This document shows, piece after piece, positions 1 through 40,163 of a stretch of 40,163 nt of DNA (position 1 is its first letter; the number at the start of each line of letters is the position of its first letter). The stretch lies in assembly GCA_036005065.1 (NCBI GenBank), contig DASYQW010000054.1, forward strand, positions 1 to 40,163, written 5' to 3'. Source of the DNA: Candidatus Methylomirabilota bacterium. Lineage in GTDB: Bacteria > Methylomirabilota > Methylomirabilia > Rokubacteriales > DASRDR01. A program made the translations under genes and the position numbers. The notes below the pieces were generated by a model. It was given only the letters and a program-made list of their open reading frames with translations, was not told where the DNA came from and did not search any database.

Positions 1-2
1 TC

Positions 3-164
3 GATCGCCTGCCGTCGGCCGACGACCTGCGCCGCGCCCTCGACGCCACGATCCCCAGCGGCGGCTACTTCGCCGACGTCCACGGGTCCCCGGCCTACCG
101 GCGTCGTGTCACGTACTACTACGCCGAGCAAATCCGCGCCGAGCTCGCGGGAGCCGCGAAATGA
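3..164 (+). CDS. FAD-binding subunit of a molybdenum hydroxylase, C-terminal end only (partial)
   Basis: The window opens inside this gene; only the last 53 codons are visible, closing at TGA 162-164. The residues GGYFADVHGSPAYRR followed by a Tyr-rich helix are the usual C-terminus of CoxM/XDH-type FAD subunits (CO dehydrogenase flavoprotein C-terminal domain). In that family the subunit passes electrons from the iron-sulfur centres to FAD. The stop overlaps the ATG of the next gene (ATGA), so the two are translationally coupled and very probably form one enzyme. The family assignment rests on a short C-terminal stretch plus the neighbour. Confidence 0.7.
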   Translation, partial: DRLPSADDLRRALDATIPSGGYFADVHGSPAYRRRVTYYYAEQIRAELAGAAK

Positions 165-2872
165 GCTACGTCGTCAACGGCAAAAAGATCTCCGCCGAAC
201 CCCGGGCCGGCCAGTGCCTGCGGACCTTCCTGCGCGAGCGCGGATTCTTCGGCGTCAAGAAGGGCTGCGACGCGGGGGACTGCGGGGCGTGCACGGTCTG
301 GGTCGATGGCGCGCCCGTCCACAGCTGCCTCATGCCGGCGTTTCGCGCGGGCGGTCGCCAGGTCACGACAATCGAGGGACTCGCCCAGGGCGGAAAGCTC
401 CATCCCATGCAGCAGGCGTTTCTCGACGCCCAGGCCTTCCAGTGCGGCTTCTGCTCGGCCGGCATGATCATGACGGCGGCGTCGCTCGACGACGCGGCCC
501 GAGCCGACCTGCCTCGCGCGCTGAAAGGGAGCCTCTGCCGGTGCACGGGGTATCACGCCGTTGACGACGCCATCCGCGGCATCGTGTCCACGGAGGACGA
601 CGTCGCCGGCAAGGTCTGCGGCGCGAGTCTCAACAACCCCTTCGGCAAGGCGATCGTCACCGGCCAGGCTCGTTACACCTTGGACGTCGCCATGGGGGGA
701 ACGCTCCATCTCAAGGTGGTGCGCTCGCCGCACGCGCACGCCCGCATCGTGCGCATCGACCGCGACAAGGCCCTGGCCGTCCCCGGCGTCGTCGCCGTCT
801 TCACCTGGGAGGATGTGCCCCGGCGGCTTTACAGCACGGCGACGCACGAGGAGCACCTCGTGGATCCCGACGACACCTACGTCCTCGACGACACCGTCCG
901 GTTCGTCGGCCAGCGGGTCGCCGCCGTCGTCGCCGAGACGGTCGCCGCCGCGGAGGCCGGGTGCCGGGCACTCGAGGTGGCGTACGAGCCGCTGCCCGCG
1001 GTCTTCGACCCGGAGCAGGCGATGGAGCCGGGCGCGCCGATCCTGCACGACAAGGACGGCGAGGCGAGAGGCAACATCTACGTCGACATCCACGGCGAGA
1101 TCGGCAGTGTCGATGCCGGCTTCAAGGCGGCGGACGCCGTTCACGAGCGGACCTACTCGACTTCGCGGGTCCAGCACGTGCATCTGGAGACGCACGGCAC
1201 CATCGCCTGGAAGGCCGAGGACGGACGACTGCACGTCCGGACCAGCTCTCAGGCGCCCTTCATCACCAAGCAGAAGCTCTGCTACCTGTTCGGTCTGTTT
1301 CCGCGCAACGTCCACGTCTTCACCGAGCGGGTGGGCGGCGGGTTCGGCGGCAAGCAGGAGATGATCTCCGAGGATCTCTGCGTCCTCGCCACGCTGAAGC
1401 TGGGTCGGCCCGTGATGTGGGAGTTCACCCGGGAGGAGCAGTTCATCGGCGCGACCACGCGCCACCCCATGACCATCGACGTCAAGGTCGGCGCCAAACG
1501 CGACGGCACCCTGACCGCGATGCAGGTGCGCGTGGTGTCGAACACCGGCGCCTACGGCGGCCACGCCGGCGAGACGCTGGCGGCGGCCCTGGGCAATCCG
1601 CTGGTCGTGTACCGCTGCCCGAACAAGAAGGCCGACGGCTACGCGGTCTACACCAACATGGTGCCGGCCGGCGGCTTCCGCGGCTATGGCTCCTCGCAGA
1701 CGACCTTCGCCATCGAATCCGCCATGGACGAGCTGGCCCAGCTCCTGGAGATGGATCCGTTCGAGATCCGCCGCAAGAACATGATCCACCCCGGCGACAT
1801 GATGGAGTCCATCTGGAAGGAGCCGTCGGACATCGAGTTCGGCAGCTACGGCCTCGACCAGTGCCTGGACCTCGTCGAGAAAGCCCTGGCCAGCGGGCGG
1901 GGATTGCCCAAGCCGGACGGCGACGACTGGGTGGAGGGCACAGGGGTCGCGCTCGCCATGCTGGATTCCGGCCCGCCCACCGAACATCGCTCGGGCGCCG
2001 AGATGACGCTTCGGCCCGACGGCAGCTATCACGTTGCCGTCGGCTCCACGGAGATGGGCAACGGATCGGTGACCTCGCACCGCCAGATCGCCGCGTCCGT
2101 CCTCGGCTGCCGGGCCGATCGCATCGCGATCATCAACGCCGACACCGATCTCACTCCCTACGACACGGGCACCTTCGCGAGCACGGGCACCGTCGTTGCT
2201 GGGCAGGCGGTCGCCCTGGCCGCCGCGGCCCTGCGGGACAACATCCTGGCCTTCGCCGGTCGTCACACCGGGATGGCGCCGTCCGCCTGCCGCCTCGAGG
2301 CCGAGGCCGTCGTCTGCGGTACGCGGCGGATCTCGCTCTCCGACCTTCACGAGGCCGGCACGCGCGCCGGACATCGCTTCGAGCTCAGACGCAAAGCCTA
2401 TCTGTCGCCGCGCACTGTCGCCTTCAACGCCCACGGCGTCCGCGTCGCGGTTCACCGCATCACCGGCCAGGTCGACGTTCTGCACAGCGTACACGCGGCG
2501 GACATCGGTCGCTTGATCAACCCAATGCAGTGTCGCGGTCAGATCGACGGCGCGATCGCCATGGGCTTCGGGTGGGCGCTCTACGAGAAGATGGTGTACG
2601 ACGAGCGCGGCGCGATGGTGAATGCGTCGCTGCGCAACTACCGCATCCCAGCCTTCGCCGACGTGCCGCGCAGCGAGGTCTACTTCGCCGACACGCACGA
2701 CACGATCGGGCCGCTCGGCGCCAAGTCACAGGGGGAGTGCGCGATCAATCCCGTGGCGCCCGCCATTGCCAACGCGGTGGCGAACGCCACCGGCGTGCGG
2801 TTTGTGGATCTCCCACTGTCTCCCGAGCGGATCTTCGACAGGCTCGGTGGAGCTCCGGACAGGCCCTCCTGA
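161..2872 (+). CDS. Molybdenum hydroxylase subunit, [2Fe-2S] domain fused to the molybdopterin domain (XDH/CoxL family)
   Basis: The 903-aa protein joins two parts that are usually separate. Residues 1-150 are the small iron-sulfur subunit: plant-type ferredoxin cysteines C36, C41, C44 and C56, then the helical second cluster with C95, C98, C126 and C128. Residues from about 155 are the large molybdopterin subunit, with VGGGFGGK at 391-398, a GGFRGYGSSQ loop in the middle, and GAKSQGECA near the end, where Glu859 fits the conserved catalytic glutamate. Such enzymes hydroxylate purines, N-heterocycles, aldehydes or CO using water. The CO-dehydrogenase-specific active-site loop (AYRCSFR) is not seen, so CO is unlikely; the substrate is unknown. 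No signal peptide is seen, so it is probably cytoplasmic. The ATG overlaps the stop of the FAD subunit, giving a two-gene FAD plus FeS-Mo enzyme. Confidence 0.9.
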   Translation: MSYVVNGKKISAEPRAGQCLRTFLRERGFFGVKKGCDAGDCGACTVWVDGAPVHSCLMPAFRAGGRQVTTIEGLAQGGKLHPMQQAFLDAQAFQCGFCSAGMIMTAASLDDAARADLPRALKGSLCRCTGYHAVDDAIRGIVSTEDDVAGKVCGASLNNPFGKAIVTGQARYTLDVAMGGTLHLKVVRSPHAHARIVRIDRDKALAVPGVVAVFTWEDVPRRLYSTATHEEHLVDPDDTYVLDDTVRFVGQRVAAVVAETVAAAEAGCRALEVAYEPLPAVFDPEQAMEPGAPILHDKDGEARGNIYVDIHGEIGSVDAGFKAADAVHERTYSTSRVQHVHLETHGTIAWKAEDGRLHVRTSSQAPFITKQKLCYLFGLFPRNVHVFTERVGGGFGGKQEMISEDLCVLATLKLGRPVMWEFTREEQFIGATTRHPMTIDVKVGAKRDGTLTAMQVRVVSNTGAYGGHAGETLAAALGNPLVVYRCPNKKADGYAVYTNMVPAGGFRGYGSSQTTFAIESAMDELAQLLEMDPFEIRRKNMIHPGDMMESIWKEPSDIEFGSYGLDQCLDLVEKALASGRGLPKPDGDDWVEGTGVALAMLDSGPPTEHRSGAEMTLRPDGSYHVAVGSTEMGNGSVTSHRQIAASVLGCRADRIAIINADTDLTPYDTGTFASTGTVVAGQAVALAAAALRDNILAFAGRHTGMAPSACRLEAEAVVCGTRRISLSDLHEAGTRAGHRFELRRKAYLSPRTVAFNAHGVRVAVHRITGQVDVLHSVHAADIGRLINPMQCRGQIDGAIAMGFGWALYEKMVYDERGAMVNASLRNYRIPAFADVPRSEVYFADTHDTIGPLGAKSQGECAINPVAPAIANAVANATGVRFVDLPLSPERIFDRLGGAPDRPS

Positions 2873-2900
2873 TCCACGCTTAAGCGCCGTTGGATTCGCC

Positions 2901-2922
2901 CGGGCTGCCAAGAGGCAGCCCG
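2901..2922. terminator. Hairpin between two convergent genes, likely bidirectional terminator
   Basis: A perfect 9-bp stem (CGGGCTGCC / GGCAGCCCG) closes a 4-base AAGA loop. It lies in the 77-bp gap between the ends of the molybdenum hydroxylase gene (+) and the multicopper oxidase gene (-). No T tract follows on either strand, so it is a structural candidate rather than a classical intrinsic terminator. Confidence 0.45.
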
Positions 2923-2949
2923 CCTGTCGCTATCGCGCTGAGTCCGCGC

Positions 2950-5304
2950 TTACCGATAACGGTTGCCGGCCGCTTTGCTGGGCATCCACGGCCGCATCAT
3001 CTCGTTGTCTTCGTGGTCGATGATGTGGCAATGCCAGACGTAACCGGGACCACCCGGATAGCCGCCCTTTCCTATGTGTGACGGATTGGGATCGGTGGGG
3101 TCAAACCCAAAATGGTTCCGGCCAGTGTAGTTGATGGCGGTTCCTTTGGAGGACGCCTGCAGATGCTGCGGCGCAAAGCGGACGGCGACGCGCGTCACGT
3201 GGCCTGTCGACGCGATGACGGTATCTTTCCAGCCAGCTTCCTCGGGTCTCGCCGGTCCAGTCAAGCCGTCGGTCTGCGGCTGGGGGGTGAGAAAGAATTT
3301 CGTAACATCCGGGTTGCCGCCAATAGCCCCGGCTTTGTTGCGAGTGTCATACGCCCGTGGTGGGCCATACCCGACGATACAACGGCCGCCTGGGAAGGCG
3401 GCATCGTACGCCGCGCCGTACGCCACCAAGTCGAAGGGAATCCGCTCGATGGCCTGAAACTGCACCAGATGTATGTGGATTGGATGGTTGTCATTGCTCA
3501 AGTCGATGAGGTCCCAGATCTCGGTAGATCCCAGCTGTGGGAATTCCGTCTGCCAGTTGCCAGCGACCTCGGCGGCGTCTGAAACGGGAGTCTTCGCGTC
3601 CGGTCTGAGACCGTGATACTTGCTGTTGTTCAGCAGGAGCTCGAGGATGGGGTCTGTCGCCGATTTCGGGGGAAAATGACAACCGCCCGAACCGAAGGTC
3701 GGGTTGAGGGTCAACTGCCGATAGGCCTGAACCTTGGTCCCATCCACGATGGGAGAGCCGAGGGGCAGACCTCCCTTTGTGCCAGGAAGACGCACGATCT
3801 TCCCCAAGCTCGGGGCCACCGTGCTCCCAGGGCCGCGCAGGGGCCGGCCGCCGTTCGGGTCGTAACTGTCATCGGCCCCCCCGGTCTCTCCAACCACGAA
3901 TTGTATGACCCTGTCGTGCAGCCCGGGGATGAACTTTGCGAAGGCGCTCGGATACGGTGTCACGGCATCATTGCGAACGGTGATCTTTTTGCCCCTGAAT
4001 CGAGCGAAGTCCACGATGATGTCGTAGCGCTCAGCCGGTGAGAAGAGTAGGCGGTCGACCCGCACCGGAGCGTCGAGCAAGCCGCCGTCGGTGCTGATCA
4101 CATGAAATGGCACATTGATTTCATTGTCTGCGCACGCGCTCTGCGGTGGCCTCACCAGGTCGAAGGTCTCCACACAGAATTGAAGGTTGAAGAAGCGGGT
4201 ATTCGCGCCATTCAGGAGCCGGAAGCGGTAGCGCCTGGCGTTCACGTTTAGCTTTGGCCAGCTCTTGCCGTTGACGACGATGACGTCACCGAAGAACTCT
4301 GGCATCCAATAGGGATGAACGTTCGCGTCCTGGAGCGGACCGTCGAGACCGGATGGGTATCCATCCGGGAATAACAACTGACCATTGGTGTCGAACTGGC
4401 GATCCTGGATGACGAGCTCGACTTCCTGGCGCCCTGTGGGCAGCTTCCCTTTTCCCGGCACTCCGTCGTCGCCATTACCCCGGATGAAGTAGAACGCGGC
4501 CAAGCTGGCAAAGACGTTCAAGCGTGTGCCGCCCAGGGTGTGGTCGTGGAACCACAAGGTGGCGGGTTCCTGGGTGTTCGGATATTGATAGACGTTGCTG
4601 ACAAAGCCTGATCCTCTGCGCCCTTTGTCCGGCCGGTCTGCCAAAGCCCCTTCGCCTCCCGGGGTCCACCACTGGTCCGGTCCTCCGTCGAATGCCGAGG
4701 GGGTCTCAGCGCCATGCAGATGAGTTACGGCCGGCTGAGGGCCCCGAAAGGGTTGGGGGTTTCCCTGCCCGTTGACCTTCATCGGTGCCGAAAGAGGGTT
4801 GGCCCAATGAAGGCTCATGTCTCCGGTGAGGAAATTCTGAAGGCTCGGACCCAGCGGGTTCGTGAATGGCGCCGGCGCATCGGGGGCCGGATAGAGATGG
4901 TTTCGGTAGTCCACGACGGTTTGGCGACCCCTCGTCACGACCACGGTATAGCCGGGGTAGAGTCCTTTGGCTGGCGATGGAGGATAATGACTATCTGACT
5001 GGTCGATCCCATAGCCGAACACCATCGTGCCCGCAGAGAAAGGAGCAGGAAGCTTGGCGTAGAACGAATCGGGCAGGATCTTCTGCTGGAACTCCTCAAA
5101 CCTCACTCGATACGGCTGATCCCCGGTGACCCTACCGAGGACGGAAAAATCCGGCAAGTCATCTACGAACTGGGGCACCGTACTGGCGTCCAGCGGCGTC
5201 TGAGGTATCAATTTGCTTGCGAAGGCACTGGACACGATGGCGGCGAACAACAAGGCCGAAGCTCCCACGAGCCCTGGACGCCACCAGCTTCTCCGAACCG
5301 TCAT
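2950..5304 (-). CDS. Secreted multicopper oxidase (CotA/bilirubin-oxidase-like), 784 aa
   Basis: All copper-binding motifs are present in order: HLHG at 195-198, WFHDH at 251-255, HPIHIH at 607-612 and HCHIIDHEDNEM at 758-769. Type 1 copper ligands are therefore H607, C759 and H764 with Met769 axial; the remaining His serve the trinuclear centre. Such enzymes oxidise phenols, bilirubin or metal ions and reduce O2 to water. The N-terminus (two Arg, hydrophobic stretch 11-28, AFA-S) is a Sec-type signal peptide, so the protein acts outside the membrane. I chose ATG 5304 because GGAGG (5312-5316) lies 7 bases upstream and the signal peptide starts there; the open frame continues to 5991 only as a shadow over etfA. 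It is longer than CotA (about 510 aa), with extra sequence between domains. GC is visibly lower than its neighbours (33 of 60 bases in 4081-4140), suggesting recent acquisition. Confidence 0.9.
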   Translation of the reverse strand: MTVRRSWWRPGLVGASALLFAAIVSSAFASKLIPQTPLDASTVPQFVDDLPDFSVLGRVTGDQPYRVRFEEFQQKILPDSFYAKLPAPFSAGTMVFGYGIDQSDSHYPPSPAKGLYPGYTVVVTRGRQTVVDYRNHLYPAPDAPAPFTNPLGPSLQNFLTGDMSLHWANPLSAPMKVNGQGNPQPFRGPQPAVTHLHGAETPSAFDGGPDQWWTPGGEGALADRPDKGRRGSGFVSNVYQYPNTQEPATLWFHDHTLGGTRLNVFASLAAFYFIRGNGDDGVPGKGKLPTGRQEVELVIQDRQFDTNGQLLFPDGYPSGLDGPLQDANVHPYWMPEFFGDVIVVNGKSWPKLNVNARRYRFRLLNGANTRFFNLQFCVETFDLVRPPQSACADNEINVPFHVISTDGGLLDAPVRVDRLLFSPAERYDIIVDFARFRGKKITVRNDAVTPYPSAFAKFIPGLHDRVIQFVVGETGGADDSYDPNGGRPLRGPGSTVAPSLGKIVRLPGTKGGLPLGSPIVDGTKVQAYRQLTLNPTFGSGGCHFPPKSATDPILELLLNNSKYHGLRPDAKTPVSDAAEVAGNWQTEFPQLGSTEIWDLIDLSNDNHPIHIHLVQFQAIERIPFDLVAYGAAYDAAFPGGRCIVGYGPPRAYDTRNKAGAIGGNPDVTKFFLTPQPQTDGLTGPARPEEAGWKDTVIASTGHVTRVAVRFAPQHLQASSKGTAINYTGRNHFGFDPTDPNPSHIGKGGYPGGPGYVWHCHIIDHEDNEMMRPWMPSKAAGNRYR

Positions 5305-5429
5305 GAATTGGCCTCCATTCCAGTCAGCCTGTATGCTCTGTATCGCGGATTTCCGGTTCCGCATTCTCGGAGGGTCCGGCTCAGCGGCACGCCAGCGGAG
5401 CTCAGCCGCGACGACGCCGTGGTCCGGAC

Positions 5430-6416
5430 CTATCTCGGCGGCTGATCGGCGTTCGCCTTCCGGATCTCGGCGTTCAGGGCCGGGATGATGGCGTGCAGGT
5501 CGCCGATGATCGCGTAGTCGGCGCGGGCGACCATCGGCGCCTCCGGGTCGGTGTTGATGGCGAGGATGCGCTTGGCGCCCTTGCAGCCGACCAGGTGCTG
5601 GATGGCCCCGCTGATGCCGCACGCGATGTAGAGCTCGGGCGCGACCCGCGTTCCGGTCTGGCCGACCTGGTCCGCGTGCGGACGCCAGCCCTGGCTGGTG
5701 ACCACCCGCGAGCAGCCGACCGCGCCCCGCAGGAGGCTCGCCAGCTCCTCGAGCGCCTTGAACCCCTCGGGGCTGCCGACGCCGCGGCCCCCGCTGACCA
5801 CGACGCGCGCGTCCGTCAGCGAGATCCCGCCGCGGGTGGCCTCGATCCGCGCCGTCACGCGGACCCGGAGGTCCCCCTCGGCGAGGGCGGGTGTGACGGG
5901 CTTGACCGCGGCGGGAGCGAGGACGGGCGCCTCTTCGGCCGGCACCGCCTGGGGGGCGACGGTCAGGAGCTTGACCGTCCCGCCGAGCCACGACTCCTCC
6001 AGCAGGCTGCCGCCCCAGCGGAGGCGCGTGACGCGGTAGCGCTCGCCGGGCTCGACTTCCGTGCAGTTGGCGGCCATCGGCAAGGCCATCCTCGCCGCCA
6101 CGTGCGCCATCACCTCGTTGCCGCGATCGGTGCCGGCCGCCAGGACCGCCTGCGGGCGCTCGGCCTCGATGATCCCGACGAGGCCCTGGGCCCAGGCCGC
6201 CGGCGCATACTCGTCGAGGCGCTCGTGCTGGACCAGGTGCGCGACGGCCACCCCGTACGGCGCCAGGCGGGCCACGAGCGGCTCGGCGTCCGCGCCCACG
6301 AGCACGGCGTGAAGAGGCAGGCCCAGGCGGTGAGCGAGCCGCCGCCCGAGCGTGAGCACCTCCAGCGAGCGCTCGTTGAGGCGCCCGCGCTCGTGTTCCG
6401 CGACACCGAGGATCAC
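5430..6416 (-). CDS. etfA: Electron transfer flavoprotein alpha subunit
   Basis: The 328-aa protein has the usual EtfA length. The C-terminal FAD domain carries GGRGVGSPEGF, then TGTRVAPELYIACGISGA and AINTDPEAPM, which together match the EtfA FAD-binding signature. The N-terminal part is the degenerate nucleotide-binding fold shared with EtfB. The start is a GTG at 6416-6414 overlapping the etfB stop (GTGA), so both subunits are translationally coupled. EtfAB accepts electrons one at a time from flavoprotein dehydrogenases and passes them to ETF:quinone oxidoreductase in the membrane. Its place directly behind a dimethylglycine-dehydrogenase-like gene suggests a dedicated acceptor for that enzyme. 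No quinone oxidoreductase gene is in the window. Confidence 0.93.
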   Translation of the reverse strand: MILGVAEHERGRLNERSLEVLTLGRRLAHRLGLPLHAVLVGADAEPLVARLAPYGVAVAHLVQHERLDEYAPAAWAQGLVGIIEAERPQAVLAAGTDRGNEVMAHVAARMALPMAANCTEVEPGERYRVTRLRWGGSLLEESWLGGTVKLLTVAPQAVPAEEAPVLAPAAVKPVTPALAEGDLRVRVTARIEATRGGISLTDARVVVSGGRGVGSPEGFKALEELASLLRGAVGCSRVVTSQGWRPHADQVGQTGTRVAPELYIACGISGAIQHLVGCKGAKRILAINTDPEAPMVARADYAIIGDLHAIIPALNAEIRKANADQPPR

Positions 6417-7177
6417 AGGACCCCCAGCGCGCGGAAGATCTCGACGGCCCGGGCCGCGGCTTCGGGGCCCCGGCCGAGGATCTCCACCTGCCCGCCCCGC
6501 TCCTTCGGGGGCTTGAGCCGCGCCTTCTCGAGCCCTCCCCCGCTCCTCTGCGGCGCGATCTGCTCGATCGCCTTCTTCTTGGCCCGGAGCCGTCCGGGGA
6601 GCGAGGGGTAGCGGGGAAGGTTGAGACCTTCCTTGACGGTCAGGACGGCCGGGAGCGCGACCTCGAAGATCTCCCAGCCCCCGGAGGCCTCGCGCTTGGC
6701 GACGACGCGACCGTCCCGCACCTCCAGCGCCTTGACCCCGGTGACGCACGGCCGGTCCAGGGCGTGCGCCACGCGGATGCCGACCTGGTAGTCGCCGGTG
6801 TCCGCCGCCTCGTTGCCGAAGAGCAGGAGGTCGTATTCGACGCCGGCCGCGCGCTCCGCCCGGACGGCGTCCACGATGGCCGCCGCCGTCGCCATGGGGT
6901 CCCACTCACGGCCGTCCGTTTCCAGCAGCACCGCGCGGTCGAGGCCGAGCGCCATGGCATCGCGGAGCTGCTCGGTGGCCGCCGGGGGGCCCAGCGTCAG
7001 GACGACACCGCTGCCGCCGTGGGCGGCGACGAGGCGGACGGCCTCTTCCACGGCGCATTCCTCGTGCGGGCTGATGGTGAAGCCGAGGTAGCGGGTGTCG
7101 ATCTCCTGCGCGTCCGCGGTCAGCATGATCTTCCCGGCCACCGCCGGGACGCGCTTCACGCACACCAGCACGTTCAT
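6413..7177 (-). CDS. etfB: Electron transfer flavoprotein beta subunit
   Basis: The 254-aa protein begins MNVLVCVKRVPA and continues with YLGFTISPHEECAVEEAVRL, typical of EtfB. The central LLFGNEAADTGDYQVGIRVA resembles the AMP-binding region of the family, and the segment around residues 190-215 (LPRYPSLPGRLRAKKK) corresponds to the recognition loop through which ETF contacts partner dehydrogenases. It starts 13 bases after the stop of the upstream flavoprotein dehydrogenase gene and overlaps etfA by 4 bases, so the three genes form one operon. It binds AMP and, with EtfA, carries electrons in the cytoplasm. Confidence 0.93.
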   Translation of the reverse strand: MNVLVCVKRVPAVAGKIMLTADAQEIDTRYLGFTISPHEECAVEEAVRLVAAHGGSGVVLTLGPPAATEQLRDAMALGLDRAVLLETDGREWDPMATAAAIVDAVRAERAAGVEYDLLLFGNEAADTGDYQVGIRVAHALDRPCVTGVKALEVRDGRVVAKREASGGWEIFEVALPAVLTVKEGLNLPRYPSLPGRLRAKKKAIEQIAPQRSGGGLEKARLKPPKERGGQVEILGRGPEAAARAVEIFRALGVL

Positions 7178-7190
7178 CGTCGCCGGCCGC

Positions 7191-9707
7191 TCACTGCTTC
7201 ATCCGCGTGTTCTCGGGGTCGAAGAGGGGCGTGCTGCCCACGACGGCGACGGTGACCGGGTAGCGCTCGCCGAAATACTCGACGGCCAGGCGCGCCCCCA
7301 CCGTCGCGTGTTCGGGCGGCAGGTAGCCGAGGAGGAGGTACTTGCCCACCGACGGTCCGGCGCCCGCGCTGGTCACGTAGGACCGGCGCCCCCGGCGGTC
7401 GACCAGGGGTGCGCCCTCGGGGGTCAGGATCGGCTCTCGCCCCAGCATGTACCGCGGCACGCCCGACGCGGAGACGTGGCTGTCCACCGTCAGCGTGCAG
7501 AGCACCGCTGCCGGTGGCTCGGCCCGCTGCCGGAGGTAGGCCTCCTTGCCGAGGAAGGGCTGGGGCTTCACCGTCGGTCGGGTCAGGCCGGCTTCCACCA
7601 GGTTGTACTCCTGCTCGAGCTCGTTGCCATAGGCGCGGTATCCCTTCTCGAGCCGGCCGGTCGTGCCGTAGACGCCGATGCCGACCGGCGCCACGCCGTG
7701 CGCCTGCCCCGCCTCCCACAAGAGGTCCCAGAGCCGCTGCCCTTGCTCCATCGGCGCGTACAGCTCCCATCCCAGCTCGCCCACGTACGAGATCCGCGAC
7801 GCCAGGGTGCGGATCGGCCCGATCGAGATGGTCCGGCAGGTCCCGAACGGGAAGCCCGCGTGAGAGACGTCGTCATCGGTGACGGCCCGCAGGAGGTCGC
7901 GGGCCCGGGGCCCCCACACGCCGACCGTGCACCAGTCGGATGTCGCATCGTGCAGCCGGACCGACCCATCGGCCGGGAGGTGATCGACGAACCACTTCTT
8001 GTCGACCATGCCGAGGGCCCCGCCGGTGACGATGCGGAAGTGGTCGGGCCCGAGCCGCATGACCGTCAGGTCCGCCTTCATGCCGCCATGCTCGTTGAGG
8101 AGCGGCGTGTACACGACGCGGCCGACCGGGACGTCGAGCTGGTTGACGACCATCCACTGCATGTAGTCGAGGGCGCCGGCCCCCGCGACGTCGAACACGG
8201 CGAAGGCGCTGAGGTCGACCATCCCCACCCGATCGCGCATCGCCAGGTGCTCGGCGTTGATGATGGGGGACCACCAGCGTGCGTCCCACTCGGCCGGCCG
8301 GGGCCTCGCGCGCTCGCCGTACTCCTCGAGGAGCTTCCGGTTCGACTCGTACCAGTGCGGGCGCTCCCAGCCGGCCGTCTCGAAGAACACGGCCCCGAGC
8401 TCCCGCTCGCGGGCGTAGAAGGGGCTGAGCCGGACGTTCCGGCACGAGCTCCACTGCTCGGTCGGGTGCACGATGCCGTAGGTCTTGTTGTAGCCTTCCG
8501 CGGTGCGGGCATGGATGAAGGCCCGGGTGCGCGCGTGGCCGTAGAACCGGGCGATGTCGGAGCTGTGCGGATCGATCTCCGGGACGCCGCTCGTCATCCA
8601 CTCCGCGACCGTGCGGGCGATGCCGGGCGCCTCCTTGATCCAGATGGCGGCGGCGGCCCACACGCCGCGCACCTCGGGCGCCTCCCCCAGGACCGGCGAG
8701 CCGTCCGGCGTCAGCGACAGCAGCCCGTTGATGGCGAGGCGGATCCCGACGCTCTCGTCGCCCAGGATGTCGGGCATCAGCTCGAGCGCCTGCTCCATCT
8801 GCGGGTCGAAATCTTCCTTCGTGAAGGGAAGCTGGGTGGGCGACAGCGCTGAGGCTTCGAGCGACGGGATGTCGTCGGGATCGACCAGGATCGGCCGGTG
8901 GGCGTAGGAGCCGATTTCCAGCTCGGCCCCGTGCTGGCGCTCGTACATGTTGGTGTCCATGTCGCGGATGATGGGGTACTCGATCTCCCCCGCCGTCTTC
9001 ACGAAGAGGGGCACCGGCCCCACGTCGATCATCTGATGGACGGCAGGCGTCAGCGGAATCGAGGCGCCGGCCATCCGGGCGATCCGCGGGCTCCAGATGC
9101 CGCAGCAGATGGCGACGACGTCGGCGCGGATCGCGCCCCGGCTGGTCCGCACGCCCCGCACGTGGCCCTTCTCCACGTCGATCCCGACGATCTCGGTGTT
9201 CGGGAAGACGCTCAGGGCCCCCTGCTCCTGCGCGCGCTCGCGCATCAGCGTGCCGGCCCGCAAAGAATCGACGACGCCGACCCCGGAGCAGTAGAAGCCG
9301 CCCAGGATGATCTTGGCGTTGATGAAGGGGACCCGTTCCTTGACCTCGGCCGGCGTGAGCAGCTCGGCCGCTTCTCCCCAGGCCTTGGCCGAGGCGAGCC
9401 GGCGCTTGAGCTCGTCCAGTCGCTCGCGGGTCCGGGCGACCTCGATCCCGCCGCTCTGCGTGAAGACGCCGAGGGCCCGATACTGGCGAACGCTCTCCTG
9501 CGTGAACAGAGTCATCTCCTTGGAGTGGTCCACGGGGAAGATGAAGTTGGAAGCGTGCCCGGTCGACCCGCCCGGGCTCGGCATCGGCCCCTTGTCCAGG
9601 AGGATGATGTCTCTCCAGCCGAGGCGCGCCAGGTGGAACGCCAGGCAGTTCCCGACGATCCCCGCGCCGATCACGACGACATTCGCTCGTTCGGGCAGCG
9701 TGGTCAT
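7191..9707 (-). CDS. FAD-dependent dimethylglycine/sarcosine dehydrogenase-like protein with GcvT domain
   Basis: The 838-aa protein has the architecture of mitochondrial-type dimethylglycine and sarcosine dehydrogenases. Residues 9-370 form a DAO-type FAD domain with VVIGAGIVGN at 11-20; His51 in GGSTGHASN aligns with the histidine that carries FAD covalently in this family. A FAO_M linker (about 375-430) is followed by an aminomethyltransferase GcvT domain (about 430-730) and its C-terminal barrel. Known members oxidise an N-methyl group and hand the formaldehyde unit to tetrahydrofolate, sending electrons to ETF. The etfB and etfA genes follow immediately, which fits. ATG 9707 is preceded by GGAGAG at a good distance. 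The substrate could be dimethylglycine, sarcosine or another N-methyl amine; sequence alone does not decide. Confidence 0.85.
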   Translation of the reverse strand: MTTLPERANVVVIGAGIVGNCLAFHLARLGWRDIILLDKGPMPSPGGSTGHASNFIFPVDHSKEMTLFTQESVRQYRALGVFTQSGGIEVARTRERLDELKRRLASAKAWGEAAELLTPAEVKERVPFINAKIILGGFYCSGVGVVDSLRAGTLMRERAQEQGALSVFPNTEIVGIDVEKGHVRGVRTSRGAIRADVVAICCGIWSPRIARMAGASIPLTPAVHQMIDVGPVPLFVKTAGEIEYPIIRDMDTNMYERQHGAELEIGSYAHRPILVDPDDIPSLEASALSPTQLPFTKEDFDPQMEQALELMPDILGDESVGIRLAINGLLSLTPDGSPVLGEAPEVRGVWAAAAIWIKEAPGIARTVAEWMTSGVPEIDPHSSDIARFYGHARTRAFIHARTAEGYNKTYGIVHPTEQWSSCRNVRLSPFYARERELGAVFFETAGWERPHWYESNRKLLEEYGERARPRPAEWDARWWSPIINAEHLAMRDRVGMVDLSAFAVFDVAGAGALDYMQWMVVNQLDVPVGRVVYTPLLNEHGGMKADLTVMRLGPDHFRIVTGGALGMVDKKWFVDHLPADGSVRLHDATSDWCTVGVWGPRARDLLRAVTDDDVSHAGFPFGTCRTISIGPIRTLASRISYVGELGWELYAPMEQGQRLWDLLWEAGQAHGVAPVGIGVYGTTGRLEKGYRAYGNELEQEYNLVEAGLTRPTVKPQPFLGKEAYLRQRAEPPAAVLCTLTVDSHVSASGVPRYMLGREPILTPEGAPLVDRRGRRSYVTSAGAGPSVGKYLLLGYLPPEHATVGARLAVEYFGERYPVTVAVVGSTPLFDPENTRMKQ

Positions 9708-9991
9708 GAACGCTCTCCGTGGCCAGGTGCGTGGTGCGCGTGGACGCCCGCCGGCTGGTCGATCGACAGGTCGCCGGACGTGGGGACGGGACCCATGTTG
9801 CCAGAGGATAGACCATCCCGCCGCGCGTCGCCAGAGGGCCGCCCGAGCCACGCGGCCCGATGGCGATCCCGGCGGGCCCGGGCGGGACGGCTCGCCGATG
9901 AGTATACTTGGGCGGGGCCAACCGGACCTCGTGCTCGCTCGGGAGTGGCCCGCCCGCGTTCACCTCGTCACACCGAAGAGGAGACCCAGGG
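9708..9991. other. Divergent intergenic region
   Basis: This 284-bp gap separates the demethylase operon (-) from the SDR operon (+) and should hold both promoters. A TATACT box lies at 9903-9908 (+), 84 bp before the SDR start, but I see no matching -35 box. No RNA gene or small reading frame could be supported. Confidence 0.4.
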
Positions 9992-10765
9992 ATGCGATTG
10001 AGAAATCAGGTTGCGCTCGTGACCGGCGCCGGGCGTGGCATCGGCGAGGCCATCGCGGTCGCGTTCGCGCGCGAGGGGGCCCGGGTCGCCGTCGCCGACA
10101 TCGATCCGAAGACGGCGGCGGCGACCGCGCGGCGAATCGGGCGCGGGCGCGCCCTGGCCCTCCCGATGGACGTGGCGGACTCGGGATCCGTCAACGAGGG
10201 CTTCCAGGTCATCGACCGGGCATGGCGGCGGCTCGATGTCGCCGTCACCAACGCCGCCGTCGAGCCCATCGTGCCGTTCCTCGAGCTCAGCGAGGAGACC
10301 TGGGACCGCGTGATCGACGTGAACCTCAAGGGCACCTTCCTGGTCGCCCAGGCCGCGGCCCGGCGGATGGCCAGGCGCCGGCGCGGCGTGATCATCACGC
10401 TGTCGTCGGTGAACGCCGAGGTGGTGCGCGGCGAGTCGGCCGCCTATGGCGCCTCCAAGGGCGGCGTCCGCCAGCTCACCAAGGCCATGGGGATCACGCT
10501 GGCGCCTTACGGCATCCGCGTCAATGCCATCGGTCCCGGCACCGTGGTGACCGGCCTCACCCGACACCTGCTCCGGAAGAAGGCGTGGCGGGACGCCGTG
10601 TTCATGCGGACGCCGATGCAGCGCGTGGCCGACCCGCGGGAGATCGCGGAGGTGGCGGTCTTCCTGGCCTCCGACGCGTCCTCGTACATGACCGGCAGCA
10701 CGGTGTACGTGGACGGGGGCCGCCTCGCCCTCAACGGCCTGATGCCGCTCAAGGCGCGGCGCTGA
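9992..10765 (+). CDS. Short-chain dehydrogenase/reductase (SDR, classical)
   Basis: The 257-aa protein is a classical SDR. The cofactor loop TGAGRGIG is at 11-18, the structural Asn motif at 87-89 (NAA), catalytic Ser at 138/139, and the YxxxK pair is Y152 and K156 in YGASK. An Asp after the second strand (ADID, 36-38) favours NAD(H) over NADP(H). It would oxidise a hydroxyl group or reduce a carbonyl in the cytoplasm; the substrate is unknown. ATG 9992 has AGAGGAG 8 bases upstream; an in-frame start at 9908 lacks this and adds unrelated residues. Its stop overlaps the next start (TGATG), so it is coupled to a hydroxyacid dehydrogenase and both probably act on the same carbon skeleton. Confidence 0.88.
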   Translation: MRLRNQVALVTGAGRGIGEAIAVAFAREGARVAVADIDPKTAAATARRIGRGRALALPMDVADSGSVNEGFQVIDRAWRRLDVAVTNAAVEPIVPFLELSEETWDRVIDVNLKGTFLVAQAAARRMARRRRGVIITLSSVNAEVVRGESAAYGASKGGVRQLTKAMGITLAPYGIRVNAIGPGTVVTGLTRHLLRKKAWRDAVFMRTPMQRVADPREIAEVAVFLASDASSYMTGSTVYVDGGRLALNGLMPLKARR

Positions 10766-11757
10766 TGTCGTCGCCGCGACCGCCTGCCATGGAGTCCACC
10801 GTCCTCTACTGGAACCGGGCCACGGCCGAGCTCTACACGGTCCTGCGGGAGGAGACGCCGCCCGGGATCGCGCTCCTGCTTCTCGAGTCGGACGATCGCG
10901 CGGAGGCGCGCGCCAAGCTCGCCCGGGCGGAGTTCCTCCTCATCGCCGACTGGGCCCTCACCGCCGCCGACCTCGAGGGCGCGCCGCGGCTCCGCCTCGT
11001 CCAGCATCAGGGCGTCGGCTACGAGCGGATCGACACGGGGGCGCTGGCGGCCCGGAAGATCCCCCTGTGCCTCTGCCCGGCCGGGACCGCCACCGGCGTC
11101 GGCGAGCACACCCTCCTCCTGATCCTCGCCCTCCTCAAGAAGGTCGTGGTCGCCCACGACGCGCTCCGGGAGGGCCGCTGGCTCCAGTGGGGTCTCCGCA
11201 CCGAGACGCGTGACCTCGAGGGGAAGACCCTCGGCCTCATCGGGTTCGGGCGTACCGGACGCGCCACCGCCCGGCGGGCTCGCGGGTTCGACGTGCGCCT
11301 CATCGCCCACGATCCCTACATCACGCTGACGCCGGCCGAGCGGGCCGAGTTCGGCGTCGAGCTGGTCGAGCGGGACCGACTCCTCCGGGAGGCCGACATC
11401 GTCTGCTGTCATGTGCCGCTGACGGACGAGACCCGGCACCTGATCAACCGGGAGACGCTCGCCCTCATGAAGCCGTCCGCGTACCTCGTCAACGTGTCCC
11501 GGGGTGGCGTGGTCGATCAGGACGCGCTGGTCACCGCGCTCCGGGCCCGGCGGATCGCGGGGGCCGGGCTCGACGTCTTCAGCCCCGAGCCGCTCCCGCC
11601 CGGGCATCCGTTGACGACGCTCGACAACGTCGTCCTGACGCCGCACATCGCGGCCGGCACGCTCGACGCCTTCCGCGCGAAGATGCGCTTCGCCTTCGCC
11701 AACATCCGGCGCTTCGCCCAGGGCGAGCCGCCCCTCGAGCAGGTCCCCGGGACCTGA
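10765..11757 (+). CDS. D-2-hydroxyacid dehydrogenase (NAD-dependent)
   Basis: The 330-aa protein belongs to the D-isomer-specific 2-hydroxyacid dehydrogenases. The Rossmann loop is GFGRTG at 160-165 with an acidic HDP at 182-184 suited to NAD. The catalytic triad is R246 (NVSRGG), E275 (FSPEP) and H294 (TPHIAAGT). The family interconverts 2-hydroxy acids and 2-oxo acids such as phosphoglycerate, glyoxylate, hydroxypyruvate or sulfolactate. There is no ACT domain, so a serine-pathway SerA is less likely. It is coupled to the SDR by a TGATG overlap and is followed 34 bases later by a TauE/SafE permease, which suggests a small oxidation and export module. The exact substrate is not known. Confidence 0.88.
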   Translation: MSSPRPPAMESTVLYWNRATAELYTVLREETPPGIALLLLESDDRAEARAKLARAEFLLIADWALTAADLEGAPRLRLVQHQGVGYERIDTGALAARKIPLCLCPAGTATGVGEHTLLLILALLKKVVVAHDALREGRWLQWGLRTETRDLEGKTLGLIGFGRTGRATARRARGFDVRLIAHDPYITLTPAERAEFGVELVERDRLLREADIVCCHVPLTDETRHLINRETLALMKPSAYLVNVSRGGVVDQDALVTALRARRIAGAGLDVFSPEPLPPGHPLTTLDNVVLTPHIAAGTLDAFRAKMRFAFANIRRFAQGEPPLEQVPGT

Positions 11758-11791
11758 CCGGCCGGCGCCCCCCGCCGTCGGCCCACCGTTC

Positions 11792-12526
11792 ATGCCGTCC
11801 CTCGCCGGCACGCTGTTCCTCCTCGCCGCCGCCCTGCCCACGGCGATCGTCGGCGGCGTCGTCGGCTTCGGCACCGGGCTCACCATGCTCCCGCTGGTGG
11901 TCTGGGCCGTCGGGATCCGGGCCAGCGTCCCCGTGCTCACGATCGCGCTGCTCATCGGCAATTGCTCGCGGGCCTGGTGGAGCCGCCACGAGCTCGACTG
12001 GCGCGTCATCGGCGCTTACCTGGCCGGCGCCGTGCCCCTGGCCGCCCTGGGCTCCGTCGTCTACGCGGGCGCCCGGATCGAGTGGCTCTCGCGGCTCATG
12101 GGGGCCATGCTCCTGCTCTCCGTTCCGCTCCGGCGGTGGCTCGAGCGAGGGCCCCTCCGGATGCGGCTGCGCCACTTCCCCCTGCTCGGCGCGGTCACCG
12201 GCTTCCTGTCGGCGCTGGTCGCCGCCATCGGCCCCATCAACACGCCGTTCTTCCTCGGCTATGGCCTCCGCCGGGGTGCCTATGTGGGCACCGAAGCGGC
12301 CTGCATCGCGGTGGTACACCTGACCAAGACGCTCGTGTACGGGCGCTATGCGCTCGTCACGTCGGAGACCGGTGGGCTGGGGCTCGCGATCGGCGCGGTG
12401 ATGTTCGTCGGCGCCTTCCTCGGACGCCGGATCCTGGATCGGATGAGCGACCGCGCCTTCGTGGCGCTCGTCGAGGTCCTGATCATGGCGCTGGGCGTCC
12501 TGTTCCTCGTGTTCCCGCCGCGCTGA
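11792..12526 (+). CDS. TauE/SafE family permease
   Basis: The 244-aa protein is a small polytopic membrane protein with the internal symmetry of the TauE/SafE (DUF81) family: the first half carries GGVVGFGTGLTMLPLVV and the second half GAVTGFLSALVAAIGPINTPFFL, the two repeated motifs of the family, spread over about 8 membrane segments. Characterised members export sulfite or sulfoacetate, or transport other small organic anions. It follows the SDR and 2-hydroxyacid dehydrogenase in the same direction and probably moves a substrate or product of those enzymes; a sulfonate link is possible but not proven here. Confidence 0.85.
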   Translation: MPSLAGTLFLLAAALPTAIVGGVVGFGTGLTMLPLVVWAVGIRASVPVLTIALLIGNCSRAWWSRHELDWRVIGAYLAGAVPLAALGSVVYAGARIEWLSRLMGAMLLLSVPLRRWLERGPLRMRLRHFPLLGAVTGFLSALVAAIGPINTPFFLGYGLRRGAYVGTEAACIAVVHLTKTLVYGRYALVTSETGGLGLAIGAVMFVGAFLGRRILDRMSDRAFVALVEVLIMALGVLFLVFPPR

Positions 12527-12535
12527 GGCCAGCCC

Positions 12536-12565
12536 TTGACGGGCAACCGGGGAAGCACGTAGCGT
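12536..12565 (+). promoter_or_regulatory. Putative sigma-70 promoter for the thioesterase gene
   Basis: TTGACG (12536-12541) and TAGCGT (12560-12565) are 18 bases apart, in the 60-bp gap before the hotdog gene. A strong Shine-Dalgarno run GGAGGAGG (12571-12578) lies between the box and ATG 12587, so transcription would begin close to the ribosome site, which makes the call uncertain. Confidence 0.4.
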
Positions 12566-12586
12566 ACGGCGGAGGAGGACGCCGCC

Positions 12587-12982
12587 ATGGAGATCCAACC
12601 CGGCCTCGTGGGAGAGATCGAGATCGTGGTCCAGCCCCAGGACACGGCCGATGCAATGGGGAACAAAGGGGTGCACGTGCTGGCGACGCCACGTCTGGTC
12701 GGCCTCTTCGAGGAAGCCGCCATCACGGCCGTCCAGTCCCACCTGCCGGCCGGAGCCGGCACCGTGGGGACGCGGATCGACGTCCGCCACCTGGCCGCCA
12801 CGCCGGTCGGCATGCGGGTCCGAGCCCGCGCCGTCCTTCGCGAGGTGGACGGCCGGCGTTACGTCTATGACCTCGAGGCCCACGACCAGGTGGAGAAAGT
12901 CGGGGAGGGGACGCACGAGCGGTTTCAGGTCAACCAGGCGAAGTTCCTCGAGCGCATCGCCGAGAAAGCCAATCGCCGCTAG
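12587..12982 (+). CDS. FlK-like hotdog acyl-CoA thioesterase
   Basis: The 131-aa single-domain protein fits the hotdog fold of the fluoroacetyl-CoA thioesterase FlK family. Thr34, Glu42 and His68 have exactly the spacing of the FlK catalytic residues Thr42, Glu50 and His76, and Gly61 falls where FlK has Gly69. The position equivalent to the FlK lid residue Phe36 is Gly28, so specificity for fluoroacetyl-CoA is not expected. It would hydrolyse a short acyl-CoA in the cytoplasm. ATG 12587 has GGAGGAGG 8 bases upstream. A two-hairpin repeat begins immediately after the stop codon. Many such proteins are simply annotated thioesterase family; the physiological substrate is unknown. Confidence 0.8.
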   Translation: MEIQPGLVGEIEIVVQPQDTADAMGNKGVHVLATPRLVGLFEEAAITAVQSHLPAGAGTVGTRIDVRHLAATPVGMRVRARAVLREVDGRRYVYDLEAHDQVEKVGEGTHERFQVNQAKFLERIAEKANRR

Positions 12983-13060
12983 GTCATTTCGGGGGGTCTC
13001 GGAAGACCCCCCCGATGCCCCCCCTCGGTTGCGGCGGCAAAGCCGCCGCTCGGAGCGGGC
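12983..13060 (+). repeat. Two-hairpin intergenic repeat, copy 1
   Basis: The element begins directly after a stop codon with GTCATTTC. Hairpin 1 has arms 12991-12999 (GGGGGGTCT) and 13004-13012 around the loop CGGA. Hairpin 2 has arms 13031-13038 (GCGGCGGC) and 13042-13049 around AAA. A second copy follows the next gene at 14148, and the first half recurs on the minus strand at 40069-40111. No T tract is present. Confidence 0.8.
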
Positions 13061-13127
13061 GACAGCCACGCGGCGGTTCGGCCGCACAGGGCGAGCGGAA
13101 TCCGATAGCCTCGGAGGAGGCGCGGTG

Positions 13128-14147
13128 ATGGCAGCGAAGTCGAGCGGCGGCCGGAAGGCCGGCATCCTGGAGCGGCTCAAGCGCGGGGTCGTCCTCGGGG
13201 ACGGCGGGTACATTCTCGAGCTCGAGCGGCGGGGATACGTGCAGGCCGGCCCCTACACGCCCGAAGTCGCCATCGAGCATCCCGAGGCGCTCCGCCAGCT
13301 CCACGAGGAGTTCCTGCGGGCCGGCTCCGACGTGCTGCAGGCCCTCACCTTCTACGCGAGCCGCGACAAGCTGGCGACGGCGGGCTACGGGGGCCAGATG
13401 GAGGCCATCAACCGCGCCGCCGTCCGCATCGCCCGCAAGGTGGCGGGCGACGAGGCGCTGGTGGCCGGAACGCTCTGCATCACCTGGCAGTACCGGCCGG
13501 GCAGCGCCCAGGCCCGGGCCCGGGTCCGCCGGCTCTTCGACGAGCAGATCGCCGCCCAGGCCGCCGAAGGCGTCGACTTCTTCATCTGCGAGACGCTCCA
13601 CTACGTGGGGGAGGGCGTCCTGGCCGCCCAGGCCATCAAGGCCGCCGGCTTCCCCGCCATGGTCACGCTCAACTTCAAGGCCACCGAGCAGAGCCTGGAC
13701 GGTCACGGGCCCGAGGAGGTCGCCCGCATCCTGGTCGAGGAGGGGGCCGACATCGTCGGGGCCAACTGCGGCCGCGACCCGGCCCATCTGCTTCCCATCG
13801 TGGAGAAGATGCGGAAGGCGGTGCGGACGGGCTTCATCGCCGCCCAGCCGGTAGCCTATCGCGTGCGGGAGGACATCCCCTACTTCATGGGGCGGCCCGA
13901 GTTCCCGCTCGAGCTCGACCCGCTGACGCTGCCCCGGGGCGAGATGGCGGCCTACGCGGTGAGGGCGCGCGAGGTCGGCGTGGACTACATCGGCGCCTGC
14001 TGCGGCACCGTCGCCGCCCACATCCGCGCCATGGCCGAGGCGCTCGGGCGGCGGCCGGAGGCGAGCGCCAAGTCGCCGCGCCTCGAGAAGCACCCGATCC
14101 TGGGGACGCCGAAGAGCTTGAAGGGCCGCGTCACCACCGGGCGCTGA
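13128..14147 (+). CDS. Homocysteine S-methyltransferase family protein (betaine-homocysteine methyltransferase-like)
   Basis: The 339-aa protein has the zinc site of the Pfam homocysteine S-methyltransferase barrel: Cys214 in GANC and the pair Cys291-Cys292 in GACCGT, as in BHMT. Residues 20-30 (GVVLGDGGYILELERRGY) match the N-terminal strand of BHMT-like proteins. The family transfers a methyl group from betaine, S-methylmethionine or another donor to a thiol, normally homocysteine, in the cytoplasm. No cobalamin or folate domain is attached, so it is not MetH. The dimethylglycine-dehydrogenase-like operon 4 kb away makes betaine an attractive donor, because dimethylglycine would be the product; this is inference. 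ATG 13128 has GGAGGAGG 8 bases upstream. Two copies of a hairpin repeat flank the gene directly. Confidence 0.85.
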   Translation: MAAKSSGGRKAGILERLKRGVVLGDGGYILELERRGYVQAGPYTPEVAIEHPEALRQLHEEFLRAGSDVLQALTFYASRDKLATAGYGGQMEAINRAAVRIARKVAGDEALVAGTLCITWQYRPGSAQARARVRRLFDEQIAAQAAEGVDFFICETLHYVGEGVLAAQAIKAAGFPAMVTLNFKATEQSLDGHGPEEVARILVEEGADIVGANCGRDPAHLLPIVEKMRKAVRTGFIAAQPVAYRVREDIPYFMGRPEFPLELDPLTLPRGEMAAYAVRAREVGVDYIGACCGTVAAHIRAMAEALGRRPEASAKSPRLEKHPILGTPKSLKGRVTTGR

Positions 14148-14230
14148 GTTTCAAATCGGAGGGGGTGTCGGAACACCCCTCCGAGACCAGAGGATCGTTG
14201 CGGCGGCAAAGCCGCCGCTCGAAGTGGACC
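14148..14230 (+). repeat. Two-hairpin intergenic repeat, copy 2
   Basis: It starts right after the stop of the methyltransferase gene. Hairpin 1 has left arm 14156-14168 and right arm 14173-14184 (ACACCCCTCCGA), again around CGGA 14169-14172, with one bulged G. Its stem sequence differs from copy 1 on both arms so pairing is kept. Hairpin 2 (14200-14207 / 14211-14218, loop AAA) is identical to copy 1. Confidence 0.8.
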
Positions 14231-14258
14231 AGCGGGGACATGGCTCGGCAAGTGTGAC

Positions 14259-14286
14259 CGCGAGGGCCCTGGGCTCGCGCTTTTTT
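14259..14286 (+). terminator. Rho-independent terminator downstream of the methyltransferase gene
   Basis: A CGCGAG / CTCGCG stem (14259-14264 and 14274-14279) with a 9-base loop is followed by C and six T (14281-14286) on the plus strand. It lies 112 bases after the BHMT-like stop codon, beyond the repeat copy, and before the convergent CoA-transferase gene. Confidence 0.6.
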
Positions 14287-14336
14287 CACGGGCCCGAGCT
14301 GGACCGGAGGAGGTCGTCGAGCCCCTCCGGGTGATC

Positions 14337-15536
14337 TCAGACGACGCCGCGGGCGCGAAGGGTGTCGAGCTCCTCGCGGCTGAGCCCCAGACGCCCGCAG
14401 TAGATCGCCGCGTTGTGCTCCCCCGGCGTGAGCGGGCCCAGGTGCTGGATGGCGCCGGGCGTCCGGCTCAGCTTGGGGACGATGCCGGCCACCTGGAGCA
14501 CGCCGCCCAGCGGGCTCGGCACCCCGACGACGTCGTCGCGCGCCTTGACGTGCGGATCCTCGAACAGGTCCCGGACGCTGTAGACGAGCGAGTTCGGGAC
14601 CTCGGCCGCGTCGAGCTGTCGCAGGACCTCGGCCGCCGGGAAGCCGCCGACCCACGCCTGGACGAGCGCGTCCACCTCCTCGCGGCGAGCGAGCCGATCG
14701 GCCATGGTCGGAAAGCGCTCCCGGAGGTCGGGCCGGCCCATGGCCTGGGTGAGGCGCTCGAACATCCGCTGGTTGGTGCAGGCGATCGCGACCCAGCGGG
14801 CATCGGCCGCTTGGTAGTGGTTGTGGGGCACCACGTGCTCGGCGCTCGACCCGATCCGCTCGCGGACCCGGCCGGTCGCGCCGTATACGGGGATCAGCTC
14901 GTCCAGCATCCGGAGCATCGGCTCGTACAGCCCGACGTCCACCACCTGGCCCTCGCCCGTCCGCCGGCGGTGCTCGAGGGCGACCATGGCGCCGAACGCG
15001 CCGACCGCCCCGGCGAGGTAGTCGGGGATGGTCGGGGTGCCGGGCGTCACCGGCGGCCGATCGGGATGCCCGGACAGGTAGCTGATGCCGCTCATGGCGG
15101 CGGCGATCCGGCCGAATCCGGGCCGATCGGCGTACGGTCCGGTCTGGCCGTAAGCGGAGATGCGGACCAGGACCAGGCCGGGGTTGACGGCGCGGAGGGC
15201 ATCCCAGCCGAGATTCCAGCGCTCGAGGGTGCCGGGGCGGAAGTTCTCGGTGAGGATGTCCGTCTGGGCGACGAGTCGCTTGATGAGCGCCTGACCTTCC
15301 TCGGCGCGGAGGTTACAGGTCACCGACTTCTTGTTCCGCGACTCCGCGAGCCACCAGTAGGAGACCCCGGGCGCCGCCAGCGTTCCGAGACGCCGGAGGT
15401 CGTCGCCGACGCCCGGCTGCTCGACCTTGATCACCTCGGCCCCGAACTCGCCGAGCAGGGTGCTGCAAAACGGCGCGGCGACGAAGGTGGCCAGGTCGAG
15501 GACGGTGAGGCCCGCCAGCGCCCGCGCCTCGCTCAC
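14337..15536 (-). CDS. CaiB/BaiF family (class III) CoA-transferase
   Basis: The 399-aa protein begins with LTVLDLATFVAAPFCSTLLGEFGAEVIKVE, the standard N-terminus of class III CoA-transferases, followed by NKKSVTCNLR and DILTENFRPG. Asp172 in IPDYLAG aligns with the catalytic aspartate of formyl-CoA transferase (Asp169). The family moves CoA between carboxylic acids through an aspartyl-CoA intermediate. The start is a GTG (15536-15534) overlapping the stop of the aldolase gene (GTGA), so the enzyme is coupled to a sugar-type kinase and aldolase and probably activates an acid released by that pathway. Donor and acceptor are unknown. It is the last gene of the operon and converges with the terminator at 14259. 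Confidence 0.88.
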   Translation of the reverse strand: MSEARALAGLTVLDLATFVAAPFCSTLLGEFGAEVIKVEQPGVGDDLRRLGTLAAPGVSYWWLAESRNKKSVTCNLRAEEGQALIKRLVAQTDILTENFRPGTLERWNLGWDALRAVNPGLVLVRISAYGQTGPYADRPGFGRIAAAMSGISYLSGHPDRPPVTPGTPTIPDYLAGAVGAFGAMVALEHRRRTGEGQVVDVGLYEPMLRMLDELIPVYGATGRVRERIGSSAEHVVPHNHYQAADARWVAIACTNQRMFERLTQAMGRPDLRERFPTMADRLARREEVDALVQAWVGGFPAAEVLRQLDAAEVPNSLVYSVRDLFEDPHVKARDDVVGVPSPLGGVLQVAGIVPKLSRTPGAIQHLGPLTPGEHNAAIYCGRLGLSREELDTLRARGVV

Positions 15537-16576
15537 TGCTCGACGCACGGGACCAGACGCGGGTCCTTCCCCCGCTCGGCGGCCATGGCGGCCAGGGCGC
15601 CGGCCACATCGGCGCCGTCGTGGATGATGGCCGCGACGGCGGCGGCCATCGCCCGGGGATCGTCGGCTCCCGGGTAGACCACGTTGCGACCGATCATCGC
15701 GCCGCGCACGTTGGCGCCCGACCGCATCGCCGCGTGGAGATCCTCGAGCACGGGCTCGGGCGCTCCGACCGCCTCGCCCCCCAGGACCACGATCGGCAGG
15801 GTCGTTGCTCCGGCCACCCGCGCGAAGCCGGCGCAGGTCGGGAGCTTCAGCCACGTGTAGAGCGAGCTCGCGCCCAGGGCGGAGGCCACGGTGACCGCTC
15901 CCGCCAGCTCCCGCACGCTCCGCTGTACCCGGTAGCCCGTCTCCTCGCGGACGACTGGAATCGGCTCCAGGAAGGCCACCAGCCCCGCCTCGGCCAGCTC
16001 GCTGATCGCGCGCGCCGAGGCCTCGAGCGTCGCGAGCGACCCGCGGTCCCCGGGGTCCACCCGCACCATGAGCTTCGCGCCGTCCATGCCGAGCGCCCGG
16101 AGGCGCCGCGGGGTGAACGCGGTGAAGCGGTCGTCCATCTCCCAGCTCGTGCCCGGCAGCCCGCCCCGGTTCAGGCACCCGAGCACGAGGCGGTCGTCCA
16201 GGACGTTCGGGCCCCCCCGATCCCGGATGAGACCGGTCAGGATGAAGAGATCCTCGATGAGGTCGGGCGTGGACATGACGCCGTCGATCCCCGGGTGGCT
16301 CAGCACGCGCAGGATCCGGGCCAGGTACTGGTGGCGGTCCGCCATCGCCAGGGGGTCGTCCTGGATGGCCAGGTTGTTCCGGCCCGGATGATCCACCGCC
16401 AGGATCACCAGCTTGCCGTCGGGCGCGAGCCGCGTCCGCCGCCTCCGGCGTCGCGCCAGGGCTTCGGCGATGGTCGGCTGCCGAACCCGGAGCTCGGTCA
16501 CGGCCTCGTAGAGCGTCCGCGGCAGGTAAGCCCGCCCGTCAAAGTCGTTCGCGTTCGCGTGCTCCCGCTCCGTCAT
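15533..16576 (-). CDS. (Beta/alpha)8 aldolase-like protein of the Cgl0159 type
   Basis: The 347-aa protein resembles the Cgl0159 family of TIM-barrel aldolases, often found with inositol or sugar acid genes. Visible blocks are LVILAVDHPGRNN (56-68), GVMSTPDLIEDL (99-110), a GAKLMVRVDP strand with Lys168, and LYTWLKLPT with Lys244; either lysine could be a Schiff-base residue. It would split a phosphorylated keto sugar or deoxy sugar acid, working after the PfkB kinase. ATG 16576 overlaps the kinase stop (ATGA), and its own stop overlaps the CoA-transferase start. A run of six Arg (43-48) in the N-terminal region is unusual but in frame. The family name is from memory of context and motifs, so the exact reaction remains open. 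Confidence 0.7.
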   Translation of the reverse strand: MTEREHANANDFDGRAYLPRTLYEAVTELRVRQPTIAEALARRRRRRTRLAPDGKLVILAVDHPGRNNLAIQDDPLAMADRHQYLARILRVLSHPGIDGVMSTPDLIEDLFILTGLIRDRGGPNVLDDRLVLGCLNRGGLPGTSWEMDDRFTAFTPRRLRALGMDGAKLMVRVDPGDRGSLATLEASARAISELAEAGLVAFLEPIPVVREETGYRVQRSVRELAGAVTVASALGASSLYTWLKLPTCAGFARVAGATTLPIVVLGGEAVGAPEPVLEDLHAAMRSGANVRGAMIGRNVVYPGADDPRAMAAAVAAIIHDGADVAGALAAMAAERGKDPRLVPCVEQ

Positions 16577-17604
16577 CGTCGACTCACCCCCTGCTCGGGG
16601 ACGGCGGGCACCGCGGGCGACGGCCCGGGCATCCCGCGGTCGCCAGGCGGCACCTCCACCCCGCGGGCCGCCAGAAACGCCCGCGTCTCGGCCAGCGACG
16701 GGATGCCCGCCTGTCCGCCCAGCACTCGGCACTTCAGCGCGGCGACCGCATTGGCGAACGGCAAGGTCGCCCCGAGCGGCCAGCCCCAGAGCAGGCCGGC
16801 GAGGAATGCGCCGTGAAAGACATCTCCGGCGCCGGTCGTGTCCGCCACGTCCACGCTGAACCCGGGTGCCTCCACGGTCCGGCCCCGGTGCCGCACGGCG
16901 GCTCCCCCCGCGCCCAGCGTCACCCCGACGAGAGCCGGCCCCCGCCCCTCCAGCCAGTCCAGGATCGACGCGACCCGGTCGACCCCGGCCAGCCGCTGGC
17001 CGAAGCGGTGGGAGACGACCAGGATGTCGGTCAGCGCGAAGAGCTCGTCCCGGCACTCGGTCGCCTCCTCCGCGTCGACCGACACGACGATCCCCGCCTC
17101 CCGGGCCCAGCGGGCCGCCCGCACCGCGGCCGGGCCTTCGTAGCCGTCCAGGTGCAGGAGGCGCCCGGCGGTCACGGCCCCTGCCGAGACTTCCTCCGGG
17201 CGCAGCCGAGCCGGCGTCATCGCCCCGCGGATCAGCGTCCGCCGGCCGGAAGCCCGCTCGACGAGGCCGAAGGTCAGGCGCGTGCTCTCGGTGGGGTCGA
17301 CGATGAGATCGGCGAGGTCGATCCCCTCTTTCCTCAGGCTCTCCCGCGGGAGATTCCCCAGATCGTCGGCGCCCACCTTGCCCACGAACTTGGTGCGGAG
17401 CCCGAGCCGGGCGCACGTCACCATGGCCGTGGCCACCACGCCCCCGCCCTGCCGGGCCACCGCGAGCGCGTCGATCTTCGTGTCCGGCTCGGGGAAGCGG
17501 GGCACCACGAACAGCTCGTTCACGACGGTGACCCCGACGCCTACCACGTCGAAGGGCTTGGCGCCCGGGACGGCGAGGTTCAGGGTCACGCTGTCGTCGC
17601 CCAC
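16573..17604 (-). CDS. PfkB family carbohydrate kinase
   Basis: The protein (343 aa from GTG 17604) is a ribokinase/PfkB kinase: an N-terminal sugar-binding part with RQGGGVVATAMVTCARLG and the C-terminal signature DTTGAGDVFHGAFLAG, where Asp261 is the catalytic base. It phosphorylates a sugar, deoxy sugar acid or nucleoside with ATP in the cytoplasm. I prefer GTG 17604, which has GAGGA 7 bases upstream, over GTG 17622, which lies 4 bases after the previous stop and has no ribosome site; the second choice adds 6 residues. It is coupled to the aldolase by ATGA, an arrangement like IolC plus its aldolase in inositol catabolism, but iolB, iolD and iolG are not in the window. Confidence 0.85.
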   Translation of the reverse strand: MGDDSVTLNLAVPGAKPFDVVGVGVTVVNELFVVPRFPEPDTKIDALAVARQGGGVVATAMVTCARLGLRTKFVGKVGADDLGNLPRESLRKEGIDLADLIVDPTESTRLTFGLVERASGRRTLIRGAMTPARLRPEEVSAGAVTAGRLLHLDGYEGPAAVRAARWAREAGIVVSVDAEEATECRDELFALTDILVVSHRFGQRLAGVDRVASILDWLEGRGPALVGVTLGAGGAAVRHRGRTVEAPGFSVDVADTTGAGDVFHGAFLAGLLWGWPLGATLPFANAVAALKCRVLGGQAGIPSLAETRAFLAARGVEVPPGDRGMPGPSPAVPAVPEQGVSRR

Positions 17605-17626
17605 GGATCTATCCTCGCACACCCGC

Positions 17627-18451
17627 TCACGCCCGGGCCCAGGCGTCTCGCACGAACCCCACCGCCTCCCGGAACCCGCGCTCCCCGGTCCGGCTGAACT
17701 CCTCCACCGAGATCCAGCCGTCGTAGCCGACCTCCCGCTTGAGGAAGCCGAAGATCTCGGCGAACGGCACCAGGCCCCGGCCGACGACGCAGAACTCGAA
17801 CTTTCCCCGCGTCGCCGAGTCGTTGGCGTCGATGCAGGCCACGCGGTGCGCCACCCGCCGGAGGAGCGGGAGCGGCTCCTCGTCGTGGACCAGCGGGTTG
17901 CCGGTGTCGAAGTTGATCCGGAGCGCCGTGCCTTCGGTGGCCCGGACGATCTCGAGGAACACGGCCGAGTCCTCGGAGAAGTCGCGGTACTGCCACACGG
18001 AAGCCTTCGTGTGGTTCTCGTAGGCGAGGACGACGCCGGCGGCCTCGGCGTGGGGCAGGAGCCCCCGGACCGCGTCGCGGACCCACGCCACGCCCTGGGC
18101 GCGCGAGACCGTGGGATGCGCCTGGCCGGCCACCACCCGGAGCATCGCGCCCCCGAGGGCGTACGCCAGGTCGATCATCTCCCGCATCTCGTCGAGCGTG
18201 GCCTGCCGGACGCCCGGGTCCGGGTGGGTGAAGTCGGGAGCGCATCGGAGCAGACAAGGCCGGAGACCGGCGTCCTCGGCGCGCTGGCGCAACTCGGCGA
18301 TCGCGGCCGGGCGCCGATCGCGGAACCAGGCCTGACCGAAGTCGAGCCCGTCGAGCCCGAGGGTGGCGGCGAAGTCGATCCAGGCCGCGATGGACATCCG
18401 TCCGTCGACGATGTCCATGAACCAGCTGGCAGGCACGCAGCTGAGGCGCAC
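17627..18451 (-). CDS. Sugar phosphate isomerase/epimerase (xylose isomerase-like TIM barrel)
   Basis: The 274-aa protein is an AP endonuclease family 2/xylose isomerase-like barrel: LGLDGLDFGQAWF near residue 33, LAYENH (E in the metal site) near 144, INFDTGNP near 180, CIDAND and a terminal DGWISVEEFS motif providing the last metal-binding Glu. Such proteins isomerise or epimerise keto sugars or cyclitol derivatives (IolE, IolI and tagatose epimerase are relatives). It sits between an ABC sugar receptor and a PfkB kinase, so it probably rearranges the imported sugar before phosphorylation. The start is GTG 18451; no good ribosome site is visible and an internal ATG at codon 12 would cut conserved sequence. 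Confidence 0.8.
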   Translation of the reverse strand: MRLSCVPASWFMDIVDGRMSIAAWIDFAATLGLDGLDFGQAWFRDRRPAAIAELRQRAEDAGLRPCLLRCAPDFTHPDPGVRQATLDEMREMIDLAYALGGAMLRVVAGQAHPTVSRAQGVAWVRDAVRGLLPHAEAAGVVLAYENHTKASVWQYRDFSEDSAVFLEIVRATEGTALRINFDTGNPLVHDEEPLPLLRRVAHRVACIDANDSATRGKFEFCVVGRGLVPFAEIFGFLKREVGYDGWISVEEFSRTGERGFREAVGFVRDAWARA

Positions 18452-18479
18452 CGCGGGGGTCAGGGTTCGGGGGTCACCG

Positions 18480-19826
18480 TCAGGCCCTCTCGGTCTTGTC
18501 CAGCAGTTCCTGAAACTCCCTCTGGGCCTGCTCCAGTACCGCCTTCACGTCGGCTCCCTCGATCGCCTTCTCGATCGCCACCCCGATGATGTCCCGGTAC
18601 TCGGTGACGCCGACGATCTCCGGGACGCCGAGCCGGCCGATCTTGAGGCTCTCCAGGTAGGCGTCGTACCACTCCGCGGGATACCTCCGCTTCGCCCTCA
18701 CCTCCGGGGCGCTCCAGGCCGACACGCGTGGGACGCCGACCCCGGCCACCATCTGCCGGATGAAGTTCTGCTTGCCGGTGGACCACTGGACGAAGTACCA
18801 GGCGGCCTCCTTGTTCCGGGAGAAGCGGCTGATCGCCATCCCCGGCGTGAAGGTCGCCGCCCACTGCCCGCCCGGCCCCCGCGGGAAGACCGTGTAACCG
18901 ACCTTGCCCGCCACCTTGGACTTCTCCTTGTCCTCCCAGATATTGGCGAAGTTCACGCCGTCGTAGTACATCGCGATCTGTCCCTGGCTGAAGGCCGAGC
19001 TGCACTCGTACCAGTTGAACTTCACGACGCCGGGCGGCCCGTAGCTCCGGAGCAGCCGCACGTAGTACTCGGTGGTCGCGATCGCCTCCTTGCTCACCAG
19101 GTTCGCCTTGCCGTCCCTGGTCAGGAAATCGCCCCCGAAGTTGAAGAGCATCCCATCCCAGGTGGCGGCGTTGGCGTTCTTGAGTCCCCGGTACACGATC
19201 CCGTACATGGCCGGCGGGGTGTGGAGCTTCCTGGCCAGCTCTTCCATCTCGGCCATCGTCTTCGGGGGCTGGAGGCCCTTCTCCTGGAACACGTCCTTCC
19301 GGTAGAAGAAGATCAGCGCGTCCATGAAGCAGGGGATCGCGCTGATCGACCCGTCCGGCTGGGCGGCCGTCCGGCGAGCGCCCTCGGTGAAGTCGTTCCA
19401 GTCGAACTCCGGGCTGGTCAGAGCCGGACTCTGGAGGTAGCCGTTCAGGGGCTCGTACCACCCCGCCTTCCAGAAGCGCTTCTTCTCGACGTGGAGGCTC
19501 GAGTAGAAGGCGTCGATCCCGGAATCACCGGCCGTGAACTGGATGACGTTTTTTTGCCGCTGCTGCTGGTCCGGGAGCATCTCGTAGCTCACCCGCATCC
19601 CGGTGAGCTCCTGGAACTCCGGGATCCACCGGACCATCTCCTCCGGCCACGGGTGCTTGGCGAGCATGAGGAACAGCTCCTTGCCCCGGAACCGCTTCCA
19701 GTCGAAGGTCTGGCCCTTGGCCGATGTCCAGACGAACGGGCCGGCCGCGGCGGTCGCCGCCACCATCCCGCCCCACCGGAGAAGGTCCCGCCGCGTCGGC
19801 TCCGCTCGCCGCTTCCGGGTGCCCAT
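18480..19826 (-). CDS. ABC transporter extracellular solute-binding protein (family 1), Tat-exported
   Basis: The 448-aa protein starts with a twin-arginine signal (RRDLLRW, 12-18, then a hydrophobic stretch to about residue 33), so it is exported folded. The mature part has the family 1 sugar receptor pattern: WIPEFQELTGMRVSYEMLP early, DALIFFYRKDVFQEKG in the middle, then GQIAMYYDG and FSRNKEAAWYFVQW. It captures an oligosaccharide or polyol for an ABC importer. The permease and ATPase genes are not in the window, which is unusual; it must share them with another locus. AAGGAGG lies 5-6 bases before ATG 19826. It leads the isomerase, kinase, aldolase and CoA-transferase genes, which tells of sugar use. 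A run of seven A occurs in its coding strand (19549-19555). Confidence 0.88.
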   Translation of the reverse strand: MGTRKRRAEPTRRDLLRWGGMVAATAAAGPFVWTSAKGQTFDWKRFRGKELFLMLAKHPWPEEMVRWIPEFQELTGMRVSYEMLPDQQQRQKNVIQFTAGDSGIDAFYSSLHVEKKRFWKAGWYEPLNGYLQSPALTSPEFDWNDFTEGARRTAAQPDGSISAIPCFMDALIFFYRKDVFQEKGLQPPKTMAEMEELARKLHTPPAMYGIVYRGLKNANAATWDGMLFNFGGDFLTRDGKANLVSKEAIATTEYYVRLLRSYGPPGVVKFNWYECSSAFSQGQIAMYYDGVNFANIWEDKEKSKVAGKVGYTVFPRGPGGQWAATFTPGMAISRFSRNKEAAWYFVQWSTGKQNFIRQMVAGVGVPRVSAWSAPEVRAKRRYPAEWYDAYLESLKIGRLGVPEIVGVTEYRDIIGVAIEKAIEGADVKAVLEQAQREFQELLDKTERA

Positions 19827-20018
19827 GATCCCCTCCTTTTGTCGTGTCGATCAGACTCGAGCCTCAGGAGCGAGGCGCGCGTACCGCCGGTGCGAGGGCC
19901 CTATCATACCCTGGGTGATGACGCCGAGATACCGGGGAGACACCGACCGGAGGCGATGGGCCGGCGGTCCTTTGGGGAAGGGAGGTTAGGTCTCGGCTCC
20001 TGTGACTGCCGCTGAGCG

Positions 20019-20095
20019 GGCCCGGGCCGCCTACCAGGGGGCCGGGGCTAGCATCGGGGCCGAAGCCGGCATCGGCCCGGGCCGCCTACCAGGGG
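20019..20095. repeat. 22-bp direct repeat at the 3' end of the hydrolase gene
   Basis: An identical 22-base block (GGCCCGGGCCGCC...CAGGGG) occurs at 20019-20040 and 20074-20095, 55 bp apart. The second copy covers the stop codon of the metallo-hydrolase gene at 20086; the first lies just beyond it. It looks like a small local duplication. Confidence 0.7.
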
Positions 20096-21183
20096 CGGGT
20101 CTCTCCCGGCTTCAGCACCCACACCGCCTCGGGATCGAAGCCGCGCCGCGTCACCTCGGCGGCCAGCCGGCGGGGCGGCTCGTCATACGGCTCCTCGGCG
20201 AGGTAGAACGTGCCCCAGTGGATTCCGACGAAGCGCGCGGCCCGGAGGTCGACCCACGCCTGAAGGGCCTCCTCCGGCGATGTGTGGACCGGCCGCGTGG
20301 CTTCCCGGGGGGTGTAGGAGCCGATGGCGAGGGCCGCGAGGTCGAAGGGGCCGTAGGCGTCCCCGATCTCCTTGAAGTGCCGGGCATAGCCCGAGTCTCC
20401 GCCGAAGTAGAAGCGCCGGGTGCCCGAGACGACCCACGAGGCCCAGAGCCGCCGCCCCTGGTCGTGGAGGGTGCGGCCGGAGGCGTGCTGGGCCGGGGTG
20501 CACGTGATCTTGAGACCCCGAACGGTGACGGACTCTCCCCAGTCCAGCTCGGTCGCGTTCGTGATCCCGCGGTCGGCCAGCCAGGCCTTGATCCCGAGCG
20601 GGACGACCCAGCGCGGATTGAACCGCTCGGCGAGCCGGCGGACGGTGGGCTCGTCGAGGTGATCGTAGTGGTCGTGGGAGATCAGGACGAAGTCGATCGG
20701 GGGCAGGTCCTCGAGGGCGATCCCGGGCGGCGTGTAACGCCCCACCCCCACCCGTCCCCCGAACGGACCCGTGCGGTCGCCCCAGTGCGGGTCGGTGAGG
20801 AAGTTCACCCCGTCGAGCTGGACGAGGAGAGTCGAGTGCCCGACCCAGGTGACCGTGGGCGCGTGGCCGTTCCGGCGGAGCTCCACGACGTCGGGCGCCG
20901 CGGCCGGCAGGGCCGCGCCGTTTCGGTCGCCCAGGAGCATGGGACCCAGCCGGCGCACGAAGTGCCGCACGCGCGTCCAGCTCGAGGCGCGCGCGAAGCC
21001 GGGATCGATGTTGCGGAAGCCGGTGGCGAGGTGGTGGATCGGGAGGCTCTGCGTCGCGAGGCGTCCTGCGCGCCCGCTCTGGGCCTCGGAGGGCACGTCG
21101 CGGGTAAGCGCGAGGCTCAGCAGGAGGAGTGCGGCCCAGAATGCGATTCGTCGTCCCCCTCCCGGCATGGATACCCCTGGCAC
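20086..21183 (-). CDS. Secreted metallo-beta-lactamase-fold hydrolase (NAPE-PLD/UlaG-like)
   Basis: The 365-aa protein carries the metal motif HDHYDH at 170-175 with H233 (AQHASGR), D263 (FGGDSGY) and H322 (GIHWGTF), the pattern of NAPE-phospholipase D-like metallo-hydrolases. WVGHSTLLVQLDGVNFLTDP (113-132) is the usual first strand pair. A hydrophobic segment at 13-27 followed by SEAQ is a signal peptide, so it acts in the periplasm or on the envelope, perhaps on a phospholipid or other phosphodiester; the real substrate is unknown. GTG 21183 has GGGAGGG 5 bases upstream; ATG 21168 is an alternative that keeps the signal peptide. It is flanked by minus-strand genes but has its own promoter at 21231-21259. 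Confidence 0.82.
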   Translation of the reverse strand: MPGVSMPGGGRRIAFWAALLLLSLALTRDVPSEAQSGRAGRLATQSLPIHHLATGFRNIDPGFARASSWTRVRHFVRRLGPMLLGDRNGAALPAAAPDVVELRRNGHAPTVTWVGHSTLLVQLDGVNFLTDPHWGDRTGPFGGRVGVGRYTPPGIALEDLPPIDFVLISHDHYDHLDEPTVRRLAERFNPRWVVPLGIKAWLADRGITNATELDWGESVTVRGLKITCTPAQHASGRTLHDQGRRLWASWVVSGTRRFYFGGDSGYARHFKEIGDAYGPFDLAALAIGSYTPREATRPVHTSPEEALQAWVDLRAARFVGIHWGTFYLAEEPYDEPPRRLAAEVTRRGFDPEAVWVLKPGETRPW

Positions 21184-21206
21184 GCGAGCCCTCCCTCACG
21201 AGCGAA

Positions 21207-21233
21207 ACGTCAGTCTGGGCAGCGGACGTCAGT
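21207..21233. promoter_or_regulatory. Tandem ACGTCAGT octamers, possible operator
   Basis: ACGTCAGT occurs at 21207-21214 and 21226-21233, 19 bp start to start. Read on the minus strand (ACTGACGT) the upstream copy overlaps the last bases of the -10 box and the expected start point of the hydrolase promoter, and the other lies just downstream. That is a usual place for a repressor site; no regulator gene is near. Confidence 0.4.
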
Positions 21234-21259
21234 GTAGAGAGCGAGGTCTCCGTGGTCAA
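21231..21259 (-). promoter_or_regulatory. Sigma-70 promoter of the metallo-hydrolase gene
   Basis: On the minus strand TTGACC (21259-21254) and TACACT (21236-21231) are separated by 17 bases, about 48 bases ahead of the GTG start. It lies in the 159-bp gap behind the TRAP operon, so the hydrolase can be expressed on its own. Confidence 0.6.
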
Positions 21260-21342
21260 CTCGGATTTTCCCCTAGGCGCCTGTCCGAGTGACCCGGCAG
21301 CTCGCTCCGAGCGCGCGCCGCGCCAGGGCGCGCGGCCGGCGG

Positions 21343-22623
21343 CTATCGCAGGAGGCCCGGCAGAAACAGGACCAGGCGTGGAAAGAAGGTGATGGCGAGC
21401 AGCGTCAGGATCATGGGAACCAGGAACGGCAGGACCGCTCGGGTGATCGCGGCGAACGAGACCCCGGCGATCTGCATCGTGATGAAGAGGCAGATCCCGA
21501 AGGGCGGCGTGTTGGTGCCGATGAGCAGGTTCACGATGACGACCATCCCGAAGTGGACGGGGTCGAGCCCGAGCTTCTGGGCCAGGGGGAAGAACACCGG
21601 AACGCTGATGATCAGGATGGCCGTGGTCTCCATGAAGCAGCCGGCGACGAACAGGGCGAGGTTGATCAGCATGAGGATGAGCCAGGGATTGGTCGTCAGG
21701 TCGAGGATCCACCGGGCGACGGTGGCCGGCACCTGGTTGATGGCCACCAGCCAGCCGAACGGGAAGGCGACCGAGACGATGAAGACGAGCACGCCGCACA
21801 TGGCGGCGGCCTCCCCCAAGAGCCGCGTCAGGTCACGCCACGTCAGATCGCCGTACGCGAACCCGAGCACGAGGCCGTACACCACGGTGAGGGCGCCGAG
21901 CTCGGTCGGCGTGGCCACCCCGAGCAGGAGCCCGCCGGTCAGGAGGACGGGCGCGACCAGAGCCGGCAGAGCCCGCCAGAAGGTCCGGCGAATCTCGGCG
22001 AAGGAGGCCCGCGGCCGGATCGGAGCGTGGACGCGGCCGGTGGCGGCCATCCAGTAGATCATCCCCATGAGCGCGAAGCCCATCAGGAGGCCCGGGATGA
22101 TGCCCCCGATGAACATGTCGGCCACCGAGACCTCGGTCATCACGCAGAAGATGACCATGATGACGGAGGGCGGGATGATCGGACCGATGATGGACGAGGC
22201 CGCGGTCACGGCCGCCGAGAACGCGGGATCGAACCCCTCGGCCTTCATCTCCTCGATCTCGATGATCCCCATCCCGGCCGCGTCGGCCTGGGCGGTCCCC
22301 GACATGCCGGCGAAGATCATGCTGCCGACCACGTTGACGTGGGCGAGACCGCCCTGGATGTGGCCGACCAGCGCCCGGGCGAAGTCGTAGATCCGGCGGG
22401 CGATGCCGGCCTGGCTGAAGACCATGCCAGCCAGGACGAACAGCGGGAGGGCCAGGAACGGGAAGCTGTCGAGCCCCGACGTCATCCGCTGGACGAGGAT
22501 GACGAGCGGCGTCCGGCCTTCGAGGAGCAGGTAGGTCAGGCTCGCCAATCCCAGGGCGAAGGCGATGGGGGTCTCGATGGCGACCAGGGCCAGGAACACG
22601 ACGAAGAGGGCCGCGAGGATCAT
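21343..22623 (-). CDS. dctM: TRAP transporter large permease (DctM)
   Basis: The 426-aa protein is a 12-helix DctM subunit of normal length. Typical blocks are FPFLALPLFVLAGMVF, NVVGSMIFAGMSGTAQADAAG, ASSIIGPIIPPSVIMVIF and LIGTNTPPFGICLF. It forms the ion-coupled channel that takes up the ligand delivered by DctP. The open frame continues upstream to 23007 but that part is a shadow of dctQ; ATG 22623 overlaps the dctQ stop (ATGA). It is the last gene of the nitroreductase-dctP-dctQ-dctM operon. Confidence 0.93.
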   Translation of the reverse strand: MILAALFVVFLALVAIETPIAFALGLASLTYLLLEGRTPLVILVQRMTSGLDSFPFLALPLFVLAGMVFSQAGIARRIYDFARALVGHIQGGLAHVNVVGSMIFAGMSGTAQADAAGMGIIEIEEMKAEGFDPAFSAAVTAASSIIGPIIPPSVIMVIFCVMTEVSVADMFIGGIIPGLLMGFALMGMIYWMAATGRVHAPIRPRASFAEIRRTFWRALPALVAPVLLTGGLLLGVATPTELGALTVVYGLVLGFAYGDLTWRDLTRLLGEAAAMCGVLVFIVSVAFPFGWLVAINQVPATVARWILDLTTNPWLILMLINLALFVAGCFMETTAILIISVPVFFPLAQKLGLDPVHFGMVVIVNLLIGTNTPPFGICLFITMQIAGVSFAAITRAVLPFLVPMILTLLAITFFPRLVLFLPGLLR

Positions 22624-23153
22624 GCCGCGACCGGCGCGTCCCGCCCGGGCCGCGGGGGGCGCCCGGTCGCGGTGCTCAGCAGATCGTGGACGACGGTGAC
22701 GAGCATCGACGCCGAGGCCAGGATCAGGGGACCCGAGAAGAAGAGATACCGGGGAAGCTCGATGGGCAGGGCGATCGTCCGCTGCCCCCACTCGAACAGG
22801 AGCATCGCCTTGACGCCATTGACGATGAGGAGCAAGCAGAAGACTCCGATGGCGAGCTGGGTCAGGCAGAGGATCACCTGGCGGGCGCCGGGGGCCAGGC
22901 GCCCCAGGAACGTCTCGACCTTGATGTGGAGCCCCTGCTTGAGGCCCAGGCTCGCCCCCACGAAGGTGCCCCAGATGAAGCAGTAGGTCGCGAACTCCTC
23001 GACCCACACGAGGGGGCGGTTGAACCCGTACCGGCTGACGACCTGGGCGAAGATGCAGAGGACGATCGCGCCCAGGCAGAGGCGGGCGACACCCAGCTCG
23101 ACTCGCCCGATCGCGGCGAGGAGCCGGGCATAGCCCTCGAGGAAGGCCTTCAC
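22620..23153 (-). CDS. dctQ: TRAP transporter small permease (DctQ)
   Basis: The 177-aa protein has the four membrane segments of DctQ: about 22-42, 57-75 (with WVEEFATYCFIWGTFVGAS, the best conserved part), 93-115 and 137-160. It bridges DctP and the large permease in the inner membrane. The start is GTG 23153; no strong ribosome site is visible. It begins 66 bases after the dctP stop and its stop overlaps the dctM ATG. Confidence 0.9.
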   Translation of the reverse strand: MKAFLEGYARLLAAIGRVELGVARLCLGAIVLCIFAQVVSRYGFNRPLVWVEEFATYCFIWGTFVGASLGLKQGLHIKVETFLGRLAPGARQVILCLTQLAIGVFCLLLIVNGVKAMLLFEWGQRTIALPIELPRYLFFSGPLILASASMLVTVVHDLLSTATGRPPRPGRDAPVAA

Positions 23154-23219
23154 GCGGCCCGCCGGCTCCGCTCTGCCCCGGCGGGAGGCAGCGGAAGCAG
23201 GGATCCCGGGATCAATCGT

Positions 23220-24206
23220 CTAGTTGATGTCCTGGACCTTCTGCCACAACCCCCGTGGCCAGAGTCCCTCGGCCTCGGCCTTGCCGACGGCCTCCCGCAG
23301 TCGCTCCTGAAAGGGCCGGACGTCGACTTTGGCAAGCTTGGCCCCCTCGGCCTCCATCTTCTTGAGCGTCTCCTCGGCGACCCGGTCGCCCTCGCTCCGG
23401 GCCCAGGCCACGGATTCGCGGGCGGCCTCCTCCACCACCTTCCTGAGATCGGGCGGCAGGCTCTGGTAGGCCTTCTCGTTCATGGTGACGTGGGCGCTCG
23501 ACATGATGTGGTTCGATAGCGTGACGTTGGGCGCCGCCTCATGCATCTTCGCACCATAGGCGGCCGAGATCGGCCCTTCGCACCCCTCCACCACGCCGGT
23601 CTTCAGCGCCAGGTAGACCTCCCCCCAGGTCACGCGGGTCGGCCGCGTGCCGAGCGCCTCCCATACCATGAGGTACGCCTTGATCTCCGGCACCCGCATC
23701 TTCATGCCGCGCAGGGTATCGAGCCCGGCCAGCGGCTTCTTCGTGAAGATGACCCGCGGCTCGGTGGGCGCGGCCGCCAGGATGCGAAGGCCGTTCTGCT
23801 CCCGGAGCTTGTCCACCATGGCCCGATACGTCGGGCTCTCGAGGAACCGCGCCATGTGATCCTTGTCCCGGAACGTGAAGCCCCAGCCGAAGATGGCGAA
23901 CTCCTTGACCCAGTTGGCCCACCAGTCCAGGACGTCCCCGTAGCCCTGGATCGAGTTGGCCATCATCTGCTCGATCTGGGCGATGTCCCCGCCGAGCTGG
24001 TCGCAGCAGAAGTACTCCCATTTGAGCCGCCCGCTCGACTTCTGCTCGCTGAGCTCCACGAACTTGAGCGTGGTCTTGTCCAGTAGGCCCCGGCCGGGGT
24101 CGGAGCCACCGAAGCGGAGCTTGAACTCCTGCGCCTCCGTCGGGGAGACGACCAGTGCCGAGAGAACGGCCACCATCAGGGAGAGCCACGGACCACGCCA
24201 TCGCAT
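23220..24206 (-). CDS. dctP: TRAP transporter solute-binding protein (DctP)
   Basis: The 328-aa periplasmic receptor starts with a Sec signal peptide (hydrophobic 7-21, then TEAQ). Characteristic blocks are LGGDIAQIEQMMANSIQGYGDV, LAGLDTLRGMKMRVPEIKAY, including Arg169-type ligand contact in MRVPE, and WGEVYLALKTGVVEGCEGP. The Arg suggests a carboxylate ligand, as in most DctP proteins. A second feature is CC in the YFCCDQLGG loop, which is uncommon for a periplasmic protein. ATG 24206 is preceded by AGGAGGAG. It is co-transcribed with a nitroreductase gene 37 bases upstream, so the imported acid may be a substrate for that enzyme. Confidence 0.92.
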   Translation of the reverse strand: MRWRGPWLSLMVAVLSALVVSPTEAQEFKLRFGGSDPGRGLLDKTTLKFVELSEQKSSGRLKWEYFCCDQLGGDIAQIEQMMANSIQGYGDVLDWWANWVKEFAIFGWGFTFRDKDHMARFLESPTYRAMVDKLREQNGLRILAAAPTEPRVIFTKKPLAGLDTLRGMKMRVPEIKAYLMVWEALGTRPTRVTWGEVYLALKTGVVEGCEGPISAAYGAKMHEAAPNVTLSNHIMSSAHVTMNEKAYQSLPPDLRKVVEEAARESVAWARSEGDRVAEETLKKMEAEGAKLAKVDVRPFQERLREAVGKAEAEGLWPRGLWQKVQDIN

Positions 24207-24243
24207 GACTCGCTCCTCCTGTGCCTGGTTGGGTTGGCCCGCA

Positions 24244-25005
24244 CTAGTCGATGCGGGATTCGTCGCGATACATCACCTTGTGCCGCGTCGTCTTGATCCA
24301 GTCGTCGATCTGGGCCTCGGTCATGTAACTCTCGGGGTTGAAGCGGTCCCAGCTCACGATCTGGTGGAGCGGTTTCTTCCACCGCTTGTAGGAAGGCTTC
24401 AAGGGCGGTCCGAAGCACATGACGTCGATGATGGCCAGGTCGTCGGGGACCGCCAGCAGTGGCTTGATCTGCCGCTGGATCTCCTCCTGCCCGATGGCGG
24501 TGATCCACCACACGGCGTATCCGAGCGCGGCCGCCGCCAGGTGGGCCGACATCGTGGAGGCCGCCACGCTCTGGAGCAGGATTCGCTCGGCGTTCTGCTT
24601 GTAGAGCCGGTCCAGCTCCGAGCCATCGTCGAGGATGGGGAAGGCGCGGACGAAGCGGAAATCCGCCACCACGACGATGCACCCGGGCGCGGTCTTCACG
24701 CCGTGGTAGTTGGGTGTGGGGAAGCCCATCCGGAGCTTGGCCCGCCGCTGCTGCTCCTCGACGAAGCAGGCGCCCAGCCGCTCCTTGACGGTGGAGTCGG
24801 TCACCACGATGTAGTGCCAGGGCTGGGCATTCGCTCCCGAGGGCGCGTGCCGGGCCGCCTCGAGGATCATCTCGAAGTGCTCGCGCGGCACCGCGTGGGG
24901 AGCGAAGGCGCGGTTGGTCATCCGGCTCCGGACCACCTCCATGAAGGCCTGGTAGCGGGCCACGTTGTCGAAGACGCTCGGGTCGGCGACGGCGGTGTCC
25001 GCCAT
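24244..25005 (-). CDS. Nitroreductase family FMN-dependent oxidoreductase
   Basis: The 253-aa protein has the nitroreductase fold: VVRSRMTNRAFAPHAVPREH (FMN-binding Arg), ARHAPSGANAQPWHYIVV (residues 50-68) and a later LAAAALGYAVWWITAI helix. Such proteins use NAD(P)H and FMN to reduce nitroaromatics, quinones, enones or to dehalogenate iodotyrosine. A positively charged segment (KPSYKRWKKP) near residue 203 is typical of the longer subfamily. ATG 25005 is preceded by GGAGG. It heads the TRAP operon, with a promoter at 25078-25107, so it likely acts on the imported compound; that compound is not known. Confidence 0.85.
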   Translation of the reverse strand: MADTAVADPSVFDNVARYQAFMEVVRSRMTNRAFAPHAVPREHFEMILEAARHAPSGANAQPWHYIVVTDSTVKERLGACFVEEQQRRAKLRMGFPTPNYHGVKTAPGCIVVVADFRFVRAFPILDDGSELDRLYKQNAERILLQSVAASTMSAHLAAAALGYAVWWITAIGQEEIQRQIKPLLAVPDDLAIIDVMCFGPPLKPSYKRWKKPLHQIVSWDRFNPESYMTEAQIDDWIKTTRHKVMYRDESRID

Positions 25006-25077
25006 GGATCCCTCCGTTCGGCAGCGTCATGACCGCCGAGAACCGGTTCCCGGGGGCGGTTCGCGGCGGGTGGCTGC

Positions 25078-25107
25078 ACAGTAGCCGGGCCGTCGGAGCG
25101 CTGTCAA
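25078..25107 (-). promoter_or_regulatory. Sigma-70 promoter of the nitroreductase-TRAP operon
   Basis: A perfect TTGACA (25107-25102) is followed 18 bases later by TACTGT (25083-25078) on the minus strand, 72 bases before the nitroreductase ATG. The -10 box keeps only the three most important bases. Confidence 0.5.
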
Positions 25108-25142
25108 GCGCGCGACCGGAGATGCCGTCGAACGCCGGCCGC

Positions 25143-25172
25143 TTGCCGGAGCCGGCGGCGGTGGTCTATCAT
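25143..25172 (+). promoter_or_regulatory. Putative promoter of the HD hydrolase operon
   Basis: TTGCCG (25143-25148) and TATCAT (25167-25172) are 18 bases apart, 68 bases before ATG 25241. The -10 box matches five of six consensus bases; the -35 box matches four. It faces away from the nitroreductase promoter in the same 235-bp gap. Confidence 0.4.
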
Positions 25173-25240
25173 GCGGCGGCTGAAGGCGATGCCGCGGGCG
25201 GACGCGCAGCCTCCCCCCAGGATGGGGTAACCTAGAGCGC

Positions 25241-25816
25241 ATGGCGATCTTCACGGCCAGGACGGAGCGGGCCATCGCGGCCGCCGTCGAGGCCCATCAG
25301 GGCCAGATCCGGAAGGGCGACCGCCAGATGCCGTACATCGTGCACCCGGTGACGGTGGCGCTGATCCTCTCCCGTTACACCGACGACGAGGACACGATCA
25401 TCGCGGGTCTGCTCCACGACGTGCTGGAGGACACGGCCCTGTCGGCGGAGACCATCGAGCGCGAGTTCGGGGCCAAGGTTCTGGGCACGGTGAAGGACGT
25501 CACCGAGCCGGACCTGCCGGGCTTGTCGTGGGACACCCGGAAAGCCCGGTACCTGCGCAACCTCGAGCGCGCCCCCCGCGGGTCGCTCCTGGTCGCCACC
25601 GCCGACAAGATCGCCAACCTCATCTCGATGATCGCCGCCCACGCCTGGCAGGGTGACAGCCTCTGGGAGCGCTTCCACGCGCCACCGGCACAGAAGCTGG
25701 CCTTCTACCGGCAGGTCCACGACATGGTGCGGGCAGCGTGGCCCGCCTGCCCGATGCTCCACGAATTTCGGAACCGCCTCGAGGAAGCGGAGCGGAAGCT
25801 CCTGCGCCGGCCGTGA
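25241..25816 (+). CDS. HD-domain hydrolase, MESH1/SpoT-like (p)ppGpp hydrolase
   Basis: The 191-aa protein is a stand-alone HD domain. H35 (YIVHPV), H59-D60 (LLHDVLED) and D122 (ADKIANL) are the metal ligands, at almost the same positions as in the small alarmone hydrolase MESH1 (H35, H61, D62, D122). No synthetase, TGS or ACT domain is present. The expected reaction is removal of pyrophosphate from (p)ppGpp with Mn2+ in the cytoplasm; MESH1 relatives may also cleave NADPH. Its TGA overlaps the ATG of the next gene (TGATG), so it is made together with an M20 amidohydrolase. The precise substrate is inferred. Confidence 0.82.
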   Translation: MAIFTARTERAIAAAVEAHQGQIRKGDRQMPYIVHPVTVALILSRYTDDEDTIIAGLLHDVLEDTALSAETIEREFGAKVLGTVKDVTEPDLPGLSWDTRKARYLRNLERAPRGSLLVATADKIANLISMIAAHAWQGDSLWERFHAPPAQKLAFYRQVHDMVRAAWPACPMLHEFRNRLEEAERKLLRRP

Positions 25817-27051
25817 TGGTTCGGATCAACCGAGCCCGCCTGGAGGCGGCGTTTCACGAGCAGGCGCGCATCGGCGCCACCGCCGGCGGCGGCCTCACCC
25901 GGCTGGCCCTCTCCGACGAGGACAAGGTGATCCGCGACCGCATGGTGGACTGGCTCGAGGGCGCCGGGTGTACGGTCCGCGTCGACCGGATGGGGAACAT
26001 GTTCGGGCGGCGGGCGGGAGCGCCGGACCGCGGCGCCCTCCCGCCCGTGGTCATGGGCTCCCACGTCGACTCGGTCCCGACCGGCGGCCGCTTCGACGGG
26101 GTACTGGGCGTCCTCTGCGCGCTGGAAGCGATCCGGGCCCTCGACGACGCCGCGACACGCACGCGCCATCCGATCGAGCTGGCCATCTTCACGAACGAGG
26201 AGGGGGCGCGCTTCCAGCCCGCCATGCTCGGCTCGGCGGTCATGGCCGGCAAGGTCTCCCTGGAAGACGCCTACAACAAACGCGACCGCCATGGCCTCCG
26301 GCTGGTGGACGAGCTGGAACGGATCGGCTACCTCGGTGCCGAGCCCTGCATCCCCCGCCCCATGCGCGCCTACCTCGAGCTCCACATCGAGCAGGGCCCC
26401 TTTCTCGAAGAGGCCGGCCTGTCGGTCGGAGTCGTCGAGGGCATCGTCGGGATCGCCTGGTCCCGAATTACGTTCCACGGCTCCCAGGATCACGCCGGGC
26501 CGACCCCGATGCGGACGCGGCGCGACGCCCTGGTCGCCGGCGCCGAGCTCGTGAAGGCCGTGCGGCTCATTCCGCTTCAGATCGGCCACGAGATGGTGGG
26601 CACGGTGGGCTGGCTCGACGTCCATCCGAACATCGTCAACGCGATCCCCGGCAAGGTCGTGATGACCGCCGACCTGCGGGCGGCGGACGACGCCGACCTC
26701 GACCGCGCGCTCGCCGACCTGGAGGTGGCCGTGCGGGACGCCGCCGCCGCCGAAGGCGTGAGACTGGAGTACGAGCCGCTCATGCGGGTTCCGCGGACCC
26801 GCTTCGCGCCCGAAGTGGTCGACGCCGTCGAGGAAGCGGCCAAGGCCCTGGGGGTCGGCTACCGGCGCATGCTCTCAGGAGCCGGCCACGACGCGCAGCA
26901 CATGGCCACCCTCTGCCCGACCGGCATGGTCTTCGTTCCCTCGATCGGCGGCAAGAGCCATTGCGAGGACGAGGCCACCCACTTCGACGACATCGAGCAG
27001 GGCGCCAATGTGCTCCTCCGGGCCGCGCTCGCGCTGGCCGGCCCTGCGTGA
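25816..27051 (+). CDS. M20 family zinc amidohydrolase (N-carbamoyl-L-amino acid hydrolase / allantoate amidohydrolase type)
   Basis: The 411-aa protein has the bimetal site of the HyuC/AllC group: H83 (SHVDSV), D94 (GGRFDGVLGV), E128-E129 (TNEEGARF), H190 (ELHIEQGP) and H382 (GGKSHCEDE). The dimerisation domain lies between about 212 and 325 (HGSQDHAGPTPM). Members hydrolyse N-carbamoyl amino acids, ureidopropionate or allantoate to release CO2 and ammonia. ATG 25816 overlaps the HD gene stop; an upstream in-frame start at 25738 would only add sequence from the HD gene. Two MFS genes follow at 21 bases and may import the substrate. Confidence 0.88.
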   Translation: MVRINRARLEAAFHEQARIGATAGGGLTRLALSDEDKVIRDRMVDWLEGAGCTVRVDRMGNMFGRRAGAPDRGALPPVVMGSHVDSVPTGGRFDGVLGVLCALEAIRALDDAATRTRHPIELAIFTNEEGARFQPAMLGSAVMAGKVSLEDAYNKRDRHGLRLVDELERIGYLGAEPCIPRPMRAYLELHIEQGPFLEEAGLSVGVVEGIVGIAWSRITFHGSQDHAGPTPMRTRRDALVAGAELVKAVRLIPLQIGHEMVGTVGWLDVHPNIVNAIPGKVVMTADLRAADDADLDRALADLEVAVRDAAAAEGVRLEYEPLMRVPRTRFAPEVVDAVEEAAKALGVGYRRMLSGAGHDAQHMATLCPTGMVFVPSIGGKSHCEDEATHFDDIEQGANVLLRAALALAGPA

Positions 27052-27072
27052 GCCCTGACCGGCGCTCCTAAG

Positions 27073-28380
27073 GTGCCGTCGCCCGCCGACGGCCAGAGAC
27101 CCGCGGCGGAGTCCGGCGCCGGCGCGCCGGCTCGGCTGGCCCGCGCGTGGTGGCGGGGTCTGCTCGACGACGTCCGCCACTGGGCGAAGGCCAGCCGGCT
27201 CGGCCGGGATTTCTGGGTGTTCGTGCTCGCCTCGTGCGTGTCCAGCTTCGGCATCGTGATCTTTCTGCTGCTCTACAGCCTGTATCTGCTGGACCTCGGC
27301 TTCGACGACAAATTCCTCGGGCTGATGACGACTGCGACGACCCTCGGCAGCATCGCCGGCACGCTGCCGGCCGGGCTGCTGATCGCGCGCCTCGGGCCGA
27401 AGACGACCGTGCTCGGGTGCGTCGCGGGCACCGCGGTCGTCTATGCCGTGCAGGCGGTGGTGGTGGGCCAGGCGGCCTTGCTCGCCTTCGCCTTCCTCAG
27501 CGGCGCCATCGGGGCGGTGTGGGCCGTCTCGATCGCCGTCGTCGTCTCCCACCTGACCACCGTCGAGACGCGGGCCCACGGCTTCAGCCTGTTCTTCGCC
27601 GCGAGCATCGGGACGGGGGTGCTGGCCGACGCCATCGGCGGCGAGTTGCCCGGCTGGCTGACGCCGCTGGCGTCCCCGACCGACCCGACCCACGGCAAGC
27701 AGGCGGCCCTGCTCCTGGCCGCCGCCCTGGCGGCGCTGGCCATCTGGCCGGCGGCGCGGCTAGGCATCAGCGGGGATGCCAGCGCCGAGCGCACGTCCTA
27801 TCCCCGCGGGCCGTTCGTGGTCCGGTTCCTGATCCCGCTGGTCGTGTGGAATCTCGCGATCGGGACCATCAACCCCTTCACCGGTGCGTACCTCGCGCAA
27901 TACCTGAAGATGTCGGTGCGCCACATCGGAGTCGACCTGGCCGGAAGCGAGCTGGCCCAGGCGGTGGGTCTCCTGCTGGTGCCGGTGATGCTCCGGAGGC
28001 TCGGCCCGGTGCCCTCGATCGTGCGCATGCAGCTCCTGGCCGGGCTGGCGCTGGGGACCCTGGCGATCTGGCCGTCCGTCCTGGCGGCCGGGTTGAGCCT
28101 GGCCGGCTACATGGCCTTCCAGTCGATGACCGGGCCCGGCCTCAACACGATCCTGATGAACCGGGTGACGGCGGCCGAGCGGAGCGGCGCCGCCGCGTTG
28201 CTGTCCCTGGCCACCTTCTCGGCGCAGGCGGGGGCATCCGCGGTGGCCGGGGACGCGCTCAAGCGCTTCGGCTATCCGCTCGTGTTGACCGTGGCGGCGG
28301 TCATCGCGGCCGGCGCCGCGCTGCTGTCGAAGGTGGTGCTGCAGCGAGTCGTCCGACCGCTCGATGTCCCGCCGGCATGA
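27073..28380 (+). CDS. MFS transporter, first of a tandem paralogous pair
   Basis: The 435-aa protein has 12 predicted membrane segments. It shares long stretches with the next gene, for example FxxFLLLYSLYLLDLGF, SYPRGPF and AQYLKM. An extended N-terminus of about 45 residues, rich in Ala, Gly and Arg, precedes helix 1. The start is GTG 27073; a later start is possible because no ribosome site is obvious. It lies 21 bases behind the amidohydrolase gene and overlaps the next by ATGA. The substrate is unknown; the operon suggests a carbamoyl amino acid or related compound. Confidence 0.85.
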   Translation: MPSPADGQRPAAESGAGAPARLARAWWRGLLDDVRHWAKASRLGRDFWVFVLASCVSSFGIVIFLLLYSLYLLDLGFDDKFLGLMTTATTLGSIAGTLPAGLLIARLGPKTTVLGCVAGTAVVYAVQAVVVGQAALLAFAFLSGAIGAVWAVSIAVVVSHLTTVETRAHGFSLFFAASIGTGVLADAIGGELPGWLTPLASPTDPTHGKQAALLLAAALAALAIWPAARLGISGDASAERTSYPRGPFVVRFLIPLVVWNLAIGTINPFTGAYLAQYLKMSVRHIGVDLAGSELAQAVGLLLVPVMLRRLGPVPSIVRMQLLAGLALGTLAIWPSVLAAGLSLAGYMAFQSMTGPGLNTILMNRVTAAERSGAAALLSLATFSAQAGASAVAGDALKRFGYPLVLTVAAVIAAGAALLSKVVLQRVVRPLDVPPA

Positions 28381-29597
28381 CGTCCATCCGCTGGCAGACT
28401 CTCCGATCCCGCTGGGCGCTCCTCCGCCTGTCGGGCACCTTCTGGCTGTTCGTGGCCGTGTCGCACCTGTTCACGTTCGGCATCTACGTCTTCGTCCTGC
28501 TCTACAACCTCTACCTGCTGGACCGCGGGTTCAAGGAAGACTTCCTCGGGTTCATCACCAGCGCGTGGACGCTCGGCAACGTCGCCGGGACGCTGGTGGC
28601 CGTCGGCGTCAGCCGCCGTCTCGGCCTCAAGCGGACGCTCCTGGCGTGCTTCGCCGGCATGGCGGTGGTGTCGGCGATGCGCGCCCTGGTCGTCGGAAAG
28701 GCGGCGCTGCTCGGCTCCGCCTTCCTGGGGGGCATCACCTTCGCCCTGTGGGTCATCTCCCTTCCGGTGACCCTGTCCCAGCTGACCTCCGTGGAGCTCC
28801 GGACGGTAGGCTTCAGCGCCTACCTGGCGTCGGGCATCGGAATGGGGATGTTCGCCGACGCGGTGGGTGGGTGGCTGCCGGGCTGGCTCGGGCCGGTGAT
28901 CGGCACCACCACGCCGGTGAAGACCAAGCAGGCCGCGCTGCTGGTCGGCTGCGCGATCTCCGCGGTCGCCATCTGGCCGGCCCTCCACCTGCCTCTCGCC
29001 CCGATCGACCGGCTGGCCAAGACCTCCTACCCGCGGGGCCCGTTCATCCTGCGCTTCCTCTTCGCGCTGGCCCTCCTCAACCTCGGGACGGGAGCGTTCA
29101 ATCCGTTCGCCAACGCCTACTTCGCGCAATACCTGAAGATGCCGGTCCACGAGATCGGGCTCGTCTTCTCGGCCGGCCAGCTGGCCCAGGTAGGCGCCAT
29201 TCTCCTCGCCCCCGTCATCGTGCGACGGCTCGGTCAGGTGCGAGGGATCATGGTCATCGAGATCTTCACGGGGCTCTCGCTGGCGTTCCTGGCGGCGGGG
29301 CCGGTCGGCCTGGTCGCCGCCATGGGCTACGCCGGCTACCTGGCCTTCCAGTGGATGGACGAGCCCGTCATGGAAAGCCTCCTGATGACGCAGGTGGCGC
29401 CGGCCCAGCGGAGCGGGGCCGCGGCGCTGATGTACATGGTCATCTTCTGCGCGAACGCGATGGCGGCGCCGCTGGCGGGTACGGCGCTCACGGGGTACGG
29501 CTACCCGCTCGTCATGGCCACGGCAGCGGCCTGCCTGGTGCTCGGGGGCCTCGCGTTCGGGCTCCTGCTGAGACGCTATGAGCCGGGAAGTCGCTGA
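28377..29597 (+). CDS. MFS transporter, second of a tandem paralogous pair
   Basis: The 406-aa protein is a 12-helix MFS permease and a clear paralogue of the gene before it: GIYVFVLLYNLYLLDRGF, GGWLPGWLGP, SYPRGPFILRF, NPFANAYFAQYLKM and QRSGAAALM all have partners at matching positions in the first copy. It lacks that copy's long N-terminal extension. ATG 28377 overlaps the stop of the first copy (ATGA), so both are produced together and may form a pair or serve related substrates. Its stop is 30 bases before the methyltransferase gene. Confidence 0.87.
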   Translation: MTSIRWQTLRSRWALLRLSGTFWLFVAVSHLFTFGIYVFVLLYNLYLLDRGFKEDFLGFITSAWTLGNVAGTLVAVGVSRRLGLKRTLLACFAGMAVVSAMRALVVGKAALLGSAFLGGITFALWVISLPVTLSQLTSVELRTVGFSAYLASGIGMGMFADAVGGWLPGWLGPVIGTTTPVKTKQAALLVGCAISAVAIWPALHLPLAPIDRLAKTSYPRGPFILRFLFALALLNLGTGAFNPFANAYFAQYLKMPVHEIGLVFSAGQLAQVGAILLAPVIVRRLGQVRGIMVIEIFTGLSLAFLAAGPVGLVAAMGYAGYLAFQWMDEPVMESLLMTQVAPAQRSGAAALMYMVIFCANAMAAPLAGTALTGYGYPLVMATAAACLVLGGLAFGLLLRRYEPGSR

Positions 29598-29612
29598 GCC
29601 CCGCCCACCCGG

Positions 29613-29628
29613 CCGACCTTCCGGTCGG
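29613..29628. other. Hairpin over the translation start of the methyltransferase gene
   Basis: CCGACC (29613-29618), loop TTCC, GGTCGG (29623-29628) form a perfect 6-bp stem ending at the possible GTG start and 2 bases before ATG 29631. It takes the place where a ribosome site would be; none is visible. Confidence 0.4.
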
Positions 29629-29630
29629 TG

Positions 29631-30476
29631 ATGGCTTCCGACGACGCTGGCCCGTTCGGGGACACGCCGCAGACGTCGTATGTCGCGCCGCTGGACCTGT
29701 TTCACCGATTCGCCGAGCCCGAGTTGCGGGCCTTGATCGGCGATCTCGGCCTGAAGAGCGGCGATGTCGTCCTCGATGCCGGCTGCGGCACTGGCGTGGC
29801 GACGCAATGGCTGGCCCAGCACGTCATGCCTGACGGACTCGCGATCGGCATCGATCTTTCTACGGATCACGTCCAACGGGCTCGACGCCGAGCGAGACCC
29901 GAGGGCCTGCCACTGGCGTTCCTGCAAGCCGACCTGACGAGCATCCCGTTGACGGCGCGACGATTCGACCTGATCTGGTGCAGCAACACGATCATTCATC
30001 TGTGCGACGCGCTCGACGGAGCGAGGACGCTGGTGCGGCTTCTTCGTCCCGGCGGTCGGCTCGCCCTGGCCCAGAGTCTGTTTCTGCCGGAGATGGTCTT
30101 TGCCTGGGACGAGCGCCTGGAGAAAGAAACGGTGCAGGCCTGCCGTCGATACTATCGCGATCAGTACGGTCTGGATGAGCGCGATACGACGGCCATGCGA
30201 AACCTGCTCGGCCTGCTGCAACGGGCCGGACTCGGAAAGACGACGGTCAAGACGGTCGTGATCGAGCGAGCAGCGCCACTGACGAGCGAGGACGAAGCGT
30301 ATTTCCTGGACGGCCTCTTCAGGGCCCACTGGGGGAGCCGGCTGCGTCCCTACCTGTCACCGGACGACTGGGCAGAGCTCGAGCGATTGTGCGATCCCGA
30401 CTCTCCCCGGTACTGCTTGCGGCGTCCGGATTTTCACCACCTGCAGACGTACACGGTGGTGATCGGCGGCGTGTAG
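29631..30476 (+). CDS. Class I SAM-dependent methyltransferase
   Basis: The 281-aa protein has the Rossmann SAM site: motif I DAGCGTG at 49-55, the acidic end of strand 2 in GIDLS, then QADLTSIPL and FDLIWCSNTIIHL, and a RLLRPGGRLALAQ strand. The C-terminal 100 residues are helical and not recognised. The substrate is unknown. ATG 29631 and GTG 29628 are both possible; neither has a clear ribosome site and a small hairpin precedes them. It follows the MFS pair by 33 bases. Its stop is only 3 bases from the stop of the convergent radical SAM gene. Base composition is somewhat less GC-rich than the MFS genes. Confidence 0.8.
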   Translation: MASDDAGPFGDTPQTSYVAPLDLFHRFAEPELRALIGDLGLKSGDVVLDAGCGTGVATQWLAQHVMPDGLAIGIDLSTDHVQRARRRARPEGLPLAFLQADLTSIPLTARRFDLIWCSNTIIHLCDALDGARTLVRLLRPGGRLALAQSLFLPEMVFAWDERLEKETVQACRRYYRDQYGLDERDTTAMRNLLGLLQRAGLGKTTVKTVVIERAAPLTSEDEAYFLDGLFRAHWGSRLRPYLSPDDWAELERLCDPDSPRYCLRRPDFHHLQTYTVVIGGV

Positions 30477-30479
30477 TTC

Positions 30480-32030
30480 TCACAGGCTGTCCCGCTCGGG
30501 GCGGCGAAGCGGGATCAGCCGGCGGGCCAGGCGGAGCTCCCACGGGTTCCGGTAGCGGCCGGCGCCATAGCGCCAGCGGGCCAGCTCCCGGAGGATGCCC
30601 CTTCCCCAGCGAGGGGTCGTGACGTCTTGCACGGTCGGGAACCGGCAGGCCAGCACCGTGGCGAAATCGCTGACGCTCCGCCGCAGCTCCGGCGACAGCC
30701 ACGGCGCGTCCTGGTGGCACACGTAGTCCACCCAGCGGGGCTCGGTCCACTCCTCCGGGGTCGTCGGCAGCGCCGGCCCGGATGGCCCGTAGGTCGAGAG
30801 AACCGGAAGCCGCGCCTCGTCCGGCCTGGCTCGCCGGACCGACGCCGGGTCGCGCTGGGGCGTCGGGCTGTAGAAGTAGAGGATCACCTCGCACTCGGGA
30901 TGGAGCCGCTTGAGCTGCCGGATGAACACGAAGGTGCGGTCGATCTCTCCCGCCGGGTCCTGGGGACCGCCGAGGACGAAGGAGAACTCGGGGATGACGC
31001 CGTACTCGCGGCACCGGGCGGCGACCTCGAGCGTGTGCTCGACGCGGGTCCCCTTCTTCATCCGCTTGAGGACCTCGTCGCTGGCCGCCTCGGCGCCGAT
31101 GTAGGCCATCCGGAGCCGGCTGCGGCGAATCAGCTCCCAGGTCCCGGTCGAGAACTTGGCCAGCGTGTCGGCCCGCGCATAGCACCACCAGGGCATCTCG
31201 GCCCGGGCGAGCTCCTCGAGGATCGGCACGCTGGTCTCCTCGCCGTCGAAGAAATTGTGGTCGAAGAACTGGATGGCCGTCGCGCCGTAGCGATCCCGTA
31301 ACGTCGTCAGGGCCGTTTGCAGGCGACTGGCCGCCCCGAGCTGGGTATGGCCGTTGAACATCGAGACCACGCCGCAGAACGTGCACCGGTAACGACACCC
31401 GATCGCGGCCTGATGGACGCCGGTGCGGCTCCCCAGGAACGTGGGCCGGAGGTATTGCCGGACGTCGCCCAGCCGGTGGTAGGGGAAGAGCGGAAACTCG
31501 TCGGGCGACCGAAACGGCCGCTCCGGGTTGTGCACGATCCGCCCATCGTCCTTCCAGGTCAGCCCCGGCACCGCCCGGAGGAGAGCCCCGTCGCGGGCCG
31601 AAGCGGACGGGCCGGGCGGGCCGGCATCCGGCAGCCGCTCCAGCAGGTCCAGCAACGTCTCCTCTCCCTGGCCGCGGATGACATAGTCCACGTAGGGCGC
31701 GTTGATGGCGGCATTCGCGTACAGGGTCGGAAAGTACCCGCCCCACGCGATCGGCACGTCGGGATGGGCCGCCCGGACGGCGGAGGAGATTCGGATCGCC
31801 GGGCCGACCTGCGGTCCCGGCATGACGGTCAGCCCGACCAGCGCACAGGGGCCCGCCGCCAGCGCCCTGAGCACGGCGCCGGCCCCGTCGGGCTCCACGT
31901 TCTCGTCCACGATCTCGTAGTCGTAGCGGTCCTCCAGCACCGCCCCCAGCGCCAGCACCGAGAGCGGCAGCCGGATGTTCTCGCGGTCACAGATCCGCGG
32001 ATTGACCAGGATCATGCGCCGCCTCGCCAT
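30480..32030 (-). CDS. B12-binding-type radical SAM protein
   Basis: The 516-aa protein has an N-terminal B12-binding-like Rossmann domain (about 5-135; ALVGLTVMPGPQ, WGGYFPTLYANAAIN, VIRGQGEETLLDLL) and a radical SAM core whose cluster cysteines are C212, C216 and C219 (CRYRCTFC). A later IGAEAASDEVLKRMKKG matches the SAM-binding strands. The DxHxxG motif for base-off cobalamin is not seen. Relatives methylate unreactive carbons or form rings on lipids, peptides or antibiotics. It is the last gene of a minus-strand operon with two methyltransferases and a flavin-reductase-like gene, 12 bases behind the nearest. Product unknown. Confidence 0.85.
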   Translation of the reverse strand: MARRRMILVNPRICDRENIRLPLSVLALGAVLEDRYDYEIVDENVEPDGAGAVLRALAAGPCALVGLTVMPGPQVGPAIRISSAVRAAHPDVPIAWGGYFPTLYANAAINAPYVDYVIRGQGEETLLDLLERLPDAGPPGPSASARDGALLRAVPGLTWKDDGRIVHNPERPFRSPDEFPLFPYHRLGDVRQYLRPTFLGSRTGVHQAAIGCRYRCTFCGVVSMFNGHTQLGAASRLQTALTTLRDRYGATAIQFFDHNFFDGEETSVPILEELARAEMPWWCYARADTLAKFSTGTWELIRRSRLRMAYIGAEAASDEVLKRMKKGTRVEHTLEVAARCREYGVIPEFSFVLGGPQDPAGEIDRTFVFIRQLKRLHPECEVILYFYSPTPQRDPASVRRARPDEARLPVLSTYGPSGPALPTTPEEWTEPRWVDYVCHQDAPWLSPELRRSVSDFATVLACRFPTVQDVTTPRWGRGILRELARWRYGAGRYRNPWELRLARRLIPLRRPERDSL

Positions 32031-32042
32031 CGAGCTCCCCCC

Positions 32043-32753
32043 TCAGCGCGACGGGGACGCCGAGTAGATGGTGAGGATCTCGTTTCCGCAGTCCTGCCGC
32101 GCCACGGCGGCCACGGTCAGCGCCTGCTCCTTCAGGGCTGCCAGCATCCCGTCGGCATCGCCTTCGGTGGAGAGAACGAGGAGCGCGCGCCCCCCTGGCG
32201 TGAGCGCGGCCGGCAAACCCGCGGCGAAGCGCTCCATGACGTCGGTCCCCTGCCAGGCGACCTCGAGTGGAGACCGGGGGACGCCGCGGAAGAACGGAGG
32301 ATTGAACAGGACCAGCTCGAACTGCTCGCCCTTGACGGGGTCGAAGAGATCCCCGTGACGAATCTCGACCCGGTCCTCCACCTGATTGAGGAGCGCGTTG
32401 ATGCGCGCGCAGCGCACCGCCTCCGGGTTGATGTCCACCCCCACCGACCGGAATCCCCGCCGGGCGGCGAAGATCGCCCCCACGCCGGAGCCCGTCCCCA
32501 TGTCGAGGACCCGGGCCTCGCCCCGATCAGGGGAGGCCGCCCACGCCTTCCGGTGATCGGCGAGCGGCAAGGTCGCCACCGCCCGCGCGAGGAATGCGCT
32601 GGAGGCAAAGACCGTCGGGTTGAAGACCTCCGGGAGGATCAGGAGGCGGACACCGTCGAGGCGCTCGAGGACGTGCCGGCCCACCCGGCGTCGCAACAGC
32701 GGCCACTGCATGCCGAGCCAGACGCGGGTCCATCCGCGCGTGAGCCGGTTCAT
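32043..32753 (-). CDS. Methyltransferase with NPPF motif (HemK/PrmC-like small methyltransferase)
   Basis: The 236-aa protein has motif I DMGTGSG at 84-90, GVDINPEAVRCARINA (second strand and helix) and NPPF at 151-154. The NPP(Y/F) tetrad is the hallmark of methyltransferases acting on amide or amino nitrogens, such as PrmC and its relatives. The first 75 residues, with LPEVFNPTVFASSAFLARAV, resemble the segment before motif I in that group. ATG 32753 overlaps the stop of the upstream gene (ATGA). It lies 12 bases ahead of the radical SAM gene, suggesting joint work on one substrate; a housekeeping protein-modification role is the alternative. Confidence 0.75.
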   Translation of the reverse strand: MNRLTRGWTRVWLGMQWPLLRRRVGRHVLERLDGVRLLILPEVFNPTVFASSAFLARAVATLPLADHRKAWAASPDRGEARVLDMGTGSGVGAIFAARRGFRSVGVDINPEAVRCARINALLNQVEDRVEIRHGDLFDPVKGEQFELVLFNPPFFRGVPRSPLEVAWQGTDVMERFAAGLPAALTPGGRALLVLSTEGDADGMLAALKEQALTVAAVARQDCGNEILTIYSASPSR

Positions 32754-33583
32754 CGGGACGCGCGCTCCATCGGCTCGGCTCCGGCGCCGGCGGCCCGGTG
32801 GAAGAGCACCGGCCCCGGCGCGAGCCGGGACTCCTCCACGGTCCGGCCCAGGAGCAGCACGTGCGAGCCGGTCTGGACGGTGGCCTCGATCTCGATCTCG
32901 GCGATGGCCAGTGAGAAGTCGGGGCAGGAAAGGCCGAAGCGGGTGCTCGTGATCCGGCCGAAGGGTGGCGGATCGATGGGGCCGGCCGCGGTGTGAAACC
33001 GACCGAGCACGTAGACGGTGTCCCGGTAGGCCGCCGGCGCCAGACACCACGCGAGGCGGCCGGTCGCGAGTATCGTCCCCAGCGCCCGGCTTTCCCGCCG
33101 CAGCGCAAGGGCAAAGCGTCCGGCCTGGAGCGGCCCGACGAGATCCATCGGGAACAGCTCACCGCCCGTGAGCGCGACGATGCCGACCGGGCGGGGCAGC
33201 ACGTAATAGAGCGCCACGGCGCGGTCGTCGAGGTCGCGCCCGCCGAGCCCGAAGAGCCCGCGCCGAGCGCCGCGGCCGTCGCGGACGGCGCCCCGACGGA
33301 GGATCGCCACCTCCGGGGACCCGTTGGCGGCGACTCGCTCCAGCTCGATCGCGCCGACCTCGACGCCCGCGCGGCGTACCACCAGGCTCGCCTTGTCGGC
33401 CCCCACATTTCCGACCGCGATCGCGAACGGTCGAAGCGACGCCGCGACGTGGGCCCTCGTCACGTCATTCACCACGCCGTCGGCCTGCAGCTCGACCCGG
33501 ACGTCGCCAGGCACCGTGTCGAGGCCGACCGCCTCGTATCGCGGCGCGAAGGGGCGCAGGAGTCGCCGCAGCCGCCTCATCAT
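32750..33583 (-). CDS. Flavin-reductase-like protein (split-barrel FMN-binding)
   Basis: The 277-aa protein is recognised mainly in its middle and C-terminal parts: ALYYVLPRPVGIVALTGGELFPMDLVGPL (about 124-152), FALALRRESRALGTI, and CPDFSLAIAEIEIEATVQTGSHVLLLG (about 225-251), which match flavin reductase-like domain proteins binding FMN in a split barrel. The N-terminal 110 residues are not recognised. Two ATG codons stand together; 33583 overlaps the stop of the upstream methyltransferase (ATGA). No flavin-dependent monooxygenase is near. It could supply reduced flavin to the cluster or act as an oxidoreductase itself. Confidence 0.6.
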   Translation of the reverse strand: MMRRLRRLLRPFAPRYEAVGLDTVPGDVRVELQADGVVNDVTRAHVAASLRPFAIAVGNVGADKASLVVRRAGVEVGAIELERVAANGSPEVAILRRGAVRDGRGARRGLFGLGGRDLDDRAVALYYVLPRPVGIVALTGGELFPMDLVGPLQAGRFALALRRESRALGTILATGRLAWCLAPAAYRDTVYVLGRFHTAAGPIDPPPFGRITSTRFGLSCPDFSLAIAEIEIEATVQTGSHVLLLGRTVEESRLAPGPVLFHRAAGAGAEPMERASR

Positions 33584-34248
33584 TCACGGCGGCGGAATGC
33601 GAGAAAGAGAAAGCGTCCGCCCTTCACCCGCGCGGTTCCGAAGGACGGCGCGGCCGCCCGGGACAGGAAGGGCCGCGAGTGCCAGAACGTCTCGACCGGG
33701 TCCCGGTGCCGCCTCGACCCGCCGCCAGCCGCCGACAGGACGACGCTCAGATATCCCGGCCGCACGACGCTCCAGTGAAGCGGGTTCAGCACGCTGGCCA
33801 GGAACAGCGCTCCGGCCGGCAGTGCCGCGCCGATCGCCTCGAACACCGGCCTCGGATCGGCGATGGCGTTCAAGACTGCGAAATTCGCGATGGCCGCGTC
33901 GAACGGTCCCCGCTCCCGCACGGAGCGCACGAAATCTTCGAGCGTGGCCCACCACACCTCCACGGCGCCCTCGGCGATCACCGCTCCGCAACGCCGTTCG
34001 AGCTCCGCGATCATCCGCGCCGACCCGTCGTAGGCGACGACGTGATTCCCGCGACCGGCCAGCCAGAGCGCGTCGACCCCGGTGCCGCAACCGAAGTCGA
34101 GCACGCGGCCGCCGGGGGGAACGCGCCGCGCGAACTCGCGGTGAAAGGCCTCGCGCGTCTCGACCCCCCGGAGAGGAGAAAGCTGGGCGTCGTAGTCCGA
34201 GGCGATCCGGTCGTAGTAGGCGATCGGCCCTGCACGCTCCGACCCCAT
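33580..34248 (-). CDS. Class I SAM-dependent methyltransferase
   Basis: The 222-aa protein has YYDRIASDYDAQLSPL at the N-terminus (a common start for small-molecule methyltransferases), motif I DFGCGTG at 51-57, then VVAYDGSARMIAEL and FDAAIANFAVLNAI. It resembles the methyltransferase at 36807 on the other strand in motif wording and order. ATG 34248 is preferred because the frame further upstream (to 34410) encodes Arg- and Pro-rich sequence with no family likeness. It is the first gene of the four-gene minus operon ending in the radical SAM gene. A TATGCT box on the minus strand (34325-34320) lies upstream without a clear -35. Confidence 0.8.
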   Translation of the reverse strand: MGSERAGPIAYYDRIASDYDAQLSPLRGVETREAFHREFARRVPPGGRVLDFGCGTGVDALWLAGRGNHVVAYDGSARMIAELERRCGAVIAEGAVEVWWATLEDFVRSVRERGPFDAAIANFAVLNAIADPRPVFEAIGAALPAGALFLASVLNPLHWSVVRPGYLSVVLSAAGGGSRRHRDPVETFWHSRPFLSRAAAPSFGTARVKGGRFLFLAFRRRE

Positions 34249-34390
34249 CGCGCAGACAGGACGCAGAGCCGTGTCACACCCTTTCACCGCGCCGGGTCTC
34301 TCGCGCCCGGTGCGCCGCCAGCATACCCCACGCCGGCGCGACACGCCAGCCGGCGGGCCCGGCTGCTGCCGCCACGGGCAAGTTCGCCGG

Positions 34391-35098
34391 TCAGGTTTGC
34401 CGCCTCGCAAAGACCTCCCCGGTCAGCACCTCGGCCGGGATCACCGCGTCGAGCCGCTCGAGGAACGCCGGCCCGCGCATCCACTCCGCCAGCTCCAGCT
34501 TCATGTGCTCGTACTTCATGAAGTTGAAGGCATAAGAACCCCGCCTGTTCAGCAGGTCGATGCAGGTCCTGGTATCCTCCAGGAAGGGGCGGTTGGCCTC
34601 GAAGGCCACGCAGGGAAGCGGAGTACGCAGGCCTCTGAACACCTCCGGCTCGAATCCTTCCACGTCGATCTTGCAGAAGCCGGGCAGGCCGTACTGGCCG
34701 ATGAGCGCTTCCAGCGGACGCACTTTCACTCTTTCCGACTTCCCCCAGTGCAAGCCCTGGAAGGCCGAATAGAACCGCACGAACTCCCCGGACAGGGTGG
34801 CGCATTCGCTGTTTTCGTCGCAGAGCAGCAGCTCCGCTTCCGACACGGCGCTGCCGATGGCGCAGGCTTCCAGGCTGAAGGAGGGATTCTGGCCGAATCT
34901 CTTTCTCAGGACCGCGAGGCAGGTCGCTTGCGGCTCCACGGCCAGCACCCGCGCCCCGAGGGAAAGGAATATCTCCGTTCGGTCCCCGGAATTGGCGCCG
35001 ATATCGTAGCAAAGGTCGCCGGGCTGCACGAAGCTCCGGTAGAAGGACCGCATGGCCCTTCGCTTTCTCCAGCCCGACCTGACAGAGGGGAGCGGCAA
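34391..35098 (-). CDS. FkbM family methyltransferase
   Basis: The 235-aa protein shows the FkbM pattern: FVQPGDLCYDIGANSGDRTEIFLSLGARVLAVEPQ (motif I DIGANSGD), VKVRPLEALIGQYG, FCKIDVEGFEPEVFRGL and CVAFEANR. FkbM proteins O-methylate hydroxyl groups on polyketides, sugars or lipids. The start is uncertain: TTG 35098 keeps the conserved segment WRKRRAMRSFYRSF, while ATG 35053 falls inside it. It lies 142 bases upstream of the minus methyltransferase operon and may belong to it. GC is slightly lower than in neighbours. Confidence 0.8.
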   Translation of the reverse strand: MPLPSVRSGWRKRRAMRSFYRSFVQPGDLCYDIGANSGDRTEIFLSLGARVLAVEPQATCLAVLRKRFGQNPSFSLEACAIGSAVSEAELLLCDENSECATLSGEFVRFYSAFQGLHWGKSERVKVRPLEALIGQYGLPGFCKIDVEGFEPEVFRGLRTPLPCVAFEANRPFLEDTRTCIDLLNRRGSYAFNFMKYEHMKLELAEWMRGPAFLERLDAVIPAEVLTGEVFARRQT

Positions 35099-35246
35099 GG
35101 CGGGGGGACGTAGCCAGGCGGAACCGATGGCTCAGCCGAACGGGAGATCAACCGCCTCGGTAGCGTACATCGCAATCGAGCCAGTCTACCATAGCCCCCG
35201 GGGGACCCGGCCGCCGGCCGCCCGATCCGGAGCCGCGCTGCGTTGC

Positions 35247-35275
35247 TTGACATTCCTCGGACCCCGGGCTAGCAT
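35247..35275 (+). promoter_or_regulatory. Sigma-70 promoter of the second radical SAM operon
   Basis: A perfect TTGACA (35247-35252) and TAGCAT (35270-35275) are 17 bases apart, 38 bases before ATG 35314. This is the best promoter seen in the window. It lies in the divergent gap next to the FkbM gene. Confidence 0.65.
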
Positions 35276-35313
35276 GCGCCAATTGCCGTGGGTAGGGCAT
35301 CCTCGAGAATTCC

Positions 35314-36816
35314 ATGATCGACGTCCTGCTCGCTCACTCCTATTTCCTCAAGTACGACCCCAAGCAAGTCGACAAGATGCGGCCCTACCCGCCGCTGGCC
35401 ACGCTATACGCGGCGTCGGCCCTGCGCGAGGCGGGCTACTCCGTCGCGCTCTTCGACGCGATGCTGTCCGACGGCGAGCACGAGTTCGACGAAGCCGTGC
35501 GACGCCACCGGCCGCGGTTCGTCGCCCTCTACGAGGACAGCTTCAACTTCCTCGTCAAGATGTGCCTGAGCCGGATGCGCCGGGCCGCTCAGCGGATGAG
35601 CGAGATCGCCCGGGAGAACGGAGCCGTCGTCATCGCGGCCGGGCCGGATGTGACCGACAATCCGGACGTCTACTTCCCGCACGGCGTCCAGTACGCCTTG
35701 ATCGGCGAGGCCGATCGCACCCTGCGCGACCTGATCGACATCCTCGACAGGCGGGTGACTCGTCCCCTGGACGAGCTGGACGGCCTGGCTCTGCCGGATC
35801 CGGCGGCGCCGGCGGGCGTTCGCCGGACCCGGCCTCGCACGCCGGAGCGCCGTCCCGATTCCTTCCGCTTCCCCGCCTGGGATCTCGTGGACGTCGAGCG
35901 GTACCGGGCCGCGTGGCGTCAGGCTCACGGCTACTTCAGCCTCAGCATGGTCAGCACCCGGGGCTGCCCGTTCCACTGCAACTGGTGCGCCAAGCCGGTC
36001 TGGGGCCAGCGATACGCCATGCGGTCGGCGGCCAATGTCGCCGAGGAGCTCGACCTCGTCAAACGCACGCTGCGGCCCGACCACATCTGGTTCGCCGACG
36101 ACATCTTCGGGTTGCGACCCCAGTGGGTGGCGGACTTCGCGCGTGAGGTACAGGCGCGGGACGCCGCAGTCCCGTTCATGATCCAGTCCCGGGCGGACCT
36201 GATGACGGAGCAGGCGATCACGGGCCTGGCCGCAGCCGGCTGCGTCGAGGTCTGGCTGGGGGCCGAGAGCGGCAGCCAGCGGATCCTGGACGCGATGGAC
36301 AAGGGGATCACCGTCGGCCAGATCGTGACCGCCCGGACCCGGCTCAAGGCCGCCGGGATCAAGGTCGGGTATTTCCTCCAGTTCGGATACCCGGGCGAGG
36401 ACTTCCAGGACATCCTGGCCACCGTGCAGCTGGTACGCGATACCCTGCCCGACCGCATCGGCGTCAGCGTCAGCTACCCCCTGCCAGGCACCAAGTTCCA
36501 CCAGATGGTGAAGGATCAACTCGGCCCCAAGACCAACTGGGTGGACAGCAACGACCTGGCGATGATGTTCCGGGGCACCTACGAGACCACCTTCTACCGG
36601 CGGCTGCACCGGCTCCTGCATGCCGACCTCGAGCTTCGCCTGGCATCCGCCAATGGGCCCCCCGATGTGGCCACCCGGGCGGCGCTGAGCGGTCTGGACG
36701 AGGAGTGGACGGAGCTGGCCGAGACGGAGGCGCAGTATCGCAACGTCTCGCCGACCCTCATCGCCAAGGACGCCGCGTTGCCGGTCGCGCCGGATCTGAG
36801 CCGCGAGTGGAACTGA
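35314..36816 (+). CDS. B12-binding-type radical SAM protein
   Basis: The 500-aa protein has a B12-binding-like N-terminal domain (about 1-145: PPLATLYAASALREAGYSVALFDAML, VVIAAGPDVTDNPDVYF, IGEADRTLRDLIDIL) and a radical SAM core with C218, C222 and C225 in RGCPFHCNWC. GAESGSQRILDAMDKGI and LQFGYPGEDFQDI are typical of this class. No DxHxxG cobalamin motif is visible. It differs clearly from the radical SAM protein at 30480-32030, so the two are not a recent duplication. The next gene, a methyltransferase, starts within its last codons. It is under the promoter at 35247. The substrate is unknown. Confidence 0.85.
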   Translation: MIDVLLAHSYFLKYDPKQVDKMRPYPPLATLYAASALREAGYSVALFDAMLSDGEHEFDEAVRRHRPRFVALYEDSFNFLVKMCLSRMRRAAQRMSEIARENGAVVIAAGPDVTDNPDVYFPHGVQYALIGEADRTLRDLIDILDRRVTRPLDELDGLALPDPAAPAGVRRTRPRTPERRPDSFRFPAWDLVDVERYRAAWRQAHGYFSLSMVSTRGCPFHCNWCAKPVWGQRYAMRSAANVAEELDLVKRTLRPDHIWFADDIFGLRPQWVADFAREVQARDAAVPFMIQSRADLMTEQAITGLAAAGCVEVWLGAESGSQRILDAMDKGITVGQIVTARTRLKAAGIKVGYFLQFGYPGEDFQDILATVQLVRDTLPDRIGVSVSYPLPGTKFHQMVKDQLGPKTNWVDSNDLAMMFRGTYETTFYRRLHRLLHADLELRLASANGPPDVATRAALSGLDEEWTELAETEAQYRNVSPTLIAKDAALPVAPDLSREWN

Positions 36817-37622
36817 CCAGCGTCGATCCTCGACTGCTCGACACCCGGCGCGCGTTCGACAGCGTCGCCGCCGACTACGACGGCCCCCGCGGGAACAACG
36901 AGCTGATCCAGTGGATGCGCCGCCGCATGTGGCGAACCCTCACCGGGCTCTTTCCCCCGGAGGCGCGACTGCTGGACCTGGGCTGTGGCACGGGGCTCGA
37001 CGCCGTCCACCTGGCGGCGCAGGGGTACGACATCGTCGCCACCGACTGGTCCCCCCGGATGGTCGCGCGCACCCAGGCCCGGGCCGCCGAGGCGGGCGTC
37101 CGAATCCGGGTCGAGGTGCTGGGCATCCAGGAGCTCGCCCGGCTCGATGGCGAGCGCTTCGACGGCATTTACTCCAACCTGGGGCCGATGAACTGCGTCC
37201 CCGATCTGTCGGCGGTCGCCCGCGCGGCGGCCGCCGTGCTCGAGCCACGAGGCCGGATGGTGGCGACCGTCATGGGACGGATCTGTCCCTGGGAGTTCCT
37301 CTACTACGTCGGGCGGGGACGCTGGGAGCGCGCGCGCATCCGGAGCGCCCGGGGCATCGTGCCGGTCGGCATGAACCGCCACACGGTGTGGACGGCCTAC
37401 TACACGCCGCGCGAGTTCTACCGGCCGTTCGCCGATCGGTTCGAGCTGACTGCCTGTCGCGCCCTCGGTCTCTTCCTGCCGCCCCCCTACCTCGTCCGGG
37501 TCCGCGAACGGCTCCCCCGGTTGTGCGGGCTGCTGGGCTGGCTCGACGACCGACTGGGCGGCTTGCCGCTTCTCCGCAATGCGGGAGACCACTTCCTGAT
37601 GGTGCTGACGAAGCGCGTCTGA
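36807..37622 (+). CDS. Class I SAM-dependent methyltransferase
   Basis: The 271-aa protein has RRAFDSVAADYDGP at the N-terminus, motif I DLGCGTG at 57-63, VATDWSPRMVARTQ and FDGIYSNLGPMNCVPDL, then an unusual Arg/Tyr-rich part (WEFLYYVGRGRWERARIRSARG). The methyltransferase at 33580-34248 shares the same order of motifs. GTG 36807 overlaps the radical SAM gene by 10 bases, so the two are made together and probably modify the same substrate. Starts further upstream would read shadow sequence of that gene. Confidence 0.82.
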   Translation: MELTSVDPRLLDTRRAFDSVAADYDGPRGNNELIQWMRRRMWRTLTGLFPPEARLLDLGCGTGLDAVHLAAQGYDIVATDWSPRMVARTQARAAEAGVRIRVEVLGIQELARLDGERFDGIYSNLGPMNCVPDLSAVARAAAAVLEPRGRMVATVMGRICPWEFLYYVGRGRWERARIRSARGIVPVGMNRHTVWTAYYTPREFYRPFADRFELTACRALGLFLPPPYLVRVRERLPRLCGLLGWLDDRLGGLPLLRNAGDHFLMVLTKRV

Positions 37623-37657
37623 CAGTGCCCGAGCGGCCCGGGTGAGCTAAGGCCGGG

Positions 37658-38887
37658 GTGAAGATCCGCGCGTTCCGGGGCTACCGATACGCCGGCGGCC
37701 AGCGCGACCTGACCAAGGTCGTGGCGCCGCCCTACGACCAGATCAGCCCCGACCTTCAGGACCGCCTCTATGCGCTGAGCCCGGTCAACATCGTCCGCGT
37801 CTCGTACCCCCGGGACGGTGCCGGCGACAAATATCAGGAGGCCGGCCGGGCGCTCGACGCCTGGCTCGCCCAGGGCGTGTGGGCGCGCGACGACCGGCCG
37901 GCGATCTATCCGTACCATCAAACCTACACCGTGGCCGGGCAGCCCGTGACGCGGTCGGGGTTCGTCGCCCTCGGGGAGGTCTCGGAGTACTCGGCGGGCA
38001 TCGTCCGGCCCCACGAGCGGACCCACGCCGGGCCGAAGCAGGATCGGATGCGGCTGCTGGAGGCGACCGCAGCCGACATCGGCCTGCTCTTCATGCTGAC
38101 CGGCGACCCGGACGGCGACCTCCTCCGGGCGGCGGCGCCGACGGGACCGCCGATCGCCGAGGCCCGCGACCTCAAGGGCGAGCTGCACCGGCTCTGGCGC
38201 ATCACCGAGCCGGCCACCGTCGCGCGGATCCAGTCGCTCATGGCCCCGCGGTCGGTCATCATCGCCGACGGCCACCACCGCTATGAGACGGCGGTCGAGT
38301 ACGCGCGCCGCCACCCGGACGCCCGTCACAAGCTCATGGCCCTCTTCACGCTGGAGGCCCCGGGGCTCACGATCTTCCCGAACCACCGCCTGGTCCGGCG
38401 TCTGGAGGATTTTTCCCTGGACCGACTCCGGCGAACCGCCGCGCCCTGGTTCGACGCGGCGCCTCTGCCCGATCCCCTCGCCTTTCGGCCCACGAACCGC
38501 GCGATCGGGGTGGTAGCCGGCGGCGAGGCCGCCGTCCTCACCCTGCGCGACGGCGCGTTCGACCGCATCGCCTGGCCGGCGGCCGCCTCGCGGGCGTGGC
38601 GTGAGCTGGCGGTCTCCATCCTCCACGAAGGGATCCTGCGGCCACTCCTCGACATCACCGACACGAAGCTCGACGCCCGAACCCACGTGGACTACACGGC
38701 CGAGCAGGCCGAGGCCGTCCGGCTCGCCCGCGAGGGACGGTGCCAGGCCGCATTCCTGATCGCCCCGACCACGCCCGAGGAGCTTCAGGCGGTCGTCCGG
38801 GGCGGCGAGCTGCTCCCGCAGAAGTCGACGCACTTCTACCCGAAGCTCCTGGACGGCCTCGTCTTCGCCCGGCCGGGCGAGGAATAG
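37658..38887 (+). CDS. DUF1015 family protein
   Basis: The 409-aa protein matches DUF1015 throughout: FRGYRYAGGQRDLTKVVAPPYDQIS at the N-terminus, RPHERTHAGPKQDRMRLLEA (118-137) and IIADGHHRYETA (201-212). The DGHHR motif recalls the nucleotide-binding loop of ParB/sulfiredoxin-like kinases, but function is not established here. No signal peptide or membrane segment is seen, so it is cytoplasmic. The start is GTG 37658, with AAGG 6 bases upstream. It follows the methyltransferase by 35 bases in the same direction and may be read from the same promoter; its role in the cluster, if any, is unknown. Confidence 0.85.
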   Translation: MKIRAFRGYRYAGGQRDLTKVVAPPYDQISPDLQDRLYALSPVNIVRVSYPRDGAGDKYQEAGRALDAWLAQGVWARDDRPAIYPYHQTYTVAGQPVTRSGFVALGEVSEYSAGIVRPHERTHAGPKQDRMRLLEATAADIGLLFMLTGDPDGDLLRAAAPTGPPIAEARDLKGELHRLWRITEPATVARIQSLMAPRSVIIADGHHRYETAVEYARRHPDARHKLMALFTLEAPGLTIFPNHRLVRRLEDFSLDRLRRTAAPWFDAAPLPDPLAFRPTNRAIGVVAGGEAAVLTLRDGAFDRIAWPAAASRAWRELAVSILHEGILRPLLDITDTKLDARTHVDYTAEQAEAVRLAREGRCQAAFLIAPTTPEELQAVVRGGELLPQKSTHFYPKLLDGLVFARPGEE

Positions 38888-38901
38888 GCGACGTACCCAC
38901 C

Positions 38902-40056
38902 GTGGACGCGCAGCCCTTCCGGGTCCGGATCGCCGAGGAGGTCCTCGCGGATCTCCGCGAGCGGCTCCGCCGCGCGCGCTGGCCGGACGAGGTCCCGGGA
39001 GCGGGCTGGTGCTACGGGACCGACCTGACCTACCTCCGGCAGCTCGTCGACTACTGGCGGGACCGTTACGACTTCCGCCCTCACGAGGCCCGGCTGAACG
39101 AGTTCCGCCAGTTCACGGTCCCGCTGGCCGGCGTCGAGCTGCACTTCATCCACCAGCCAGGCGTGGGCCCTCGCCCGCTGCCCCTGCTCCTGTCACACGG
39201 CTGGCCGGGCTCCGTCTGGGAGTTCCACAAGCTCATCCCCTTCCTCACCGATCCAGGGCGGTTCGGCGGCGACCCGGCGGACGCCTTCACGGTCGTGGCT
39301 CCCTCGCTGCCCGGCTACGTCTTCTCGTTCCGCCCAGGTCAGCCGCGCCTCGGCGTCCCCGAGATGGCCGACGTCTTTGCGACGTTGATGGCGGAAGTGC
39401 TCGGCTATCCGAGATTCGGCGCCCAGGGCGGCGACTGGGGCGCGTTCGTGACCTCCCGGCTCGCCGTCACTCACCCGGATCGACTGGTCGGCATCCACCT
39501 GAACCTTCTCCCGCTGCGGCGGGAGATCCCGCACCCGGCCACGCCGACCGAGGAGGAATCGCGGTATCTGAAAGAGCTCGCGCTGTGGCTATGGGAGGAA
39601 ACCGGCTACCAGTGGATCCAGGGGACGAGGCCCCAGACGCTCGCCTACGCGCTCACGGACTCGCCGGTGGGACTGGCGGCCTGGATCGTGGAGAAGTTCC
39701 GGAACTGGAGCGACTGCGGCGGCGACGTCGAGCGCCGATTCACCAAGGACGAGCTTCTCACCAACGTGACGCTCTACTGGGTGACCGGCGCGATCAACTC
39801 GTCCTTCTGGCCCTACTACGCGCGCTACCATCAGGGATGGCCGCTGCCCGAAGGGGTCCGCATCGAGGTCCCCACCGCCTACGCGGCGTTTCCGTGCGAG
39901 ATCCTGCGCCCGCCGCGCGCATGGGCCGAGCGCGTCTTCGACATCCGTCGCTGGACCCCGATGCCGGCGGGCGGCCACTTCGCCGCGATGGAGGAGCCGG
40001 AGGCGCTCGCCGCCGACCTGCGCGCGTTCTTCCGCGGGCTGCAGCCCCGGGACTAG
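38902..40056 (+). CDS. Epoxide hydrolase (EHN domain plus alpha/beta hydrolase)
   Basis: The 384-aa protein has the N-terminal epoxide hydrolase domain (about 4-110, FRVRIAEEVLADLRERLRRARWPDE) followed by an alpha/beta hydrolase. The oxyanion motif HGWPGS is at 99-104, the nucleophile Asp178 in GGDWG, and the catalytic His359 in GGHFAAMEEP; Tyr residues of the cap (WPYYARYHQGW) fit the proton donors. It opens epoxides to diols using water. No signal peptide is seen. The start is GTG 38902, 14 bases after the DUF1015 stop, with no good ribosome site; coupling to upstream translation is likely. A repeat copy lies just beyond the stop. Confidence 0.88.
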   Translation: MDAQPFRVRIAEEVLADLRERLRRARWPDEVPGAGWCYGTDLTYLRQLVDYWRDRYDFRPHEARLNEFRQFTVPLAGVELHFIHQPGVGPRPLPLLLSHGWPGSVWEFHKLIPFLTDPGRFGGDPADAFTVVAPSLPGYVFSFRPGQPRLGVPEMADVFATLMAEVLGYPRFGAQGGDWGAFVTSRLAVTHPDRLVGIHLNLLPLRREIPHPATPTEEESRYLKELALWLWEETGYQWIQGTRPQTLAYALTDSPVGLAAWIVEKFRNWSDCGGDVERRFTKDELLTNVTLYWVTGAINSSFWPYYARYHQGWPLPEGVRIEVPTAYAAFPCEILRPPRAWAERVFDIRRWTPMPAGGHFAAMEEPEALAADLRAFFRGLQPRD

Positions 40057-40068
40057 CCGTGCCACGAC

Positions 40069-40111
40069 GGGGGGGCATCGGGGGGTCCTCCGAGCCCCCC
40101 CCGAAATGACC
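40069..40111 (-). repeat. Two-hairpin intergenic repeat, copy 3 (first half, inverted)
   Basis: Read on the minus strand from 40111 it gives GGTCATTTCGGGG..., the same opening as copy 1, then a G-rich/C-rich hairpin (40104-40097 with 40085-40078) keeping CGGA in the loop, and GATGCCCCCCC as in copy 1. The second hairpin is absent. The rest of the window's right end (40112-40163) shows nothing I can name. Confidence 0.7.
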
Positions 40112-40163
40112 GAGGAGGCTGTCGGAGTAACCACGCTCCGCAGCTTGCCCAACCGCCCACGGT

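Follow-up and report, generated by a model that had tools for sequence, protein, structure and literature searches.

Two structured repeats lie directly behind stop codons on either side of a gene for a homocysteine S-methyltransferase (BHMT-like; 13125-14147, + strand) in a Candidatus Methylomirabilota genome, which raises the question of whether such elements serve the RNA of the genes they follow or reach gene ends for another reason. The window, meaning the whole 40,163-nt stretch of DNA that was analyzed, contains both on the + strand. Copy 1 (12979-13116; covariance model match 12976-13059) opens with CTAG at 12979-12982, of which TAG at 12980-12982 is the stop codon of a FlK-like thioesterase gene (12587-12982). 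Its left part is of the type that we call B and comprises hairpin 1 (CGGGGGGTCT-CGGA-AGACCCCCCCG, 12990-13014, with the loop CGGA at 13000-13003), a C-tract (13018-13024) and hairpin 2 (GCGGCGGC-AAA-GCCGCCGC, 13031-13049). The copy occupies the gap from the thioesterase stop codon to the ribosome-binding region of the BHMT-like gene, and its right end is approximate, being a degenerate terminus GGAATCCGATAGCCTCGG near 13098-13114 matched by eye against TTACTCCGACAGCCTCC. Copy 2, of type A (14144-14298; model match 14141-14228), opens with CTGAG at 14144-14148, of which TGA at 14145-14147 ends the BHMT-like gene, itself outside the element. It continues with hairpin 1 (TCGGAGGGGGTGT-CGGA-ACACCCCTCCGA, with one bulged G, 14156-14184) and hairpin 2 (14200-14218), and its right end, TTTTTTCACGGGCC-CGAG, is a degenerate version of TTTCACGG..CTGAG. 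These positions agree with a sequence-only reading of the DNA that had placed two copies just behind stop codons, and hairpin 2, which that reading had described as common to both, is identical in the two, within an enclosing 31-nt stretch that is 94% identical. The further claim that hairpin 1 is altered on both arms between the copies was borne out with small corrections: GGAGGGGGTGT faces ACACCCCTCC in copy 2, leaving the bulged G, and six G face seven C in copy 1. Folding of copies 1 and 2 beat all 200 shuffles (z -3.2 and -3.9). At 14264-14287, the tail of copy 2 contains a terminator-like hairpin with T6, and shorter T-runs are found there in other A-type tails.

A third, inverted partial copy had also been proposed. 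Its arms span 40069-40114 and are 80% complementary, and it proved to be the left part of a minus-strand B-type element (GGTCATTTCGG, hairpin 1 and C-tract), truncated before hairpin 2 and adjoining the stop codon (40054-40056) of an epoxide-hydrolase-like gene. On the minus strand it directly follows, in tandem, the tail (TTACTCCGACAGCCTCC; 40114-40132) of another element, whose stretch at 40114-40163 runs toward the contig end. Several contigs of the host assembly, including this one at 40114-40163, end a few hundred bases or less from an element, as would be expected of repeats that break the assembly. The suggestion that the BHMT-like gene could be gained or lost by recombination between its flanking copies is unsupported, because these differ in type (B and A) and because a relative that is 86% identical, found in a different gene context in another Rokubacteria genome (locus L143), has the gene with no element after its stop codon; given that different context, some movement of the gene is conceivable. 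The closest named relative judged by this gene is a metagenome-assembled Candidatus Rokuibacteriota genome (86% protein identity).

The copies belong to a family of non-coding elements of about 130-155 nt, in which two to four GC-rich hairpins lie between two fixed ends (GGAGNSTGTCGGAGTAA / GTCATTTCGG). Three main types occur in the host. Type B runs from CTAG-GTCATTTC through hairpin 1 (loop CGGA), the C-tract and hairpin 2 to a tail ending TTACTCCGACA..CTCC-TAG. Type C opens with CTAG-NTCAT-GGGAGGGGGCC..GGCCCCCTCCC, followed by a C-tract able to pair with the G-tract behind it, hairpin 2 and a B-like tail, and type A consists of CTGAG-..-CGGAGGGGGTGTCGGAACACCCCCTCCG, hairpin 2 and a tail ending TTTCACGG..CTGAG. 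Further stem variants, for example GCGCCGGC..GCCGGCGC, are present in other genomes. Compared by eye, the two ends resemble each other weakly (TCGG at an offset) and do not form clear inverted repeats, and CTAG or CTNAG is missing from a number of right ends and from a few left ends. The C-tract that follows hairpin 1 (13018-13024 in copy 1; CCTCCCCC in type A) mirrors the 3' arm of the hairpin. A triplex between hairpin 1 and this mirror-image tract was considered and rejected, since one subtype (C26_m13480) combines a changed arm with an unchanged tract.

A covariance search of the host and related genomes had been proposed as a check on the sequence-only reading. The host genome comprises 5.63 Mb in 419 contigs, of which our sample covers about 1.13 Mb of stretches together with 45 further loci that were added as top-scoring matches. 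With a model built from 43 host copies, 91 copies were found in 1.126 Mb of the host at E<=1e-4, which extrapolates to about 450 genome-wide. The hairpin 2 pattern, with up to three mismatches, occurs at 306 sites in the genome, and its reversed control at none. Within the order (Rokubacteria), 59 of 60 genomes gave matches to the model, as did 1 of 35 from the other orders of the class. The element was not found in viral contigs (searched with two exact patterns), phages or plasmids. Rfam gave no match at the gathering score, and the sole match at E up to 1 was sub-threshold and lay inside the BHMT-like gene; we found no report of repeats in Rokubacteria in the open-access papers searched. 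This appears to be a repeat family that spans a whole order of uncultured bacteria and is undescribed in Rfam and in those papers. The sequence-only reading had staked its case on three points, and on each the result is in its favor: copies are expected to number several hundred in the host, they are not scattered at random inside genes, and paired substitutions are in excess.

The stem structure is conserved, with covariation far beyond chance. An alignment of 127 distinct copies has pairing in 97.9% of cells; shuffling gives 90.0 +- 0.3%, and sliding the partner column gives 45-58%. In all, 131 cells are changed on both sides, compared with 39 +- 4 in shuffles; this alignment was fitted to the covariance model and so favors the structure. 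A MAFFT alignment agrees, with double changes in 7 of 16 pairs, and direct tabulation shows whole arms swapped. The ratio of G.U to A.C mismatches in hairpin 1 is 20:9 in the host, 5:15 in the related genome G035 and 13:2 in G026. There is no consistent strand preference, and the structure may therefore be conserved at the level of single-stranded DNA.

In the host, the elements lie between genes. A purpose-written codon-usage caller supplied the gene calls, whose stop codons should be reliable and starts less so, and none of 143 host copies lies within a called gene. Where a same-strand gene lies on the left, hairpin 1 starts 0-12 nt past its stop codon in 83 of 99 copies, and TAG is 2.6-fold over-represented at those stops (49/83 compared with 194/856, or 22.7%, genome-wide; p about 1e-12). 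Inverted copies also abut stop codons, by way of their other end, and in 13 of 48 host copies the right terminus coincides exactly with the stop codon of a gene on the opposite strand. The motif at the junction depends on type: 12 of 17 B copies are at CTAG, which marks 8.5% of all gene ends, and 9 of 12 A copies are at CTGAG, which marks 16%. Among copies with a recognizable right end, CTAG is present at both ends in 22 of 77 in the host and 15 of 32 in G026. CTAG is itself 12-fold depleted in the host sample (252 observed, 3002 expected from base composition); 89 of these sites are at stop codons, 124 are intergenic and 39 are inside genes, some of the stop and intergenic sites having been made by the elements themselves. 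Since CTAG is so depleted and so rare in genes, insertion at CTAG would be nearly confined to gene ends and gaps, and a preference for CTAG/CTNAG targets accounts for the stop-codon position of the elements. The placement most likely reflects the near absence of the landing sequence inside genes. Because CTAG is palindromic, one such site can supply the stop codons of two convergent genes, and this would explain copies with a stop codon on both sides.

Related species differ in how many elements they carry and where, some of the per-genome counts being lower bounds. For example, in genus g22 there are no copies in G045 and at least 150 in G035, and in genus g11 there is one copy each in G014, G016 and G051 and 67-68 in G026. 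One G035 element, inside a MITE with terminal inverted repeats (TIRs), separates two genes that in G045 are 4 nt apart with a CTAG stop. A G026 element separates genes that almost abut, stop to start, in G054, where the flanks are about 91% identical, and that overlap in G014; at a third G026 site, the G054 version of the element has lost part of its interior. At two sites compared between G035 and G048, both species are occupied, by different element subtypes, through either replacement or separate insertion. Tandem insertions with a common CTAG also occur in the family. The G045 contigs inspected for empty sites gave one extra block, which was uninformative, and unoccupied orthologous sites are too unclean for a base-by-base reading of the presumed TA or TNA duplication. 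The TIR-bearing MITE of G035 (L235, L236, L211, L194, L237) is a separate repeat of 105-300 bp with inverted repeats GTGCCGTTCCAAxTTAC, often flanked by CTA..TAG, and it is found both empty and with the hairpin element inside; the host sample lacks this repeat motif. G026 contains a further repeat, about 112 nt long (L241, 17118-17231), that is missing at the orthologous G054 site and has many matches in G014, G016, G051 and G054, making it a candidate second mobile repeat family.

No autonomous partner or transposase was found in genome-wide searches for Y1_Tnp (RAYT) and PF13340, and the 1.13-Mb host sample contains no repeat of insertion sequence (IS) size. Y1_Tnp is absent from the host and from the element-rich genomes G035, G048, G026, G025 and G005; it is present in 11 of 59 genomes of the order, with three matches in the element-free G045, and does not track copy number. 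The IS5-type orfA PF13340 occurs in 2 of 59 genomes. In one of these, G015 (L217), an IS5-type IS at about 942-2465 has the inverted repeat GAAGTCATTTCAAAACC and directly adjoins a hairpin element at about 842-940. Like many of our elements it has CTAG at both ends, and GTCATTTC is common to its inverted repeat and the B-type left end, but the B-type right end does not match. The resemblance is suggestive and marks a lead, not membership.

Several readings compete for these observations. The sequence-only reading took the paired changes as selection for RNA structure, for example in an mRNA 3'-end element. The paired substitutions are strong, but an mRNA 3'-end element should keep a fixed orientation relative to the upstream gene, and in co-directional gaps we counted 58 forward and 53 inverted copies (p=0.70; host 49/34, G026 9/19), with no net bias. 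In its broader form, this reading holds that hairpins behind the stop codon protect the 3' end, stall terminating ribosomes, as reported for Escherichia coli REPs that lie 15 nt or less from a stop codon, or bind a protein, and that mobility merely spreads them. The spacing from the stop codon, the stem covariation and the avoidance of divergent gaps (4/132 compared with 67/349 in a background that includes element-holding gaps) are all consistent with it, as is the report that these E. coli REPs lower translation (PMC12306157). A symmetrical effect is possible, since hairpins work either way round. Yet inverted copies meet the stop codon with their other end, G.U is not consistently in excess over A.C mismatches, and some congeners live without, or nearly without, elements, so that we judge this reading unlikely as the main explanation. 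A role as intrinsic terminators that act in both directions, between convergent genes and between successive ones, would fit the enrichment of convergent gaps (45/132 compared with 38/349 in the same background) and the T6 hairpin in the tail of copy 2. However, that site is weak, 0.5 terminator-like sites are expected by chance in that stretch, and no T-run follows hairpin 1 or 2, most copies having none; in G035 and G026, moreover, elements separate genes that nearly touch in relatives and are seemingly operon neighbors. We consider a terminator function quite improbable.

Alternatively, the elements could be classical REPs, in which a Y1 tyrosine transposase resident in the genome mobilizes palindromes of the GTAG type. 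GTAG and CGTC REPs occur as hundreds of intergenic palindromes near gene 3' ends, preferring co-directional and convergent gaps and avoiding divergent ones; the ends of GTAG REPs often provide a TAG stop codon to flanking open reading frames, complementary stem variants occur, and CGTC REPs are also found without a transposase (PMC3733652). The Rokubacteria family shares with them its high copy number of several hundred, intergenic location near gene 3' ends, complementary stem variants, TAG stops and a conserved tetranucleotide adjoining a hairpin. In contrast, a REP is a single palindrome of 20-40 bp, whereas our element has 130-155 nt and at least two hairpins, its boundary is CTAG or CTGAG (CTAG/CTNAG at both ends in many copies) with no GTAG or CGTC tag, and neither the host nor the rich genomes named above encode a RAYT, which makes this reading very improbable. 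In their distance to stop codons, the elements recall the E. coli REPs found at 15 nt or less (PMC12306157 and its reference 17); about 11% of predicted E. coli REPs come so near, compared with 84% of host copies that have a same-strand upstream gene. Integron attC sites were also considered and rejected, as the copies are scattered and show no conserved AAC/GTT boxes.

We consider it highly probable that the family consists of non-autonomous, MITE/REP-like mobile repeats that target CTAG/CTNAG. Bacterial MITEs are short, non-coding, high-copy repeats with a target motif repeated at both ends and variable presence between relatives. Our elements are likewise short, non-coding, dispersed and present or absent between relatives, with the target motif at both ends in many copies; they depart from MITEs in that their ends, weakly alike, show no clear terminal inverted repeats, internal hairpins dominate, and the searches for Y1_Tnp and PF13340 gave no autonomous partner. 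We class the family with non-autonomous repeats of a MITE/REP-like kind and not with REPs proper. We infer that transposition would proceed by insertion at rare CTAG (types B and C) or at CTNAG, mostly CTGAG (type A), and would seemingly double the core (TA or TNA), leaving neighboring genes with their stop codons. With CTAG nearly limited to stop codons and intergenic DNA, insertions there would be tolerated, which would explain why copies sit exactly behind stop codons. The stems may keep pairing by compensatory change either because a putative enzyme recognizes the folded single strand or because one arm of the hairpin DNA serves to correct the other. Lasting presence across the order with conserved stems could also signify a benefit to the host, and a secondary RNA role is possible. 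We hold with little confidence the further idea that an undescribed enzyme of this mobile family reads folded single strands and targets stop codons (CTAG/CTGAG) as safe harbors, the hairpins then becoming orientation-independent 3'-end or inter-operon structures of the host.

These results suggest that orientation should be tested before stop-anchored, covarying hairpins are read as RNA regulatory elements. They also make two questions testable: which enzyme mobilizes REP/MITE-like repeats in genomes that lack a RAYT, and whether hairpins behind stop codons affect the expression of the genes they separate. A simple rule would account for the locus: avoidance of CTAG leaves the target motif almost solely at gene ends and gaps, and structured repeats would thereby come to lie precisely behind stop codons.
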